NCBI GenBank assembly: GCA_030706745.1
Contig: JAUZNX010000003.1
Span: 1-64,000, forward strand
Direction of reading: 5' to 3'
DNA from: Bacteroidota bacterium
Lineage (GTDB): Bacteria > Bacteroidota > Ignavibacteria > Palsa-1295
DNA length: 64,000 bases
Shown: positions 1 through 64,000 of the stretch, one piece after another
How positions within the stretch are numbered: position 1 is the first letter of the stretch
How the letters are laid out: each line of letters opens with the position of its first letter
Translations under genes and position numbers: made by a program
The notes under the pieces: generated by a model
What the model saw: the letters and a program-made list of their open reading frames with translations, nothing else
The model's database searches: none
Told to the model about the DNA's origin: nothing

Positions 1-1
1 A

Positions 2-1069
2 AGCCCATGGTCTTACAGATGGCCGTCGCTCGAAAACTCATACATCTCCTCTATGCGATGGAAAAGCATCAACGGGCATATGACCCTAAATATCAAAAAT
101 CACAACGGAACGGAGGAACGAACTAATACGGTATCTCCGGACTCAACCGGGTTCTACGATCTTCGGCAGATTATCACCGATGGTTGCGGCTCCGTCATGA
201 CTTATCAATGGACGGGGACGAATCCGCCTAAATTGTTTATCTCAACAGATCGAGGGGACTCTTGGATGGCCGCTGATTCGAGTATCCCTAATTATTATGG
301 TTCTTTTGCTCGTGACAATCAATGCCACCTCATTTTGTGGAATAGGTATGGGATCTTCGAATCGTCGAACCATGGTGTGCATTGGGACAAACGCTATGAG
401 GGAGCAATGGATACCGAGATTCAAGCCGCCGCATTTGATAGCAAGCAAAGGCTATTTGCATTGACCGCGAATGGCAATCTATTCCGCTCCTCTGATTATG
501 GTCGCTCTTGGCAGTCAGTTTCAAGCGTGAACGAGGGTGGCCAAAAATATCTTTGGATTGATCCGAAGGATGATCTCTACACCCTGAGCGACATCGGGGC
601 TGGCCTTCTTCTCTCAACCGATGGTGGGAATACCTGGTCGGTCGATACGCTGGGAATCGGCAACTCCTCCGCTAGTGGGATGGCATTCTCAAAAGATGGA
701 TACGCCTATGCTGTAACTCGAAGGGGTCTTGGTCTTATGAGATCACCACTTCTGGGCTTGAGCGTTAAGGGAAATGGCGAAGTACCAATGAACTCTACTG
801 ATGTTCAGTCTTTTCCCAACCCCTTCACCCGCTCGACCACCATTCACTTCGCGCTGCCGAAGCCGGAGTATGTGACAATTGCTGTGTTTGATGCCGAAGG
901 CCGCGAAGTCGCGCGGCTGGCGAGCAGGGAGTTCGGTGTGGGCGCGCATGATGTGACGTTCGATCGCAGCGAAGGCAATACGCATGGCGCACTTCCGGCG
1001 GGTGTCTATTTCTACCGCATCACTGCTGGCGGAGAAGCGCAAACGCAAGCGATGATCGCCGAGCCGTAG
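2..1069 (+). CDS. Secreted beta-propeller (BNR-like) protein with type IX sorting tail, 5' end outside window
   Basis: The reading frame is open to the left edge, so the gene very likely starts before the window; the first internal ATG is at 53. The protein carries repeated BNR/sialidase-type turns (LFISTDRGDSW, SSDYGRSW, LSTDGGNTW), which in this family build a secreted beta-propeller. The last roughly 85 residues form a FlgD/T9SS-type C-terminal domain: FPNPFTRSTTIHFALP, then a strand VTIAVFDAEGREVARL and the end LPAGVYFYRITAGG. In Bacteroidota such tails send proteins through the type IX secretion system. Substrate or ligand is unknown. No partner gene is visible beside it. Confidence 0.8.
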   Translation, partial: SPWSYRWPSLENSYISSMRWKSINGHMTLNIKNHNGTEERTNTVSPDSTGFYDLRQIITDGCGSVMTYQWTGTNPPKLFISTDRGDSWMAADSSIPNYYGSFARDNQCHLILWNRYGIFESSNHGVHWDKRYEGAMDTEIQAAAFDSKQRLFALTANGNLFRSSDYGRSWQSVSSVNEGGQKYLWIDPKDDLYTLSDIGAGLLLSTDGGNTWSVDTLGIGNSSASGMAFSKDGYAYAVTRRGLGLMRSPLLGLSVKGNGEVPMNSTDVQSFPNPFTRSTTIHFALPKPEYVTIAVFDAEGREVARLASREFGVGAHDVTFDRSEGNTHGALPAGVYFYRITAGGEAQTQAMIAEP

Positions 1070-1090
1070 TAGAACCGAATAGCGATTGAC

Positions 1091-1318
1091 ATGCGTTTTG
1101 CCAGCATGATTAGCAGACATCGACACACCACAATTGAGAGCAAGACCGCTCCGAAGCCACGCAAGCGTGCAGTGGTGAAAACGCGCGCGAACAGCCGCTA
1201 TTCGTTCGAAAACGCCCTGAAATTCTGGAAATCTCACCGCGTTGATCTCTCGACGTTCGAGTTCGACCGGGCCGAAGCCAATGAGTCCCACCTATGGGCG
1301 ATGATCGTTATGGATTGA
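1091..1318 (+). CDS. Possible small hypothetical protein
   Basis: A 75-codon frame starting with ATG fills most of the gap between the propeller gene and the convergent asnB. The N-terminus is basic (KPRKRAVVKTR); the second half (FENALKFWKSHRVDLSTFEF, then DRAEANE) looks like a short helical domain with an ordered acidic end. I vaguely associate such short ends with small antitoxin-like proteins, but I do not recognise a family. There is no clear ribosome binding site. It could be spurious. Confidence 0.25.
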   Translation: MRFASMISRHRHTTIESKTAPKPRKRAVVKTRANSRYSFENALKFWKSHRVDLSTFEFDRAEANESHLWAMIVMD

Positions 1319-1330
1319 GATGCGTTCGGC

Positions 1331-3175
1331 TCACCGCGCCGTTTGATCCGCATGGCATCGCCACCAATGCTCCAGGACGATGATGCTCCAGGGCTTCAGG
1401 TAATGCGAGTGGCCGGTGATGAAGTCGCGATGAACTTTGGCGACGCCCTCTTTTCGTAAAAGCCCCTCCTCAATGAGTGCAAGATTGCCGTTGGCGAGTA
1501 AATCAAGTTCGGGCTTGAGCGCGCCACGGAGCAGCCACTCGTGCATCGGTAGCTCGAAGCCAGACTTCGGCTTTTCGAGAATCTCGTTGGGAATCACGTC
1601 CCTGACAGCGTCCGCCAAAAGCTGTTTCGATCCGCCGCGCGCCTTAAGTTCGATTGGAAGTTGCCACGCGAATTCCATTAGCTCCTTGTCCAGCAACGGT
1701 GCTCGGGCTTCGAGGCTGTGCGCCATTGTCATCTGATCGAGATCGCGAAGCAAGGTATCGTGGAGATAGTACTGCAGATCGTGCTCGATAATACTTTGTA
1801 AATCTGGTTTTGGCACATAGGTCCTATAGGACTTATACGACTCACTCGAAGAATTCGCGAGCAATGAAGTAATCTCCTCAGCAGAGAACAGCGACCGGAT
1901 GTTTGCCGGATCGAGCAATGCTCTCACGGCAGTGGCAGAGCGGCTGCCGGTATCTTTCGGGAGTAATCTAGCAAACCGATGCCGCAGTCCCGCCGGGAGC
2001 GACCACACCAATTCTGCCAGTTTCTTATGCTGGGCAAGCCAGCGATATTTGCGGTAACCCAAGAACAGCTCATCGCCGCCAACGCCACTGAGTACAACCT
2101 TGAGCGATGGACTTGCCGCGCGCGCGAAGTGCGCGACGAGGAAGGTGTTCAGCCCATCGCCCGTCGGGGAATCCATCGCGCTGAAGAACTTGGGAAGCAA
2201 TGCCGCCACATCCTCTCCGGATATGATTCGCTCGTGATGACGCGTGCCGAATGCGGTTGCCCCGATGCGCGCCATCTCCGTTTCCGAAGCAACGTTCTTC
2301 GAGTGAAAACCGATGGAGAACGTCTCGATGGGTTTCGAAACTTCGCGAGCCATCAGCCCGACGACCGCGTTCGAATCGAGACCGGCCGAGAGAAATGCTC
2401 CGACCGGCACATCGCTAACCAAGCGGTACCGCACTGACTCTTCAAGGAGCCGCCGCGTCTCACGGACGGCCTCGGGATAAGCTATAGCCGTTGGGCTGTA
2501 CTCGGGAAGCTGGTACCATTGTGAGATGCTGACCGTGTCACTCTTGACTCGCAGGACACTGCCGGCGGGCAAAGTCGATACGCCCTGAAAGATCGAGAGC
2601 GGATGGGGAACGGCATAGAACGCCAGGTACTTGCGCATCGCATCCGCCGAAACAAGTGGTCGAACCAAGCCGCTGCGTATCAGAGTCCGTGCTTCCGAGG
2701 CGAAGAGAAGGACTGAGCCTAGCGTTGAGTAGTAGAGCGGCTTCTTGCCAATCGCATCGCGGGCAATGAGAAGTTCGTTCGTGCTTGCGCCCCAGAATGC
2801 AAACGTGAAAAAGCCCCGCAGATCAGGAATAATCTTATCACCGAACCGCTCCAGCAACGCAAGCAGAACGGCGGTGTCGCTCGGTGGCACGGCCAGTTTG
2901 TATTTCGCGCGCAGCTCCCCGTAGTTATATATCTCTCCGTTGAAGATAAGGACATTTCCATCCTTTGATACCATAGGCTGGTGTGCCTCGGCCGATGGAT
3001 CGATGATGGAAAGCCGGGTATGAGCAAAGCCGAGATGCCGATCGGGAGAAATCCATTGGCCGCTATCGTCCGGACCGCGATGGGCGAGTGAGGCGGACAT
3101 AGTGGAGAGCTGCCGCCCTGTGTCTTCAGGAAGGGGCGTGCGATCGAGCGAAATCAGTCCAGCGATACCACACAT
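1331..3175 (-). CDS. asnB: Asparagine synthase (glutamine-hydrolysing)
   Basis: Makes asparagine, or amidates a related substrate, from aspartate, ATP and glutamine. I chose the start at 3175 because the protein must begin MCGIAGL: Cys2 is the class II amidotransferase nucleophile freed by removal of Met1. The frame is open 68 codons further, but that extension is not family-like. Domains: N-terminal glutaminase (HRGPDDSG, RLSIIDPS, FNGEIYNY) to about residue 200, then the synthetase with a PP-loop read as SAGLDS instead of the usual SGGxDS, and SGVGGDELFLGY. About 614 residues, normal length. It is divergent from the ferredoxin gene with about 140 bp between. In other genomes this family also sits in polysaccharide loci, so a cell-surface sugar role is possible. 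Confidence 0.9.
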   Translation of the reverse strand: MCGIAGLISLDRTPLPEDTGRQLSTMSASLAHRGPDDSGQWISPDRHLGFAHTRLSIIDPSAEAHQPMVSKDGNVLIFNGEIYNYGELRAKYKLAVPPSDTAVLLALLERFGDKIIPDLRGFFTFAFWGASTNELLIARDAIGKKPLYYSTLGSVLLFASEARTLIRSGLVRPLVSADAMRKYLAFYAVPHPLSIFQGVSTLPAGSVLRVKSDTVSISQWYQLPEYSPTAIAYPEAVRETRRLLEESVRYRLVSDVPVGAFLSAGLDSNAVVGLMAREVSKPIETFSIGFHSKNVASETEMARIGATAFGTRHHERIISGEDVAALLPKFFSAMDSPTGDGLNTFLVAHFARAASPSLKVVLSGVGGDELFLGYRKYRWLAQHKKLAELVWSLPAGLRHRFARLLPKDTGSRSATAVRALLDPANIRSLFSAEEITSLLANSSSESYKSYRTYVPKPDLQSIIEHDLQYYLHDTLLRDLDQMTMAHSLEARAPLLDKELMEFAWQLPIELKARGGSKQLLADAVRDVIPNEILEKPKSGFELPMHEWLLRGALKPELDLLANGNLALIEEGLLRKEGVAKVHRDFITGHSHYLKPWSIIVLEHWWRCHADQTAR

Positions 3176-3314
3176 TGTGAGGGACAACGGTAATGGTAAG
3201 ATCTTTTGTTCGGTGGCGCCTTGTCGTAACAAAATCGCGCTCTCCGCTGTTGAGGGCGCGCAAGTTTCAAATTGGTGTTTTTTCAGGAAACAGGAAAAGG
3301 AGAAGCAGAGACTT

Positions 3315-3659
3315 ATGGCCATCATGATCACGACGGAGTGCATTAATTGCGGTGCATGCGAGCCGGAGTGTCCGAACAATGCAATTTATGAGGGTGGCGC
3401 AAACTGGACCCTTGGCGGTCAGAGCTTTGGTGCTGACGATCCGGGCCCCAGCGGTGCGGTTGGATTCTTCTCCTCCGATTACTTTTACATTGTGCCGGAT
3501 AAGTGCACGGAATGCGTGACCTTTCACGACGAGCCGCAGTGCGCCGCTGTGTGTCCCGTCGATTGCTGCGTGCCGGATCCGAATTGGGTCGAACCTCGCG
3601 AACAACTCGAAGCCAAGGTGGCTTGGCTGGATGAAGTCGATCCAGGTCGTAAGCGATAA
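3315..3659 (+). CDS. 2[4Fe-4S] ferredoxin
   Basis: Small electron carrier, 114 residues. Start at 3315 (MAIMITTECINCGACEPEC); an AAAGGAGAAG stretch lies upstream. The first cluster motif is C9-x2-C12-x2-C15-x3-C19 followed by Pro; the second is C64-x2-C67-x8-C76-x3-C80 followed by Pro. The eight-residue spacer in the second motif and the roughly 40-residue insert between the motifs are features I know from ferredoxins of the Bacteroidota/Chlorobi group. Extra Cys84 and Cys85 follow the second cluster. The partner enzyme is not visible here; ferredoxins of this type serve 2-oxoacid:ferredoxin oxidoreductases and related enzymes. Confidence 0.92.
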   Translation: MAIMITTECINCGACEPECPNNAIYEGGANWTLGGQSFGADDPGPSGAVGFFSSDYFYIVPDKCTECVTFHDEPQCAAVCPVDCCVPDPNWVEPREQLEAKVAWLDEVDPGRKR

Positions 3660-3695
3660 ATTTACTGCACTGATTTTCGCGCTCCGTTGCTCAAG

Positions 3696-4529
3696 ATGCA
3701 GATAGGACCATATTCGCTCACGCCTATAGAGACCGGCCATTTTGCACTCGATGGCGGTGCAATGTTTGGCGTTGTTCCGAAGAATCTCTGGTCGCGAACG
3801 AATCCCGCTGATGAGCAGAATCGGATTGAGATGGCGCTTCGCGCACTCCTCCTCCAGACTGATGGGATGAATATCCTCATCGACAGCGGGATGGGCGATA
3901 AGTATGACGAGAAGACTCGCTCGATCTACAAACTCGACAATTCAAAATGGACGTTGTTGAGTTCGCTTGCAGAACGGGGCCTAAAGCCCGAAGATATTAC
4001 TCATGTGATCCAGACTCATTTGCACTTCGATCATTGCGGAGGGCTTGTGACGCGCACCGAACAAGGCGAGTTGGTCCCGACTTTTCCGAACGCGCGTGTC
4101 TTCGTGCAGAAGGATAATCTTGCCTGGGCTCGGAATCCTACGGAGAAAGATCGCGCCAGCTACTTGAAGCATGATTGGGAGCCGATTGCCTCTATCGGTT
4201 TGCTCGAAGAGTTGGACGGGCCTGGCGAGCTATTTCCTGGCATCGAGCTTAGGATTTTCAATGGTCATACTCGCGCTCAACAATTGCCGCTCATTCACGA
4301 CGAGGTTGGCAACCATCTCTTTTACTCCGCCGATCTCTTTCCTACAAAGGCCCACGTCAATCTTGCGTGGATCATGGGTTATGATAACTTCCCGCTGACC
4401 ACGCTTGAAGAGAAACGCATGCTTTTGCCGGAAGCATACGAGGCAAAATGGTCACTATATTTCGAGCACGATGCAGCGAGTCCTGTCGCCAGAATTGAGA
4501 GTACTCCGAAGGGCTTCAGGGCGGCTTAA
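3696..4529 (+). CDS. MBL-fold metallo-hydrolase
   Basis: Metallo-beta-lactamase-fold hydrolase of 277 residues. The metal motif HLHFDH sits at residues 108-113 (His108, His110, Asp112, His113), with later metal-ligand candidates in FNGHTRAQQ and the C-terminal EHD. The start at ATG 3696 is preferred over an in-frame TTG at 3687. It follows the ferredoxin gene by 36 bp on the same strand and may share its transcript. The layout (LIDSGMGDKY before the motif) resembles the branch that contains lactonases and other ester hydrolases, but the substrate cannot be told from sequence. Confidence 0.85.
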   Translation: MQIGPYSLTPIETGHFALDGGAMFGVVPKNLWSRTNPADEQNRIEMALRALLLQTDGMNILIDSGMGDKYDEKTRSIYKLDNSKWTLLSSLAERGLKPEDITHVIQTHLHFDHCGGLVTRTEQGELVPTFPNARVFVQKDNLAWARNPTEKDRASYLKHDWEPIASIGLLEELDGPGELFPGIELRIFNGHTRAQQLPLIHDEVGNHLFYSADLFPTKAHVNLAWIMGYDNFPLTTLEEKRMLLPEAYEAKWSLYFEHDAASPVARIESTPKGFRAA

Positions 4530-4639
4530 GGATTTATCCACAGGATCTGCAAAGGACGAGTGGCCGTGCGAAAGCTATAATGTTAATAATTTCGTAATAT
4601 TTTGGCCGGTTCGAGGGGTGGTTTTCTTCATTCCCTTGG

Positions 4640-4647
4640 TATATTTG
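4640..4647 (+). promoter_or_regulatory. Bacteroidota-type -7 promoter element
   Basis: TATATTTG matches the TAnnTTTG consensus of the primary sigma factor in Bacteroidota. It lies 70 bp upstream of the outer-membrane protein start at 4718. The same octamer occurs before the cobalamin riboswitch (16706) and before the NACHT gene (60941). No good -33 TTG is seen at the usual distance. Confidence 0.5.
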
Positions 4648-4717
4648 CAGTGTTTAAAGCCCGGTTCGATTGCCCGGAATCGGAAAATGTCGTTTATCAC
4701 AACTTGGGGGATATAGT

Positions 4718-5431
4718 ATGATTCGTAAAGCAACTGTTGCTACCGTTTTGATTGCAGTCTTTGGATTGTGTGTCGGTCTATCGACTAATGCCAACGCACA
4801 AGAAAAAGACGATTGGATGAAGCCAATCACAAAGCAGGGAAGTGCTGCCTTCGTGTTCACTATCAATGGACTTGGGAGTTTTGGTATTGGTGGCCCTGGT
4901 CTGGGCGCTGTTCCAGTGCCGATCCAAGGAGACTTCAATCCGAGATCACCAGCCGATTCGATGATGACTCTCAATGGTTTGGGAATGAAGTATTTCTTTT
5001 CCGACGATATGGCGCTTCGTGTGGCCCTCGGTTTCAATCACTCCTCGAGAAAGGATTTCGACACTTCGAGTTTCGCGCCTGCTATGACTGCCTGGGGTAT
5101 TGGCGTAGGTGTGGAAGATCATTTTCGACCGCTCTATAGCGTCAGCCCATACGCAGGGCTTCAGGTCAAATATGCATCTGAATCCGCTGACGAACAGTCA
5201 AACCAAAATATCACCTACTCGGGCCATACCTTCGGGATCGGGGCCTTCGCAGGTTTTGATTGGTTTGTGACTCACGGCATCGCCATCGGTGCGGAAGGTG
5301 GTCTAGGCTGGATGACTTCGAGTTTTAGTCAGACATTGAGCGGAACCGGCGGATCAACCACAACAGGTCCAGACGTTTCCAGCATTGCACTCGCGATGGA
5401 CGGGCTCGTCCACGTTGTCGTCTATTTCTGA
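4718..5431 (+). CDS. Outer-membrane beta-barrel protein (porin-family)
   Basis: A 237-residue exported protein. It starts MIRKATVATVLIAVFGLC and has a signal peptide ending at NANAQ. The rest is rich in alternating aromatic and glycine strands (FVFTINGLGSFGIGG, MALRVALGFNHSS, GIGAFAGFDWF) and ends in a strand closing with Phe (HVVVYF), as in eight-stranded outer-membrane barrels. The ATG at 4718 was chosen over an upstream frame start at 4670 because it begins the signal peptide. It has its own promoter element and is closed by a strong terminator, so it is probably monocistronic. Cargo or function unknown. Confidence 0.8.
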   Translation: MIRKATVATVLIAVFGLCVGLSTNANAQEKDDWMKPITKQGSAAFVFTINGLGSFGIGGPGLGAVPVPIQGDFNPRSPADSMMTLNGLGMKYFFSDDMALRVALGFNHSSRKDFDTSSFAPAMTAWGIGVGVEDHFRPLYSVSPYAGLQVKYASESADEQSNQNITYSGHTFGIGAFAGFDWFVTHGIAIGAEGGLGWMTSSFSQTLSGTGGSTTTGPDVSSIALAMDGLVHVVVYF

Positions 5432-5451
5432 TTGGAATAGAAACGCTTGTT

Positions 5452-5480
5452 AAGCCCTCCAAATTGGAGGGCTTTTTATT
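5452..5480 (+). terminator. Rho-independent terminator
   Basis: A 9-bp perfect stem (AAGCCCTCC / GGAGGGCTT) with a 5-nt loop AAATT is followed by TTTATT. It lies 20 bp after the stop codon of the barrel gene and separates it from nadB. Confidence 0.9.
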
Positions 5481-5516
5481 ATCATACTGCTGTTTAGCTG
5501 ATTTCGCGGCAATAAT

Positions 5517-7121
5517 TTGGAAACTGACGTCCTCGTTCTCGGCTCCGGCTCGGCCGGACTCTTTTTCGCTCTAACAATTGCGGAGCACTCCTCCTTTCGG
5601 GTTCTCATTATCACAAAAAAAGAGCGTTCGGAATCGAACACGAACTACGCACAGGGCGGCATTGCCAGCGTTGAAAGCGAGGAGGATTCTCTCGAAGCGC
5701 ATATCCAGGACACGCTCATCGCCGGGGCGGGTCTCTGCCATCAGGATGCCGTAGATGTCCTGGTCCGCGAGGGTCCTGACCGTGTGAATGATCTGATTGA
5801 ACTTGGCGCGAGCTTTACACGCAGTCGTGGCGGAAAGCTCCACCTGGGACGGGAAGGTGGCCACTCGGCGAATCGCATCGTGCATGCGAAGGATCTGACC
5901 GGCCGCGAACTGGAACGCGCGCTCCTCACGGCTGTCCAAGAGAAGCAGAATATCAAGATCATCGAGAATCACTATGCTGTTGAGTTGCTAACCGATCATC
6001 AACGAGTCGGGCGAAAAGGAAGTCCCAAAACGGTCAATTGTTATGGCGCGTATGTATTAGATGAAGTGACTGGCAAGGTTGAGATTGTTCGTGCCAAACG
6101 AGGAGTGATGGTTGCGACCGGTGGTGCGGGACAGGTATATCTCCACACGACGAATCCCGCCATCGCGACCGGTGATGGAATTGCCATGGCCCGCCGTGCT
6201 GGAGCCCGCATCGGGAATATGGAATTCATTCAGTTCCATCCAACAACATTGTTTCTACCTGGTGCACACTCCTTCTTGATTAGTGAGGCCGTCCGTGGAG
6301 CTGGTGGCATCCTTCGGAATCAAGCTGGCGAGCGATTCATGGAGCACTACGATCCTGCCCGCAAAGAGCTAGCTCCCCGAGACATTGTCGCTCGTGCAAT
6401 CGATGCCGAATTGAAGCGCAGGGGAGATGACTTCGTCTACCTCGATGTATCGCAACTAGCGGCCAAGGCAATTCGCCAGGAGTTTCCGAACATTTATCGC
6501 CAGTGCAAAGAGCATGGCATCGACATCGCGAAGCAGCCAATTCCAGTCGTTCCGGCAGCGCATTATACTTGCGGAGGAATCGTCACCGATCTGAACGGCC
6601 GCACGAATATCAACCGGCTGTATGCCGCCGGCGAGGCATCCATGACCGGTGTGCATGGCGCCAATCGACTGGCCAGCAATTCATTACTCGAGGCGCTCGT
6701 CTTTTCCCGCCGTGCTGCAATGGACTTGCTCGCGTCAAGCATCAGTGAACGGGATAAGGCAATGTCGATCGAGCTAATGCCTTGGGATGAATCTGGCACC
6801 GAGAATGCCGAGGAATGGATTTACGTCTCCCATGACTTGCGGGAGGTGCAGCAGATTATGTGGGACTATGTTGGAATCGTCCGGAGCAATTATCGTCTTG
6901 AACGCGCACTCCGGCGTATTCAACTAATTCGGCGAGAGATTGAAGATTATTATCGCCGGACTAAGGTGACAGTCGGATTACTGGAGCTTCGCAATGTAGC
7001 CGAGATCGCGCTGCTGATCGTTCGGAGTGCGATGCGACGCAAGGAGAGCCGAGGACTTCACTATACGACAGATTTCCCCAAAACAGATGATCGTCATTGG
7101 AAACATGATACGATTCTATGA
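5517..7121 (+). CDS. nadB: L-aspartate oxidase
   Basis: FAD enzyme that oxidises L-aspartate to iminoaspartate, the first step of de novo NAD synthesis. The N-terminus holds the dinucleotide motif VLGSGSAGLFFAL; further family signatures are NYAQGGIASV, REGGHSANRI, FIQFHPTT and the late YAAGEASMTGVHGANRL. Length of 534 is normal. The start must be the TTG at 5517: a TGA in the same frame at 5499-5501 excludes longer forms, and no ATG lies between. The stop overlaps the speB start by 4 bp (ATGA), so the two are translationally coupled. No nadA or nadC is visible; nadD is 26 kb away. Confidence 0.93.
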   Translation: METDVLVLGSGSAGLFFALTIAEHSSFRVLIITKKERSESNTNYAQGGIASVESEEDSLEAHIQDTLIAGAGLCHQDAVDVLVREGPDRVNDLIELGASFTRSRGGKLHLGREGGHSANRIVHAKDLTGRELERALLTAVQEKQNIKIIENHYAVELLTDHQRVGRKGSPKTVNCYGAYVLDEVTGKVEIVRAKRGVMVATGGAGQVYLHTTNPAIATGDGIAMARRAGARIGNMEFIQFHPTTLFLPGAHSFLISEAVRGAGGILRNQAGERFMEHYDPARKELAPRDIVARAIDAELKRRGDDFVYLDVSQLAAKAIRQEFPNIYRQCKEHGIDIAKQPIPVVPAAHYTCGGIVTDLNGRTNINRLYAAGEASMTGVHGANRLASNSLLEALVFSRRAAMDLLASSISERDKAMSIELMPWDESGTENAEEWIYVSHDLREVQQIMWDYVGIVRSNYRLERALRRIQLIRREIEDYYRRTKVTVGLLELRNVAEIALLIVRSAMRRKESRGLHYTTDFPKTDDRHWKHDTIL

Positions 7122-8023
7122 CTAGAGCGTTACCCGAAGCAAAGAATTTTCTCGGCCTGCCGAAGCGATCGAGTACGTATGAAGCGAGTAAAGTCGTCAT
7201 ACTTTCAGCGCCGTATGAGAAGACCACGAGTTATGGCGGCGGTACCGCCAAAGGTCCCGCGGCCATTCTCGATGCATCGCATTATGTGGAATTTCTGGAT
7301 GACGAGCTCTTCCGCGAATTGTGTTTCGAAATTGGAATCGCTACCATGCCGCCAATAGCATTTGGCAAGCGAGCAGGAAAGTTGATGCTTGCGCATCTTC
7401 AACAGGAAGTCGCGAAGCATCTTGATGCCGGCAAATTTGTGGTTACGCTAGGTGGCGAGCATACCATTTCGACAGCTCCCATTCTCGCTCACGTTGCCAG
7501 ATATTCTAATATGTCTGTGCTCCATTTCGATGCGCACTCCGATCTTCGCCGCGAATATTCAGGGACACCTTACAGTCACGCATGTTTCATGGCTCGCGTT
7601 GCAGACGCTGGTTTCCAGATGTCGAACGTCGTTCAAGTTGGGATTCGCGCTCAAGAGAAGGCTGAGTATGACTATGCAGCGCAGATTGGCGTCCAAACCT
7701 TTTACGCTACAAAGATTCGCAGGGGAGATCACGGCAGCAGGTGGCAGAAGGCCGTCGTCTCGTCAATTCCTTCCAATGAAGTCTATGTGACCTTCGATGT
7801 CGATTACTTTGATCCCGCCATCATGCCATCGACTGGCACACCAGAGCCGGATGGATTCCTCTGGAACGAGACGATGGAGATCTTCCGCGAACTGAATCGC
7901 GCCGGCAAGCGGATCGTTGGGTTCGACGTGGTCGAGCTGGCACCGGATTCAAAGGCTCGCCATGCTACCTATCTCGCGGCAAAGCTGGTCTATCGAATGC
8001 TCAACTTTGCATTTGCCGGCTGA
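7118..8023 (+). CDS. speB: Agmatinase / arginase-family ureohydrolase
   Basis: Mn2+-dependent ureohydrolase of 301 residues, best read as agmatinase (agmatine to putrescine and urea). All six metal ligands of the fold are present: His115 (GGEHTIS), Asp138, His140 and Asp142 (FDAHSDLR), and Asp227 and Asp229 (FDVDYFDP), with SHAC at 153-156 and GTPEPDG at 240-246. It overlaps nadB by 4 bp. Pairing polyamine and NAD synthesis genes is not an obvious pathway link; shared transcription may be coincidental. Guanidinobutyrase or formimidoylglutamase activity cannot be excluded. Confidence 0.85.
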   Translation: MTRALPEAKNFLGLPKRSSTYEASKVVILSAPYEKTTSYGGGTAKGPAAILDASHYVEFLDDELFRELCFEIGIATMPPIAFGKRAGKLMLAHLQQEVAKHLDAGKFVVTLGGEHTISTAPILAHVARYSNMSVLHFDAHSDLRREYSGTPYSHACFMARVADAGFQMSNVVQVGIRAQEKAEYDYAAQIGVQTFYATKIRRGDHGSRWQKAVVSSIPSNEVYVTFDVDYFDPAIMPSTGTPEPDGFLWNETMEIFRELNRAGKRIVGFDVVELAPDSKARHATYLAAKLVYRMLNFAFAG

Positions 8024-8030
8024 ACGCACG

Positions 8031-8639
8031 TTACGGCAGACGTTTGAATGTAATATCGTCGAACCACACGGGGTTGCCATGAAGCGACCCGGTCGTCGCC
8101 CTGCAACCAGCCGATAACTGTAGCGTGACCGTATCGCTGGGTAGCAGAGAAAGCGTATCTAAAAGCCTCTCGCTGTGCCACTGATCCGTGTCCAAAGTAA
8201 GTTGTGTCTTTGTACTCGAGACTCCTCCGTTAGTCTTTATGATCGCCATCCAGCCTGGGGGAAATGTCCCCTCCTGAAGAATGTACTTCATGTGCAGCAG
8301 CGTAGTCAGAGAGTATACTCCACTGGAAAGGTTCGTAAAACTCCGGGTCACGTAATTCGTGGCTGGCGGAAAATCGGCTGTGTGTAGCTTCAGCGACCAG
8401 GTGCCATCGCCAGGCGGCGCGGAGAGATCGAAATCGACTGTATCCTCTGGAACAGAGGCGTGATAGGTCCAGCCGTTAAGTGAAGGCATGCCATTGATCG
8501 CGAAGAGCACGTGGTTCAGAATCACGGTGGTGTCCGGTTTGGAATTGCCCGTCGTGCCGGAAGGCGACGTCGAGGATTTGCATCCACCGACGATAATAAT
8601 TAACGCGAGAAGAAAGCCAAATGCACGCAATCTCAACAT
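8031..8639 (-). CDS. Lipoprotein, paralogue of the upstream gene
   Basis: A 202-residue protein with a lipoprotein signal (hydrophobic stretch then VGGCKSS). The mature part contains LNGWTYHAS, SLKLHTADFPPATNYVTRSF, SGVYSLTT and the end VWFDDITFKRLP. This jelly-roll-like pattern (SLNGW, then LxLH, then FTNL, then VxFDDITF) resembles carbohydrate-binding-module-type beta-sandwiches. It is a clear paralogue of the neighbour at 8648-9244, with the same block order, and is probably a tandem duplication. Function unknown; anchored in a membrane by inference. Confidence 0.75.
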   Translation of the reverse strand: MLRLRAFGFLLALIIIVGGCKSSTSPSGTTGNSKPDTTVILNHVLFAINGMPSLNGWTYHASVPEDTVDFDLSAPPGDGTWSLKLHTADFPPATNYVTRSFTNLSSGVYSLTTLLHMKYILQEGTFPPGWMAIIKTNGGVSSTKTQLTLDTDQWHSERLLDTLSLLPSDTVTLQLSAGCRATTGSLHGNPVWFDDITFKRLP

Positions 8640-8647
8640 AGCGAATC

Positions 8648-9244
8648 CTATCTAACCTTTCGAAATGTAACGTCATCAAACCGTACCGCATTTCCCTGGA
8701 CGCTCGTATCTGCAACAGCCGCTGAGAGCTCAATCGTAACGGTATCGGAAGAAAGCAGCAATAGTGTATCGAACAGGCGCAACGGATGCCATTGGACGCT
8801 ATCTCCACAACGCATGGTGTCGAGCAGCGATGCCCCGGCGCGCGCCCGTAGAATGCCAATCCATCCTTGTGAGGCCGACCGGTTACTGTACTTCATCTTG
8901 GTCCATGCTGTAAGTTCGTAAATTCCCGTCGTGAGATTCGTGAAAGATTGCGTTGCGCGATTGGTCGGATTGGGCGTGTCTGCCTTATGGAGTTCGAGAC
9001 ACCACGTGCCGCCTGTGGGCGCATCCTGCTGGAAGATCGCTGTGTCATCCGATGATGAAGGGTGGAAAGTCCAGCCATTGAGCGAGGGGCCATTGCCGCG
9101 CTCGAACATCGCATTGGTTGGGAATCTCAGCGAGTCCGGAGTGGTAGGCGAGTTGGTCGCAGGACCGTTGCCACTGGAGCAAGAAGCAAGAATGGCTGAA
9201 CAAAGACAGAAGAACAGAAGCTCAAATCTCGTATGTCTAATCAA
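8648..9244 (-). CDS. Lipoprotein, first copy of a tandem pair
   Basis: A 198-residue protein with a lipobox ILASCSSG. Shared blocks with the next gene: SLNGWTFHPSSSDDT, LELHKADTPNPTNRATQSF, GIYELTAWTKMKY, DTVTIELSAA and VRFDDVTFRKVR. The two genes are 8 bp apart in the same direction. The DDVTF ending is typical of beta-sandwich modules that close with a strand packed on a ligand face, but no ligand can be named. It is probably cotranscribed with the genes on both sides. Confidence 0.75.
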   Translation of the reverse strand: MIRHTRFELLFFCLCSAILASCSSGNGPATNSPTTPDSLRFPTNAMFERGNGPSLNGWTFHPSSSDDTAIFQQDAPTGGTWCLELHKADTPNPTNRATQSFTNLTTGIYELTAWTKMKYSNRSASQGWIGILRARAGASLLDTMRCGDSVQWHPLRLFDTLLLLSSDTVTIELSAAVADTSVQGNAVRFDDVTFRKVR

Positions 9245-9250
9245 ACTACT

Positions 9251-9973
9251 TTATCCTTTCAGTTTCCAAAGTGTTTCGATCATGTCATAGCCTTGCGGGT
9301 CCATCTGCTTCAAGCGCGCCTTGTCGAACGGCGCATACGAGAGAGGCCCACCAAAGTATGCCTCACTCAGGACTGCAAAATAATCGTGACTGATTCGAAA
9401 CGGGAAGTGCTGCTGGTTGTTGATCTGAACGTCGTAGACATGGCTCGACTTCGCATGCTCGAATGCGTCATTGATCGTCTGATTGTGCAGGCCGAGCGCC
9501 TGCTGATGGTAGGAATACGCCAGCCATTTGAGCAACGGCAACGAGTCGTGAGGCATGTTCGCGTAATCCGGCGCCTGGATTTCAATCGCGCCCTCCATTG
9601 CCGGGTCGAGGTCCGGACGTTTCCTTGCCCAGTTTGCCATGCTGTGATAGAGGTGGAGAATTCGTCCGCTATGCGAATTCAGCGACAGCCATAGCGGCAC
9701 TTCCTTCAGTTGGCCGATCGCGGCAGCCGGTATCCGCTGTTCGATCACACCGAGTTCGAAGTTCAGGATCGAGTCGGAAGATTTCAACAGCGACCCGTGG
9801 TTTCGCATCGAGGGATCAATGTAGACCTTCCAGCCGTGGATCGTCTTGACTGTGTGTGGAATCCAACGGCGTGCGGAACCCGCCGGGTGTGGAGCGGCAG
9901 GCTTCACCTGCGCGAGTCCATCGCTACTTAAACAGACGACGAACAGAACTGCAAAGGCGATGCGAGTCTTCAT
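9251..9973 (-). CDS. Exported zincin-like protein with degenerate active site
   Basis: A 240-residue protein starting MKTRIAFAVLFVVCLSSDGL with a signal peptide. The C-terminal half follows a pattern I know from secreted ATLF/zincin-type metallopeptidases, where HELAHAYHD is followed by a QxxLGxxN segment, an EYFAExxEAYFG block and RAELKxxDP. Here the corresponding parts are KWLAYSYHQQALGLHNQ, DYFAVLSEAYFGG and KARLKQMDPQGYDMI. Both His and the Glu of HExxH are replaced (K-W-L-A-Y), while the fold-determining parts remain. It is therefore probably a non-catalytic relative. The start at 9973 was chosen over a longer frame because of the signal peptide. Confidence 0.6.
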   Translation of the reverse strand: MKTRIAFAVLFVVCLSSDGLAQVKPAAPHPAGSARRWIPHTVKTIHGWKVYIDPSMRNHGSLLKSSDSILNFELGVIEQRIPAAAIGQLKEVPLWLSLNSHSGRILHLYHSMANWARKRPDLDPAMEGAIEIQAPDYANMPHDSLPLLKWLAYSYHQQALGLHNQTINDAFEHAKSSHVYDVQINNQQHFPFRISHDYFAVLSEAYFGGPLSYAPFDKARLKQMDPQGYDMIETLWKLKG

Positions 9974-9990
9974 AGACCATCTATCTTGTG

Positions 9991-10992
9991 TTACGCTTCG
10001 ACCAAATCCGCCGGCCGCTCGGCCTTGACGCGCTCCCAATGGAAGCACGCCGCAAAGTGTCCCTTCTCGTGCTCGATCAGGGCCGGTTCTGACTTGTAGC
10101 ACTCTTCTGTCGCATACGGACAGCGCGTGTTGAAATGGCAGCCGATTGGGAAATTCGTAGGAGCAGGCACTGTGCCTTCGATTGTCATCAGCCGCTCCGT
10201 CTCGATATGAAGCTTCGGGATCGACCCAAGTAAGCCGACGGTATATGGATGAAGTGGGTTGTGAAAGATCTCATCGACATTGGAATATTCCACGATGTGC
10301 GCGGCATACATCACGGCCACATTATCCGCGGTCTCGGCAATGACACCAAGATCGTGTGTAATCAAGACGACGCCCATTCCAAGCTCTTCCTGCAAGCGAT
10401 TGATCAAATCGAGGATTTGCGCTTGGACGGTCACGTCAAGCGCCGTTGTCGGTTCATCCGCAATCAGGATATCGGGTTTGCAGGAAAGCGCGATCGCAAT
10501 CATCACGCGCTGACGGAGTCCACCCGAAAGTTGATGAGGATACTCGCTGTATCGCTGCTCGGGAGCAGGGATTCCGACCAGACGAAGCATCTCGATCGTT
10601 CGTTCTTTCGCCTCTGCTTTTGTCACCTTCTGGTGGAGCAGAATTGATTCTTCGATTTGATTGCCAATCGTAAAAACGGGGTTTAGCGAAGTCATCGGCT
10701 CCTGGAAGATCATGCCGATCTTATTGCCGCGAATCTTGCGCATTTCCTCGTCGCTCAGCTTGAGCAAGTCCTGACCATCGAACATCACCTGCCCACCGAC
10801 AATCTTGCCTGGCGGATCAGGGATCAGCCGCATGATGGATAGCGCTGTGACCGACTTGCCGCAGCCCGACTCGCCAACGACGCCCAATGTCTGCCGGCGA
10901 TCGACGGTATAGCTGACATCATCGACAGCTTTGGAAACGCCGTCGTCCGTGAAGAAATAGGTCTTGAGGTTCTTAACTTCGAGTAAAGCCAT
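9991..10992 (-). CDS. oppD: Peptide/nickel ABC transporter ATP-binding protein
   Basis: ATPase subunit (333 residues) of an oligopeptide- or dipeptide-type importer. Motifs: Walker [10 protein letters not shown]-loop [11 protein letters not shown], signature LSGGLRQR, Walker [13 protein letters not shown] and the switch HDLG. The C-terminal OppD/F extension contains the cysteines of [14 protein letters not shown], which in this family bind an iron-sulphur cluster. The permeases oppC and oppB lie 3.5 kb upstream on the same strand, separated by unrelated genes on the other strand. No oppF or substrate-binding protein is in the window. Confidence 0.9.
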
Positions 10993-11551
10993 TCACAATA
11001 AAGAAATGAGCGCCCAATTCGTAACGATTATGGGAGAGCGCGGGTAGGAAACGGGTTGCTCCCGCATTTCGTCCCCATGTGTGTGCGATCCGTCTTTTCG
11101 AAACAGGTGCCCGAAGTTAAAGTAAAACTTTAATTCTCTCTTTTGAATTGTCATTTAATGAACGCCTTCTCCCTTTGCGCGAAAACCCGCATCGATTGTC
11201 AATGAGCAATGGGTGCCCATCAGCGCCCTCTCGAATATACGGCGCCCAAAACTGGAAGTCAATAGGTGACTGATCATTTTTGAATTTTATTTTGGCCGCT
11301 CGATGTCATCTCCGCGAACCGCCCGCCCTCGACCTGATCGGGGGACGGGAGTCCATTTCCCGCCCATCGCCATAGGGCACATTTCTGGCCGCACGACAAT
11401 TGGATTCAGCACCAGATCATCAGCTCCTGAGGCGATTCATCGCGCCCTTCATCTTCGCAGGAGTCGCGGTGATGTCCGAACCTGTGACGACTTTGACATA
11501 CGTGCAGACGTGAGTCGGCTTGCAATTGATAGATGGAGGACAGAATTGTGC
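10993..11551. other. Gene-free stretch with a small palindrome
   Basis: About 560 bp without a supportable gene. The only structure I see is the perfect dyad TTAAAGT-AAA-ACTTTAA at 11117-11133, which has no T-run and could be an operator or nothing. A 126-codon frame at 11303-11683 has an unnatural composition and no family resemblance. Confidence 0.4.
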
Positions 11552-11559
11552 TATCTTTG
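11552..11559 (+). promoter_or_regulatory. Putative -7 promoter element
   Basis: TATCTTTG fits TAnnTTTG, and a TTG at 11526-11528 lies 23 nt upstream as a possible -33 element. It is 140 bp before the start of the interrupted barrel gene. Confidence 0.4.
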
Positions 11560-11698
11560 TATTGAACGTTCCATCGAACCGTCTGGCGAGTTGACAAGTC
11601 CCTCGGTCCCGGCCCGATCTAATGCTCTGATAATACGCATGGGATACCCCCTGCGCATTCCTATCCCTGACGTCTTCTTCTAATAACTTATTGTGACC

Positions 11699-12277
11699 AT
11701 GAAAACAAAGTTCGTGCTCTTCGCTTCCTTGCTTTTGCTCGCGCTCGTCGCGGCATTCAATCCTTCGCGCACGCAGTTTACCAATGGCTCGACCTATATC
11801 GGTCCGGAACTCGGGCTGGGAATTGGTTTTGGAAACGGCATCATGTTCGGCGGAATGTTCGAGACGCCGATCACGAATCCCGGCACTGTCGGGCCGGGCC
11901 GGCTCGCCATCGCCGCGCGGGTCGATTACTGGAGCTGGGCGAATTCCTATCCCGGCGCTTAATCGTACACGTATTCGTATTCGTACATTCCGATTGGAGT
12001 CATTTGCGACTATCACGTTGTGCTTCTCGATCCGAAGGGGATGCAGACCAAGTGGGATCCTTTTGTCGGGATTGGGATCGGATACGTTATTGTCGGTTCG
12101 CGTTACTCTGGACCAGCCTCTGGAAATGGCTTCAATCCTTCGTCGAGTTATGGAAGCGGCGCGTTTTTTACCGGTCAGGTTGGAGCGCGATGTTTCTTTT
12201 CCCCGTCGATGGCCATTCGCGCGGTATATGGCTTGAGCTATCTTCCATTTTGCGTGGGACTCGACTTCAAGTTCTGA
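11699..12277 (+). pseudogene. Outer-membrane barrel gene interrupted by an in-frame TAA
   Basis: The frame starts MKTKFVLFASLLLLALVAAF (signal peptide) and codes glycine-rich barrel strands (TYIGPELGLGIGFGNGIMFG). A TAA at 11960-11962 interrupts it after NSYPGA. The same frame then continues without any shift through SYTYSYSYIPIGVICDYHVV, a barrel-like strand run, and ends DFKF at 12277. Both halves make one plausible barrel of about 192 residues. This is either a nonsense mutation, a sequencing error or recoding. A truncated product of 87 residues would not form a barrel. A GTG 6 bp upstream of the ATG is an alternative start. Confidence 0.7.
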
Positions 12278-12420
12278 GCATACCGGACGATCTCGTTTCG
12301 CGGGTGATGGCCTCGGTCATCACATGCGTGCGTGGTGGTGCGGCGAGCTTCGTGTTCGCAGGAGACCCGTGCCTTTTATTCGTGTCTTTGTATTCTTGAG
12401 TTCTCTACTCAAACACCATC

Positions 12421-13881
12421 ATGAAATCAACCATAGTTACACTTTCTCTGCTCTTCGCATTCACTACCGCGAATGCTCAAAGCGTCGCAAAGGCCCGAGT
12501 CCACCTCGGCCCCAATATCAACACCGCGAATTCCATCGAGTCGCATCCTGTGCTTTCACCGAATGGTAAAAGTTTATTTTTTTCCCGGGGCACGTTAGGG
12601 GCCACTCATGTTTTCCGCTCGGAATTGAACGGCATGAATGAATGGGGGAATGCCGTGGAAATTCCCGAGTTCGACATCAGAGGAGTTGGTGAGGTAGATT
12701 ACGTTTTTCCCGATGGCAACCGAGTCGTGCTCTCCGGTCACTATAGGGATACCGATGGTGTGTTCGTGTCGGATTACAATGGAACGACATGGACCGAACC
12801 AACTCCCATTCAGTTTGAACATACAATAGCGAAATGGTTTTCTCCGAACGCGACATTCAGCACCAACGGAAAGGTTATGATTCTTAGTAACAATACCAAG
12901 CTATCAGCAAGCTTCCTCCGATCGAATGGAATTTGGAGCGACCCCGTTGCTATTCCAGAGCTCAATGCCGGGTTACTTTCATATACGCCGTTTCTTGCTG
13001 CAGATGATAGGACACTTTACTTTTCTGCCAACGGGTATGGAACACTCGGGGGAAACGACATCGTGAGAACGACGCGACTTGACGATTCGTGGTTGAAGTG
13101 GAGCAGACCGGAAGATCTTGACAATACTATTAATTCTCCCGATTGGGAATCGTATTTCTATATGAGTGCCGCCGGCGATGATGCTTATGTGTATAGTCGG
13201 GCGGTTGGCAATGGTGACATATACAGGGTCACAATCGCGGCCAAAGCGCGCCCTAACCCCGTCGCTCTAATTACGGGGACCGTCATCAATGCAAAGACAA
13301 AAGAACCGCTCGCCGCGGAGATCACCTATGATGATATTGAATCGAACCAGAATGCCGGCGTAGCGAAGACGAACGCGCACGATGGTAAATATAACGTCGT
13401 CCTTCACTATGGGAAGAAGTATAGCCTCGCCGCGCGAGCGGAGCATTTTTATGCGCTGTCGGATGTCCTCGACCTGACAACGGTGAGCACGTACCAGGAA
13501 ATCAGCAAGGATATCCTGATGATGCCGATGGAAGTGGGTGAGACCATCGGACTCCACAACCTGTTCTTTGAAACGAACAAGGCAGAGCTTCAACCAGCTT
13601 CATTCACGGAATTGGATCGGCTGGTTGGCATCGTGCACTCGAACCCGTCACTGCGCATTCAAATTGGAGGCCACACCGACAATGTCGGATCATCGGATCA
13701 TAACTACACACTTTCCCTGGCGAGGGTGAATGCCGTGATCGCCTACCTGACACGCAAGGGCATCCCCTCGAATCAGCTTACGGGTAAGGGGTACGGCCAA
13801 ACAAAGCCTGTAACCACCAATGCCACCGAAGAGGGACGGGCGCAAAACCGGCGAGTGGAGTTTACAATTCTGGCGCTATAA
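12421..13881 (+). CDS. OmpA-family protein with PD40 propeller repeats
   Basis: A 486-residue exported protein (signal peptide ending NAQS). N-terminal half: WD40-like PD40 blades (HPVLSPNGKSLFFSR, TPFLAADDRTLYFSANG). Middle: a carboxypeptidase-regulatory-type beta-sandwich (LITGTVINAKTKEPLAAEI). C-terminus: OmpA peptidoglycan-binding domain, with LFFETNKAELQPAS, the HTDNVGSSDHNYTLSLARV segment, and the end GRAQNRRVEFTI. By family it tethers the outer membrane to peptidoglycan from the periplasm. This architecture is typical of Bacteroidota and includes proteins linked to T9SS (PorE-like), though the link here is only inferred. Confidence 0.88.
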   Translation: MKSTIVTLSLLFAFTTANAQSVAKARVHLGPNINTANSIESHPVLSPNGKSLFFSRGTLGATHVFRSELNGMNEWGNAVEIPEFDIRGVGEVDYVFPDGNRVVLSGHYRDTDGVFVSDYNGTTWTEPTPIQFEHTIAKWFSPNATFSTNGKVMILSNNTKLSASFLRSNGIWSDPVAIPELNAGLLSYTPFLAADDRTLYFSANGYGTLGGNDIVRTTRLDDSWLKWSRPEDLDNTINSPDWESYFYMSAAGDDAYVYSRAVGNGDIYRVTIAAKARPNPVALITGTVINAKTKEPLAAEITYDDIESNQNAGVAKTNAHDGKYNVVLHYGKKYSLAARAEHFYALSDVLDLTTVSTYQEISKDILMMPMEVGETIGLHNLFFETNKAELQPASFTELDRLVGIVHSNPSLRIQIGGHTDNVGSSDHNYTLSLARVNAVIAYLTRKGIPSNQLTGKGYGQTKPVTTNATEEGRAQNRRVEFTILAL

Positions 13882-13970
13882 CTGGCACACCTGCTATGGG
13901 ATCGACGATGTGCTTGGCCGCGGCGTATTCCCATTTCTAATAACTCATTTCTTCCAACTTTTTCTCGAAG

Positions 13971-14468
13971 ATGAAACAAAAAACTCGTCCTCTTGGCTTC
14001 GATTCTCTTGCTCGCGCTCACCTCCGCGCCGGCCGCGCGCCCGCAATGGGTGGATACGAAAGGGCCGCGTGATGGGCCGTATGGGGTTACTGTCTATGCC
14101 CTTGCGGTGAGTGGCACGAACCTCTTTGCGGGGACTCTCGGCGTCGGCATCGTCTGGCGCCGGCCGCTTCGGAATTCGGAAATAGCGATGTTTCACACAT
14201 CGCTCCGATCCAAAATTCGATTCAAAGTTACCCCAATACCTTCTCCCAATCCACTACCATCGCTTTCACGCCGGAGACGAGCGGCTATGCGGATGTCTCA
14301 GTCGTGAATCTGCTCGGCGTGGAGGTCGCGCGGATATTTTCTGGCGAGCTAACGGCAGGGGAGCATAGCTTCGCGTTAAATCCCTCTGGCTTGCCAGATG
14401 GGATGTATGAGTGCCTCATCCGCATGAACGGTCACGTGGAGACGTTGCCGGTGATGTTATCGCGATAG
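13971..14468 (+). pseudogene. Frameshifted T9SS-cargo protein (short propeller remnant plus sorting tail)
   Basis: Two single-base changes break the frame. After ATG AAA CAA AAA the run of six A's (13978-13983) is one base too long; with five, the protein reads MKQKLVLLASILLLAL, a normal signal peptide. It then continues VYALAVSGTNLFAGTLGVGI and VWRRPL, the end of a propeller repeat. Around 14169 one base is missing: restoring a T gives WRRPLSEFGNSD, after which the third frame encodes QSYPNTFSQSTTIAF, VSVVNLLGVEVARIF and GLPDGMYECLIRMNG, a type IX sorting tail ending at the TAG at 14466-14468. The body is far shorter than usual cargo, so internal deletion is also likely. Confidence 0.7.
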
Positions 14469-14473
14469 GTTGT

Positions 14474-14527
14474 GTAGGGGCAAGCTCCAGCTTGCACCAC
14501 AACATTGTGCAAGCTGGAGCTTGCACC
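14474..14527. repeat. Inverted pair of palindromic arms (REP-like)
   Basis: GCAAGCTCCAGCTTGCAC at 14480-14497 and its exact reverse complement at 14507-14524 flank a 9-nt loop. Each arm is itself a palindrome (GCAAGCT-CC-AGCTTGC). It is preceded by TGTAGGG. It lies between convergent transcription units and could also stop transcription, though there is no T-run. Compare the element at 53582-53645, which has the same plan with different bases. Confidence 0.85.
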
Positions 14528-14541
14528 CACACGCACACCAT

Positions 14542-15705
14542 TTATCGTTTCAGCTTCGGGTCGAACGCATCGCGAAGTCCATCGCCAAAGAGGTTAAAGG
14601 CGAAGACGGCGATCATGATGGCGAGAGCGGGGAAGAGGGTCAGGCCCCAGTTCGAACCGGCGGCGATGAAACCATAGCCATCGTGGATCATTTGTCCCCA
14701 GGTCGAGGTCGGCGGCTGCACGCCAAGTCCGAGGAAGGAGAGCGACGCTTCGTAAATAATCGCGTTCGCAAATCCGGCCGTAGCAATGACGATGATCGGT
14801 CCGAGCGAGTTCGGCAGGATGTGCCGGAAGATGGTCCGCTTGTTCGAGAGTCCGAGGGCTTTGGTCGCTTCGACGTACTCGGTCTCGCGCAATGCAAAGA
14901 ACTGCCCGCGCACGATGCGTGCCATATCGACCCATTCCGTAATGCCAATGGCGAAAATCGTCTGCCACATTCCGAGACCAAGCGCAATCGAGATTGCGAT
15001 GATAAGCAGAAGCGATGGAATCGACCAAACGACGTTCGTGAACCACATGAGTCCATCGTCAATCCAGCCGCGATAAAATCCTGCCAATGAGCCGAGCAGC
15101 ACACCGATAAAGAGGCTGCACATCTCGGCGAAGAACGCAACGGTCAGCGAAACACGCGCGCCATACATGAGGCGCGAGAGCACATCGCGGCCATAGCGGT
15201 CCGTGCCGAGATAATAGACGGGTGTCTTGTGCCAATCGCTTTCGGAAGTGCCCGCAAGACGGGAGATCGCAATGGAGCGGTCACGGCCTTCCTCGGTTGT
15301 GTAAATCACACGGTTGCCCTGAGTGCGGCACTCCGCAATTGGGATCGGGATCGTTTGCGTGGGATCCACCTCGCTCTTCGTAATCAGAACGTTGCCGTGA
15401 AAATCCATCGGCTTCGTCGAATACTCGAGCACTTGCAGATTGGGATCGAACGGTGCAAGAAAGCTCGCAAAGGCCGCGACCAGAATGAGAACGAAGGTGG
15501 TCCCAAGGCCCAACATCGCCAGCTTGTTGCGGCGCAAGCGTCGCCAGGAGTAATACCAGAGCGAGTGCGGCGTGGTCTTGAGGATGGACTCGTTCTCAGC
15601 CCTCCGAAGATCGGTCTCCGCTTTCGTCAGGCGAATCGGCGCCGACGAGCGAGCGAGTGACTCGGCAGGGGCCGATTCGGTGCTGCTGCCAACTGCAATG
15701 TCCAT
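14542..15705 (-). CDS. oppC: Peptide ABC transporter permease
   Basis: Inner-membrane permease of about 387 residues. A cytoplasmic N-terminus with the OppC-type motif SLWYYSWRRLRRNKLAMLGL is followed by the first membrane helix. A long periplasmic loop contains VYYLGTDRYGRDVLSRLMYG, the standard OppC signature. The core has five more helices, including the EAA loop (EYVEATKALGLSNKRTIFRH). The start at 15705 (MDIAVGSS) is my choice; an in-frame GTG at the oppB stop (near 15732) is possible. It follows oppB directly. Confidence 0.88.
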   Translation of the reverse strand: MDIAVGSSTESAPAESLARSSAPIRLTKAETDLRRAENESILKTTPHSLWYYSWRRLRRNKLAMLGLGTTFVLILVAAFASFLAPFDPNLQVLEYSTKPMDFHGNVLITKSEVDPTQTIPIPIAECRTQGNRVIYTTEEGRDRSIAISRLAGTSESDWHKTPVYYLGTDRYGRDVLSRLMYGARVSLTVAFFAEMCSLFIGVLLGSLAGFYRGWIDDGLMWFTNVVWSIPSLLLIIAISIALGLGMWQTIFAIGITEWVDMARIVRGQFFALRETEYVEATKALGLSNKRTIFRHILPNSLGPIIVIATAGFANAIIYEASLSFLGLGVQPPTSTWGQMIHDGYGFIAAGSNWGLTLFPALAIMIAVFAFNLFGDGLRDAFDPKLKR

Positions 15706-15731
15706 TGAGTCCACTTTGTCCTTAGCGTCCA

Positions 15732-16667
15732 CTATGATAGCTTCACCCTTGGGTCCAACCGGGCGTAGAGAATATCGACGATAAAATTTACAACGACGAA
15801 AATGGCCGCCGAAAAGATGACCGTACCCTGGATGAGCGGGAAGTCGCTTCGAAGGATCGCATCGACCGCTTGCAGACCGATCCCCGGCCAATTGAAGATA
15901 TACTCGATGAAGTAGGTGCCGACCAGCAGTCCCGCGAGCCAGGCGCTCACGGTTGTGACGACCGGATTGAGCGCGTTGCGGAGCGCATGACGATACACGA
16001 TGCCTTTCCAACTCACGCCTTTGGCCTTTGCCGTGCGGACGTAATCGCTCGAGAGCGTCTCGAGCATACTCGATCGCGTGACGCGAGCGATAATCGAAAC
16101 AGGTCGGAGCGCCAGAACGAACATCGGCAAAATAAGATACTCGATGTGCAACTCATCACCTTGCCACATGTAGCCAGAGACCGGCAGCCAATCCAGCACC
16201 GCGCCGAACAGGAGCATGGCGAGCAATCCCATCACGAATGCCGGCACGGAAATGCCGACGAGTGCGAAGATCATCGAAGCGTTATCGATCAGGCTGTAGG
16301 ATTTGACGGCACTAACAATTCCTATTCCGATTCCGAGGATGGTCGCAATGACCATCGCACTGATCGAGAGCGTAGCGGTCGCGCCAAATCGCTCCCAGAT
16401 ACTGGTCAGTACAGGGCGATTCGATGACCATGAACGGCCGAGATCGCCTTGCGCGACATCACCGATAAAGCGAATGTACCGTTGCCAGGCTGGCAGATCG
16501 AGTCCCAGCTGATGCCGAATGGCGGCCTGTGTTGCGAGATCGGCACGCTGACCTTGCATCATGCGTGCGGGATCGGGCAGCAGGTTCATGATCAGGAATA
16601 CTACGGTCACCACGCCAAAGATGACGAGGACAGAATAGATCAGGCGGCGCAGGGTAAATGCAAGCAT
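15732..16667 (-). CDS. oppB: Peptide ABC transporter permease
   Basis: Inner-membrane permease of 311 residues, first gene of the oppBC unit. It begins MLAFTLRRLIYSVLVIFGVV, the canonical OppB/DppB N-terminal helix, followed by LGLDLPAWQRYIRF and QGDLGRSW. The EAA loop is SDYVRTAKAKGVSWKGIVYRH and the end NFIVDILYARLDPRVKLS is the family C-terminus. A possible -7 element on the same strand lies 9 bp upstream, which would give an almost leaderless transcript. Confidence 0.9.
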   Translation of the reverse strand: MLAFTLRRLIYSVLVIFGVVTVVFLIMNLLPDPARMMQGQRADLATQAAIRHQLGLDLPAWQRYIRFIGDVAQGDLGRSWSSNRPVLTSIWERFGATATLSISAMVIATILGIGIGIVSAVKSYSLIDNASMIFALVGISVPAFVMGLLAMLLFGAVLDWLPVSGYMWQGDELHIEYLILPMFVLALRPVSIIARVTRSSMLETLSSDYVRTAKAKGVSWKGIVYRHALRNALNPVVTTVSAWLAGLLVGTYFIEYIFNWPGIGLQAVDAILRSDFPLIQGTVIFSAAIFVVVNFIVDILYARLDPRVKLS

Positions 16668-16675
16668 CTGAAAGA

Positions 16676-16683
16676 CAAAACTA
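16676..16683 (-). promoter_or_regulatory. Possible -7 element for oppBC
   Basis: CAAAACTA on the plus strand reads TAGTTTTG on the minus strand and fits TAnnTTTG. It is so close to the oppB start (16667) that the transcript would have nearly no leader. Weak evidence by itself. Confidence 0.25.
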
Positions 16684-16705
16684 CGTGGGCAGCGAAATCG
16701 CTTCG

Positions 16706-16713
16706 TATATTTG
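16706..16713 (+). promoter_or_regulatory. -7 promoter element of the cobalamin operon
   Basis: TATATTTG fits TAnnTTTG. It sits about 45 bp before the conserved core of the B12 riboswitch, where a promoter for the leader is expected, and is identical to the elements at 4640 and 60941. Confidence 0.6.
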
Positions 16714-16754
16714 CAGCGAAGATGTGGTGCCTCGCATAAAAGTATGAGCGATCA

Positions 16755-16985
16755 TGCTGTGAGGTGAAAAGGGAATCTCGTGATGCTCGGAGCAATCGTC
16801 CGGGCCAATTCGAGAGCTGCCCCGCAACTGTAACTCCGTAAAAGTCCACTGATCGGTCGAAACCGATTGGGAAGGCAAAGGGAGTTATGAGGATGGAGGA
16901 TGAATCCTGAGATCATCGATGATCTCACAACATTCATCATTCATCATTCATAATTTCTCCGGGAGAAGCCAGGAGACCTGCCACG
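16755..16985 (+). promoter_or_regulatory. Cobalamin (B12) riboswitch
   Basis: Conserved blocks of the adenosylcobalamin-type riboswitch appear in order: GAGGTGAAAAGGGAATCTCG, GAGCTGCCCCGCAACTGTAA, CCACTG, GATTGGGAAGGC, and the terminal AAGCCAGGAGACCTGCC ending near 16983. By family, cobalamin binding folds the leader and blocks expression of uptake genes. Between the GGGAAGG block and the final block lies an unusually long insert (about 16886-16960) made of 7-bp repeats and an 18-bp perfect palindrome. The riboswitch is followed by a TonB-dependent receptor gene, the expected regulated gene. Confidence 0.93.
16886..16957. repeat. Heptamer repeat insert inside the riboswitch
   Basis: The right part is CATTCAT three times followed by AATTTCT; the left part TGAGGATGGAGGATGAAT is a degenerate inverted copy. 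Between them GAGATCATCGATGATCTC (16909-16926) is a perfect palindrome. Together they would form a long hairpin extending one riboswitch stem. Confidence 0.75.
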
Positions 16986-17144
16986 TCAGAAATAGATCAT
17001 CTGCCTTCGTGGGAGAGGCAACGGTCGTACCAGCTCCGGCATTCGCGCGCGTTCGCGCCTTTTTCAATCCGGTTTCCGCTCGTACCGCTGTCCGCTCCCG
17101 CGTAGGTCCATCGGCATCGACCACGATGCAGGGAGATTCATTTA

Positions 17145-19127
17145 GTGCAGCGGCCCATCCGCTTCTTTGGTTTTGTCGTTATGCTGCTCATTCGAGCGGG
17201 CATTTTGCACGCCCAAACCGAAGATAGCATCAAGCATCTCCCGCCGAAGTCAATCGAGGTCACGGCTCCGCGCGAGTCCGATCTTCACGTTGTCGATCCG
17301 CGTGCTAATGAAATAAGGTCCGCGACCGAAATCACCAGCGTGACCGGTTCAACGATTGCCGGCGACGCACTCCGGACGCTCTCTTCGTCCCTAGATATTC
17401 GCCGGTATGGCCCGCTGGGTAGTATTGCGATTCCGAGTTTTCGAGGATTGCCGGCCGAGTATACGGTCGTTTATCGGGATGGTATTCAACTCACCAACGA
17501 GCAACTTGGCCTGACTGATTTGGGTCAGTTGGCTCTTCACGGTATTTCTCGCGTCGAGTTGATTCCAAGCTCTACGGCGGTGTTGCTCGGAGGTGATGCC
17601 ATCGGCGCGGCGATTGACCTGGTGAGCCAATGGAGTGACACCGCAACCGTTCGAATTGGAACGGAGCAGTCTGGTTACCAGCATTCCAGCGGCATTCCGG
17701 AAAGTGATTACAGCGCCACCGTTGCCGCTCATCCCATAGATGGCCTCGACATATTGGCTGGCGGCTCCAGCGCGCAATCGAGCGGCAAATTCCCGTTCTA
17801 CCAGAGCACGACCAATAGCTACGTTCTGCGAGAGAATAACGATGTGGTTCTGAGGAGCGCTGATCTTACTGCCAGGTATCAGGCTGACGGTGGTAAGACC
17901 ATCCAGCTAATCTCCAACTACTTCTCTGCCAATCGCGGCTCGCCAGGATTTGCGACGACGCCCTACCGAGGCGCAGCTTCTTTGGATGAGCGGTTATCCG
18001 ACGAGCAATACCTCACCGGTCTCAAGTTCGAACAGACCGGCGAACGTTCGTCAAGCACTATCCGCGGATATTATCAGCATCAGTATGAGTCGTTTGCGGG
18101 CGCCATTGAAGGCTTCCACGATACAACGAGGAATGAGATGCTTGGGGCGGACGTCACTGCAACATCAACGTTTAGCGAGTGGCTGAAAGGACATACCGGA
18201 GTCTCATACCAGCATTCGCGGCTTCTGGGATCGGCTGATGTGCTCACCACGCCAAACGTTGCGATAACCCGAGAGAAGGTTTCGGGTTACGCGGCAGCGA
18301 TAATCGCACCGGTCGAGTTCTTCCGTGCAGCGCCCTCGGTGCGAGCGGAATACGTTTCGGATATTGCGGCATTTGAGTTACTACCGCAATGCGTCCTCGA
18401 GTTTGTGCCACTCAGCGAACTCTCAACCAGTCTGGCCTATAGCAAGAGCTTCCATGCTCCGACACTGAACGCGCTATACTGGAAAGGGCTCGGCAATCCG
18501 GCACTCAGGCCGGAGCACTCGGACAACGTTCAAGTGGCGGCCAGTTATTCCTCGGAAACTCTTGTTCTTCATCCACATTTGAGTGCGACATATTTTTATG
18601 CACGCATACAGGATGAGATCCTCTGGCAGCCACCCGGAACGGGTGGAGACGCCTGGCAGCCGTTCAATGTCGGGGTGGCGGAATCGAAGGGATTGGAAGT
18701 GGCTGGTTCGGCATCGTACAGCATCGATTCGCATTCGTCTGTTTCGGTCGAAGAGCGATACACGTTCCTCTCTGCGCACAACGTGACGCCGGGCGATACG
18801 GCCAGTGGCCGGGAGCTGATCTATTCCTCTCCGAGGCGGTCGCTATTGATCGGGAAAGTCCAGCGTGATGATTGGGGATCACTCGCGTTCACGGCGACCT
18901 ACCAGGGCCACCGCTTTAGCGACCCTGCCAATACTTCGTTGGGCGAGCTTCCGCCAGTCACGACATACGATCTTGTCCTGTCGTCCCGCGAGTTTGCGTT
19001 CGGCAATATCGGCTTCCACGTTCTGCTCGGCGTAACAAACGTGACGGACGTGAATTATGAGGAGGTCATCTACTATCCATTGCCGGGTCGCGCCTACAAA
19101 CTTTCTATTGAACTCAACTACCATTGA
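17145..19127 (+). CDS. btuB: TonB-dependent cobalamin receptor
   Basis: Outer-membrane receptor of 660 residues, the expected gene after a B12 riboswitch. A short signal peptide (GFVVMLLIRAGILHAQ) is followed by a plug domain with SIEVTAPRESD, SLDIRRYGPLGSIAIPSFRG, YTVVYRDGIQL and ISRVELIPSSTAVLLGGDA. A beta-barrel then runs to the end and closes with AYKLSIELNYH. Late barrel motifs YSKSFHAPTLNALYW and GNPALRPEHSDNVQV are typical of BtuB/FepA-type receptors. The GTG at 17145 is the best start; the first ATG in frame (17181) would cut into the signal peptide. It lies 2 bp from the next gene. Confidence 0.88.
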   Translation: MQRPIRFFGFVVMLLIRAGILHAQTEDSIKHLPPKSIEVTAPRESDLHVVDPRANEIRSATEITSVTGSTIAGDALRTLSSSLDIRRYGPLGSIAIPSFRGLPAEYTVVYRDGIQLTNEQLGLTDLGQLALHGISRVELIPSSTAVLLGGDAIGAAIDLVSQWSDTATVRIGTEQSGYQHSSGIPESDYSATVAAHPIDGLDILAGGSSAQSSGKFPFYQSTTNSYVLRENNDVVLRSADLTARYQADGGKTIQLISNYFSANRGSPGFATTPYRGAASLDERLSDEQYLTGLKFEQTGERSSSTIRGYYQHQYESFAGAIEGFHDTTRNEMLGADVTATSTFSEWLKGHTGVSYQHSRLLGSADVLTTPNVAITREKVSGYAAAIIAPVEFFRAAPSVRAEYVSDIAAFELLPQCVLEFVPLSELSTSLAYSKSFHAPTLNALYWKGLGNPALRPEHSDNVQVAASYSSETLVLHPHLSATYFYARIQDEILWQPPGTGGDAWQPFNVGVAESKGLEVAGSASYSIDSHSSVSVEERYTFLSAHNVTPGDTASGRELIYSSPRRSLLIGKVQRDDWGSLAFTATYQGHRFSDPANTSLGELPPVTTYDLVLSSREFAFGNIGFHVLLGVTNVTDVNYEEVIYYPLPGRAYKLSIELNYH

Positions 19128-19128
19128 A

Positions 19129-20202
19129 ATGAAAAAACGCCATATTGCTTTCTGCGTTGCCCTGCTGTGTGCGGGCACGCTTCCATCCTGCAGTTCGACG
19201 ACGGCGCCGCCACAATCAAACTTAATTCCCCTAGCGATCCATGATACGATCGAGCTGGCTTCCAGCGATCGGGCACTCTACGTGGTCAACGAGGGCAACT
19301 TTGGCAAACTCAACTCGTCGCTTGATGTCGTCGTCTTTCACAGCAGGTTGACAACATCGGATACAACGATCTATCATGGTGTCCTCGCCGGCCTTGGTGC
19401 CGGAAATGATGTTGCATTTAACGGGGATGAACTTCTCGTATTGGATAACGGCTCGAACCTGCTCGACCTTGGATCTGAAAATCCGCTCCAGTCCATGTCG
19501 GCGCTTCCGATGGGGGTGGACATGCCGAATAAGATGGCGGTGATCGGCACGAACCGCTTGCTCGTCACACGGCGAGCATCGAACAGTGCGGCGATCGTGG
19601 ACCTGTCGCAGTCGGCAATTGTGGATTCGATTCCACTTGGTGAGCCGAGCGTTGCTGTCGCGGTCCTGAACAATAAGGCGTATATCACTACGGGTTCCTA
19701 CACCGGTCCCTGGCACCTGAAGATCGTCGATCTTGTGTCGCACGCCGTGAAGAAGACCATACCCCTGGGTGGGTCACCGGAGCAAGCGGTTGCCGACTCC
19801 ACTTCGAGCAACATTATCATCGGCATGATTGGTGATTATGCCACGGTCTCGCCACAATTCTATTTTGTAAACGCTACAACTGATCTCATCGCCGATTCAC
19901 TGACCGTTGGCACGCCCAAGGACGATGCCGAGCTTACGACCGGCTCGAAGCACTTCATTATCATGGGTAGCGATATTTATGCGCTTAACGCGCCAACTCA
20001 CCAGTTGGGAGCAAGCTTGGTACACGCTTCGTCGCCGCTCTACAAGGGCTTCTACGATGGCTCAACCAACCAGATTTTCGCTGGTCTGTATGACTTCACC
20101 AGCGGTGCCGGGAAGGTAGAAGTGTATGATGCGACTACTGGTTTGCTGAAATGGTCGTTCGCCACCGGAATCGGCCCTGCACATTTCGCGTTCTACCACT
20201 AA
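19129..20202 (+). CDS. Beta-propeller lipoprotein, probable BtuG-like cobalamin-binding partner
   Basis: A 357-residue lipoprotein (lipobox TLPSCSST) made of repeated YncE/DUF5074-type blades: ALYVVNEGNFGKLNSSLDVV, NDVAFNGDELLVLDNGSNLL, PNKMAVIGTNRLLVTRR, PSVAVAVLNNKAYITTG. The opening VVNEGNFGxxNSS is characteristic of lipoproteins that accompany B12 receptors in Bacteroidota. In Bacteroides, BtuG is a surface propeller lipoprotein that captures cobalamin and hands it to BtuB; the position directly behind btuB under the same riboswitch supports that role here. This assignment is inference from fold and context. Confidence 0.75.
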   Translation: MKKRHIAFCVALLCAGTLPSCSSTTAPPQSNLIPLAIHDTIELASSDRALYVVNEGNFGKLNSSLDVVVFHSRLTTSDTTIYHGVLAGLGAGNDVAFNGDELLVLDNGSNLLDLGSENPLQSMSALPMGVDMPNKMAVIGTNRLLVTRRASNSAAIVDLSQSAIVDSIPLGEPSVAVAVLNNKAYITTGSYTGPWHLKIVDLVSHAVKKTIPLGGSPEQAVADSTSSNIIIGMIGDYATVSPQFYFVNATTDLIADSLTVGTPKDDAELTTGSKHFIIMGSDIYALNAPTHQLGASLVHASSPLYKGFYDGSTNQIFAGLYDFTSGAGKVEVYDATTGLLKWSFATGIGPAHFAFYH

Positions 20203-20228
20203 TTCTATATCAGCATCGCTGCAATACT

Positions 20229-20774
20229 ATGAATCAGAATCGTAATCAAGCCATTTTAGCAGGACTTCTTGTCCTCTTTGCGATGGCGACCCGTGTGCTG
20301 TTTAACCAGTTGCACGTATACAATTTCAACGCGGTCATGGCCGCCGGACTATTCGCCGGCGCATTTCTCGGGAATCGCCGATTCGGCATCGTAATTCCGC
20401 TTATTGCCATGCTGGCGACGGATTTTGTGCTCGGCTTCTACGATTGGCAACTCATGCTCTTCGTCTATGGCTCGCTGGCCGCGGCCGCATTCATTGGGAA
20501 GTGGTACGCCAAGAATGCCACTCTACCACGCTTTGCCACATCGGTTTTGGGCGGCTCGCTGCTGTTCTTCATGGTGACGAACGGTGCGGTCTGGCTTCTG
20601 GCGGAAGGGGCGATCTATCCGAAGACGTTGGCTGGGCTCGCACAGTGCTACGCGGCAGGACTTCCGTTTTACCGGAATACGCTGCTCGGCGACATAACCT
20701 GGAGCACCGTGCTCTTTGGTAGCTACGAATTGCTCCGTTTCAGGCTCCCGAAGCCAAAGGCAGCCGTAGCATGA
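20229..20774 (+). CDS. DUF6580-like integral membrane protein
   Basis: A 181-residue protein with about five hydrophobic helices (AILAGLLVLFAMATRVLF, NAVMAAGLFAGAFLG, FGIVIPLIAMLATDFVLGF). It resembles the small putative transport proteins now called DUF6580, which look like substrate-capture subunits of ECF transporters. It is the last gene of the riboswitch unit and is followed by a terminator, so it is probably repressed by cobalamin. It may help move B12 or a precursor across the inner membrane, since no BtuCD is present here, but this is inference. Confidence 0.7.
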   Translation: MNQNRNQAILAGLLVLFAMATRVLFNQLHVYNFNAVMAAGLFAGAFLGNRRFGIVIPLIAMLATDFVLGFYDWQLMLFVYGSLAAAAFIGKWYAKNATLPRFATSVLGGSLLFFMVTNGAVWLLAEGAIYPKTLAGLAQCYAAGLPFYRNTLLGDITWSTVLFGSYELLRFRLPKPKAAVA

Positions 20775-20796
20775 TGATGACGAATGTTATAGCAAC

Positions 20797-20829
20797 GAAG
20801 GCTCTCGCGGAAGCGAGGGCCTTCTTTTT
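20797..20829 (+). terminator. Rho-independent terminator of the cobalamin operon
   Basis: GAAGGCTCTCGC pairs with GCGAGGGCCTTC (one G-T pair) around a GGAA tetraloop and is followed by TTTTT. It lies 23 bp after the DUF6580 stop codon. Confidence 0.92.
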
Positions 20830-20892
20830 GTCAACAATGCTCCCCCGGCATTTCAAGGCAAGGGAGCATCGATCGCGATTCGGGGGTGATTG

Positions 20893-21576
20893 TTGAAGAC
20901 AGCATTATCCTGGAGCAGTGGGAAGGACAGTGCTTGGGCACTCCATGTGTTGCGCCAGCAGTGCGTCGAGGTCAGCATGTTGCTGACGACTGTGAACCAG
21001 GCGTTCGATCGCGTGGCGATGCACGGTGTGCGTCGGGAGTTGCTCGAAGCGCAGGCTGAATCGGTCGGAGTGCCGCTCATGGTGGTCGATCTGCCGTGGC
21101 CATGCTCGAATGAAGCATATGAAGGACGTATGAAATCGGCGACAGAAAAGCTGATCTACGATGGGTTTGACACGATGGCCTTCGGCGATCTGTTCTTACG
21201 CGACATCCGTGACTACCGGGAAAAGCAGATGGCCGGCAGGGGTCTGAATCCGGTTTTCCCTCTTTGGGATAGCCCAACAGCACAACTGGCCGAAGAGATG
21301 ATCTCCGGTGGTTTGCGCTCGCAGGTCGTGACGGTCAATCCAAAGAAGTTAGATGCCAAGTTCGCAGGACGACCGTGGGACCGCGCTTTCATTCAGGAAT
21401 TGCCCGAGGGGATCGACCCATGTGGTGAATATGGGGAATTCCACACCTTTGCATTCGATGGCCCAATGTTCGGACGCGCAATTGATTTTCGAGCCGGTGA
21501 GCATGTCGAACGCGACGGATTTGTCTTTGCAGATGTTCTACCATTCTACCAAGAGGAAGCAGTAAACCAGACATGA
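20893..21576 (+). CDS. PP-loop ATPase of the diphthine-ammonia-ligase-like family
   Basis: A 227-residue protein with the ATP-pyrophosphatase motif SSGKDSAWALHVL at the N-terminus and the family's C-terminal signature GEYGEFHTFAFDGPMF. In archaea and eukaryotes relatives (Dph6) amidate diphthine; bacteria lack diphthamide, so the bacterial substrate is unknown. The start is TTG at 20893 (or 20890); a TGA in frame at 20887-20889 excludes more, and GGGGGTG (20882-20888) is a good ribosome binding site for it. It overlaps carA by 4 bp (ATGA). Position behind the cobalamin operon could be meaningful, but a terminator lies between. Confidence 0.82.
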   Translation: MKTALSWSSGKDSAWALHVLRQQCVEVSMLLTTVNQAFDRVAMHGVRRELLEAQAESVGVPLMVVDLPWPCSNEAYEGRMKSATEKLIYDGFDTMAFGDLFLRDIRDYREKQMAGRGLNPVFPLWDSPTAQLAEEMISGGLRSQVVTVNPKKLDAKFAGRPWDRAFIQELPEGIDPCGEYGEFHTFAFDGPMFGRAIDFRAGEHVERDGFVFADVLPFYQEEAVNQT

Positions 21577-22766
21577 GCGACAAAGAGACACAAAGCCTGA
21601 ATGGAAAATCTCCGGCAAGCAGCCGGATGCCTGCGCGTCTTGTTTTGGAAAACGGTGCTGTCTTTCAGGGGCTGGCATTTGGTGCACTGGATGTAAAGCG
21701 TACCATTGGCGAGGCCGTATTCACGACCAGCATTACTGGTTATCAGGAAATCCTGACTGATCCATCCTATGCAGGACAAATCGTCACCATGACCAATCCG
21801 CTCATGGGTAACTACGGCGCAACGCACGAAGATCTGGAAAGCAGCCATCCGTTCGTCAGCGGATTTGTCGTGCGTGAAGCATCGGAACGCTACTCCAACT
21901 GGAGGGCCGAAGAGAGTCTTGGTGATTTTCTTCGTAAGACGGGTGTGCTGGCTATTGAGCAGGTCGATACGCGGCGGCTTGTCCGGCTACTTCGCAGCGA
22001 GGGTGCTATGCGGAGCGTCCTTTCCATCGAAGCACTATCTGACGCGGAGTTGGTGGAAATCGCGCGGCTAAGTCCCAATATGGCTGGACTCGATCTTACC
22101 AAAGGCGTTACGACGAAACAAACCTATGATTTTCCGGAAATTACGAATGACGAATTTCGAATTACGAATCAGGGGACAGAGTCAGTTCGTCATTCCCCAA
22201 TGCCTCATGTGGTTGTGCTCGATTATGGAATTAAGCAGAATATTCTTCGCAAGCTTTCTGCCCACGGTGCGCGGCTGACAGTCATGCCTTCGACTACAAC
22301 GCTCGAAGAGATCATGGAACAGAAACCCGATGGGATTTTTCTCTCGAACGGCCCCGGCGATCCCGATGCCGTGAAGGATACCATTGCGATGCTCAAGCAT
22401 CTTATCAAACGGGAGGAGCAGCCGATCTTTGGGATCTGCCTTGGACATCAACTGCTATCGCTCGCGCTGGGTGGCAATACCTACAAGCTGAAGTTCGGGC
22501 ATCGAGGCGCCAACCACCCAGTCAAGAATCTGCTGTCGGACAAGATTGAAATCACATCGCAAAATCATGGTTTTGCTGTCGATTGGAAGACAATGCCGAA
22601 CGACTGCGAACTAACGCATCTCAATCTCAACGATCAGACCGTCGAAGGCTTCCGGCATACGAAGCTACCTCTCTTCGCCGTACAATATCATCCTGAAGCC
22701 TCACCGGGACCGCATGAGAGCGACTATCTCTTCTCGCAGTTCATCGAGGCGATGCGGACCGCCTAA
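21573..22766 (+). CDS. carA: Carbamoyl-phosphate synthase small subunit
   Basis: Glutaminase subunit (397 residues) supplying ammonia to CarB for carbamoyl phosphate in pyrimidine and arginine synthesis. The N-terminal CPSase small-chain domain has FGALDVKRTIGEAVFTTS and GYQEILTDPSYAGQIV; the class I amidotransferase domain has Cys289 in GICLGHQ and the His of VQYHPEASPGPHES. The linker between the domains (about residues 189-205, EITNDEFRITN) is encoded by a heptamer repeat cluster. Coupled by a 4-bp overlap to the PP-loop gene. carB is not in the window. Confidence 0.93.
   Translation: MSDKETQSLNGKSPASSRMPARLVLENGAVFQGLAFGALDVKRTIGEAVFTTSITGYQEILTDPSYAGQIVTMTNPLMGNYGATHEDLESSHPFVSGFVVREASERYSNWRAEESLGDFLRKTGVLAIEQVDTRRLVRLLRSEGAMRSVLSIEALSDAELVEIARLSPNMAGLDLTKGVTTKQTYDFPEITNDEFRITNQGTESVRHSPMPHVVVLDYGIKQNILRKLSAHGARLTVMPSTTTLEEIMEQKPDGIFLSNGPGDPDAVKDTIAMLKHLIKREEQPIFGICLGHQLLSLALGGNTYKLKFGHRGANHPVKNLLSDKIEITSQNHGFAVDWKTMPNDCELTHLNLNDQTVEGFRHTKLPLFAVQYHPEASPGPHESDYLFSQFIEAMRTA
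22139..22198. repeat. Heptamer repeat cluster inside carA
   Basis: Units ATTACGA, ATGACGA, ATTTCGA, ATTACGA follow one another without gaps (22140-22167); an inverted piece TTCGTCATTCC follows at about 22186. The same units occur intergenically at 52184-52231. It lies exactly in the interdomain linker of CarA. Confidence 0.85.
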
Positions 22767-24565
22767 AAAGCGTAACGCGCATTCACCGTTACCGAACGCG
22801 GCGATTCGATATACCCTGGCCAGAAATCGCTGGCTCCGTTCAGAATATTTTCGATCTGAAGTATTCCTGCGAGCGCAGGTGTAAGTTGTGCCCGCAATTC
22901 AAAATCAATCATGCCGAGAGTCCGGTCGGGGAGCGTAATCGAGTGAAACCGGAGCGACGGCTTGAACGTCTCCCATAGAGAATTGAACCGATAGGTCGCC
23001 TCGAACTTTAGGATTGGTTCGAATGGCATGGCAATATCGCTATCGAGATCGGTTGCGGATGTCAACTTAAGCGAGGCCGTCAGTATGTCACGGTCAAACA
23101 AGAGGAAGTTGCCCGAAGCCCCAAACTCCTCACGCCGTGTTGAGGCTTGTCGTGCGGTCACCAGAATAGACGAATCTCGCAGCCGGAACGCCATGAAGAC
23201 GGGTTCGTGGTCGCGTGTGATCACGCGAGCTTCGAGCCGAAGCACATCATCGGCTGAAATGGCGTAGTTCATAAATGCAGCCAGATTCAGTTTGTCTATG
23301 ACAGCGCCTCGACCACTTGACTGAGCGTAAAAGGGATCGATAGCCGTAAGGGTCGCCATGCTCGAAAGCTGCGCCTGTGGATCGAAACTCCCACCAAACT
23401 CCCAACGCGGATTCAGGGCAATCCGGAGATGGGCAACAGGGGAAAGCGGTGTGCCACCCCCCGTTCCGGAAAGTAGCTTGATTCCGGCATCCCATGCAAA
23501 CTCACTATTTGTTTTGGTGCCGAATAGCACAGAGCCGTCTTCCGATTCCACAAGACCGTCAGTATTGAGCGAGGCCCGTGAATAGGCGAGGCCAGCGCGG
23601 ACCTGGAATGCGCTGGCAATCGTGGAGCCGAGGCCAAGCGCGAAGTATTGTGATGATTCCGAAGGGTTTTCTGTCAAGTCTTCACTCCACTCGCAGTCTG
23701 CAAGATGCAGTTGGTACTGCAAGAGTTCGGTTGCCTCCCCGTGGAGTGTTATACCCGCCTTCAGCAGCGCCATATCGTGATTCATCGATCTCGAACCGAG
23801 CGAGTCGCTGATTAAGGTCAGAGCGCGGTTCTCAATTCCCAGAGTCGCATCGAGCTCCGAAGCATGTCGCGTAAGAAGTGCCGGGTCGGTGCCAAGCGAA
23901 GCGTGAAACGCGCCGTCCAGACTCAAAAAAGTATGCAGCGGAAGCGAGGGACGCTCGACAAAATCGCCGCTCGCGTCATAAGACATTCGCTCGTCGAATG
24001 CTTGTTTGATAAATCCATAAATTGCTGGCTGGTCGATATTACCTCCGCCCACTTCAAGAAATGCTTCAAAGGGTTCGGGCATGGGCATCGACATCGGAAT
24101 GGGTGACTGATCGAAGAAGGGGAGCACCTCTCGCGTCACCGGGTTCATTCGTTCAAGAATCGTTGAGTCGAATGGTACCTGCGTCATTTCGCTTTCAGTC
24201 ATGATCGCGGCCGGGTAGTTAAAGTGAACGCGATTTCCAAATCGCGCCAGTTCCGGGATTTCGACGAGTTCCGAATCGAGCCACTCCTTATGCGAAAGCG
24301 ATACCGCAGTGTCCACGAGTGCGAATGCCGAATCCGAGAAGGCTCGTTCGGTCGTATCATTCGCATGAGCATGTTCCAGATCGGAGGCATGGACCGTATC
24401 GCGATAGATCAGCGTCCGTCCCTTTTGCGAACGGCGAAGTTCCTGCAGCATGGATGGAGGAAGCGGTCGACTAATGCTTGCACTCCGAAGCGTAGAATCG
24501 ACGGAGCCGGTTTGCGCCAGCACTGCCGCTGGCAGCAGAAGCAAAAGGAAGATGAGTAACTTCAT
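22763..24565 (-). CDS. Outer-membrane beta-barrel protein paired with a TPR protein
   Basis: A 600-residue exported protein (MKLLIFLLLLLPAAVLAQ). After a disordered 170-residue part, the remainder consists of amphipathic strands ending SPRSVTVNARYAF, a TonB-receptor-type barrel closure. The middle segment FEAFLEVGGGNIDQPAIYGF starts the barrel as in TonB-dependent receptors, but no plug domain with a TonB box is visible. Its start overlaps the TPR gene stop by 4 bp, so the two are coupled. The two probably act together in the envelope. Function unknown. Confidence 0.7.
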   Translation of the reverse strand: MKLLIFLLLLLPAAVLAQTGSVDSTLRSASISRPLPPSMLQELRRSQKGRTLIYRDTVHASDLEHAHANDTTERAFSDSAFALVDTAVSLSHKEWLDSELVEIPELARFGNRVHFNYPAAIMTESEMTQVPFDSTILERMNPVTREVLPFFDQSPIPMSMPMPEPFEAFLEVGGGNIDQPAIYGFIKQAFDERMSYDASGDFVERPSLPLHTFLSLDGAFHASLGTDPALLTRHASELDATLGIENRALTLISDSLGSRSMNHDMALLKAGITLHGEATELLQYQLHLADCEWSEDLTENPSESSQYFALGLGSTIASAFQVRAGLAYSRASLNTDGLVESEDGSVLFGTKTNSEFAWDAGIKLLSGTGGGTPLSPVAHLRIALNPRWEFGGSFDPQAQLSSMATLTAIDPFYAQSSGRGAVIDKLNLAAFMNYAISADDVLRLEARVITRDHEPVFMAFRLRDSSILVTARQASTRREEFGASGNFLLFDRDILTASLKLTSATDLDSDIAMPFEPILKFEATYRFNSLWETFKPSLRFHSITLPDRTLGMIDFELRAQLTPALAGILQIENILNGASDFWPGYIESPRSVTVNARYAF

Positions 24566-27500
24566 CGAGCTTTTCCTTTCTTTGCGTTTTTCGCTATCTT
24601 TGCCGGCGCGATCTGTTTCAGCAGCGATTCGGCGGAGGCGCGCTGCCGGCTACTAGCACCTGGAGTTCGGAGCAATTGCCGCAACGGTTCAGCGGCTGCT
24701 GACTTCCGTCCCAGGGCCAATTCTGATTCTCCGAGAGCCAAAAGTCTCCGTGCTTCCGATTCGTACGAAAGTGGAAAGTCCTTCTTTGCAGACTGCAGGG
24801 CAGTGACGGCCGACCTGTAATCATTCAAAGTCAGATAACTCTCTCCGATGCGGACTGCCGCCGCACCACCCCAAACATCCTTTGGATGGGCGGTCGTAAC
24901 GCGTGTGAATTCCATACGGGCTTCAGTCACTGTTCCCTTTGCTGCGAGAAGTTCACCGGCCCGAATCGCAGCTCGAGCCGAGACAGATGCTTCGATCGGG
25001 TAGCGATATGATAGGTTGCGGAAGACTGCGATTGCAGAATCTGGCTTCTTCTGGTCAGTCAGCATCTCCGCATATTCAACCATGGCCTGCGGTGCGGCAT
25101 CGTTCGAATAATATCGGTCGGCAAATGCTGCTTGATAATCCGTTGCCGCCTGAGCGAGCAAATTCTCTTTCCGTTCAATTCGGGCGCGATCCAGATACGC
25201 TTCGGAAGCAATGCCGAGTGAGTCGTATTGTGCGATAATTGTTGCCAGTTGCGAAAGCGCCCGCGCAGTGTCCTTGCCGAGCAGGGACGCTCGGGCAAGT
25301 AGTAAGTCTGCGCGCGGTCGAAGACTGTGCATTGGATACTTGCTGATGAAGGATTCTAATAACTGTGTGGAGTGTGCGGCCTCGCCGACACGCAGACTGA
25401 TCTCGCCAGAACGGAGCATGAGTTCCGGACCGAGTGGCGTTTCCGGATTGCGGGCCATGAATGTATCGGCGACGGCAATTGCTTCGCCGGGGCGTTTGAG
25501 GGTCAAAAGCGCATTCTGGAGAGCGATCAGTGCGTCGCCAGCCTCCCGCGAGCGAGGGTAATCGCGCAACAAGTCCTGATAGTAAGTGATGGCACTTCGA
25601 AGATCCTCATGGCGGCTTCGCTCTTCGCCAGCAACATACAGAGCGCGTGGCGCAAGCGCCGATTGATGGTACTGAGCAAGAATGACCTGCACATCACGCT
25701 CGGCCTCGGCAGTCTGGTTGATGGAGTATGCCGCCAGGGCTCGGTCAAAGTGGGCTTCGTCGATAATGTCGCTTCTGGGATAACGGGTTGCTAAATAGGC
25801 AAAAATATTCATTGCACTTCGTGCACTGTCCATGCGGTATCGAGTCACACCGAGCATGAGTAGCGCCCGCGTCGTGCGAAAATCATTGAAGGCGGGGCGA
25901 TCGACAGCGAGATTGTAGAGCCGGTTTGCGTCCGCGAAGTTGCCAAGAGCATAATAGGAATCGCCGGCTCTGGCGAGAACATCGTAAGAAAACCGGCTAA
26001 TGGAATCGAGAGCAATGACGCTCTGGAAGGCGGTCGCTGCGTGGGCATAGTCATTCGCTTCGAAGAGGCTCCACGCGTATCCATATTGGGCATCGACCTT
26101 GCGAGCGCTGTTAGGGAAGTCAGCCAAGAGCCGGGAATATGTTGTAAGTGCAGAATCATACTGGCCATCGCGCAGGTATGCCTTGCCGAGCCAGAAGAGG
26201 GCTTCATCGGTCCGTCCGGCTACCCGTTCGTTAGTGAGCCGGAGGTAGGTGTGGAGCTCGTCCGCGGCATCGTGCCACGCGCCAAGCGGGATCAGCGAGA
26301 GCCCTCGCTCGAGATGCGCTGCAGCACGGGCTGCTGTATCATCTTGAGGAATGTTTGCATAAGCATTCAGGAAGTAGGCATCCGCGCGCTCATACATGCC
26401 TCGTCGATAGGATAGCTCGCCGAGCAACAGCGAAGCATAGGCGCCCCTCACCGTTTGCTCGCTCGTGACCGGCTCGAGCAGCTTTGCCGCCTCGTAACTG
26501 TGTTCTCCGAATCGAATGAGAGCAAGTTGATATGCGGCAAGATCGCTATAAAGCATCGTCTTGTTGAGCGCAAGCTTCTCGAGTACATCGGAGGCTTCAC
26601 TGCTCATTCCGGCCCGTGCCAGCGCGACTCCGGCATAATAGCGGGCGCGCTCCGGAAAATCATTGTAAAAGAACGATGCGGTATCGAGCGTTGTACCACC
26701 GAGAGCGCTGGTGGAAAGCGTCGCGGCGCGGCTCAGCGATACAGAATCGTTCAAGAACGGATCGAAGAATTCGCCGCGTTCTCGCAAGGTGGAGGTCGCC
26801 CCGCGAAGCATACTCTGGCCGGAGGTGCTTGTGTCGATCACTGCGAGTTCTAGAAAGGCACTTGCTGCCTCCTTATACTTTGCGCGCTCGAAGAGCGACC
26901 ATGCCCGCTCGAAGCGAATCGCATTGGCAACGAACTTCGCTTCCTCGCTGCTTCGTTGGAACTGTGACATCGAATCGATCGATAATTCGGCATCACGAAG
27001 GACCTGAGTCGCGTCGTCGTATCGGGCTAGCCCGGAAAGCGTGCTTCCGCGCACGAGAGCCACTTCACTGCGGTAGTAATTCGAAGCCAATTGCGTGGCA
27101 TATGCACCAGAGCCCTCCGGAAGCCGTGTCGAACCGAGCATTCGGTCGTGGGGCGTTCGGATCAGCATCATTTCTTGAATCAGTGGCGACACATACCCAA
27201 GATCACGATTGAACGATGGGGAGCGGTGCTCGGTCACGGTATAAAGTGAGTCGGCCTGATCGAGTGTGGTAAGCGCAGTGAGGAGATGACCGCTTCGTCG
27301 TTGCTCCGCAGCCTGCCGTAATAGAGCCAGCAAGAGAATCGGACTTTGTCGAATGTTCGCTGCCAAGGCAAAATTGGAGTCGGCTCCTGTCGCATTACCT
27401 TGTCGTTCCTGTAACTCGGCAAGCCGAAAGCTCGAGAATCCGATCATCCGTGAATCGCTCGAAGCAGTGATTGCTCTTCTATAAGCATTTTCGGATTGAG

Positions 27501-28065
27501 CAAACTCTCCCAGGGCGCGGAGTCCTTCGGCGCGCCAGAACTCCACTTCGGTCGTGATGTCCGCGGCGGAGGAGGCATAATCCGTAATGCCATTCAGTTG
27601 ATTGAGTCCTGCAGCGATATCGGGCCGCCGAAGAGGCCTGTGGGCATAAGACTCCAGAGCACTTAACAGAGCCGCTCTGCTCTGTGTCGGGCTGGCTACC
27701 GTGGCACTGGAAACTGCTCCGGCTGCAAGGGCTTGCGCTTCCATGTTCGAGCCATGCAGGTAAGCTCCGAGAGATCGAAACAGATCGAGCGTTAGTCGTT
27801 CTTCAGCGCGTCCATATTCTTCGCGTTGATCGAGTTCTATGTCGAAAAGACGTTGCGCCGCTTCGCCCGTCAATCCCGTGCGAAATAAGTCAAGAGATTG
27901 CTCCGATTGCTCTTCGGATAGGGGCAAGAAGATTAGGGAGCGATCTGCCGCCGATGGGTTGGCCGAAAGATTGGCGTGCTGTGCGAGCCCCGTAGCAGGG
28001 GCCAGCAAAAGTAAAAGCAGGAGGGCGGCGCGTGTTCGGAGTGGCGCGGCCGGTGAATCCATCAA
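24562..28065 (-). CDS. Large exported TPR-repeat protein
   Basis: An 1167-residue protein with a signal peptide (LLLLLLLAPATGLAQ). Almost the whole length consists of tetratricopeptide units of the BamD/YbgF type, for example ALFWLGKAYLRDGQYDSALT, GYAWSLFEANDYAHAATAFQ, AGDSYYALGNFADANRLYNL and ALYVAGEERSRHEDLRSAIT. Such periplasmic TPR scaffolds bind other envelope proteins. The four-base overlap with the barrel gene suggests the barrel as partner. The start could be 28065 or the second Met at 28062. Leu/Ala/Arg-rich. No catalytic motif is seen. Confidence 0.82.
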   Translation of the reverse strand: MMDSPAAPLRTRAALLLLLLLAPATGLAQHANLSANPSAADRSLIFLPLSEEQSEQSLDLFRTGLTGEAAQRLFDIELDQREEYGRAEERLTLDLFRSLGAYLHGSNMEAQALAAGAVSSATVASPTQSRAALLSALESYAHRPLRRPDIAAGLNQLNGITDYASSAADITTEVEFWRAEGLRALGEFAQSENAYRRAITASSDSRMIGFSSFRLAELQERQGNATGADSNFALAANIRQSPILLLALLRQAAEQRRSGHLLTALTTLDQADSLYTVTEHRSPSFNRDLGYVSPLIQEMMLIRTPHDRMLGSTRLPEGSGAYATQLASNYYRSEVALVRGSTLSGLARYDDATQVLRDAELSIDSMSQFQRSSEEAKFVANAIRFERAWSLFERAKYKEAASAFLELAVIDTSTSGQSMLRGATSTLRERGEFFDPFLNDSVSLSRAATLSTSALGGTTLDTASFFYNDFPERARYYAGVALARAGMSSEASDVLEKLALNKTMLYSDLAAYQLALIRFGEHSYEAAKLLEPVTSEQTVRGAYASLLLGELSYRRGMYERADAYFLNAYANIPQDDTAARAAAHLERGLSLIPLGAWHDAADELHTYLRLTNERVAGRTDEALFWLGKAYLRDGQYDSALTTYSRLLADFPNSARKVDAQYGYAWSLFEANDYAHAATAFQSVIALDSISRFSYDVLARAGDSYYALGNFADANRLYNLAVDRPAFNDFRTTRALLMLGVTRYRMDSARSAMNIFAYLATRYPRSDIIDEAHFDRALAAYSINQTAEAERDVQVILAQYHQSALAPRALYVAGEERSRHEDLRSAITYYQDLLRDYPRSREAGDALIALQNALLTLKRPGEAIAVADTFMARNPETPLGPELMLRSGEISLRVGEAAHSTQLLESFISKYPMHSLRPRADLLLARASLLGKDTARALSQLATIIAQYDSLGIASEAYLDRARIERKENLLAQAATDYQAAFADRYYSNDAAPQAMVEYAEMLTDQKKPDSAIAVFRNLSYRYPIEASVSARAAIRAGELLAAKGTVTEARMEFTRVTTAHPKDVWGGAAAVRIGESYLTLNDYRSAVTALQSAKKDFPLSYESEARRLLALGESELALGRKSAAAEPLRQLLRTPGASSRQRASAESLLKQIAPAKIAKNAKKGKAR

Positions 28066-28146
28066 GTCGAGGCTGTTCTAAAGTGAGATGAGTCGTTCAT
28101 ATACAACGGCTACAGAACAACAATCGGTTCTAAACCTGGCATTCTG

Positions 28147-28698
28147 CTATAAAAATTTCAGAATCTCTTCGAGTGTGTGAATCACTTTCGTGGCCTTGGG
28201 AATTTCTTCAGAGTGAACGGTTACGAGATACGCGGTCTTGGTCCCGGCGCGCTGACCGGCTTCAATGTCACTCATGGAATCGCCGATCATCCAACTGTTT
28301 TCGAGATCGATATTCCATGTTTGCGCCGCTTCGAGAAGCATTGCTGGCGATGGCTTGCGGCGAGGATCCGTTGAATTGGCACTCGTGGCATAGAGGATAT
28401 CATCGAATTTGACGCCAGTTTGCTGAAGCAGTCGGGACTGAAGATCGTCATGAACGGAATGGAGTGCGCCTTCCGTCATCAGCCCAAGCCCGACACCGCG
28501 CTGGTTGGTTATGATGATGGCGAGATACCCTTTGTTCTTAACCGCTTGCAGAACGGACGCAATTTCCGGTGAGAGGTCCAACTCGAGCGGATGGCGGACG
28601 TAACCGCCGAGGATCCGAGTATTGATCACTCCGTCACGGTCGAAGAAAATTGCACGTCGTTTGGCATCGTGCCCAGATGCATGAGAATCAATACGCAT
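28147..28698 (-). CDS. gmhB: D-glycero-D-manno-heptose 1,7-bisphosphate phosphatase-like HAD hydrolase
   Basis: HAD-superfamily phosphatase of 183 residues. Motif I is FFDRDGVINTR, followed by IIITNQRGV (motif II), the Lys in RKPSPAMLLEAAQ (motif III) and MIGDSMSDIEAG (motif IV), the histidinol-phosphatase/GmhB pattern. GmhB removes a phosphate in the synthesis of heptose for lipopolysaccharide or glycans. The start at 28698 gives an 11-bp overlap with the preceding gene. Zinc-site cysteines of typical GmhB are not visible, so another sugar phosphate may be the substrate. Confidence 0.78.
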   Translation of the reverse strand: MRIDSHASGHDAKRRAIFFDRDGVINTRILGGYVRHPLELDLSPEIASVLQAVKNKGYLAIIITNQRGVGLGLMTEGALHSVHDDLQSRLLQQTGVKFDDILYATSANSTDPRRKPSPAMLLEAAQTWNIDLENSWMIGDSMSDIEAGQRAGTKTAYLVTVHSEEIPKATKVIHTLEEILKFL

Positions 28699-30232
28699 TC
28701 TTATCGCCGGCAATCACATGGATGATCGTGCGGCCAACAATAGCAAGGTCCAACAGGAACGACCAATTTTCAATATAGTAGAGGTCATGCTCGATTCGGT
28801 GTTGCATAGCCTCTGGAGTCTCCGTGGCTCCGCGCCATCCATTGACCTGGGCCCAACCGGTCAAACCAGGCTTCACGAAATGCCGGACCATGTACTGCGA
28901 AATAATATTCCGATAGTCTTCTGTATGCTTCAGCATGTGGGGACGAGGGCCAACAACCGACATGTCGCCGCGAAGGACGTTCCAAAATTGCGGGAGTTCA
29001 TCCAGACTCGTCATGCGAAGAAAGCGGCCAACACTGGTTCGGCGGGGATCATCATCCTTTGCCTGTAGTATGTCGGCGGTACCATTCGAGCGCATTGTCC
29101 GAAACTTGTAGCACATGAAGGTCTTGCCACCGAAACCGGTTCGAGCTTGCTTGAAGAGCACCGGTCCCCGCGACGTGAGTTTGATCGCAATCCCGCTTGC
29201 GAGGTAAACCAGTGGAAACACAAACAGAATTACTGCCAAACTGAATAGGATGTCGAACGATCGTTTGGCCAATCGTTTAGTCCAAATGTCTAGCGGCGCT
29301 TCGCGAGTACGCACAATCGAAAAAGCTCCGATCTGATCGTAGGTATTGGTATCGAATGATCGGTCCACGGCACCAGCCTCCGGCCGAAGCAAGGAAACAC
29401 GAATGCATCGGTTCTCGCACTCATGGATGAGATGCGAGATCGTTTCTTCTGTCGCGGTCGGCAGCGCGATCATGACTTCATCAATTGTCTCGCGGGCTGC
29501 AATCCGATCGATGTCAAGTACACGGCCTAGGATCATTGAGCGAACTCCGCTCTGAATTCCATTGTCATCGAGGAATCCGACAACATGATACCCATACTGT
29601 GGATCATCGGTTACCGTACGATAGAATTGTTCTCCGGCATTGCCCGCACCAATAATGAGCAAGTTCTTTCTCGGAGCCCGCTGACTCTGCACGGTTTTGC
29701 CGGCCGATTGCAGGATGATACGAAACGCCATCAATACGACCGGGGCCGCAACCAGAAAGTAGCCGAGAAAAAGTCTGGAGTAGTAAATGTAACCGCCGCG
29801 AGCGGTAATGACAATCAGAAGTCCCGCGCCCAGCAAAAGACCGGCGCGGCCAATCGCCCGAACGTCTTGAAGGCTCGTTAGGGCCGCATGCTTTGTCGCG
29901 ACCGAGCGAGGCGTGTAGAGGCGTTGCCAAACGCCAATGATCATCCAGAGGCCAATGAGAAAATATTCGAGCTCGCGATAGACCGACCAAGCTGCGGCAT
30001 TGTGCGGAGCGCCCATAAGTGGCATAAACGTCCCAAACCGAAGGCCCAGCGCCAAGTGGTATGTGGCATTGAGCACAAAGAGATCGGCCAGAAATAGCAG
30101 GGTTCGTCCGACGGCAGGGGGGCGTGATCGCATCGGGACCCCAAACTGTGAAACGTCAGATTTCGTCGCGCGCGATGAATTTCGCGCAAGCGGCTCACGA
30201 AAAAATCTGATCGTTTGGGCAGTTGCTTCCAT
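28688..30232 (-). CDS. Undecaprenyl-phosphate sugar phosphotransferase (priming enzyme)
   Basis: Membrane enzyme that starts exopolysaccharide assembly by moving a hexose-1-phosphate to undecaprenyl phosphate. The N-terminal half has several membrane helices and a CoA-binding-like Rossmann segment ([17 protein letters not shown]). The C-terminal catalytic domain (WcaJ type) has [46 protein letters not shown] and [14 protein letters not shown]. The start at ATG 30232 is 6 bp inside an earlier TTG. It is placed between a glycosyltransferase and a heptose-type phosphatase, in a short polysaccharide cluster. Confidence 0.9.
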
Positions 30233-30234
30233 TC

Positions 30235-31650
30235 TCAAGTCTCAACTAATTCAGGCGCCGTTTGGACAGTCGTCACTGGATCCGGTAGCAAGCCCGGCAC
30301 GATTTCACGGATCGTCTGGTCCAATGCACGGAACATATGCTCCCAGGTATATCGCGTTTCCACGAGCGCGCGAGCATTCCGCGCAAGCTCGCTGGCGCGA
30401 GCCGGATCGCGCAGAAGCATCAGTGTAGCATCTGCCAACTCTTGATCGGTCGAGCGAATGAGAGCATGGACGCCATCCTCCAGGCCTTCGATTCCGGAAG
30501 CCCCAACGGGTGTCGTGACAATCGGAGTCCCAAGCGCCATCGCTTCGAGCAGTTTATTTTGAATGCCGGCTCCGACAGTTTGCGAGTGAACGAGCACCTT
30601 CGCTCGCCGCAAATATGGTCGCATGTCCTTGACATCTGGAAACAGCGTAGCTCCGGAAGTATGCTGCACAAGTTTCACGATTTGAGGATCGGGTGATTTT
30701 CCAACGACCGCCAGTTTGGTCGAGGGGGAGCCTTGCCGGATCATGGGATAGACCGATTTGAGCAGCCGCCGTGCCATCAAAATGTTATGGTATGTACCCA
30801 AATGGCCGAAAAAAATCAGGGAGTCCTCGCGTGGACCATCATAAAAATCATTGTCGGCCAGCGAAATGCCGTTCGATACGATTCCCGTCGGCAGCGTCGG
30901 ATCTGCCATGAGAATCCGATGTTCGTCGGCTTTGGAGACAAACGTAATGCGTGCGAATCCTTTCGCCATCGCCCGCGGCTCATACGAGCGCAAGCGAATT
31001 GCATCCATTTTTCGAATTAAGTACTGCGCATGATCGGACGGACTACGCCAGAGAGAGAATCGCTGCGATGCGCGTTCCTCGAGGATCACACGAGCATCTT
31101 CAGCCACCAGCAATTTCGGTGTCCGCGTGTGATTGCGAACGAAGTGGGCCGTGCGAAGAAAGAAGCAAACAATTAAGTCATACTCGTTTGCGGCGAGTGC
31201 CTCATCAACAGCCTGCTGCATCGCGCGGTCGTTGTAATAGGTAAACTCGATTGGCGTGGTAGAGATCACGTGAGTAACAACTCGGCGTAATGCGCGTGCA
31301 TGATCGAACGGGACAATTCGAACGTTGGCAAAAGCGTCAAGCGCATTCGCGGTCTCCGGCGTCGCCGCATGCGCCTCATCCAGTGCGATGAGATCGACCT
31401 GGGCCTCGGTGGACAGATGACGAACAAGGTGGTACGCTTTGATCCGATCGCCACCGATCAAAGGAAATGGAAAGCGATGGGATAAAAAGAGGATGCGCGG
31501 ACGCTTCTTTGGCGAATGACCATTGGCATGGCCATTCCGCGCAAAGCCATTCAGGGGAGTTCCTGTGTGACTTCCATTCATTGTATGTCCGTTCCTTGCC
31601 CCACTTATCATCGGCCGTCTCCCAGATTCACGTTCTCGATATTCACGCAC
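30235..31650 (-). CDS. Glycosyltransferase family 4 (exopolysaccharide type)
   Basis: A 471-residue GT-B enzyme. N-terminal domain: RILFLSHRFPFPLIGGDRIK, like glycosyltransferases of exosortase-linked polysaccharide clusters; C-terminal GT4 domain: LIFFGHLGTYHNI, PYLRRAKVLVHSQTVGAGIQ and NKLLEAMALGTPIVTTPVGA. Upstream of residue 50 is a low-complexity tail with repeated N-G-H (NGHTMNGSHTGTPLNGFARN), so the true start may be 31650, 31611 or 31581. It leads a same-strand unit with the priming enzyme and GmhB. Confidence 0.85.
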   Translation of the reverse strand: MREYRERESGRRPMISGARNGHTMNGSHTGTPLNGFARNGHANGHSPKKRPRILFLSHRFPFPLIGGDRIKAYHLVRHLSTEAQVDLIALDEAHAATPETANALDAFANVRIVPFDHARALRRVVTHVISTTPIEFTYYNDRAMQQAVDEALAANEYDLIVCFFLRTAHFVRNHTRTPKLLVAEDARVILEERASQRFSLWRSPSDHAQYLIRKMDAIRLRSYEPRAMAKGFARITFVSKADEHRILMADPTLPTGIVSNGISLADNDFYDGPREDSLIFFGHLGTYHNILMARRLLKSVYPMIRQGSPSTKLAVVGKSPDPQIVKLVQHTSGATLFPDVKDMRPYLRRAKVLVHSQTVGAGIQNKLLEAMALGTPIVTTPVGASGIEGLEDGVHALIRSTDQELADATLMLLRDPARASELARNARALVETRYTWEHMFRALDQTIREIVPGLLPDPVTTVQTAPELVET

Positions 31651-31955
31651 GCGAAGGTCTCATGCTATTTAGAGGAACCCCGAAGCAGTAAAAGGTAACA
31701 GGTATTAATTGATACCCTTCTATGTCCGAACTTGGGTCTCGAGGCGCAGCAGTTGCAAGCGCTTGCGGGGCGGTCGAACGCATGGTACGATTCATGCGAG
31801 TACGAGCCAGCGCGAGATATGGTCCGAGGTCCGTCAGAGGAAACGCAAACGCCGGATTGTGCAAGATTCTTCCCGATTTCTTAAGTTATTCGATAGTCAC
31901 GAATGAGTGCCGAAGCCAAAGCCGGATCAAACGATTCCAGCTTAAGTTCGTAACA

Positions 31956-31986
31956 CAAAAATAGACAACCTTATTGCGAAAAGCAA
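31956..31986 (-). promoter_or_regulatory. Probable promoter of the polysaccharide cluster, in a gene-free stretch
   Basis: On the minus strand a TTG (31984-31986) is separated by 20 nt from TATTTTTG (31956-31963), the best full match to the Bacteroidota -33/-7 pattern in this window. It is about 300 bp upstream of the glycosyltransferase start. In the rest of the 384-bp gap (31651-32034) I see only the palindrome GCAAGCGCTTGC near 31755. Confidence 0.5.
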
Positions 31987-32034
31987 TAGGGGCACTCATT
32001 TGTGACCTTACCGGGGATTGCCCATATGGGCCGA

Positions 32035-32181
32035 TCAAATCGGACGCCGGCCTTGAATGATGCGAACCAGCACCACAATGATCGCGATGACAAACAGGAT
32101 ATGAATAAGGGCGCCGATATTGAAAACCGTATACCCAAGAAGCCACGCAACAATAATAAGTACCAAAATAAACCAAAGCAT
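32035..32181 (-). CDS. Small DUF5670 (lmo0937-like) membrane protein, second copy
   Basis: A 48-residue protein: MLWFILVLIIVAWLLGYTVF, then a polar-free second helix (ALIHILFVIAIIVVLVRII) ending QGRRPI. Two helices with a short turn and a positive tail define the lmo0937 family, known as a stress-associated tiny membrane protein of unknown function. It is a near copy of the next gene; the longer frame extending to 32364 has no family resemblance. Confidence 0.85.
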   Translation of the reverse strand: MLWFILVLIIVAWLLGYTVFNIGALIHILFVIAIIVVLVRIIQGRRPI

Positions 32182-32222
32182 ACGCGTTGTCGCTAAAATA
32201 GTGTGAAGTTGCCTCAGCCCGT

Positions 32223-32369
32223 TTAAACCGCACGTCGGCCGGTGATGAGTCGTACCAACAGCAATATTATCGCCAGCACTACCAATAGATGGATAAGTCC
32301 TCCGGCAATGTGCATGGCGATTCCCAGAACCCAGAGTACCAGCAGGATCGCGATTATCGTCCAAAGCAT
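32223..32369 (-). CDS. Small DUF5670 (lmo0937-like) membrane protein, first copy
   Basis: A 48-residue protein starting MLWTIIAILLVLWVLGIAMH and ending LVRLITGRRAV. A strong GAAGGAG ribosome binding site lies before the ATG at 32369, which fixes the short start. The pair with the gene at 32035 arose by duplication (identical length, shared MLW start and GRR end). Confidence 0.88.
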   Translation of the reverse strand: MLWTIIAILLVLWVLGIAMHIAGGLIHLLVVLAIILLLVRLITGRRAV

Positions 32370-32452
32370 AATTTTCTCCTTCCGCTTCAATACGGCAATA
32401 TTTTGCGTGAAGAAGTTCAAGAAGCGTACCATTAAGAGGACGCTCTTGGCAA

Positions 32453-33283
32453 CTAACCTTTTATCGCGCCTGCTGTGAAGCCCGCAATGATTTTTCTCTG
32501 GAAAACCGCGAAGAGAATCAGGACCGGGATCGCGCTCATTCCGGCTCCTGCCATCAGGTGACCCCAGTCTATGGACTGTTTTCCCTGATAGAAGGCTAGA
32601 CCTACTGGTAATGTCCGCATGGAGGCTTTATTGACGAAGAGAAAAGGAAAGAGGAATGAATTCCAACTGGTCAGAAACTGATAGATAAAAAGCACCACCA
32701 GCATCGGTGTCGCGAGCGGGAAGATGATGCCGCGGAGAATTGCGAAGGTTTTGGCTCCATCGATTCTTGCAGCTTCCTCCAGTTCTTTGGGGAGGCTCTC
32801 GATGTATTGCCGCATCAGGAAGATACCAAATGGAGTGACGATGAATGGCAAAGTCAAGGCAAAATATGTGTTAATCCAGCCAAAAGTCACCACTTCGCGG
32901 TACAGCGGGATCATCACGACATGCGGAGGTACCATAAGAACCCCCAGCACGCTCGCGAACAGCAGTCCCTTGAGGTAAAAGCTTCGGCGAGCAAGGGCAT
33001 AAGCCACCATAGTACAAAAAATGCAGCTACCAGTGGCCACAATCAGCGCCACGATCAGGGAATTGATGAAATAGATCCCGAACTGATCGGACTGAAGCGC
33101 ATCGGAATAATTCGAGAATGTGAATATTCCATGCAGCAACTCCCTGAATGTCGCATTGCCAGCGGGATTATCCGAAAGCGATAACAAAATCATCCACACC
33201 AGCGGAAAGATCATTGACGCGCCGGCCACGAGCAGCACGATGTGTGCAAGCGTTGAGGAGCGCCCTTTCAATGTCGTGATCAT
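32453..33283 (-). CDS. Carbohydrate ABC transporter permease (MalG type)
   Basis: Inner-membrane permease of 276 residues with six helices. The EAA loop is ESLPKELEEAARIDGAKTFA, and the family pattern VPPHVVMIPLYREVVTFGWI is present. It would form a sugar importer with a MalF-type permease, a binding protein and an ATPase, none of which are here. It starts 3 bp after the nadD stop, so it is transcribed behind nadD. An orphan permease in this position suggests the other parts lie elsewhere. Confidence 0.87.
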   Translation of the reverse strand: MITTLKGRSSTLAHIVLLVAGASMIFPLVWMILLSLSDNPAGNATFRELLHGIFTFSNYSDALQSDQFGIYFINSLIVALIVATGSCIFCTMVAYALARRSFYLKGLLFASVLGVLMVPPHVVMIPLYREVVTFGWINTYFALTLPFIVTPFGIFLMRQYIESLPKELEEAARIDGAKTFAILRGIIFPLATPMLVVLFIYQFLTSWNSFLFPFLFVNKASMRTLPVGLAFYQGKQSIDWGHLMAGAGMSAIPVLILFAVFQRKIIAGFTAGAIKG

Positions 33284-33286
33284 TGT

Positions 33287-33868
33287 CTACAAGTATAGAT
33301 CGTGTTCACGAATGTACGCCCGAACGGACTCGGGTACCTGGTAACGAATAGACTGACCATCACGAACACGCCGGCGGATCTCGGTCGAAGAGATCTGGAG
33401 TTGAGGAATAGTGAGATTCTCGACCAGAATCTCGAGTTCAGCCTCAATGGGCTGGCGTGTAGAGGCTGGGCGATCGAATACAACCACCTTGCACAGTCTC
33501 AAGATTTCATCCGCCCGATACCATGAGCCAAAAATCTCAAGTTGGTCCCTGCCAATCAAGAGATAAAGTGCCTTTGGTTGATAGTGCTGGCGTAGCGCCT
33601 GAAGTGTATCAATCGTGTAAGAGGGCCCTTCTCGTTCTATTTCCATGGCAGAGACCTCAAAGCTTGGATTATCTTCGGTTGCCATCCTGATCATTGCCAG
33701 CCGGTGTCGGGCCTCTGTGATTGCCTGTCCGGTTTTGTGAGGAGGAATGAAAGCAGGAATAAAGAGCAGCTTATCCAGCTGGCAGGTCTCGACCGCAATC
33801 TCACCTGCAATGAGATGCGCGAGATGCGGGGGATCGAACGTGCCACCGAAAACTCCGAGCCGGTTCAT
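33287..33868 (-). CDS. nadD: Nicotinate-nucleotide adenylyltransferase
   Basis: Adenylates nicotinate mononucleotide in NAD synthesis. A 193-residue Rossmann protein with GVFGGTFDPPHLAHL (the GxFxPxHxGH-type motif), FIPAFIPPHK, YLLIGRDQLEIFGSWYR and the C-terminal ISSTEIRRRVRDGQSIRYQV. It is followed at 3 bp by the sugar permease gene. A terminator of the preceding lipoprotein gene lies about 40 bp upstream, so a promoter should be in that interval, but I cannot identify it. Confidence 0.93.
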   Translation of the reverse strand: MNRLGVFGGTFDPPHLAHLIAGEIAVETCQLDKLLFIPAFIPPHKTGQAITEARHRLAMIRMATEDNPSFEVSAMEIEREGPSYTIDTLQALRQHYQPKALYLLIGRDQLEIFGSWYRADEILRLCKVVVFDRPASTRQPIEAELEILVENLTIPQLQISSTEIRRRVRDGQSIRYQVPESVRAYIREHDLYL

Positions 33869-33907
33869 GGTTGTACTAACAACGATCGAAGCGAATTCCT
33901 TTTATCG

Positions 33908-33941
33908 AATAAAAAAAGAGTCTGACACGAAAGTGCCAGAC
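33908..33941 (-). terminator. Rho-independent terminator
   Basis: On the minus strand GTCTGGCAC and GTGTCAGAC pair (one mismatch) around TTTC, followed by a run of seven T's. It ends the polyproline lipoprotein unit. Confidence 0.85.
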
Positions 33942-33996
33942 CCTTACCTTTGTTCTTCGCTTGCTTTCCCTCGAATGAGGGTAACCTTTTCTAATA

Positions 33997-34323
33997 TTAA
34001 CGGTGCAGGATCGAATCCAACACTGTGGTATCGAGTCCGCCGGTGCCGCTATCAGGTGGCGGCGGCGGGGGCGGTGGTGGTGGCGGAGGAGGCGGTGGGT
34101 TCTTTATACCGCTATCCGGTGGCGGCGGCGGAGGTGGTTGTCTATGGTGACCAGTGTCAACCGGAGGTCTCCGGCGGATAGTGGTATCCTTACCATGCTT
34201 TATACCGCCGCCAGTGCCGCCTGTTCCGCCAGTGCCAGGACCAGTCGGGTTAAAGCAGCTCGCCACTCCAAAGCCTAACGCGGCTATGAACGATAGTACT
34301 GCAAATTGCTTGATTCGCTTCAT
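33997..34323 (-). CDS. Polyproline lipoprotein
   Basis: A 108-residue protein with signal MKRIKQFAVLSFIAALGFGV and lipobox ASC (Cys23). The mature part is a glycine-threonine run, a basic patch KHGKDTTIRRRPP, seven prolines, DSGIKN, fifteen prolines, and DSGTGGLDTTVLDSILHR. Such a stiff chain could span the periplasm or stick out from the surface. The two proline blocks share flanking DNA (CCGCTATC then GGTGGCGGCGGCG), so the tract grew by duplication. It has its own promoter and terminator. The function is unknown. Translation should need EF-P. Confidence 0.75.
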   Translation of the reverse strand: MKRIKQFAVLSFIAALGFGVASCFNPTGPGTGGTGGTGGGIKHGKDTTIRRRPPVDTGHHRQPPPPPPPDSGIKNPPPPPPPPPPPPPPPDSGTGGLDTTVLDSILHR

Positions 34324-34420
34324 GTACGTATTGATTAGAATTATCCTGAATGTGACCGTTTCAAAAACCCTCACAGCCATGTCCGGAGATATAACTCCTC
34401 AAGGACAAGCTTATCACAGA

Positions 34421-34428
34421 CAAATTTA
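34421..34428 (-). promoter_or_regulatory. -7 element of the polyproline lipoprotein gene
   Basis: CAAATTTA reads TAAATTTG on the minus strand (TAnnTTTG). It lies 98 bp before the start at 34323. Confidence 0.5.
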
Positions 34429-34680
34429 AAATAAGTTCTGGCAATTAGAAAGCGACAGCCATTCTATTGGAAAAGCGGCATGTACATGAGTTGTTGTCAA
34501 CATCCCAAATACTTCTGGTCGGCCAATTCCCACAGAAACCCAATCAAACGTTTGTAACGCAAATGCCCATTCCACGCCAAGTAGCCTAGGAGTAATAAGC
34601 ACTTGAAGAGTCGCATTGCGGCTTCTGCTCAGCAAGTCCTCGAAATCAATCCTGTTATAAACCGTTTGCAGGAGTGTTAC

Positions 34681-35448
34681 ATGGACAGGAGCAAGAAAAC
34701 GTTGGGCGAATTGGCGATACCAATTGGTGCGATCAATGCGCGTGCGTATTCCGAAAAGCGAGGAAATAGGGCGTTGCGCGAGCAACCACCCGAAATCGCT
34801 TCGGATCGTGCGGCGTCTGCGCTTGCCGGGTCCATAGCAGATGCTGAGGTCACGTCAACGAGCCAACTGACTCGTGCCGAGACCAAAGCTGCCCTCGAAA
34901 AACTGGAAGATGCCGATCTGCTGCGGCGATTTCAGTCGGGCGAAGAACACGCGTTCTATGTGCTCTTCGAGCGTCGGCATAAGGAGATTTACATGCATTG
35001 CTATCGCATGTGTAATCGAGATGGGGAGAAGGCCAACGACGCTTTTCAGGATACTTTTATGAAGGTATTCCAGCGCAAAGACCTTTTTACGGATGCGACG
35101 AATGGTCGCGCTTGGCTATACAGGATTGCGACGAACACCTGCCTGAATGCTCATCGCTATGACCGCCGGCATCCAACCGAAGGGTTGGAGGACAATGTGA
35201 CTTCGATCGACCCGAGGTATCAACCGGATTTTGGAACCGAGCAAAGCTCGCTCCGCGAGGCGCTCGAATCTGCTGTTGCCAAGCTCCCCGAAGAGCTTCG
35301 ACAGCCTTTTATTCTTCGCGAACTGGACGAACTCAGCTATGAAGATGTAGCCGAGCAATTGGGCATCACGATCGCGGCCGCAAGGCAACGGATCTACCGC
35401 GCGAAAATTTTGCTCCGCGAAGAACTTGAAGATTTAGTAAACGGATAG
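34681..35448 (+). CDS. ECF-type RNA polymerase sigma factor
   Basis: A 255-residue sigma-70-family protein. Region 2 spans LLRRFQSGEEHAFYVLFERR to DTFMKVFQ and GRAWLYRIATNTCLNAHR; region 4 spans VAKLPEELRQPFILRELDE and AEQLGITIAAARQRIYRAKI (helix-turn-helix). The first 75 residues are an extra, probably flexible extension. The start at 34681 is fixed by GCAGGAG with 8 nt spacing; an upstream TTG frame (34603) has none. Five bp separate it from the anti-sigma-like barrel gene, the usual operon position of its inhibitor. Confidence 0.9.
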   Translation: MDRSKKTLGELAIPIGAINARAYSEKRGNRALREQPPEIASDRAASALAGSIADAEVTSTSQLTRAETKAALEKLEDADLLRRFQSGEEHAFYVLFERRHKEIYMHCYRMCNRDGEKANDAFQDTFMKVFQRKDLFTDATNGRAWLYRIATNTCLNAHRYDRRHPTEGLEDNVTSIDPRYQPDFGTEQSSLREALESAVAKLPEELRQPFILRELDELSYEDVAEQLGITIAAARQRIYRAKILLREELEDLVNG

Positions 35449-35453
35449 CCGTC

Positions 35454-37022
35454 ATGGAACACTCGAATAAAATGGATGGCGCATTGCCTGGCGGGATACT
35501 GCCGAGTGGAATGTCGCAAGCCGAAAAGGACAAGCTCGAAGAACGCATCATGGCGTACTTCGATGGCGCATTGGATAAGGCGTCGTCGAATCGGCTCCTC
35601 AGCGACGTCTCGGCAAATGCGGAGGCGCGCGCGCTATTTCACAGTCACGAAGTGCTCAATCGTGTGATTGCTGCCGCGCGTGTGCCACTCGAAGCGCCCC
35701 TGGAAGTCAAACGGTCTATCGTCGAGCGCATCCCCAGTTTGGTCGCGTTCATACCCGGTCTACTCGGAACATCCCAGATGCTCCCGGTCTTGACACAGAG
35801 CGCGAATCCGTTTCTCGCATTCCTCAGCAAGATACCATTGTCAACCGCTATCTCCATCGGTACATCTGCCGTGGTGCTGACGACTGCTGGCGTGATTGTG
35901 AAGAACAAGCTCGATGAAAGTGCTGCCAACGAAGCGAGATCGCATGTTGCAGTTGTCCGGCAACATGAAGCACCTCCGGCGAGCGCGATGCCTTATGCAC
36001 CATTAGCGACGGCGAATACTGACGCTGCTCACGCACCATCGATGAATGGAGCAACTCCTCACATCGCTACTGAGAATGCAGCATCTACTGGTTCGACGGC
36101 TGCAAAAATTGCACGTACCAGAGTAGCAAATAATAGGGCAGCGACTTCTAATCAATCTTTCGCTGTCGCGAATAGGGCCTTTCGAGCCGATGAAGCCGCG
36201 AATTCCAACAATAGAATTCAGGCGAATGACAGTCGTCATAGTCAACCGGTAGTAACGAGAACTCCAAGCGCCCTTCCCGAGCAATCGAAAGCAGATGCTC
36301 CAACGCCCCCGGATAATACTCCTGCACTCACTGCGGTCGCGCCATCTAGTGTGCCGGCGGTTGCAGCGAACATTCCGGTTTCGCGTCCTTCTGTCATTTC
36401 GCCAATGCCACTCGATTTTGGTGACGGGATTGTTTTACGACCTTTCGTCTCCTCTGGAGTTGGGATTGCGTCCTGGTCCGCTGGGCCAACACTTGTCGAA
36501 GGTGCGAAGCACCGAAGCGCAGGAAGCAAACTCATCCAGGACTTTCGAGCCGGGTTCGATCTTGCAGTCAACGACGTGCTCTCACTGCGATTCGAGGGAG
36601 GCCAGAGCCAATTCGCGCATCAGGTCTTGCATGGCGATAATCTCTCTGGCAACGGAGAATTGCCAACGTATGCCATCTATACCGCCGTTACCCTCGATCA
36701 GGCATATTGGACCGGGATCGGTCTATCATACTCGATTGCTGTCGGTCAGGTGCCACTACAGTTCAGTCTTGATGGAGGCCCGGTATGGCTGCATCCGATT
36801 GGATGGACTGCAGGTCTTGGCCTTTCGACCGAGTTCGATTTAGGCTCTAGGCTCGCACTGCGACCTGGCATGACCTTCAACCTTACTGGTACGGGCCGCG
36901 ATGGGATGCGGAACGCCGACGCCAATCCCGCATCAAGTATTTTCCTGAATCGTGAGTTCAACGAATCGAGGATGATCTACTCCTCGCTTGGACTTAACAT
37001 CGGCTTTATGTTCCGATTCTGA
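35454..37022 (+). CDS. Anti-sigma-like membrane protein fused to an outer-membrane barrel-like domain
   Basis: A 522-residue protein. Residues 26-75 (LEERIMAYFDGALDKASSNR and following) resemble the cytosolic helical domain of anti-sigma factors, without zinc-binding Cys/His. One transmembrane helix follows at about 129-149 (LSTAISIGTSAVVLTTAGVI). Residues 150-310 are a long Ala/Asn/Pro-rich linker. The last 210 residues have strands such as GIVLRPFVSSGVGIASW, LSLRFEGGQSQFAHQVL and a terminal LGLNIGFMFRF, the pattern of a small outer-membrane barrel. It would thus cross the whole envelope. It directly follows the sigma gene and overlaps the next lipoprotein by 1 bp. Confidence 0.72.
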   Translation: MEHSNKMDGALPGGILPSGMSQAEKDKLEERIMAYFDGALDKASSNRLLSDVSANAEARALFHSHEVLNRVIAAARVPLEAPLEVKRSIVERIPSLVAFIPGLLGTSQMLPVLTQSANPFLAFLSKIPLSTAISIGTSAVVLTTAGVIVKNKLDESAANEARSHVAVVRQHEAPPASAMPYAPLATANTDAAHAPSMNGATPHIATENAASTGSTAAKIARTRVANNRAATSNQSFAVANRAFRADEAANSNNRIQANDSRHSQPVVTRTPSALPEQSKADAPTPPDNTPALTAVAPSSVPAVAANIPVSRPSVISPMPLDFGDGIVLRPFVSSGVGIASWSAGPTLVEGAKHRSAGSKLIQDFRAGFDLAVNDVLSLRFEGGQSQFAHQVLHGDNLSGNGELPTYAIYTAVTLDQAYWTGIGLSYSIAVGQVPLQFSLDGGPVWLHPIGWTAGLGLSTEFDLGSRLALRPGMTFNLTGTGRDGMRNADANPASSIFLNREFNESRMIYSSLGLNIGFMFRF

Positions 37023-38515
37023 TGAAATCCTTACTTACCATATTTCTCCTCGGCCTAGCACTCGCTGGCTGCACCACGCTAACCGCGCCGGTGCCGGCGA
37101 CGCTTCCGTCCGACCTGACAAGCTACTTCTGGCCGAATAAGGATACCTCCTTCAACTATATCGCTAGCACTGGTAGTGGTCATGCGATTACGCTAACGTC
37201 AGGTGGGGCGATTTATGATAAGGACCTCGGAACAGATTCGACAGTATTACTCAATGTATCCCTTGGCAATGCTCAAGTGAACATTTCCGGTCTGTCCGCA
37301 GCGGACTTACTCGGTCTCGATGCGTCCTTGAGCATCGTAAGTGATACCGCCCCGAACTTCGGTAGTAATCCATTGGCCCTCAGCTCGATAGCTTCAATTG
37401 GCAAGACATTATATGCTTCGAGCGGCAATAACATATACCAATATTATCCACATGGGGATTCTTTGCATGCGGTATGGCAAGCGCCGTTCTCGGGTATTCG
37501 CCTGATTGCGGGACGGGCATCGAATCTTTATGCATTCCAGATCGGTGGTAATGGGATTGCAATAAAGCAAAAGGGCGCCAATTGGACGGCTTCTGTCCCG
37601 GCGCCGGGAAATATCAACTGTTTTACTCCAGGCGATGAGTTTGGGCACGATCATGTCCACTTTTGGATCGCAACTGGCCCCCGCCTCTATCGTTATTCCC
37701 AATCCGGCTGGGCACCGGTCGGGTTCGTCTTCTCAGCGCCAATTACGGCCATGGACGAAGTTTTTGACGATGACAATTTGCTAGTTGGGTTAAGTAACGG
37801 CGCGCTGTTTAATGTACATTCTGACGGTCATCGTGATTCGTTAGGAATGCTGCCGCCACCAATCACTGCCATTGAAAACGGGTTCGTAGGCACTTCGAAT
37901 GGCTTGTTTACTTTCTATGGACCCAGCCTCACGCCCGTACGGAATGGCGCGATTACGGCTCTTCTCGGATCAGGCGGCGGTGGGGTTTTTGCCGGGCTTA
38001 GCAATGATAGTGTCTTTTGGTATTTCAATAATGCTCAGATCGACTTTGGGACTCCCGCAAGTGTTCCCGTGAGCCAATTTAGTGATACGGGGCTTACACC
38101 ACCTCTTTTTGCGCTGGCCGGTTCGCAACTCTACGAGCATCAAAAGGATAATAGCTGGGTGCTACGAGGTCAGGGTACGCCAACCGCTTCAAAATGGACT
38201 CCGGGCACCTTCACGATGTTGAAAGATGTCCCGGATTGGCGCGCGGCATATGTGGAAGACTTTTCGTCCAACGACATCCGAGGCTACGCATATTGGGCAA
38301 GCGTTGTGCTTGGCACGCAGGGGAGCGCGAACATTCAGCTTGATGGTCTTGCATACAACGATGTGATTGCTGTACAATACACACCGATGATAAATGGTGT
38401 TGTCGAAAACATATCCGCGCCAACATATCTGATCTACTATCAGCGCGGCCGGGGTCCTATTCGAATCGAGCGAACCGAGGCCGGGGTTAAGACCATTACC
38501 CGGCTGGTCCAGTAA
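37022..38515 (+). CDS. Lipoprotein of the sigma/anti-sigma operon
   Basis: A 497-residue lipoprotein (MKSLLTIFLLGLALAGCTTL; lipobox LAGC). The middle consists of short repeating turns like a propeller: SSIASIGKTLYASSGNNIYQ, RLIAGRASNLYAF, DDNLLVGLSNGALFNV, GSGGGGVFAGLSNDSVFWYF. The C-terminal 90 residues (VPDWRAAYVEDFSSNDIRG and after) look like another beta domain. ATG overlaps the preceding TGA (TGATG), so it is coupled to the barrel fusion. It could be the outer partner of the signalling device; no family is recognised. Confidence 0.72.
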   Translation: MKSLLTIFLLGLALAGCTTLTAPVPATLPSDLTSYFWPNKDTSFNYIASTGSGHAITLTSGGAIYDKDLGTDSTVLLNVSLGNAQVNISGLSAADLLGLDASLSIVSDTAPNFGSNPLALSSIASIGKTLYASSGNNIYQYYPHGDSLHAVWQAPFSGIRLIAGRASNLYAFQIGGNGIAIKQKGANWTASVPAPGNINCFTPGDEFGHDHVHFWIATGPRLYRYSQSGWAPVGFVFSAPITAMDEVFDDDNLLVGLSNGALFNVHSDGHRDSLGMLPPPITAIENGFVGTSNGLFTFYGPSLTPVRNGAITALLGSGGGGVFAGLSNDSVFWYFNNAQIDFGTPASVPVSQFSDTGLTPPLFALAGSQLYEHQKDNSWVLRGQGTPTASKWTPGTFTMLKDVPDWRAAYVEDFSSNDIRGYAYWASVVLGTQGSANIQLDGLAYNDVIAVQYTPMINGVVENISAPTYLIYYQRGRGPIRIERTEAGVKTITRLVQ

Positions 38516-38648
38516 CGCAACTTCAATTCGCTCTAATCGGCGGAGACGAAAATTCTCTCTCGTGCGTTTGTAGTCCTTCCTATTTGTGCGGATGAGCGCC
38601 TGCGGAAGCAGGAATCATGCGCGGTACGTTCGGACATAACCTTAGACA

Positions 38649-39809
38649 ATGCAAATCGCACAGCGTATCGATCGTCTCGGCACCGAGACCTCTTTTGTAG
38701 TCCTCGCCAGAGCTCGTGAACTCGAGGCCCAAGGTAAAGATATCGTTCACCTTGAGATCGGCGAGCCCGATTTCGATACTGCACCGAACATCATCGAGGC
38801 CGCCAAGAACGCGCTCGATGCGGGTTACACGCACTACGGTCCGGCGGCGGGCTTGCCACAATTCCGCAAGACGATCGCCGAAGTCGAGGGCGCGCGGCGT
38901 GGACTCGAATTCAAGCCGGATATGGTCGTCGTTACGCCCGGCGCCAAGCCGATCATGTATTACGCCATCATGGCGATTGTCAATCCGGGCGATGAGGTGA
39001 TCTACCCGAATCCTGGTTTTCCGATTTACGAAAGCGCCATCGAACTTGCCGGCGGGACAGCCGTGCCGCTGCCGCTGCTGGAATCGAAGGGGTTTAGCTT
39101 CAACATTGATGATCTGAAGTCGCTCATTACGCCGAAGACGCGGATGATTGTCATCAACTCGCCACAGAATCCGACTGGCGGCATTCTATCGCAAGAGGAC
39201 CTTCGGGAAATTGCTGAACTCGCAGTGAAGCACGATTTATGGGTCCTCACCGACGAAATCTATGGCCGCGTGACCTATGATGGCTTCAAAAATTACACGA
39301 TTGCGAGCTACCCCGGAATGATGGAGCGCACCATCATTCTCGATGGATTTTCGAAGACTTACGCCATGACCGGCTGGCGATTGGGCTACGGGATTATGCC
39401 GAAGCATCTCGCCGAGGTTGTCGCCAAACTGCAGACGAATGTTGCAAGCTGTACTGCGAGCTTCATTCAAGTTGCTGGTATTGAGGCACTCACTGGCCCT
39501 CAGGACTGGGTGGACAACGTGGTGGAAGAATTCCGCCGCCGTCGCGATCTTATTGTTGACGGAATGAATTCACTCCCGGGCTTCAAGTGTCACAAGCCGC
39601 TCGGTGCGTTCTACGTGTTCCCAAACACGACCGGTACGGGCATGGACTCACGGACGCTGGCGAACAAAATCCTGAACGAGGGCGGCGTTGCATGTCTGTC
39701 TGGTTCGACGTTCGGCAAATATGGCGAAGGCTACGTCCGATTCTCATACGCGAACTCGATGGAGAATATCGAGAAGGGCATCGACCGGATCCGCAAACTA
39801 CTTTCATAA
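38649..39809 (+). CDS. Pyridoxal-phosphate aminotransferase, aspartate type
   Basis: Class I/II aminotransferase of 386 residues, most like thermophilic/Bacillus-type aspartate aminotransferases. Signatures: HLEIGEPDFDTAPN, GYTHYGPAAGLPQFRKTIAE, NSPQNPTGGILS, the aspartate that binds PLP nitrogen in VLTDEIYGRV, and the Schiff-base lysine in ILDGFSKTYAMTGWRLGYG. The C-terminal FRYSYANS-type end here is VRFSYANSMENIEKGI. It stands alone between the sigma operon and the M1 peptidase. Substrate could also be another amino acid pair. Confidence 0.88.
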   Translation: MQIAQRIDRLGTETSFVVLARARELEAQGKDIVHLEIGEPDFDTAPNIIEAAKNALDAGYTHYGPAAGLPQFRKTIAEVEGARRGLEFKPDMVVVTPGAKPIMYYAIMAIVNPGDEVIYPNPGFPIYESAIELAGGTAVPLPLLESKGFSFNIDDLKSLITPKTRMIVINSPQNPTGGILSQEDLREIAELAVKHDLWVLTDEIYGRVTYDGFKNYTIASYPGMMERTIILDGFSKTYAMTGWRLGYGIMPKHLAEVVAKLQTNVASCTASFIQVAGIEALTGPQDWVDNVVEEFRRRRDLIVDGMNSLPGFKCHKPLGAFYVFPNTTGTGMDSRTLANKILNEGGVACLSGSTFGKYGEGYVRFSYANSMENIEKGIDRIRKLLS

Positions 39810-39810
39810 A

Positions 39811-39914
39811 GGATGAGGGATGAAGGATGAGAGATGAAGGTTCTGCTATTGTGAGCTTCAAAAAATCTACCTGGATTATTGTATTTGCCTTCATCCTTCA
39901 TCCCTTATCCTCCA
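39811..39914. repeat. Heptamer repeat pair around and inside a signal peptide
   Basis: Left: AAGGATG, AGGGATG, AAGGATG, AGAGATG in tandem (39808-39837). Right, inverted: CCTTCAT, CCTTCAT, CCCTTAT, CCTCCAT (39888-39915). The left array surrounds the M1 start codon; the right array encodes the signal-peptide core FILHPLSSIL. Confidence 0.88.
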
Positions 39915-42900
39915 TACTTGCCGGACAAAAATACTGGCAGCAGCACGTCTCCTACGACATCCGTGTCACGCTGATCGATAGCATCCACACGTTGGATGGC
40001 TCGCTTTCGGTCATCTATTCCAACAACTCACCGGACACGCTCCGAGAGGTCTACTTTCATCTTTATGCCAACGCCTTCCAGCCAGGTAGCTTGATGGATG
40101 AGCGTGCGCACGCAATCCACTCCGCGCCTATATACAACCGCATCAGTTCTCTGCCGGAAAGGGAGCAAGGCCGATATTGGATCGGCGCGATGATGGCCGA
40201 TAGCTTGACCGCCAAATACGCGATCACCGGTACTGTTATGCGCGTGGCTCTTCCAAGGCCGCTGGCTTCAGGTGGATCGGTCACCATCGTCTTTCCATTT
40301 CGAGAACAGGTGCCGCGACAAATCCGTAGGAGTGGATGGATGTCTCGAGAGGGTGTGCAGTATTCCATGTCCCAATGGTATCCCAAGATCGCCGAATATG
40401 ACAACGAAGGCTGGCACCGGCAGGAGTATGTCGCGCGCGAGTTCTACGGCGTTTGGGGCGATTTTAATGTCGAGATAACGGCGCCTTCGCGATTCGTCAT
40501 CGGCGCCACCGGTGAGTGTACAAATCCGCGTGATGTCGGGCATGGGTATGACCGAATCGCTGGTGGTGAGCGGGAAGGCATTCTCTTCCCAACAGAGGCA
40601 GCGCCTTCCATCACTACGTGGCACTTCCACGCATCGTCGGTCCATGATTTTGCCTGGGTTGCCGACGACGATTACGTTCACGAATGGTCGACCTGGCAGG
40701 ACACGATCATGTTGCATGCGTTTTATAAGCGTCGCTACGCGCCGTTTTGGCATGATGCAATCCGATACTCACGTCATGCGCTTGAGACATACAGCGAGTT
40801 GTTTGGTCCATATGCGTATCGCAACTTCTCCTGCACAATGGCCGGTGATGGCGGAATGGAATACCCGCAGCTAATCATGATTACCGGTTACAGACCCACA
40901 CCGGGCTCCATGGCTGGTGTGATAGCCCATGAGACGGCGCATCAATGGTTCTACGGCATGCTCGGCTCGAACGAAACGCGCGAAGCCTTCATGGATGAGG
41001 GCTTTACGTCGTGGGCCACTACCGTCGCGATGAATCGGTTATGGGGTGACCATCAAATTCCACCCGGACAGGAGCGGTCGTGGCTCGACGGGTTCATTCC
41101 GAAGTTCAGTAACAAACGGGATAATTATCGCGGGTATCAAAGCCTTGCAAGCGAAGGCTTTGAAGAACCACTCGATATTCCGCATGACTGGTTCCGCGAG
41201 GACCTAACCGCAGGTCAGGTCTACGGCAAGACGCAAGCGATTCTCTCGATGCTTCAATACACGCTGGGTGATGAGGTCTTTGCTCGTGGCATGAAAAGAT
41301 ACTATAATGAGTGGCACTTCAAGCATCCACACTTGGTCGATTTCAAAAGAGTGATGGAAAACGTGGCCCACACCGATCTGGACTGGTTCTTCGATGAGTG
41401 GTTCCGTACAACGCGAACAGTTGACTATGAGGCGATGGACGTATCTTCAGAGGTGGTTGCCGAAGGATACAACAACACACTCAGGCTTCGCAACAACAAT
41501 CTGGCCGTCATGCCGATCGACCTGCTTCTGCATTATGATGACGGATCCGCCGGCGCTACGACCATTCCCCTGGTGACAAACAAAGACCTTGTTTATCACA
41601 AGAGCGGCGTCGAAATGTTTCTGCCAGGCTGGGATTGGGTCTCGCCAAACTATGAGGCGAGCTTAGTCACACCAAAGCGCATCTCATGGTTCGAAATCGA
41701 TACCTCCTGGCGCCTGCAGGACCTGCACTGGCTGAACAATTACAGCGCGCGCTCGGCCCTTTGGACCCCACCAGGCGAGTGGGCAGTCTGGAAGCAGCTA
41801 TTCATCTATCCGCCGATCGACAAGTACTATTCCGTGGTCCGACCGATTCTTTGGTGGGACTCGATTTCGAAATTCAATGCCGGAGTCGGGGCAAAATTCG
41901 GAATGAACAACAGCTTCTCCGGCGACGCGAAGTTGATCTACAAATCGGATCCGCTTCGCGATACCACTCCTTTGTGGTACGATCATTTGGACGGCGCACT
42001 GGACTATCACATACCAGTGGATTGGCTGGGCCGCCTCACAACCTTCGGAGTCAGGGCGAGTAAGATGGATGGCATCGGCACGGTGGGCGCTGAACTGACG
42101 AAGGTTTTTCGACCCGAATATTTGCGGCTTGGTCCAACGCACACTGGTTCGCTCTACCTCGAATCACAAACGTTGCTGAATCCGTCCTATCCTGTTTATC
42201 ATTCCGAGTGGTCGGCGGCTGGCAGTGAGGTTGCTGGGCTTACCTACTCCGTCGTGAGCGAGGATGCGACCGAGCGGTTCGATCTCAAAGCGGAAAGCGC
42301 TGTGTGGGGAAGCTCATTCGAGCGGGCGAAAGTGAAGTTCGAGGACGATTTCAGTCTGGGCGGGAATTTCGGCAGTCGCATACGGCTGACTGCTGGAACG
42401 GCGACAGCTTCAACGCCCGTGGAGCGAACATTCTGGCTTGCGCGCGCAAGCAACTATGAGGACAACCAAAGCTCGTTTTTCCGGGCGGTGACGGATGTGA
42501 GTCCTGCGCTCGATCGAAAAGCCTCGGCGTTTGTCGAGGGTGGGGCGGGCGTCCGCGGCTATGCAATCGACGAGGTTGCGGACACGGCGCATAGCCTGCG
42601 TGGTACGCAAATGTTTGGTGTAAGCGATGACATCACGCTGCCGAATGTGCTCCGCAATCTCTGGAGCCCACTCGCTACATTAGGTTTTGGGCTGTTTGTG
42701 GACGCCGGGTGGGTGGGCGAGCCAACCCTCGACTTCTGGCATGACGTCCGCACGAATCTTCGAACAGATGCGGGAGCAACCGTTTCGGTCAATCTGCGCG
42801 ATTGGTTGCCATACCAGCTTCGCGGTGTAGCAGATGAATATGCGCCAGTTCCATTGATCAAATTGGTCCTGCCACTGTATGAAAATCTTCCTGCTGATGG

Positions 42901-42952
42901 GAAGAAGCCCGTCGCGTTCCGCTGGGGGCTCGCAATCGGAGCAAGCCTGTAA
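39827..42952 (+). CDS. Exported M1-family zinc aminopeptidase
   Basis: A 1041-residue peptidase. GGMEYPQLIMI is the M1 substrate motif; zinc ligands are His368, His372 (HETAH) and Glu391 (FMDEGF), at the exact HExxH-x18-E spacing. N-terminus: WIIVFAFILHPLSSILAGQ is the signal peptide; ATG 39827 or GTG 39851 (MSFKKSTWIIV) may be the start, the latter giving a cleaner signal. The C-terminal 350 residues hold further beta-rich segments ending LVLPLYENLPADGKKPVAF and RWGLAIGASL, similar to outer-membrane barrel ends, an addition beyond the M1 core. It probably degrades peptides at the cell envelope. Confidence 0.88.
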   Translation: MRDEGSAIVSFKKSTWIIVFAFILHPLSSILAGQKYWQQHVSYDIRVTLIDSIHTLDGSLSVIYSNNSPDTLREVYFHLYANAFQPGSLMDERAHAIHSAPIYNRISSLPEREQGRYWIGAMMADSLTAKYAITGTVMRVALPRPLASGGSVTIVFPFREQVPRQIRRSGWMSREGVQYSMSQWYPKIAEYDNEGWHRQEYVAREFYGVWGDFNVEITAPSRFVIGATGECTNPRDVGHGYDRIAGGEREGILFPTEAAPSITTWHFHASSVHDFAWVADDDYVHEWSTWQDTIMLHAFYKRRYAPFWHDAIRYSRHALETYSELFGPYAYRNFSCTMAGDGGMEYPQLIMITGYRPTPGSMAGVIAHETAHQWFYGMLGSNETREAFMDEGFTSWATTVAMNRLWGDHQIPPGQERSWLDGFIPKFSNKRDNYRGYQSLASEGFEEPLDIPHDWFREDLTAGQVYGKTQAILSMLQYTLGDEVFARGMKRYYNEWHFKHPHLVDFKRVMENVAHTDLDWFFDEWFRTTRTVDYEAMDVSSEVVAEGYNNTLRLRNNNLAVMPIDLLLHYDDGSAGATTIPLVTNKDLVYHKSGVEMFLPGWDWVSPNYEASLVTPKRISWFEIDTSWRLQDLHWLNNYSARSALWTPPGEWAVWKQLFIYPPIDKYYSVVRPILWWDSISKFNAGVGAKFGMNNSFSGDAKLIYKSDPLRDTTPLWYDHLDGALDYHIPVDWLGRLTTFGVRASKMDGIGTVGAELTKVFRPEYLRLGPTHTGSLYLESQTLLNPSYPVYHSEWSAAGSEVAGLTYSVVSEDATERFDLKAESAVWGSSFERAKVKFEDDFSLGGNFGSRIRLTAGTATASTPVERTFWLARASNYEDNQSSFFRAVTDVSPALDRKASAFVEGGAGVRGYAIDEVADTAHSLRGTQMFGVSDDITLPNVLRNLWSPLATLGFGLFVDAGWVGEPTLDFWHDVRTNLRTDAGATVSVNLRDWLPYQLRGVADEYAPVPLIKLVLPLYENLPADGKKPVAFRWGLAIGASL

Positions 42953-42953
42953 T

Positions 42954-43409
42954 CTACAGCAGGAGGCTGAAATTGAACGTACCACCGGTCACAACCACGC
43001 TGTCGCCGGCTGTGGACTTTGCGTGGAAGCTGAATGTGCCAGCCGCGCGCGAAGACGAGAAGGTCGTTAGGTGAACGGCTCCGATACCCGGTTCAGATAC
43101 GTAAGATGTTCGTGCGCTTGTGAAAATGCAACCGACAAGCGAGTCATCGATGGGATACAGCCCGGTATCCGTGATCGCGGTCGAAAGTTGCAAGTCGATG
43201 CCGAGGGTATCCATCGTGCCACTCAGATCGAGCAGCCCTGACTGAGGATGGCCCACCCCGGTGATTTGGGCACTCCAAGCTTTACCGTTGACCGTAGCGG
43301 TCATCGGAGAGTATTGTGTGTTCGATTTTGGGCTCGTAGATTGTTTGCACGACGTAAGTGACGCAGAGCATACTGTGCACGCGACAAGAATTAGAGACAA
43401 GTTCCTCAT
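42954..43409 (-). CDS. Lipoprotein, DUF6252-like
   Basis: A 151-residue lipoprotein (MRNLSLILVACTVCSASLTS, Cys after LTS). The mature part starts with the phrase MTATVNGKAWSAQITGVGH, typical of the DUF6252 family in Bacteroidota, and is all-beta (GVHLTTFSS-like strands, end GGTFNFSLLL). The ATG at 43409 was chosen over an upstream frame for the signal peptide. It converges with the M1 gene with 1 bp between stops. Role unknown. Confidence 0.75.
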   Translation of the reverse strand: MRNLSLILVACTVCSASLTSCKQSTSPKSNTQYSPMTATVNGKAWSAQITGVGHPQSGLLDLSGTMDTLGIDLQLSTAITDTGLYPIDDSLVGCIFTSARTSYVSEPGIGAVHLTTFSSSRAAGTFSFHAKSTAGDSVVVTGGTFNFSLLL

Positions 43410-43477
43410 GTGGCAGTCATGTTCTCCAAATGCCATTTGGTTCCAAGACTTCAGGCGTACACTACAGAGTCATATTT

Positions 43478-45592
43478 CTAAGCTGGTCTCTCAATCTTCA
43501 GCCGCTGGTGCCGTCCATACTTTTGCTGCAACTCATATAGCTCCCGTTGCGCGCGGCGAGGATCATGCAATAGCATGCCAGCGATGTGTGATATGTTTTG
43601 CGCTGTGAATCCGTAGTGTTCGAGGATCGTCTCGTAGGGTGCTGAGACGCCAAAGTGATCGACCGCGAGCGATGCGCCCATCGAACCAACCCAGCGTTCC
43701 CAACCGAGCGATGCGCCAAGCTCGATCGAAAGCCGGCAGGTAACTTCGGGTGGCAGAATCCGGTCGCGATAGTTCTCGGACTGCGCCTCGAAAAACTCCC
43801 AGCACGGCATGCTAACCACTCGCGTCATCAGTCCATTAGCCTCCAGCAATATTTGTGCATCGAGCGCGAGTTGGACTTCGGAGCCGGTCGCGATGAGGAT
43901 AATTTCGGGCTGACTCATCGCCTCCGAGATCACATACGCGCCCTTGGCAAGCCCAGCGGCGCTTGCGTATTTCGCGCGATCGATCACAGGTAGCTTCTGC
44001 CGCGTTAGCACGATGCCCGAAGGCCCCGTGAGTTGCATCATGCAGCGCCAGGCCTCGACCGTCTCGTTGGCATCGGCGGGCCGGATCACTGCGAGGTTCG
44101 GCATCGCCCGCAATGACATCAACTGCTCGATCGGTTCGTGTGTCGGACCGTCTTCTCCAAGCGCTACGCTATCGTGCGTCCAGACGAATTTCGAGGGCAC
44201 GTTCATCAGTGCAGCTAGCCGCACTGATGGACGCATGTAATCGCTGAAGCAGAAGAAAGTTGAGCCGCTTGGATAGATGGCACCGTGCGCGGCCATGCCG
44301 TTGATAATTGCGGCCATGGCATGCTCGCGAACACCGAAATTTATTGTGCGGCCATGATAACTGCCCTTCTTGAGGGGACTCGGCTCAAAGTCGTCCCACT
44401 TCTCGAGCTTGGTAAAAGTCGACTCGTTCAAATCGGCCGCACCGCTCGTCAGCGTCGGTACAGTCTCAGCGATCGCGTTCATCACCTTGCCACCGGCTGT
44501 ACGCGTCGCGAGCGGGCCATCGGAGACTTTGAAGACTGGCAGGTTCTTGTCCCAGTTTTCCGGTAGTTTGTGTATGAGCGCATTCGAAAGTGTCTGCCAA
44601 TCATCCGGATGAGCTTTCCGATATATCCTGAATAACTCTTCCCACTTTCGGTGTATCTCAATTCCACGCGAGCCCGCTTCACGGAAATGGTAGAGTACAT
44701 CTTCAGGAATGTAGAACTCGGGCTCTCGCGGCCACCCCAAATGGTCCTTTGTCAGAGCGACCTCGTCCTTCCCGAGTGGATTTCCATGGGCCTTGCCGGT
44801 ATCCTGCTTATTTGGACTTCCATACCCAATATGCGTGTGGCAGATGATGAGAGTGGGCTTGTCCCGGATAGACTTCGCAACCGAAATCGCATGATCGACT
44901 TGGTCGAGATCATTTGCATCGGGGAGATCAATTACGTGCCAGTGGTAAGCTTCGAATCGTTTACTTACGTCTTCAGTGAAGGCGATCCGCGTATCACCAT
45001 CGATCGTAATTCCATTGTCATCGTAAAATGCAATGAGTTTGCCCAATTCGAGATGACCTGCGAGCGAAGCAGCCTCACTCGTTATACCTTCCTCCATGCA
45101 GCCATCACCTGCGAAAACATAAGTGTAATGATCGATCACATCCTGCCCGGCATGATTGAATGTGCTGGCAAGGAATTGCTCGGCAATTGCAAGACCGACG
45201 GAGTTTGCGAAGCCTTGCCCGAGTGGTCCGGTCGTTACTTCAATGCCGGGTGTATCGCCGCGCTCCGGGTGGCCCGGAGTTTTCGAGCCGAACTGCCGGA
45301 AGTTCTTAATCTCATCGAGGGATAGATCAAATCCGGTTAGATGCAGCAGGGCATAGTGCAACATCGAAGCGTGGCCGTTCGAGAGTACGAAGCGGTCACG
45401 ATTGTGCCAGCTTGGGTCTTCAGGGTCGAAGCGAAGGTGCTTGGTCCAGAGCAGATACGCGATGGGAGCGAGGCCCATCGGTGCGCCGGGATGGCCCGAC
45501 TTTGCCTTCTCAACAGCATCGACGGCCAGAAAGCGGATGGTATTAACGCAGAGTTCGTCGAGTTCTTCGGGGCTCAGGTGAGTGCGTGGCAT
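43478..45592 (-). CDS. tkt: Transketolase
   Basis: Thiamine-diphosphate enzyme of the pentose phosphate pathway (704 residues). N-terminal TPP domain: AVEKAKSGHPGAPMGLAPIA, LSNGHASMLHYALLHLTG, GPLGQGFANSVGLAIAE and the magnesium site VFAGDGCMEEGI. Central domain: VREHAMAAIINGMAAHG with FFCFSDYMRPSVRLAALMNV and THDSVALGEDGPTHEPIEQL. C-terminal domain ILIATGSEVQLALDA. Full length, no anomalies. Monocistronic by appearance: a repeat cluster lies upstream. Confidence 0.96.
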   Translation of the reverse strand: MPRTHLSPEELDELCVNTIRFLAVDAVEKAKSGHPGAPMGLAPIAYLLWTKHLRFDPEDPSWHNRDRFVLSNGHASMLHYALLHLTGFDLSLDEIKNFRQFGSKTPGHPERGDTPGIEVTTGPLGQGFANSVGLAIAEQFLASTFNHAGQDVIDHYTYVFAGDGCMEEGITSEAASLAGHLELGKLIAFYDDNGITIDGDTRIAFTEDVSKRFEAYHWHVIDLPDANDLDQVDHAISVAKSIRDKPTLIICHTHIGYGSPNKQDTGKAHGNPLGKDEVALTKDHLGWPREPEFYIPEDVLYHFREAGSRGIEIHRKWEELFRIYRKAHPDDWQTLSNALIHKLPENWDKNLPVFKVSDGPLATRTAGGKVMNAIAETVPTLTSGAADLNESTFTKLEKWDDFEPSPLKKGSYHGRTINFGVREHAMAAIINGMAAHGAIYPSGSTFFCFSDYMRPSVRLAALMNVPSKFVWTHDSVALGEDGPTHEPIEQLMSLRAMPNLAVIRPADANETVEAWRCMMQLTGPSGIVLTRQKLPVIDRAKYASAAGLAKGAYVISEAMSQPEIILIATGSEVQLALDAQILLEANGLMTRVVSMPCWEFFEAQSENYRDRILPPEVTCRLSIELGASLGWERWVGSMGASLAVDHFGVSAPYETILEHYGFTAQNISHIAGMLLHDPRRAQRELYELQQKYGRHQRLKIERPA

Positions 45593-45613
45593 TGTTTAAA
45601 AAAGCTTGAGTGG

Positions 45614-45704
45614 CGCGTGGATGCGTAGCGGGTAACGACAGAGTATATACTGGTAGTTGCTAATTCACTCGTTACGCGTTTTGCATCCACGCGTTATTCG
45701 TTAC
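45614..45704. repeat. Degenerate heptamer cluster upstream of tkt
   Basis: Left CGCGTGGATGCGTAGCG and GGTAACGAC are answered by the inverted CACTCGTTACGCGTTTTGCA and TCCACGCG, and CGTTATTCGTTACCG follows. Units keep a 7-nt period. It ends at the stop codon of the neighbouring barrel gene. Confidence 0.65.
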
Positions 45705-46249
45705 CGTTCGATATTCACTTCGTGCCCGAGCATCCAGCCGAGCCCGAAAAAGAAATTAGCGCGCAGTTGTGTTTCTCCGCCGGTGAGCACAAGTGTCGGG
45801 CCACCGCCGTATTCAAATGCGAAATCGCCAAAGCGGGTGGTGCGCACGCTTCCTAATCGAACGCCTAAACCAAACAGTGGCTCGGCATTGCCAGTGAGAT
45901 TTGGACCCTGCGACACCCCGCCTTGTGTGATCCATTCCCAATATCCGCCGGCCGGTGCTTGCGAGTGAAAGAAGCGCCGAATTCCAAATTGCATGAGCGC
46001 CTCGGAGTGGTCCCAGTACGGGTAATATCCCGCGCTGAATTCATAGCCCAAGCGGTCCGATCTCGGAAAGGAATATTCAATCGAACCGCTGAGCACTGGC
46101 TCGAAATCCTGGAACGGCGTGAAGAAGATGTTCGTGTTGATCGGCGTGATTATCAGCGCGCCGCTATAGCTCGAACGGAATCTTGCCGTTTGAGCCTGAG
46201 CAAGCCCCGACTGTATGAGCAATACCGTGACAAAAATGGCTGACCGCAT
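45701..46249 (-). CDS. Small outer-membrane barrel-like protein
   Basis: A 182-residue exported protein (MRSAIFVTVLLIQSGLAQAQ). Alternating strands: LSGSIEYSFPRSDRLGYEF, SAGYYPYWDHSEALMQFGI, EPLFGLGVRLGSVRT, DFAFEYGGGPTLVLTGGE, NFFFGLGWMLGHEVNIER. Eight or so strands fit a small barrel. The stop codon lies in the edge of the heptamer repeat cluster. No family is recognised. Confidence 0.65.
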   Translation of the reverse strand: MRSAIFVTVLLIQSGLAQAQTARFRSSYSGALIITPINTNIFFTPFQDFEPVLSGSIEYSFPRSDRLGYEFSAGYYPYWDHSEALMQFGIRRFFHSQAPAGGYWEWITQGGVSQGPNLTGNAEPLFGLGVRLGSVRTTRFGDFAFEYGGGPTLVLTGGETQLRANFFFGLGWMLGHEVNIER

Positions 46250-46310
46250 ATCCTTGTCACCACATTTTGTTCAAATTAGTTCGCGGGCAATCGGGCCTTC
46301 AGCCTAGAGG

Positions 46311-47162
46311 TCAATATTTATAAAATCCCTGCCCGCTCTTCTTGCCCAATGTACCGGCCGCAACCATCTTCTTAAGTAGTGGCGCAGCGCGGTATTTATC
46401 ATCCCCCAAGCCGGTGTGAAGCACGTTCATGATGGCGAGGCACACATCCAACCCGATGAAATCGGCCAGTTGCAGGGGTCCCATCGGGTGCGCCATGCCC
46501 AGCTTCATCACGGTGTCGATGTCCTCGGCACTTGCGACGCCTTCCGAGAGGGTAAAGATCGCCTCGTTGATCATCGGCATCAGAATTCGGTTCGAGACAA
46601 ACCCAGGCGAGTCGTTGACTTCGACCGGAGTCTTGCCCGCCTTTTCGGAGAGTGCGCGCACGGTCTGATAGACCTCGTCCGTGGTCGCCATACCGCGAAT
46701 GATTTCAACCAGCTTCATCACCGGTACCGGATTGAAGAAGTGCATTCCAATCACGTGTGTCGGACGCTTGGTCGTGGCAGCTAGTTCTGTGATCGAGATC
46801 GAGCTGGTGTTCGAAGCCAGGATGACACCTTCGCGTGCGTTCGCGTCGAGTTCGCTAAAGATCTGGCGTTTGAGGTCGAATCGCTCCGTCGCGGCTTCGA
46901 CAATCAGGTCTGCAGTTTTCGCGGCCGTACCGATATTCGTTTCGGTTTTGATTCTCGCGAGCGTTGCCTTCTGATCGTCCTCGGTAATCGCAGCCTTTTT
47001 GACTTGCCGGGCGAGATTGGAGGTGATCGTCGTGATCGCTTTGTTTAGAGCGTCCTGACTTACATCGACCAGTGTGACATTGTATCCGGTCTGCGCGAAG
47101 ACATGCGCGATGCCGTTGCCCATGGTGCCAGCGCCGATAACGGTAATATTTTGAATTGCCAT
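46311..47162 (-). CDS. hbd: 3-hydroxybutyryl-CoA dehydrogenase
   Basis: NAD-linked oxidation of 3-hydroxyacyl-CoA (283 residues). The N-terminal Rossmann motif VIGAGTMGNGIAHVFAQTGY is followed by ASNTSSISITELA, the catalytic His in GMHFFNPVPVMKLVEII, and the signature NDSPGFVSNRILMPMINEAI in the C-terminal domain, with LGMAHPMGPLQLADFIGLDV. It lies 7 bp downstream of a glycosyltransferase gene, so transcription may continue from there; functionally it pairs with the thiolase at 49544. Confidence 0.93.
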   Translation of the reverse strand: MAIQNITVIGAGTMGNGIAHVFAQTGYNVTLVDVSQDALNKAITTITSNLARQVKKAAITEDDQKATLARIKTETNIGTAAKTADLIVEAATERFDLKRQIFSELDANAREGVILASNTSSISITELAATTKRPTHVIGMHFFNPVPVMKLVEIIRGMATTDEVYQTVRALSEKAGKTPVEVNDSPGFVSNRILMPMINEAIFTLSEGVASAEDIDTVMKLGMAHPMGPLQLADFIGLDVCLAIMNVLHTGLGDDKYRAAPLLKKMVAAGTLGKKSGQGFYKY

Positions 47163-47169
47163 CGTTGTT

Positions 47170-47910
47170 TTACTTGAGGTGAAGGAATGGAATGAGGAGC
47201 ATGTCCCAAAATACTTTCAGTGTCCGCACGAGGTTGTACGTAATCCGCGAATCCTGATCGTGCGTCCACTCGACCGGAAACTCGACAACCGAATAGCCCC
47301 GTCGCGTTGCCAGCCAGAGAACCTCGCCATCGAAGATGACTGAGGTTAGTTTGACGTGGGTAAACAGGTCGTGTGCAGCCGCGCGAGTAAACAGTTTAAA
47401 TCCGCACTGGGTGTCCTTGAGCTTGAGTCCGAGATAACTTCGCTGGATGAGACCGAAGATTTTTGAAAGGCGCTCTCGGATGAACGACTGGTGTTCCATG
47501 ACTTTAGTCCCTGCAATGGCCCGCGAACCGATCGCAATGTCCATGCCGGTATCCAGTAGCGCCTCGGCCACATGCAGATATTCCAGCGGCACGGCGTAAT
47601 CGGCATCCATGAAAAGGATACGTTCGCCTTTTGCTTCGCACATTCCTACCTTGAGCGCCTTTCCCTTGCCGGCGTTCGGCTGGTATTCGATGCTGCGACC
47701 CAAAATGTTTGCGGGAAGCTGAAGAAAGAGGAGATCGGCCTCGGCCTTTGTCGTGTCGCGGCTGCCATCGCTCACGATGATGATCTCGAATGTGCCGGGC
47801 TTACCCGCCAGGTATGCGAGGGTCGCGCGGAGTGTTCGCGGCAAGCGCGTCGCTTCGTTGTAGCAGGGGATGACGATCGAAAGGTCGATGGTCGATTGGC
47901 CGTCGTTCAT
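47170..47910 (-). CDS. Family 2 glycosyltransferase (dolichyl-phosphate glucosyltransferase-like)
   Basis: A GT-A enzyme of 246 residues moving a sugar from a nucleotide to a polyprenyl phosphate. Motifs: LSIVIPCYNEATRLPRTLRA, IIVSDGSRDTTK, PNAGKGKALKVGM and the DxD-like FMDADYAVP; CGFKLFTRAAA and WLATRRGYSVVEFPVEW follow. Its start abuts the stop of the GT39-type gene (adjacent codons), so the polyprenyl-sugar donor made here probably feeds that membrane transferase. Confidence 0.88.
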   Translation of the reverse strand: MNDGQSTIDLSIVIPCYNEATRLPRTLRATLAYLAGKPGTFEIIIVSDGSRDTTKAEADLLFLQLPANILGRSIEYQPNAGKGKALKVGMCEAKGERILFMDADYAVPLEYLHVAEALLDTGMDIAIGSRAIAGTKVMEHQSFIRERLSKIFGLIQRSYLGLKLKDTQCGFKLFTRAAAHDLFTHVKLTSVIFDGEVLWLATRRGYSVVEFPVEWTHDQDSRITYNLVRTLKVFWDMLLIPFLHLK

Positions 47911-49509
47911 TCAGTGGCGAAGCTGATAAGCGATGGTGGATTGTATCGTATCGCGAGCGACATATCGATCTTGCAGCAATTGTTCGAGTTCAGGATAGCG
48001 CAGAGCGATGGTCGTTCGGCTGTCATCGTTCGTATTACCCTGCGATGTGTATCGGTCGGCCGTCTCAACAAGAAAAAGCTCGGGAGGGTTACGTATGAGC
48101 GAGGTCACTAATTCGTCCCGCTCATGCTTAGGGGCGCCGATTGGTTTGAAGTGAATCGTATTCAGGTACTCATTGGCGGGCTGACGGCCACTCTTCCAAT
48201 AAACGTACGGCGCGAAGCCGAAGATGAAGATACGATCGCTGGGTTTTGTGTTCGCGAGCACAAAATTTGTGAGCGAGTCACCGGCCACGTAGCCGTTTGG
48301 AGGGGTCTCGCCGCGCACCATCGCGCCAAATTCATGCGCGCGGGTATGCAAGTCGGCACGCGAGGTCCACGCATAACTCAGAAGGCAAAGCAGGATGGCG
48401 AGGACTGTCGCGTTCGCCCAAACAGGTAGAGTATCGCGCTTCGAAAGTAATTGGCCAATATGTCCAATCCCCGCGCCAACCAGAAGATCAGCCCATGGCA
48501 AAAGAACGGCATAATGATATGTAAAGCCCTTGTTCTGGGCTTGGACGATAATGTATGCAATGAGGCATCCAAATACCAGCAACATTAATGATAAATATTC
48601 CTCACGCGTGTGCTTCGCCCTCGAATCGCGATCGAACGCCCAATAGATCCATCCAAGCATTGCAGCAACGAACCACGCGATGTCCAGCGCGTGGAAACTG
48701 GTCCGCAGATTCGTGATAGCGGTAAATGATCCGGAGTAATTATTAGAGACATAGGTGGATGTGGCAGAAGTCGTGATCTGCCACAGCGGCAACAGCTCGC
48801 CATTCGCGACGAGGTAGAGGCTCTCTGCTCCAATGGCAATGGCGAATCCTGTTAGCATCCAGGTTATCCCCTTCCAGCGGAGTTGACGCTCATCGCCGGA
48901 GTGAGTCCAAACGACAGCGGCGGCAAGTATGAGAAAGAGGGCACTCGGATACTTGAAGTAGAACGTGATTCCAATGCAAACTCCGGCGAGTGTCGCGCGA
49001 AGCCAAAGCCCGCGTGTTTCCGAAATAGTGCGCTGGGGTAAGACGAGCAATACGGCCAGTAGCAGGAATGGCACGCTGTACGTCTCTGCCTGCGCAGTGT
49101 CCCAATGGCCGAAGATATAGTATTGGAGAAGAAACGCGACCGAAGCCATCACGGCTGAGACATGCCGCCACGGAGTATTTTTCCAAAAGCGAGTTGCGAG
49201 CAGGAAGACCAGCGCGATGCAGAGCAGCGCGTTCAGATAGTCGAATATCCGAATGGCACGAACGCTCTTGCCGAACAGCGCGAATGCGGTGGCATAGGTG
49301 TAAAAGACATTCGGCGGCTTAATGTCCCAAAAGTCGAGATAGGGTCGTTGGCCGTGAAGAATCGCGCTGCCGCCGTATGCGAATGTGCCCTGATCGTAAT
49401 CGAACGGCCAGTAGATAGTAGGGAGCAGCAGGAGCGCTGCAACTCCAACCGTGAAAAGTAGAGCCCAACGAGTGGATAGTGGATAGTGGATAGTGAATAG
49501 TTCTCTCAT
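47911..49509 (-). CDS. Membrane glycosyltransferase, GT39/ArnT-like
   Basis: A 532-residue membrane protein with about ten helices and a long C-terminal tail, resembling PMT/ArnT-type transferases that use polyprenyl-linked sugars. A first periplasmic loop has FDYDQGTFAYGGSAILHGQR, DFWDIKPPNVFYTYATAFAL, with the acidic residues (YDQG, WDIKP) expected at the active site. The N-terminal peptide FTIHYPLSTRW is encoded by a heptamer repeat. The stop codon abuts the GT2 gene. It may glycosylate envelope proteins or lipids. Confidence 0.82.
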   Translation of the reverse strand: MRELFTIHYPLSTRWALLFTVGVAALLLLPTIYWPFDYDQGTFAYGGSAILHGQRPYLDFWDIKPPNVFYTYATAFALFGKSVRAIRIFDYLNALLCIALVFLLATRFWKNTPWRHVSAVMASVAFLLQYYIFGHWDTAQAETYSVPFLLLAVLLVLPQRTISETRGLWLRATLAGVCIGITFYFKYPSALFLILAAAVVWTHSGDERQLRWKGITWMLTGFAIAIGAESLYLVANGELLPLWQITTSATSTYVSNNYSGSFTAITNLRTSFHALDIAWFVAAMLGWIYWAFDRDSRAKHTREEYLSLMLLVFGCLIAYIIVQAQNKGFTYHYAVLLPWADLLVGAGIGHIGQLLSKRDTLPVWANATVLAILLCLLSYAWTSRADLHTRAHEFGAMVRGETPPNGYVAGDSLTNFVLANTKPSDRIFIFGFAPYVYWKSGRQPANEYLNTIHFKPIGAPKHERDELVTSLIRNPPELFLVETADRYTSQGNTNDDSRTTIALRYPELEQLLQDRYVARDTIQSTIAYQLRH

Positions 49510-49542
49510 TCGCAGTCCTCTTAACTATCCACTATCCACTAC
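49471..49542. repeat. Heptamer repeat pair at the GT39-like gene start
   Basis: GTGGATA three times then GTGAATA (49472-49499) and the inverted copy TTAACTA, TCCACTA, TCCACTA (49521-49541). The left array codes the first residues of the membrane transferase; the right array lies in the gap before the thiolase stop. Confidence 0.9.
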
Positions 49543-49543
49543 T

Positions 49544-50716
49544 TTAGAGGCGTTCCACGATCATGGTCGTGGCCTCACCGCCGCCAATGCAGATCGATGC
49601 AAGTCCAATGCGCTTGTTTTGACGTTCGAGCGCGTTCAGGAGCGTGATGATAATACGGGTGCCGCTTGCCCCGATTGGATGACCGAGCGCTATGGCACCG
49701 CCGAGCACGTTCAGTTTCTCAAGCGGAATGCCGAGCGTATTCTTCGCCGCCAGCGAAACGACAGCAAATGCTTCGTTGACCTCGAACAGGTCAATGTCAT
49801 CCAACGTCAGCTTGGCGCGCTTGAGCGCCGTGCGGATCGAATAGACCGGTGCCGTCGTGAACTTAGCGGGTTCCTGCGCATGGGAAGAATAAGCAAGGAT
49901 ACGCGCCGTTGGCTTGTAGCCTTTCGTCTTGGCGAACTCTTCACTTGTGACTACCAGAGCCGCTCCGCCATCGTTGATCGAACTGGCATTGGCGGCCGTT
50001 ACTGTACCATCCTTGCGGAAGGCGGGCTTGAGCGTTGGCACTTTGTCGTACTTGACCTTTTTCGGATTCTCGTCCTCGGTCACTTCGACGGTTTCCTTTC
50101 CGCGTTGCACCGTTACGGGCGTTATTTCGGATGCAAAAGCACCATTCGCCATCGATTCGTTGGCAAGCTTGAAGCTGCGGATCGCAAACTCGTCCTGCGC
50201 TTCGCGTGGGATGGCGCATTCGTCGGCACACATTTCCGCCGCCTCGCCCATGTGGAAATTGTTATAGACGTCCCACAAACCGTCCTTGATCATTTCATCG
50301 ACGAGTTCGGCATTGCCCATCTTGTAGCCCGAGCGGGCCTTTGCTAAAAGGTACGGGGCGTTCGACATGGATTCCATGCCGCCCGCGACGACGACGCTCG
50401 CATCATTCAGCAGGATCGCCTGTGTCGCCATCATGACGGCCTTCATGCCGGAGCCGCATACTTTGTTGATCGTCGTGCACGGCGCGCTGTTCGGGATTCC
50501 GGCGCCAATTGATGCCTGCCGGGCCGGTGCTTGTCCCACGCCCGCCGTCAGGACGCAGCCCATGTACACTTCCTCGACATCTTCGGGCTTGACGCCCGAG
50601 CGTTCGAGCGCGGCTTTAATTGCGACAGAGCCGAGTCTCGGGGCCGGTACTTCGGCGAGAGAGCCCATGAATGTACCGATTGGGGTGCGTGCGCCGCGAA
50701 GAATTACTGGTGTCAT
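49544..50716 (-). CDS. Acetyl-CoA acetyltransferase (thiolase)
   Basis: Condenses or cleaves acyl-CoA units (390 residues). Active-site Cys87 lies in TTINKVCGSGMKAV; further signatures are VNEAFAVVSLAA, GHPIGASGTRIIITLL and the second Cys in CIGGGEATTMIVERL. The start at 50716 (MTPVILRGARTPIGTF) is family-typical; the longer frame to 50776 is not. It stands alone on its strand, between repeats. Together with the dehydrogenase at 46311 it covers two steps between acetyl-CoA and 3-hydroxybutyryl-CoA. Confidence 0.94.
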   Translation of the reverse strand: MTPVILRGARTPIGTFMGSLAEVPAPRLGSVAIKAALERSGVKPEDVEEVYMGCVLTAGVGQAPARQASIGAGIPNSAPCTTINKVCGSGMKAVMMATQAILLNDASVVVAGGMESMSNAPYLLAKARSGYKMGNAELVDEMIKDGLWDVYNNFHMGEAAEMCADECAIPREAQDEFAIRSFKLANESMANGAFASEITPVTVQRGKETVEVTEDENPKKVKYDKVPTLKPAFRKDGTVTAANASSINDGGAALVVTSEEFAKTKGYKPTARILAYSSHAQEPAKFTTAPVYSIRTALKRAKLTLDDIDLFEVNEAFAVVSLAAKNTLGIPLEKLNVLGGAIALGHPIGASGTRIIITLLNALERQNKRIGLASICIGGGEATTMIVERL

Positions 50717-50721
50717 AATAG

Positions 50722-50862
50722 ATGCTAAGTGCTCAGTGCTAGTACAAAGTTTGGAGGTCGAGTGCACCTGAAACAACCCGGTGAAGTATTTTGTCCCGTT
50801 CTGTGTTTAGCACTGGCTGACCATCTTAGGACCCAGCACTCAGCATTTAGTACTCAGCACTT
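50722..50862. repeat. Heptamer repeat pair between divergent genes
   Basis: Left GCTAAGT, GCTCAGT, GCTAGTA (50724-50744); right CCAGCAC, TCAGCAT, TTAGTAC, TCAGCAC (50833-50860), with TGTTTAGCACTGG in between. Both sit in the 155-bp gap between the thiolase and mutase-subunit starts. Confidence 0.85.
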
Positions 50863-50871
50863 TTAAGCACA

Positions 50872-51294
50872 TTGAGAAAGATACGAGTTCTCATCGCCAA
50901 AGCCGGATTGGACGGTCACGATCGCGGCGCGAAAGTTATTGCCGCCGCACTCCGCGATGCCGGCATGGAGGTAATCTACACCGGCTTGCGCCAAACGCCC
51001 GAAATGATCGCCGAGGCCGCATTGCAGGAGGATGTTGACGTGGTCGGCATATCCATGCTTTCCGGCGCGCACATGACAATCTTCCCGCGAGTCCTGAAGC
51101 TCCTTCGCGACCGAGGGCTCGATGATGTCCTGCTGACCGGCGGCGGCATTATGTCGAACGATGACATCGAGGAGTTGAAGAAAATTGGCGTTGGCCAGCT
51201 CTTTACACCCGGTGCGGCGATGGCCACGATAGCTGAGTATATCCAAAATTGGGTAATGGAACGCGATGCGGCTCGAGTAGCGACCGCTGAATAA
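50872..51294 (+). CDS. Methylmalonyl-CoA mutase, cobalamin-binding subunit
   Basis: A 140-residue stand-alone B12-binding domain. The DxHxxG motif is [12 protein letters not shown] (Asp14, His16, Gly19; His16 binds cobalt in the family), with [11 protein letters not shown] and [12 protein letters not shown] completing the cofactor site. It would join a separate catalytic subunit, not in this window, to rearrange methylmalonyl-CoA and succinyl-CoA. The TTG at 50872 appears to be the start ([12 protein letters not shown]). This makes the organism's B12 uptake operon relevant. Confidence 0.9.
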
Positions 51295-51358
51295 CGGCTT
51301 CTGAGTAACGACAAAAAGAAGTCTGCAATTTTCCTTTCTCGTTACTCGTTAGTCGTCC
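51290..51358. repeat. Heptamer repeat pair after the mutase subunit gene
   Basis: AATAACG, then AGTAACG after one other unit, then the inverted TCGTTAC, TCGTTAG, TCGTCCG (51339-51359). It includes the stop codon of the mutase subunit and ends before the tRNA gene. Confidence 0.7.
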
Positions 51359-51374
51359 GCTCAATACTGAGTCT

Positions 51375-51465
51375 GGAGAGGTGCAAGAGTGGTTTAATTG
51401 GGTCGCCTGGAAAGCGGCTGTGCGTTAATAGCGCACCGAGAGTTCGAATCTCTCCCTCTCCGCCA
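51375..51465 (+). tRNA. tRNA-Ser (anticodon GGA)
   Basis: Acceptor GGAGAGG pairs with CCTCTCC, discriminator G, and an encoded CCA at 51463-51465. Anticodon stem GTCGC/GCGGC holds the loop CTGGAAA, giving anticodon GGA. A long variable arm (GTGCG TTAATA CGCAC type) is typical of class II tRNA-Ser, and the T arm is GAGAGTTCGAATCTC. Confidence 0.95.
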
Positions 51466-51470
51466 ACAGC

Positions 51471-51944
51471 ATGACGATTACTTCCTGTACCGAGAAGATC
51501 GAATCCATTCGGGCACTTCCCGAGCGATTGACCGATGCCGTCCGAGGCTTGACGGAAGCCCAGCTCGATACACCCTATCGCGATGGCGGCTGGAGTCCCA
51601 GGCAGATAGTGCATCACGTTGCCGACGCCCACATGAATGCCTTCGTTCGGATGATGCTGATCCTCACTGAAGATCACCCCAAGGTCAAACCATACGAGCA
51701 GGATGCCTGGGCAAAGACCTCATCTTACAAAGGGCCGTTGGAACCGTCGCTTGCTATCATTGGCGGGCTTCACTCGCGAATGGCCAGCCTTTTCGAATCG
51801 CTCGGGGATGGGGAATGGAGCCGGACAATGAATCACCCCGAACGAGGCGATGAGTCTCTCGAAACCGTGCTCGAAATGTATGCGAACCATGGTAGGGCCC
51901 ACGTCGAGCAAATTCTCTCTCTCCGACGGCAGAGGGGGTGGTAG
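51471..51944 (+). CDS. DinB/YfiT-family metal-dependent protein (bacillithiol-transferase-like)
   Basis: A 157-residue four-helix protein of the DinB fold. The YfiT/BstA pattern is clear: PYRDGGWSPRQIVHHVADAH, MMLILTEDHPKVKPYEQDAW and HGRAHVEQILSLR, which supply the three metal-binding His. In Firmicutes relatives transfer bacillithiol to substrates; whether this organism makes bacillithiol is unknown. The ATG is only 5 nt after the CCA of tRNA-Ser, so the mRNA may be cut from a tRNA-mRNA transcript. Confidence 0.85.
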   Translation: MTITSCTEKIESIRALPERLTDAVRGLTEAQLDTPYRDGGWSPRQIVHHVADAHMNAFVRMMLILTEDHPKVKPYEQDAWAKTSSYKGPLEPSLAIIGGLHSRMASLFESLGDGEWSRTMNHPERGDESLETVLEMYANHGRAHVEQILSLRRQRGW

Positions 51945-52103
51945 AAATGCAGGGTTCTGCCCGGAACCAGGCCCGCTCGCCAAGCGTGAGTTTACGATGG
52001 GTAAGGAATGCTCTTGAGTGTCTGGCAGGACTCCTTAGGGGTTCCAACGACGTCTGGTAACCTCGACAAGACTTAGGTGACACAACCCTTTGTGCGCTTT
52101 ATG

Positions 52104-52177
52104 TAGCGGGGGAGGGATTCGAACCCACGACCTACGGATTATGATTCCGACGCTCTAACCGACTGAGCTACCCCGCC
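52104..52177 (-). tRNA. tRNA-Met (anticodon CAT)
   Basis: Read on the minus strand: acceptor GGCGGGG with CCCCGCT, D arm GCTCAGTCGGTTAGAGC, anticodon loop ATCATAA (anticodon CAT), T arm with GGGTTCGAATCCC and discriminator A. CCA is not encoded. It looks like an elongator tRNA-Met; a tRNA-Ile with lysidine-modified CAT cannot be fully excluded. Confidence 0.9.
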
Positions 52178-52183
52178 AAATTC

Positions 52184-52231
52184 AATTACGAATGACGAAT
52201 GAAGAATGACGCATGGGTCATTCTTCATTCG
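52184..52231. repeat. Heptamer repeat pair before the alpha/beta hydrolase
   Basis: ATTACGA, ATGACGA, ATGAAGA, ATGACGC, then ATGGGTC and the inverted ATTCTTC, ATTCGGG, in unbroken 7-nt phase. The units are the same as inside carA. The right half includes the first possible ATG (52213) of the next gene. Confidence 0.9.
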
Positions 52232-52923
52232 GGCCGTCCGAACGAAATTCTTGCTCAACGTGGTTCCGTCGCACTGTGACTCAACTTTTATTACAATACC
52301 TCGAACGTCCGCCCCGAGAACCCACGCCTAATCCGCCGGTGGTCATTTTAATACATGGGCGCGCTGCTGAGGCGAAGACAATCTTCTCCATTGAGGGCCT
52401 TCTCGATCCATCGTATCACGTTCTGGCCATCACCGCGCCCTATGAGTCCGCACTGGGAGGTCGCGAGTGGTTTCACCCGCCGGAGCCGCTGCCCGGGGAA
52501 GTCCATGATGCGAAGCAGTTTGAAGAATCCGAGCGGATGCTGACGGCCGATATCGAGGCCCACATTGCGAGGCTGAATGCAGATCGGTCGCGAGTATTTC
52601 TCTGGGGCTTCAGCCAGGGCGCGGCGATGGCATTGATCCTGGGACTCCGAGGTCAAATCAAGCCGCAAGGTGTGATTCCAATGTGTGGCTTCTTGCCGAC
52701 CGGCGTGAAGCACTGGAAATCGTGGGATACAAGCCCACGGTTCTTGTTCGTCCACGCAACGGAGGATGAAGTACTTCCGACGGAATCATCCCAAAAGGCT
52801 AAAGCTTTCGTTGAATCAAAGGGTGCAAGTGCTGAGTACCATGAGTATAAAGGACGCCATAAGATGACGATGGACTCGATCAAGTTTGTGAATGATTGGA
52901 TTAAAACGATAGCGAGCGCGTGA
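52213..52923 (+). CDS. Alpha/beta-hydrolase (carboxylesterase/phospholipase type)
   Basis: A serine hydrolase of the esterase/phospholipase-like family. VVILIHGRAAEAKTIF is the oxyanion region, LWGFSQGAAMALIL holds the nucleophile elbow G-F-S-Q-G, FLFVHATEDEVLP carries the acid and YKGRHKMT the His. If translation starts at ATG 52213 the first residues (MGHSSFGPSE) derive from the heptamer repeat; the GTG at 52276 (MTQLLLQYLERPPRE) gives a more natural N-terminus. The methyltransferase follows with a 4-bp overlap (GTGA). Substrate unknown. Confidence 0.85.
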   Translation: MGHSSFGPSERNSCSTWFRRTVTQLLLQYLERPPREPTPNPPVVILIHGRAAEAKTIFSIEGLLDPSYHVLAITAPYESALGGREWFHPPEPLPGEVHDAKQFEESERMLTADIEAHIARLNADRSRVFLWGFSQGAAMALILGLRGQIKPQGVIPMCGFLPTGVKHWKSWDTSPRFLFVHATEDEVLPTESSQKAKAFVESKGASAEYHEYKGRHKMTMDSIKFVNDWIKTIASA

Positions 52924-53585
52924 CCGAGAAACTCCATTACGATTTCGACCTTCGACTGGAAGTGCCATCGAACGCACACGGCCTGCAATTCGCGCTCATT
53001 CCGGAACACTCGCGCGTTCTCGATGTCGGATGTGGTACCGGGATTATCGGTGCGGAACTCCAGAAACGCAAGGCGTGCCTGGTCGATGGAGTTGACTTCG
53101 ACGAGCAGGCTCTTCCGGTAGCCAGCACGCGCCTGCATCGCGTCTCCGGTGCAAACCTCGACGAACGGGATTGGGCGGAGCATCTCAAGCTGGAGGGCCT
53201 CAAAGGATACGACATTGTGATTTTTGGCGATGTGCTCGAACATACGCTCGAGCCGGAGAACGTACTTCGAGAAGCGAAAGCACTTCTCGCGCCGAATGGC
53301 CGTGTCATTCTGAGCATCCCGAACGTGGCCTACTTTACGGTGCGTCTTCGAATGTTGTTCGGAAAATTTAATTACGAGGAGAGCGGCATTCTGGACCGCA
53401 ATCACCTGCGGTTCTTTACGCTCGCCACTGCTCGCGCAATGGTTTCACGCGCCGGATACAGCATCGTCTCCCAACAGTATGCCAGTTTTGTGTTGCCATG
53501 GGGACGTCCGATGCCACGGTGGCTGATGCGAATGTTCCCGGGATTGCTGGCGGCAGGGTTTATATTCGAGGCTAAACCCGTGTAG
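52920..53585 (+). CDS. SAM-dependent methyltransferase
   Basis: Class I methyltransferase of 221 residues. SAM-binding motif I is SRVLDVGCGTGIIGAELQ, with VDGVDFDEQAL (motif II acid) and YDIVIFGDVLEHTLEPENVL (post-motif), then LLAPNGRVILSIPNVAYF. The C-terminus (RNHLRFFTLATARAMVSRAG) is the Methyltransf_23 pattern seen in enzymes for sugars, quinones or lipids. It begins with GTG overlapping the hydrolase stop by 4 bp. The TAG stop is the first part of the palindromic repeat that follows. Confidence 0.85.
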   Translation: MTEKLHYDFDLRLEVPSNAHGLQFALIPEHSRVLDVGCGTGIIGAELQKRKACLVDGVDFDEQALPVASTRLHRVSGANLDERDWAEHLKLEGLKGYDIVIFGDVLEHTLEPENVLREAKALLAPNGRVILSIPNVAYFTVRLRMLFGKFNYEESGILDRNHLRFFTLATARAMVSRAGYSIVSQQYASFVLPWGRPMPRWLMRMFPGLLAAGFIFEAKPV

Positions 53586-53645
53586 CGCCGGACCTTTAGG
53601 TTCGCCGTTGAAGACAATTCACCGGACCTAAAGGTCCGGTGCTAC
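53582..53645. repeat. Inverted pair of palindromic arms (REP-like)
   Basis: Right arm CCGGACCTAAAGGTCCGG (53622-53639) is a perfect palindrome; the left arm CCGGACCTTTAGGTTCGC is an almost identical inverted copy. Outer flanks GTAGCGC and GTGCTAC also pair. It lies between convergent genes and supplies the methyltransferase stop codon. Same plan as 14474-14527. Confidence 0.88.
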
Positions 53646-53647
53646 AA

Positions 53648-55387
53648 CTACTTGGTAAAATCCAGCACTCGCGTCTTGCCCTTATAGCGTATGGTCAGCA
53701 CGCCGCTACCTTTTTTCGATTCGAGGAAGGGGGAGTGGAAGAGCCAATTCTTATTTTCTATCTTCGACAATTTCATTAAAGTACGATTGCGTGCCTTGCT
53801 GCAAAGTAATTCAACTTTGTCATTTGCAACTACAACGGAGTCGTAGCATCCCTCATCGACATCGAACCATTTCGGTGGTTGACACCAGACAACATAGCCA
53901 CCATGTGAAGCTTTGCTGCGGAACCGTTTGCCGTGTTCTTCCTGAATTATCTCATAGGGACTCAACATATATACCCAGACGTAGTGCTTCCAGTCAGTTA
54001 TATTAATCCAGCCGGGTTTCCCTTCATCTTCAAGACTACTCCCAACGAAATCAGTTGGAATGAAAAGATCGTACTCGTGATACTTCACGCTATCCGGCAA
54101 ATCGTATAGCGCCACGAGTACATTCTTATCCTGATAAATACGCTCGTAGGGCGAGCCGCCGTACGATTTATCCTCGCTGGTGTAGCCTTTCTTCACCTGT
54201 TCGATGCGTTCGAGCATGAAGCTTGGATATTCGGGAAAAAACATACCGAGTTCGTCGGCGCTGACGTATGGATGCAGTCCCGTGATGATATTATTCGGTT
54301 TCGCGGAGTTGAAGACCAGCGACCACGACTGCTGCTGTATCGGCTGTACGATCCCGCCCTGCATCGAGCCGAGGCAGTAGTCTTTCGTCATGTACTCGTA
54401 TTTGTAGACCGGCGCGTGGAAAGTTGAGTCATGTGTTGCGTCGCTCTTGCTCCACTCGTCCATGTAACGAATCATCTGCCGCCCGCGCTTGAGGGAGAAT
54501 TGCTCGTAAGGCTCGGTCCGATCGGTCGCAATCTGGCGGATAATCTTGGGGCAGGTAAATTTTGTCATTGTCGCGAAGGCAACATCGGGGAGGAGATGCG
54601 TGACCGAGTCCTCGAAGAAATACTGGCCATAGGAGTTGATCTCCGCCTTTCGCGGATCGAGCGCGGCGTCATCTCCGACGCGGGAGTGGGTGCCACAATA
54701 GCTCCCATTCAGGTAGTCGGAAGCATAGTCCGCGAGTATATACTCGAGCATCATGGTGAAGCGGCGCTTGAGGCGGGCGTCCTTTGTGTACTCAGCCAGA
54801 AGCAGCAGAGGAGTGATATAGTAATAGCCATAGCGCGGCGAGGACCATTCCGTTGTTCCGAAGCGTGTGGTCTCATCAATCCAATGATCGAGATATGCTT
54901 TCGACTCGGCATAGATCGCACGCGAACTCTTACCCATAAACCATTCTGTATCAGCAAGATCCGGCCATGCTTGGGACATTAGTAGCAACGACCCATAATA
55001 CATTAGGAAGTGGTTCTCAGTGTCTCCTCGGTAGGGCGTGTTATGCTTCCAGGCCGATCGGATGCGCGCTTTGTATTCCGGCCGGAGCACGTCCTGCGTG
55101 GCGTAGAAAAGTCCTGCGCAGCCGTACATCCAGAACATATCGCCGTATGCGCGCGCGAGCAGTGTATCCAGATGCCGGTAGGCGTCGGCGGTATCGAGAC
55201 CGAGGCGGATTTTCGCGGCGATAATGGCAAAATCGTTGCGGGCGGGGATGCCAGAGACGCGAGTTAGCACGGAGAGTTTCGTGGCGGGGGATTGTGCGCT
55301 TGTCTGAACTGTGATTTGTGTGATTAGAGTGATCGGAATGATGATTCCAGTCACGATCATGCGCATCATTTTGATCACATAAATCAT
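53648..55387 (-). CDS. Secreted, probably helical-toroid carbohydrate-active protein
   Basis: A 579-residue protein with a signal-like N-terminus (IVTGIIIPITLITQITVQTS). Residues 60-300 are long amphipathic helices with recurring aromatic patterns: AYGDMFWMYGCAGLFYATQD, RFGTTEWSSPRYGYYYITPL, DYASDYLNGSYCGTHSRVGD. This suggests an alpha/alpha-toroid like polysaccharide lyases and glycoside hydrolases, followed by a beta-rich C-terminal part (KASHGGYVVWCQPPKWFDVD). I do not recognise a defined family. It is the last gene of the putative carbohydrate cluster. Confidence 0.6.
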   Translation of the reverse strand: MIYVIKMMRMIVTGIIIPITLITQITVQTSAQSPATKLSVLTRVSGIPARNDFAIIAAKIRLGLDTADAYRHLDTLLARAYGDMFWMYGCAGLFYATQDVLRPEYKARIRSAWKHNTPYRGDTENHFLMYYGSLLLMSQAWPDLADTEWFMGKSSRAIYAESKAYLDHWIDETTRFGTTEWSSPRYGYYYITPLLLLAEYTKDARLKRRFTMMLEYILADYASDYLNGSYCGTHSRVGDDAALDPRKAEINSYGQYFFEDSVTHLLPDVAFATMTKFTCPKIIRQIATDRTEPYEQFSLKRGRQMIRYMDEWSKSDATHDSTFHAPVYKYEYMTKDYCLGSMQGGIVQPIQQQSWSLVFNSAKPNNIITGLHPYVSADELGMFFPEYPSFMLERIEQVKKGYTSEDKSYGGSPYERIYQDKNVLVALYDLPDSVKYHEYDLFIPTDFVGSSLEDEGKPGWINITDWKHYVWVYMLSPYEIIQEEHGKRFRSKASHGGYVVWCQPPKWFDVDEGCYDSVVVANDKVELLCSKARNRTLMKLSKIENKNWLFHSPFLESKKGSGVLTIRYKGKTRVLDFTK

Positions 55388-55398
55388 AGTTCAGACAA

Positions 55399-56193
55399 TT
55401 ATGGCGTGACGAGAAAGGACTTGAGAGTCCAAATTTGACGGTATGGCAACTTGTTCTCCGGCGGCATTACCCTTTTGGATTGTCTCATCACACCCGACCC
55501 CAAGGTCGCAATTAGGACCAGGCCAGTCTCTTCATCTCCGATTACAAGCCTGCTCGAAGACCGCGCCATACCATCCAAATGACACTCATATGGATCGATC
55601 GTTCTCGGGGCCGGCTCCGGCGAGCCAATCCAGGCAGCGTCGTTCGCTGTCCGGATGTAACTTGTATTTCGACTGCAAAGGAAAACCGTATCGTAATTGG
55701 GAATCGCGTAAGCTGCCATCGAGGCATATGGCTCATACATCCCACGAATGCTCGTATTCCAGGTCTTCCCCGCATCCTCTGTCCACCACGGGCCGTGTGC
55801 TGTGGCAATGTATATCTCCTCCGGGTTCTTTTGATTGACGGCTACATCCATCACTTCAGAGATGCGCCAGTCGGTGAGCTGCTTCCAGTGCTCGCCATAA
55901 TCGGTCGAGCGGAGAACGCCGAGCCCGGTCGCCTCGTAAATGATGCGGCCGTTCGAGGACTGGACCATGTCCATCGAGAAGCACTTGATGTTATTCCAGC
56001 CCAAGTGCCGCCATGTCTTGCCGGTGTCGTCGGATTGGTAGAGGCCGGAGCCGTTCGAGCTCCCGCCCAGAAAGGCTCCGGTGCTATCATTGCCGATGGC
56101 GCATGCGAAGATGCGGAGATGTTGGGCATGGAGCACGTTCGTCAGCAGCAGCACGCCAAGGAATCCAATGGACAGTGAGAAGGGGGTCTTCAC
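55399..56193 (-). CDS. Exported BNR/Ycf48-like beta-propeller
   Basis: A 264-residue protein starting at GTG 56193 (VKTPFSLSIGFLGVLLLTNV), signal peptide ending HAQ. Propeller turns: LYQSDDTGKTWRHLGW, VLRSTDYGEHWKQLTDW, WWTEDAGKTWNTSIRG. It lacks a sorting tail. The GTG overlaps the RibD-like stop (GTGA), so they are coupled. The longer frame to 56340 runs into that gene and is implausible. Ligand unknown. Confidence 0.72.
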   Translation of the reverse strand: MKTPFSLSIGFLGVLLLTNVLHAQHLRIFACAIGNDSTGAFLGGSSNGSGLYQSDDTGKTWRHLGWNNIKCFSMDMVQSSNGRIIYEATGLGVLRSTDYGEHWKQLTDWRISEVMDVAVNQKNPEEIYIATAHGPWWTEDAGKTWNTSIRGMYEPYASMAAYAIPNYDTVFLCSRNTSYIRTANDAAWIGSPEPAPRTIDPYECHLDGMARSSSRLVIGDEETGLVLIATLGSGVMRQSKRVMPPENKLPYRQIWTLKSFLVTP

Positions 56194-56720
56194 GCTTTTC
56201 TTGTCACGGCGTATTTTGTGATTATTGTTCCGCGATCGTTTACTTTTTCGATGCTGATCTGCTCCAAGTTGATGTCGAGTTCTTCTTCGATGACAAAGTT
56301 GCCACCCGTTCCGAATATTTTCGGTTCGAGCGTCAGCCACAATTCATCCACTAAATTGTCGCGAAAGAATGAGGTGGCGACATGTGGTCCGCCAACGACG
56401 AGCATTCTCCCATATCCTTTGTCTTTGAATCGCTGTGTCAATTCCTCTGGAGCCAAATCGGAGAATTCTAACTGACCTGGTACCACGTATTTCTTGTACT
56501 GTGTAGGATTCCGCGTCATGATAACGAGGAGATTCTTCGGCGAGGGCTTGACCGGCGCAAAGTCAAAGGTGCCGCTTCCCATAATGATGAGAGGACTCTC
56601 GTCCCATGTCTTCTTAAAATAAGACTGGTCTTCTTTTGAAGACCATTGCTGGACATGTGGGTCGCCCCACTTCGTAACCTTTCCATCGAGGGTTGTAACA
56701 AAAACAACGATCGTCTTCAT
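56190..56720 (-). CDS. RibD C-terminal / dihydrofolate-reductase-like protein
   Basis: A 176-residue NADPH-binding fold. MKTIVVFVTTLDGKVTKWGD is the standard N-terminus, with PLIIMGSGTF and MLVVGGPHVATSFFRDNLVD, then ELWLTLEPKIFGTGGNFV near the end. These are the marks of the RibD_C branch, which reduces riboflavin-type or unknown pyrimidine or nitro substrates. Most such stand-alone proteins have no proved reaction. It is translationally coupled to the propeller gene downstream. Confidence 0.85.
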   Translation of the reverse strand: MKTIVVFVTTLDGKVTKWGDPHVQQWSSKEDQSYFKKTWDESPLIIMGSGTFDFAPVKPSPKNLLVIMTRNPTQYKKYVVPGQLEFSDLAPEELTQRFKDKGYGRMLVVGGPHVATSFFRDNLVDELWLTLEPKIFGTGGNFVIEEELDINLEQISIEKVNDRGTIITKYAVTRKA

Positions 56721-56735
56721 AATGCCATTCTATAA

Positions 56736-58721
56736 TTACAACAGGCGCCCACGGCTCGCTGGGTTTGGTATAGGAACACTTGAATCACGAAAACGAAGCT
56801 CCCCGAAGAATCCTCCGAGACGAGGTGTAATAATTAGTTGGTCATTCTCAACGCGAGCAACCAACAAATGTTTGACCACCAGCGTGATCCACTGTGCCCA
56901 TGCCCAAACAACAATTCCGGTTGGCGGGAGCGGGGGAGTGGGTCGGTCGCCGTAGAACTCGAACCAGCTCGCACCTGCCCCAGCGCGTTCGATCAACCAG
57001 TTGATTGCTCGCTGGGCCTTCATCACATTGCCCGCTTCGAGCGATGCCGCCGCCATGAACATCGTCGCAAAAGGCCAGGGACCCGGCGAGTCCGGCTCCG
57101 AGAGCACATTGTAGCGGCCATATCCGCCACCTTCCCACGATTGCGACCAGAGCGCGTCGAGCGCGTCGAGCGTCGTCTTCGCCACGTCCGATTTTGGATC
57201 GACCACGCCAAAACAAATCGGGAAACACTCGGAAACATCCGGCTCCCAGATTCTCGCGCCTTTGGAGGCAAGCGGCATCCCGTCTGGCACGAATTGCTTC
57301 TGGAATTCCGAATTGATGTTTGCTAATGTGAGCTCCGTTTGGATAGATCCATCGAGCAGCCGACGCTTGATGATGCGGCCAGACTCGATCATTGAGTGTG
57401 TCGGATGCTCGAGAAAGCTCTGGCGCATGCGTTTGGCTGTAGCGCTCCACCGGGAGCGATCATCCTCGCGATCCAACTGCTTCGCGATCCAGCTTGCATC
57501 ACGCAAACCGAGGATGCCGAACGTCTGGTGTGAAACGTCGTAGCCAGGGAGAATGCCCATTGCTTCGCCCCGCTCCCAGATGTCTCTCGAAGCCATGAGC
57601 AGTCCGGTCTCTTCGTTCAGATATTCGGGCCGGAGCAAGTAGTCGGCAATGGCTTGGATTCGTGGATAAAATGCTTCAATCAGTTCGCGGTCACCGGTCC
57701 ACTCAAGATAGGTACGACACGCCTTCAGGATTTCGCCGTTGTTATTCAGCTCGGCGTCCTTACCACCTCGAAACCGGCTGGATTCCACCGCCATACCTTC
57801 GGAAATGGTGAGCCGGGTTAGAATATTAGCGAGAACACTCCGTGCGACCTCGAACTGGCCGGAATAGACCGCGGCTTCACATGCGATCGAAGCATCACCC
57901 GACCACTCGTATCCATATTGCCAGATGCTAGCATCGAAGCGGCCATCCATCGTGATGGCGGCCCGGAGTCCCTGCGCGGATGCACTAAAGACGCGCTCGA
58001 TCTCATGGATGAGCGGAGAAGGATTCGCATCGGTCCATCGCGCACAACATTGCTCCCAATATGCGACTTCCTTGCCGAGTAACTCTCGGTTCGGCTTGAG
58101 CACCGGGTCATCGCCCAGCGAGTAGTAGATCGTGGCCTGGTACATCCCCTCGGTGCGTTCAAGAGGGAAACGGAGCGTTCGCTCGTGGAATACTCCGGAG
58201 GTAAACGAACGAACCAGAAGTGACTCGTATCCACGCGCGCCAAGCATCGTGTCATTGCCAACAAACTCATCGTAGAGGGCGGGATTCGCATAGAGGGCGA
58301 CCTCGAGTTCGATCGACTCGAATTCACGGTCCGTACCAATCGTGTATTCGCGAATTAGCACGGGATCCTCCACCGAAGTGACGAATCGTTCGATTACGTA
58401 GACGTCACCAGCCTGCCACATTGCAGTGACTCCCGGCAGTCGATCTGGATACCAGACGACTTGTAACGTCTCGTCAGGCTGATACCGGACGCCATCAAGG
58501 ATCAGCGTCGGAGTAGTTTTGCTGAGGCCATACTCAGGGTGATACAGATGCGTGGACCACTTTCTGGCAAATTGATCGGGGTCAGCGATGAGCAAGCCGA
58601 GCCGTGTCGCGCCCGGATGGCGACTCCATTGAATCGCGGCCTGAAGTGTACCGGAGCCAAGAAAAAAATAGTCGGTATCCGGGAGTGTCGTCTCGAAATC
58701 GGGATGGAGGCTTTGTGCCAC
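56736..58721 (-). CDS. Six-hairpin glycosidase (GH15/GH65-like)
   Basis: A 661-residue cytosolic protein without signal peptide. The N-terminal 250 residues are a beta-sandwich (YFFLGSGTLQAAIQWS, FARKWSTHLYHPEYGL); the rest is an alpha/alpha6 toroid with repeated helices: YGYEWSGDASIACEAAVYSG, AELNNNGEILKACRTYLEWT, ASRDIWERGEAMGILPGYDV and ARIWEPDVSECFPICFGVVD. The acidic residues in WSGDAS and WERGE are candidates for catalysis. It could be a glucoamylase- or phosphorylase-like enzyme on an imported oligosaccharide. A sodium symporter follows upstream on the same strand. Confidence 0.72.
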   Translation of the reverse strand: MAQSLHPDFETTLPDTDYFFLGSGTLQAAIQWSRHPGATRLGLLIADPDQFARKWSTHLYHPEYGLSKTTPTLILDGVRYQPDETLQVVWYPDRLPGVTAMWQAGDVYVIERFVTSVEDPVLIREYTIGTDREFESIELEVALYANPALYDEFVGNDTMLGARGYESLLVRSFTSGVFHERTLRFPLERTEGMYQATIYYSLGDDPVLKPNRELLGKEVAYWEQCCARWTDANPSPLIHEIERVFSASAQGLRAAITMDGRFDASIWQYGYEWSGDASIACEAAVYSGQFEVARSVLANILTRLTISEGMAVESSRFRGGKDAELNNNGEILKACRTYLEWTGDRELIEAFYPRIQAIADYLLRPEYLNEETGLLMASRDIWERGEAMGILPGYDVSHQTFGILGLRDASWIAKQLDREDDRSRWSATAKRMRQSFLEHPTHSMIESGRIIKRRLLDGSIQTELTLANINSEFQKQFVPDGMPLASKGARIWEPDVSECFPICFGVVDPKSDVAKTTLDALDALWSQSWEGGGYGRYNVLSEPDSPGPWPFATMFMAAASLEAGNVMKAQRAINWLIERAGAGASWFEFYGDRPTPPLPPTGIVVWAWAQWITLVVKHLLVARVENDQLIITPRLGGFFGELRFRDSSVPIPNPASRGRLL

Positions 58722-58725
58722 AATA

Positions 58726-58782
58726 TTGAATGATGAATGATTAATGTCCTATTCGTCCCACCGGTCCTGTTCGTCCCATTCC
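58726..58782. repeat. Heptamer and 15-bp tandem repeats
   Basis: TTGAATG, ATGAATG, ATTAATG (58726-58746) is followed by GTCCTATTCGTCCCA, 3 nt, then GTCCTGTTCGTCCCA (one difference). They fill the space between the glycosidase start and the symporter stop. Confidence 0.75.
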
Positions 58783-58786
58783 ACTT

Positions 58787-60883
58787 CTAAGAACCGATTC
58801 GCATGAGGAGAAGATACAATAATATGATCCCTCCGACGCCGAGCCAGCAAAGACCAAATCCGATCATATCTTGTTTCGTGAGTGTCCAGAATTCCCAGTT
58901 GGTCCCCGGGAACATCTTGTCTCGGTTGGCGAGCTCGGGATCCTCAATGCGCCTTCGCACTTCGATTGCGTCGAGTTCCGGATCCGCATGCGCCGGAGTG
59001 TGTACACGGGCGTAAAACTCCCGGAGGACACGTTCGCTGTTAGGTCGCGTGAACAAACTCACGATGAAGAGGACAAAGAACGGAAAGAAAATGTCGAAGA
59101 GGAAGGACATTGCGGATAGTCCTGCTTTGGAGCAAGTCCTCAGATCGACACCTGTAAGACCGATGACCCACAGCTGAAATCGAAACAGACCCTTGCCTTC
59201 GCGCACGCTGCTACCCGTCGGAGGCCCGATCGTTTCGAAGTAGATTCCGGTAGGTTCTTCGCGGTCAATACGTGTAATTTCCTCTCCGACCATCATCGCT
59301 CTGCCCGCGGCAACATCCTCGGTCTTAGCCCGGACCGCGTGCCGCTCTTCGCGGCCCTGTGTCATCACCGTGAGCGCCGGACTTGTCCGAAGCGATGGGA
59401 TTGCCGGAATGACATTCGGCACCACGACTGTGACCATGATCGAAAGCAACATCTGAACGATTACGGCCTTCGTTGTTAGTCGTCGCCAGAAATAGACCAG
59501 CCAGATTGATGGACCAATGATTGTCCCAATCGATAGCACGTATTTGAAGACCACGAAGATGTCATTGACAACATACGCGAACCCAATGCCGCCCATGAGT
59601 ACAATGAAGATTACCATTCGACCGACAAAGACCTGCGCGCGTTCGGAGGTTTGCGGACGGGCCGGAAGCAGAATGTTCTTCGTAAATGCCGCCGACCATT
59701 CGAGGCTCGATGACGCTTTCGAAGCCATATTGGCCGCAAGCACACTTGCAATCATGATCCCGATGAATCCAGTGCCAAGGAGATCGCCGGTCATCGTACC
59801 CCAGACGTAGGTGGCATCGGAGAGCTTGCCCCCATAGAGTCCGAGGGCAATCAGGCCGGTAAAGGCCCAGCCGATCATGACCAGCCGTTTGACAAATGCA
59901 CCAGTAATCATACCGACGCGAGCGGACCGATCATCCTTCGCCGCGCCGCCAATCGTAAAACTGCGAGGGGCCAGGCCAATGAGATTTACCAGCACCATCG
60001 TGGCAACGAACCACCAGGTATATTCGCTGCCGGCTCCAGTCCCAAACAGTCGAAACATGTCGTCCGCGACCCTCGAATGCAGTCCTGCGAATCCACCCAA
60101 TCGCATGAGCCCGACCGGGATGAGGATTACGGAGAGGAAAAGGATCATGATGCCTTGCAAGACATCGGTATATGCAGCGGCAAAGAGTCCGCCCATGATG
60201 ACATACGCTGCCGTGACAAGCCCATAAATGATATAAAAGGTCGTAAGGTCGAGATAGGAAATCGTGCCTGTGATCGTGCCAGCCTTTTCCTCTGCGTGTA
60301 ACAATTCGAGACGAATCTTAACCGAATCCGGTAGTGGAGTACTCTTCGCACGCTCCTCGAGTACTCGCATCTCATTGAATTCCCGGACCTGTCGCTGATC
60401 GGCGAGAGTATACTCCGACGCTGGCTTTATCATCACGGCTTGCATAGTCTTGCCGGTGATGAGATAGCCGATCGAGGAGCCATAAATTGCGGCGAGCAAC
60501 AAGTAGACGGCAAAGAGACCACTCAGGAAACGGGACTCGAACCGGTGCTGATAAATATCGCCGGGAGCCAAATATCGAGCGCGCCGCTGAAGTACGGAAG
60601 TGAACCAGTAGAATGGTGTGATAAACAGAACAAGATTCTGAAACCAGACGCCCTGTAATCCCTGCCGATAGATTTCTCTCGTGACCCCAGCGGCCTGATC
60701 GGCGGAGACCATGTTGCCGAAATTCAGGAAGCCCATCATGGCACGGCCGAAGCTGCGATCGGCCTGAAAAAAGTCCTTAGTCGTACGAATGCGGCGCTGG
60801 GTCCAGCGGCCGATGGCGATTAGCGCACCGAGATACAGCGCGATGATCGACCAGTCGATAATGTGAAGTCCGAGGAGATGCAC
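58787..60883 (-). CDS. Sodium:solute symporter (SSS family)
   Basis: A 698-residue transporter with about 13-14 helices. Typical starts: HIIDWSIIALYLGALIAIGR and TTKDFFQADRSFGRAMMGFL. TDVLQGIMILFLSVILIPVG and the helix before WSAAFTKNILLPARPQ match the sodium-solute family. A soluble insertion of about 50 residues after the second helix group (VREFNEMRVLEERAKSTPLP) and another hydrophilic part near 510-560 are extra. Position with a glycosidase points to uptake of a sugar or glycoside. It is divergent from the NACHT gene. Confidence 0.85.
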   Translation of the reverse strand: MHLLGLHIIDWSIIALYLGALIAIGRWTQRRIRTTKDFFQADRSFGRAMMGFLNFGNMVSADQAAGVTREIYRQGLQGVWFQNLVLFITPFYWFTSVLQRRARYLAPGDIYQHRFESRFLSGLFAVYLLLAAIYGSSIGYLITGKTMQAVMIKPASEYTLADQRQVREFNEMRVLEERAKSTPLPDSVKIRLELLHAEEKAGTITGTISYLDLTTFYIIYGLVTAAYVIMGGLFAAAYTDVLQGIMILFLSVILIPVGLMRLGGFAGLHSRVADDMFRLFGTGAGSEYTWWFVATMVLVNLIGLAPRSFTIGGAAKDDRSARVGMITGAFVKRLVMIGWAFTGLIALGLYGGKLSDATYVWGTMTGDLLGTGFIGIMIASVLAANMASKASSSLEWSAAFTKNILLPARPQTSERAQVFVGRMVIFIVLMGGIGFAYVVNDIFVVFKYVLSIGTIIGPSIWLVYFWRRLTTKAVIVQMLLSIMVTVVVPNVIPAIPSLRTSPALTVMTQGREERHAVRAKTEDVAAGRAMMVGEEITRIDREEPTGIYFETIGPPTGSSVREGKGLFRFQLWVIGLTGVDLRTCSKAGLSAMSFLFDIFFPFFVLFIVSLFTRPNSERVLREFYARVHTPAHADPELDAIEVRRRIEDPELANRDKMFPGTNWEFWTLTKQDMIGFGLCWLGVGGIILLYLLLMRIGS

Positions 60884-60902
60884 GGGTGGATAATGAACGG
60901 AC

Positions 60903-60948
60903 GCGGGAATATATTCCCGCCGCTTGGCATTGCGATCTATTATATTTG
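60903..60948 (+). promoter_or_regulatory. Promoter of the NACHT gene with an adjacent perfect palindrome
   Basis: TATATTTG at 60941-60948 is a TAnnTTTG -7 element about 54 bp before the NACHT start. GCGGGAATATATTCCCGC (60903-60920), an 18-bp perfect palindrome, ends 20 bp earlier, covering the -33 region and lying between the divergent symporter and NACHT genes. It is a candidate operator for either gene. Confidence 0.6.
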
Positions 60949-61001
60949 TGTGATTCTCATTGCGCGTTCGATTTCAGGGTGATTTATACCAGGACTTAAT
61001 C

Positions 61002-62750
61002 ATGTCTCAATCTTCGGAACTTCGTGTCTTCATTTCTTCCACGTTTCAGGATTTGCAGGAAGAGCGCGAGCATTTAGTCAAGAAAGTATTTCCGGAAGTT
61101 CGGTCGCGGTGCCGCGAGCGCGGCGTGACATTCACCGAGGTCGACCTTCGGTGGGGTGTGACCGAGGAGGATGTGACTTCCGGGCGAGTGATTCGCACCT
61201 GTCTCGAAGAGATCGATCGCACCCGACCATACTTTATCGGTATCACTGGCGATCGGTATGGTTTCGTACCACAGGCCGGTGACATAAAGGCGGACCCGGA
61301 ACTCCTGGAGCGATTTCCCTGGATCGAGCAGGCCCTCGCCGAGGGTGCAAGCCTGACGGACCTCGAATTCCGCTATGGTGCCCTGAACCGGTTAGTCAAC
61401 GAATCGGAGCACGACCAATGCATCTTTTATTTTCGTCAACGGCTTTGGGGTCGCGATGCCGCGTCCGTGGATCGGATGAAGCTCATTTCGCTTGAGCGCC
61501 GCGTTCGGGAAAAGGGATTCCGTATGCATCCCTATCAGGATGCGACGACGCTTGGGGATTTGGTGCGAACAGAACTGCTGGCGATTCTCGAGCGCGACTT
61601 CGCCGATTCCAAACCGCCGACGCCGCTAGAAGCAGAACGATTGAAGCATGAAGCATTTGCCTCCTCCAGACGGCACGCATATCTTCCGAACCCCGAGTAT
61701 GTCGATCGACTCGACCGATTCGCGGCGAGCGATGAAGTGCCTCTTGTGATTTACGCGGAGTCAGGAGCTGGGAAGAGTTCGCTCGTTGCTCACTGGGCCG
61801 CGAGTTACCGCGAGCGGCAACCTTCGACTGCTGTGATCGAGCACTATATTGGTATTGGCGCCGGTGCCACAGATCATTATGGCGTGATGCGTCACATCAT
61901 GGAGGAGATCAAAACCCGGTATGACCGTACCGAAGAGATTCCGGGAACACCGGAGGAGATCGAGCGGCAGTTCGCGAACTGGCTCGGATTCACGCTTCAA
62001 AATCCTGTCGTTATCATCATTGATGGCGTCAACCAGCTTTCCGGCGTGGCGGCGAAGCTCGAATGGGTGCCGAAATTCTGGCCGAACAATATTCGCTTCA
62101 TCATCACGGCGGCAACGGAGGAAACCCTGAATGACTTAAAGCAGCGGAATTGGCAGGAGATGAGGGTTCGCCTTCTCGAAGCCGAGGAGCGCAAAGCCAT
62201 CATTGTACAGTTTCTTAGAGAGTATGGCAAGGCGCTGGCAAGTCATGAAATCGACCGCATTGCCAACGATCCTAAATGTGCGCACCCATTATTTCTGCGT
62301 ACCCTTCTGGAGGAGCTTCGGATTTTTGGAAGTCATTTCGAGCTCAGTGACCGCGTAACAAGATGCTTGAGTACTGCCGGCACAGATGAGCTTTTCCAAA
62401 TCGTTCTCGAACGAATGGAAGGAGATTTCAGCCCGCAACAAGTCCGCGATGTCATGTCTCTTATTTGGGCTGCCCGCACGGGGCTCGCAGAAGGGGAGCT
62501 TGTCGATGTCACAGGCATTGGGCGACTCGACATCTCGATGATTACCATGTCGCTGGACTATCATTTGCTTCGGCGCGACGGACTGCTGACATTCTTCCAT
62601 GACTTTCTCCGCCGAGCGGTTGAGGCCCGCTACCTCGACGCGGAAGAGACAAAGCGGCAGCGCCACCTTGCACTTGCCGATTACTTCGAGAAGATCGTTA
62701 TGGACTTGGCTGAGAAGGAACTTGCGGAGTCTGTCCAGACCGCAGCATGA
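61002..62750 (+). CDS. DUF4062 and NACHT-type STAND ATPase
   Basis: A 582-residue protein. Residues 7-95 are DUF4062 (LRVFISSTFQDLQEEREHL, VDLRWGVTEED, YFIGITGDRYG), a TIR/deoxyribosyltransferase-like domain at the N-terminus of NLR-type proteins. Then a STAND NTPase: Walker A AESGAGKS at 252-259, Walker B VVIIIDGVNQL at 336-346, the sensor RFIITAATEE at about 365-374. The C-terminus (LRRDGLLTFFHDFLRRAVEA) is the winged-helix/lid part of the family. In related one-piece proteins a TPR region follows; here translation ends and a new ATG (62747) opens the TPR gene with 4-bp overlap. Start fixed at 61002 by MSQSSELRVF. Confidence 0.88.
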   Translation: MSQSSELRVFISSTFQDLQEEREHLVKKVFPEVRSRCRERGVTFTEVDLRWGVTEEDVTSGRVIRTCLEEIDRTRPYFIGITGDRYGFVPQAGDIKADPELLERFPWIEQALAEGASLTDLEFRYGALNRLVNESEHDQCIFYFRQRLWGRDAASVDRMKLISLERRVREKGFRMHPYQDATTLGDLVRTELLAILERDFADSKPPTPLEAERLKHEAFASSRRHAYLPNPEYVDRLDRFAASDEVPLVIYAESGAGKSSLVAHWAASYRERQPSTAVIEHYIGIGAGATDHYGVMRHIMEEIKTRYDRTEEIPGTPEEIERQFANWLGFTLQNPVVIIIDGVNQLSGVAAKLEWVPKFWPNNIRFIITAATEETLNDLKQRNWQEMRVRLLEAEERKAIIVQFLREYGKALASHEIDRIANDPKCAHPLFLRTLLEELRIFGSHFELSDRVTRCLSTAGTDELFQIVLERMEGDFSPQQVRDVMSLIWAARTGLAEGELVDVTGIGRLDISMITMSLDYHLLRRDGLLTFFHDFLRRAVEARYLDAEETKRQRHLALADYFEKIVMDLAEKELAESVQTAA

Positions 62751-64000
62751 TTACGTTTCGGGTTGCTCGTGAACTGACATATCAACTCGAAATGGCGAGC
62801 GAGCACGATCGGCTGGCGCAAGTGCTGGCGAGCGTTCCCGTATTCCTATGGCTATCAGGCGTCTCAGATCGCACGGATGTCTTCCGGCAGTGGCAATATC
62901 TCACGGTATCTGGGATCAACCCGGAGCCGCTATATCGTGCCTCATTGGCAAAGGCCCGTAATATTAATTCGAGCCTGTTGCCGGACGCGCTTTACCAACT
63001 CTACTGGATGTTTCAGGTTCGTGGGGCGTGGGATCTATCTTACGATCTGCTGACGGAACTCCGCCTGTGGGCTTGCAATAACGGCAGCCCAACATGGGAA
63101 ATCCGCGCGACGCTTGGCTTGGGCGTCATTCGCTGGAGACGTGCGGAATATGATGATGCCATGAAGCACCTGGAGCGATCGCTCGAATTAAGTGAAAAGA
63201 ACCACGATTTGGTGAGCGTATCATTCGCATTGGGGAACATGGGAAACGTCTATCGTGACCAAGGCCAGTATGCTGATGCAACCAAGTGTTTTGAGCGGCA
63301 CTATACAATCGCCAATTCGCTCAACGACAAGCTTGGAATGTCACGAGCGATCACAAATCTCGGAATCGTTCGCAGAGAACAAGAACAGTTGGAAGAGGCA
63401 CGGGCATGCTTTGAGGAGGCGCTTCAACTCGCTCAGTCTTTTGGGGATCGTTCAATCCAGCTCTATGCCCTCGGGAATATGGGAGCGCTCTTTGTCGACA
63501 TGGGGCGACTCGACGAAGCAACAACCTATCTGTCAGAGCACCTTGCACTCGCGGAGCGCCTGGGAGACAGAAGAGGAATGGCCGCGACGATGACCAACTT
63601 TGGCAATATCCAGGCCGTGCTCGGACGATACGAAGCTGCTTTGCACTCGTTCGAGAAGCAACTAGCGGTTTCGGAGTCACTCGGCGAGAAAAAGGGGGTA
63701 GGTGAGGCCTCATTTGCGGTCGCAAAAATGCATCTGAAGCAAGGTACTTACGAATCAGCCTTACAATATACCCGACGCTCGCTTGATACATTTCGTGCGA
63801 TTGGCGTTTTGACCGGCGTTGGTGTCACGCTCGCGCAGCAGGCGCAGATCCTTCTGGAAACCGTAAGCGCTTCAACGGCCGAGCAACCTGCGATGCGCCC
63901 GTTCTACCTCGATGGCGTCATCGAGGAATCGACCGGATCGACGTGGCAGCAGAGCACACTTCAGGCGGCGCGCTCCCTGGCGGAGGAAAGCGTCTCTATA
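62747..64000 (+). CDS. TPR protein, sensor part of the split STAND module (3' end outside window)
   Basis: Open from the ATG at 62747 to the right edge (418 codons, no stop). It begins MITFRVARELTYQLEMASEH then DRLAQVLASVPVFLW, which in one-piece relatives continues directly after the NACHT domain (a YQLxxAxExDRL-type joint). Five 40-residue TPR units follow with great regularity: GNMGNVYRDQGQYADATKCF, TNLGIVRREQEQLEEARACF, GNMGALFVDMGRLDEATTYL, TNFGNIQAVLGRYEAALHSF and AVAKMHLKQGTYESALQY. Probably the ligand-sensing region, coupled to the ATPase by ATGA. Confidence 0.85.
   Translation, partial: MITFRVARELTYQLEMASEHDRLAQVLASVPVFLWLSGVSDRTDVFRQWQYLTVSGINPEPLYRASLAKARNINSSLLPDALYQLYWMFQVRGAWDLSYDLLTELRLWACNNGSPTWEIRATLGLGVIRWRRAEYDDAMKHLERSLELSEKNHDLVSVSFALGNMGNVYRDQGQYADATKCFERHYTIANSLNDKLGMSRAITNLGIVRREQEQLEEARACFEEALQLAQSFGDRSIQLYALGNMGALFVDMGRLDEATTYLSEHLALAERLGDRRGMAATMTNFGNIQAVLGRYEAALHSFEKQLAVSESLGEKKGVGEASFAVAKMHLKQGTYESALQYTRRSLDTFRAIGVLTGVGVTLAQQAQILLETVSASTAEQPAMRPFYLDGVIEESTGSTWQQSTLQAARSLAEESVSI

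Follow-up and report, generated by a model that had tools for sequence, protein, structure and literature searches.

A predicted dual-membrane anti-sigma factor encoded in a three-gene sigma factor operon of Kapaibacteria-type Bacteroidota

The window analyzed here is a stretch of 64,000 nucleotides from the 3.81 Mb draft genome of a soil bacterium, a Kapaibacteria-type member of the Bacteroidota. Named orthologous loci occur in 'Candidatus Kapaibacterium sp.' and in MAGs labelled Ignavibacteriae or Bacteroidetes; NCBI places Kapaibacterium in the class Eximiradiia of the phylum Bacteroidota. Positions 34681-38515 contain a three-gene operon comprising an ECF sigma factor gene, a gene for an anti-sigma/barrel fusion and a gene for a propeller lipoprotein. 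The initial annotation had described a sigma factor operon with such a fusion gene, and all of its parts were found at the positions it gave. The sigma and fusion genes are separated by 5 bases, and the fusion and lipoprotein genes overlap as TGATG (37020-37024), the lipoprotein start lying inside the fusion stop codon. Downstream of the lipoprotein gene, beyond the operon, lie an aminotransferase and an M1 peptidase gene. In six relatives from the genus, the operon is kept as far as their contigs reach, and this aminotransferase/M1 peptidase pair again comes after it. The features of the locus are:

33997-34323, minus strand: ORF for a divergent, small Pro/Gly-rich lipoprotein
34392-34418, minus strand: weaker copy of the promoter-like motif, TGTGATAAGCT-N12-GTTA, towards the divergent lipoprotein gene
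34653-34679, plus strand: promoter-like motif TGTTATAAACC-N12-GTTA, abutting the sigma gene
34681-35448, plus strand: ECF sigma factor gene, 255 aa from ATG 34681
35454-37022, plus strand: putative dual-membrane anti-sigma factor gene, 522 aa, probable start at Met20 (35511)
35517-35750, plus strand: predicted cytoplasmic anti-sigma domain (residues 22-99), helical, no cysteines
35844-35900, plus strand: best 19-residue window (residues 131-149) of the predicted single transmembrane helix (residues ~129-151)
35943-36419, plus strand: predicted disordered periplasmic tether (residues 164-322, 159 residues)
36426-37019, plus strand: predicted C-terminal, 8-stranded outer-membrane beta barrel (residues 325-522), ending in ...GFMFRF
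37022-38515, plus strand: lipoprotein gene, 497 aa, lipobox LAGC with Cys17, TGATG-coupled to the fusion gene
37364-38179, plus strand: modelled seven-bladed propeller of the lipoprotein (residues 115-386)

The sigma factor matches the Pfam families Sigma70_r2 (1e-11) and Sigma70_r4_2 (6e-16) and shares 56-70% identity with its orthologues within the genus. Alignment of the regions 5' of the sigma genes yielded one conserved element, the motif TGTTACAAACC-N12-GTTA. It is present in 7/7 orthologues, the seventh on a separate contig, and is alike in sequence and position. The motif overlaps the annotated sigma ATG in four or more orthologues, which suggests that translation starts at a downstream TTG or GTG; such a codon is present in 6/6 aligned sigma orthologues, and at this locus the true start may be TTG 34702 instead of ATG 34681. 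When up to three mismatches are allowed, the copy at 34653 is one of two matches in the window. The divergent copy is near-perfect in two orthologues, partial in one further orthologue and degenerate at this locus, with three mismatches in the first element. It faces the small lipoprotein gene, the N-terminus of which, with CFNPTGPG, is conserved in the orthologous loci. At no more than one mismatch, the motif has only three matches outside these loci across the seven genomes, and this near-exclusive placement confines the predicted regulon to the operon and its divergent neighbor. If the motif acts as a promoter, the sigma factor is predicted from these sequences to activate its own operon and to drive the divergent lipoprotein gene. 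A genome-wide search at two mismatches gave counts that were not clearly above the backward control in most genomes, so no distant regulon targets are claimed, and the motif was absent from the paralogous modules examined for it.

The fusion protein probably starts at Met20, a methionine found in 7/7 sequences and preceded by unconserved residues. Its six genus-level orthologues share 34-54% identity. Whole-protein Pfam and NCBIfam scans returned no family match for the fusion protein of this locus, and the identity of its domains emerged only from sets of homologues. EspP and similar PDB matches, obtained in a sequence search with the full profile, were judged to be chance. An AlphaFold model built from 20 sequences has a pTM of 0.42, a low value of the sort that a flexible linker between two domains would produce; confidence is high for the helical domain and the barrel, and the linker is modelled as disorder.

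The helical domain has pLDDT values above 90 over residues 21-70 and lower values beyond. Among 15 homologous N-terminal domains, eight match zf-HC2 (best 4.7e-7), nine match the anti-sigma-E family PRK13920 (best 3.7e-5) and three match RseA_N (best 0.0068); the N-terminal domain of this locus, searched singly, stayed below significance against the anti-sigma profiles. A search of the N-terminal profile against the PDB retrieved RseA (1or7 chain C, E 0.021) as the only credible relative of solved structure. Judged by these profile matches, the N-terminal domain belongs to the RseA/zf-HC2 kind of anti-sigma domain and would bind the sigma factor. The core of the aligned N-terminal domains contains no cysteine and so lacks the ZAS zinc ligands H-x3-C-x2-C, which indicates a zinc-free kind of anti-sigma domain.

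This domain is followed by a long modelled helix (residues 129-163) that encloses the strongest hydrophobic 19-residue window (131-149, Kyte-Doolittle 1.81). Disorder is modelled at residues 159-322, with pLDDT mostly 30-41 and a composition rich in Ala, Pro, Ser, Thr and Asn. The C-terminal domain is modelled with pLDDT mostly above 90, apart from a dip at loop 345-353. Its top structure matches (Foldseek, VIA-align) are small outer-membrane barrels, including PagL and OmpW; it aligns with NspA at a Z-score of 14.8 (rmsd 2.5 over 140 residues), with OmpA at 14.0-14.6, with PagL at 13.5 and with OprF at 13.3. The model thus shows an 8-stranded barrel fold of the OmpA/NspA type, which presumably inserts into the outer membrane. 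A layout of an anti-sigma-like helix domain, one membrane helix, a linker of about 160 residues and a barrel-like C-terminus had been proposed earlier. AlphaFold and hydropathy confirm this layout, the profile matches of homologous domains back the anti-sigma assignment, and structure prediction returned an outer-membrane barrel and no soluble fold. In its profile matches, the N-terminal domain resembles that of RseA in the RseA/sigma-E system of Proteobacteria. RseA has a short periplasmic domain and is served by separate sensors, DegS and RseB, whereas the barrel is part of the same chain in the Kapaibacteria-type protein.

For the third gene, the lipobox, the TGATG overlap and the modelled propeller (mean pLDDT 82) agree with the coupled propeller lipoprotein that the initial annotation had named. 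The propeller aligns with many WD40-type propellers at Z-scores of about 25, and its best Foldseek matches include propeller sensor domains from two hybrid two-component systems of Bacteroides, BT4673 and BT4663, the latter heparin-sensing. The modelled fold fits a ligand-binding co-sensor, with the reservation that a common fold does not imply a common function.

The architecture recurs widely. We inspected 41 modules in detail, which represent seven or more families of the class, and extended the profile searches to further families of the class. The anti-sigma and barrel halves are fused in all 41, and an ECF sigma gene lies directly upstream in 40, the remaining module beginning at a contig end; this is the recurrence that the initial annotation had suggested looking for in a family search. 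Together with the conservation within the genus, the sigma neighbor indicates that the architecture is more than chance. The genome studied here carries at least six modules, located on contigs 1, 2, 3 and 17, with two on contig 16. The next gene follows within 150 bases in 35/41 modules and encodes a lipobox in 31 of these 35; the products fall into two size classes, propellers of ~500-550 residues and proteins of ~200-330 residues. Many of these lipoproteins have an aromatic, Y-F-W-like motif 12-25 residues past the lipid-bearing cysteine. This N-terminal motif was counted in 22/27 lipoproteins vs 4/25 controls, in a test that was devised post hoc and includes orthologues, and is therefore considered a lead only.

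The general plan of FecI/FecR-type signalling combines an ECF sigma factor, an inner-membrane anti-sigma factor and an outer-membrane component. As the components found here match that plan, a separate outer-membrane receptor could act as the sensor in a similar form of surface signalling, with the barrel serving as a passive anchor. We consider this improbable: a FecR domain is absent in 28/28 homologues scanned, and the operon has no gene for a TonB-dependent receptor, the lipoprotein gene being followed by the aminotransferase and M1 peptidase genes.

A closer parallel is offered by Dma1 and Dma2, the dual membrane-spanning anti-sigma factors of Bacteroides, which share the four-part layout of the fusion protein and have an adjacent ECF21 sigma gene (PMC13088901). 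Dma2 is encoded in a three-gene operon, deletion of dma2 frees Das2, and the authors found the Dma design solely among Bacteroidota (PMC13088901), a statement that still holds. A Phocaeicola homologue is likewise predicted to be a periplasm-spanning anti-sigma factor with an outer-membrane barrel; it responds to the envelope stress that an envelope-damaging toxin provokes, and the sigma regulon is switched on when it is lost (PMC9308784). The idea that the outer membrane and the sigma factor are connected through one polypeptide, raised for this locus by the initial annotation, is supported by fold, profiles and recurrence and has its precedent in Dma1/Dma2 (PMC13088901) and in the Phocaeicola protein (PMC9308784); having been published for both, it is right, but not new.

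We retrieved Bacteroidia Dma-type loci via DUF4943. Dma1/Dma2 with Das1/Das2 of B. thetaiotaomicron (Pardue et al. 2024, 2026) and the Kapaibacteria-type modules are alike in domain order, in the sigma gene directly upstream and in a similar tether length. The third gene of the Dma2-type operon also encodes a lipoprotein-like N-terminus, and in a second Dma-type locus the sigma gene has a divergent lipoprotein gene as its neighbor. The P. vulgatus pair M0N98_03760/03761 (Evans et al. 2022) and EcfO of B. fragilis (Ndamukong et al. 2013), compared by description, also feature an anti-sigma factor that is predicted to span the periplasm and to carry an outer-membrane barrel; they differ in belonging to the Bacteroidales lineage and in having NigD lipoproteins among the induced genes. 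The Dma anti-sigma domain has ~45 residues and is unrelated by profile to the domain of ~75 residues and RseA/zf-HC2 kind described here, the third gene of the Dma2 operon is a DUF4943 gene instead of a propeller lipoprotein gene, and at least six paralogous modules distinguish this Kapaibacteria-type genome.

With hhalign, no homology was detectable between the Kapaibacteria-type and Dma-type anti-sigma domains (probability 0.3%), and the barrels reached 11.7% over 27 columns and the whole proteins 4.6%, whereas profile comparisons of the Kapaibacteria-type set with other families of its class gave 98.9% and 98.1%. BLASTP against a Dma2-type protein gave an E-value of 0.92, and the barrels of the Bacteroidia Dma-type proteins match OMP_b-brl_2. 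Sigma loci of NF058625 were considered as Dma loci and rejected, as small anti-sigma factors and unrelated proteins, and no barrel fusions, lie downstream; they were used as the outgroup. A tree of 54 sigma factors separates the Bacteroidia Das clade (100/94) from the clade of the Kapaibacteria-type family and its class (97/97), but a joint clade of Das and Kapaibacteria-type sigma factors that excludes the outgroup is not rejected (p 0.47). We therefore describe the Kapaibacteria-type family as a Dma-like variant whose membership in Dma is unproven. As homology to Dma is undetectable in the anti-sigma domain and amounts to a trace in the barrel, transfer of the mechanism rests on the layout, and since the third gene of the Dma2 operon encodes a different protein, a role of the propeller is without precedent. 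Two independent origins of the dual-membrane design within Bacteroidota are conceivable, though doubtful: Bacteroidia would have built it on a short sigma-binding domain unique to them, and Kapaibacteria-type lineages would have joined an RseA-like anti-sigma domain to a different barrel and expanded the result into numerous parallel outer-membrane sensors, each paired with a lipoprotein co-sensor of its own.

Tether lengths range from 114 to 143 residues in the Bacteroidia Dma-type proteins vs 109-270 in the Kapaibacteria-type family, so that the tether has at least 109 residues in 38/38 proteins measured across both types. Such a floor is expected if the chain must cross the periplasm. It bears on two other readings. 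The protein could be cut constitutively in the periplasm, leaving an ordinary OMP and an ordinary inner-membrane anti-sigma factor, with the fusion merely ensuring equal amounts. The linker sequence is poorly conserved, and the proline P290 before the barrel, aligned in 20/20 homologues, could mark a processing site; a floor of ~109 residues in two families without detectable relation would be needless for a cut product, and the halves have remained joined in every module, which makes this reading rather unlikely. Alternatively, the tether could be stretched by altered wall attachment or by a periplasm of changed width, and would then pull on the anti-sigma domain. Such a mechanical or spacing sensor would agree with the length floor and the predicted dual anchoring, but the range of 109-270 residues among paralogues would put very unequal tension on the copies and no experimental precedent was found; we regard it as very improbable.

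We favor a sigma/anti-sigma switch in which the anti-sigma factor spans both membranes, and put the probability of this reading at roughly 0.7. It builds on the computed domain layout, operon, recurrence and conserved motif. The N-terminal domain would hold the ECF sigma factor at the inner membrane, which the helix would cross; the disordered tether would traverse the periplasm, and the barrel would sit in the outer membrane. That membrane is probably also the anchoring site of the co-expressed propeller lipoprotein, which would act as a ligand-binding or barrel-partner subunit. An unassembled or disturbed barrel, or binding of a ligand by the lipoprotein, would trigger release of the sigma factor, most likely via proteolysis of the anti-sigma domain. 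The genome encodes six matches to the Omp85 family (outer-membrane assembly) and two to M50 (site-2-type proteases), the machinery that such a pathway would use. Once free, the sigma factor would use the TGTTACAAACC-N12-GTTA candidate promoter to transcribe both the operon in which it is encoded and the divergent lipoprotein gene.

In most Gram-negative envelope sensors, several proteins are needed to relay outer-membrane signals to the chromosome, whereas a single chain may do so here. The dual-membrane design was previously described only in Bacteroidia, and a predicted version that shows no detectable relation to it by sequence is now found in another class of the phylum. The features common to both versions, namely the domain order, a tether of at least 109 residues and the lipoprotein neighbors, probably reflect the needs of the mechanism. 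The presence of at least six copies in one genome, most with a lipoprotein partner, suggests a broad signalling strategy.

The annotated ATG of the sigma gene (window 34681-34704 region) lies two bases 3' of the promoter-like GTTA, and a TTG or GTG codon is found 18-21 bases downstream of this ATG in all six aligned orthologues. Judged from sequence, the real sigma start may be this downstream TTG/GTG codon, which is located at 34702 in the window. For the barrel protein, the predicted anti-sigma factor, alignment points to Met20 (window 35511) as the probable true start: this residue is a methionine in 7/7 orthologous sequences, and the residues upstream of it display no conservation among these seven. 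Within its tether, a proline approximately 35 residues N-terminal to the barrel (P290, window 36321-36323) is aligned in 20 of the 20 homologues, and the surrounding tether is not conserved.

The following features were also located in the window:
16708-16999, (+), cobalamin riboswitch (75.8 bits)
33997-34323, (-), small lipoprotein gene, divergent from the sigma gene
37070-37130, Y-F-W-like motif, also seen among third genes of loci L035-L053 and L184-L194
39827-42952, (+), M1-family peptidase (1041 residues)

The small lipoprotein contains CFNPTGPG plus long runs of Gly and Pro, and is kept in several genus members. The M1-family peptidase gene lies next to the operon, an arrangement kept in the genus; its product has a long C-terminal region, a putative barrel from its sequence.

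The Y-F-W-like motif is located 12-25 residues past the lipid-bearing cysteine and is common to third-gene lipoproteins (encoded behind anti-sigma genes) of two very different sizes. It was counted in 22/27 of them, versus 4/25 control lipoproteins, a comparison chosen after the data were seen. The motif is perhaps a docking element.
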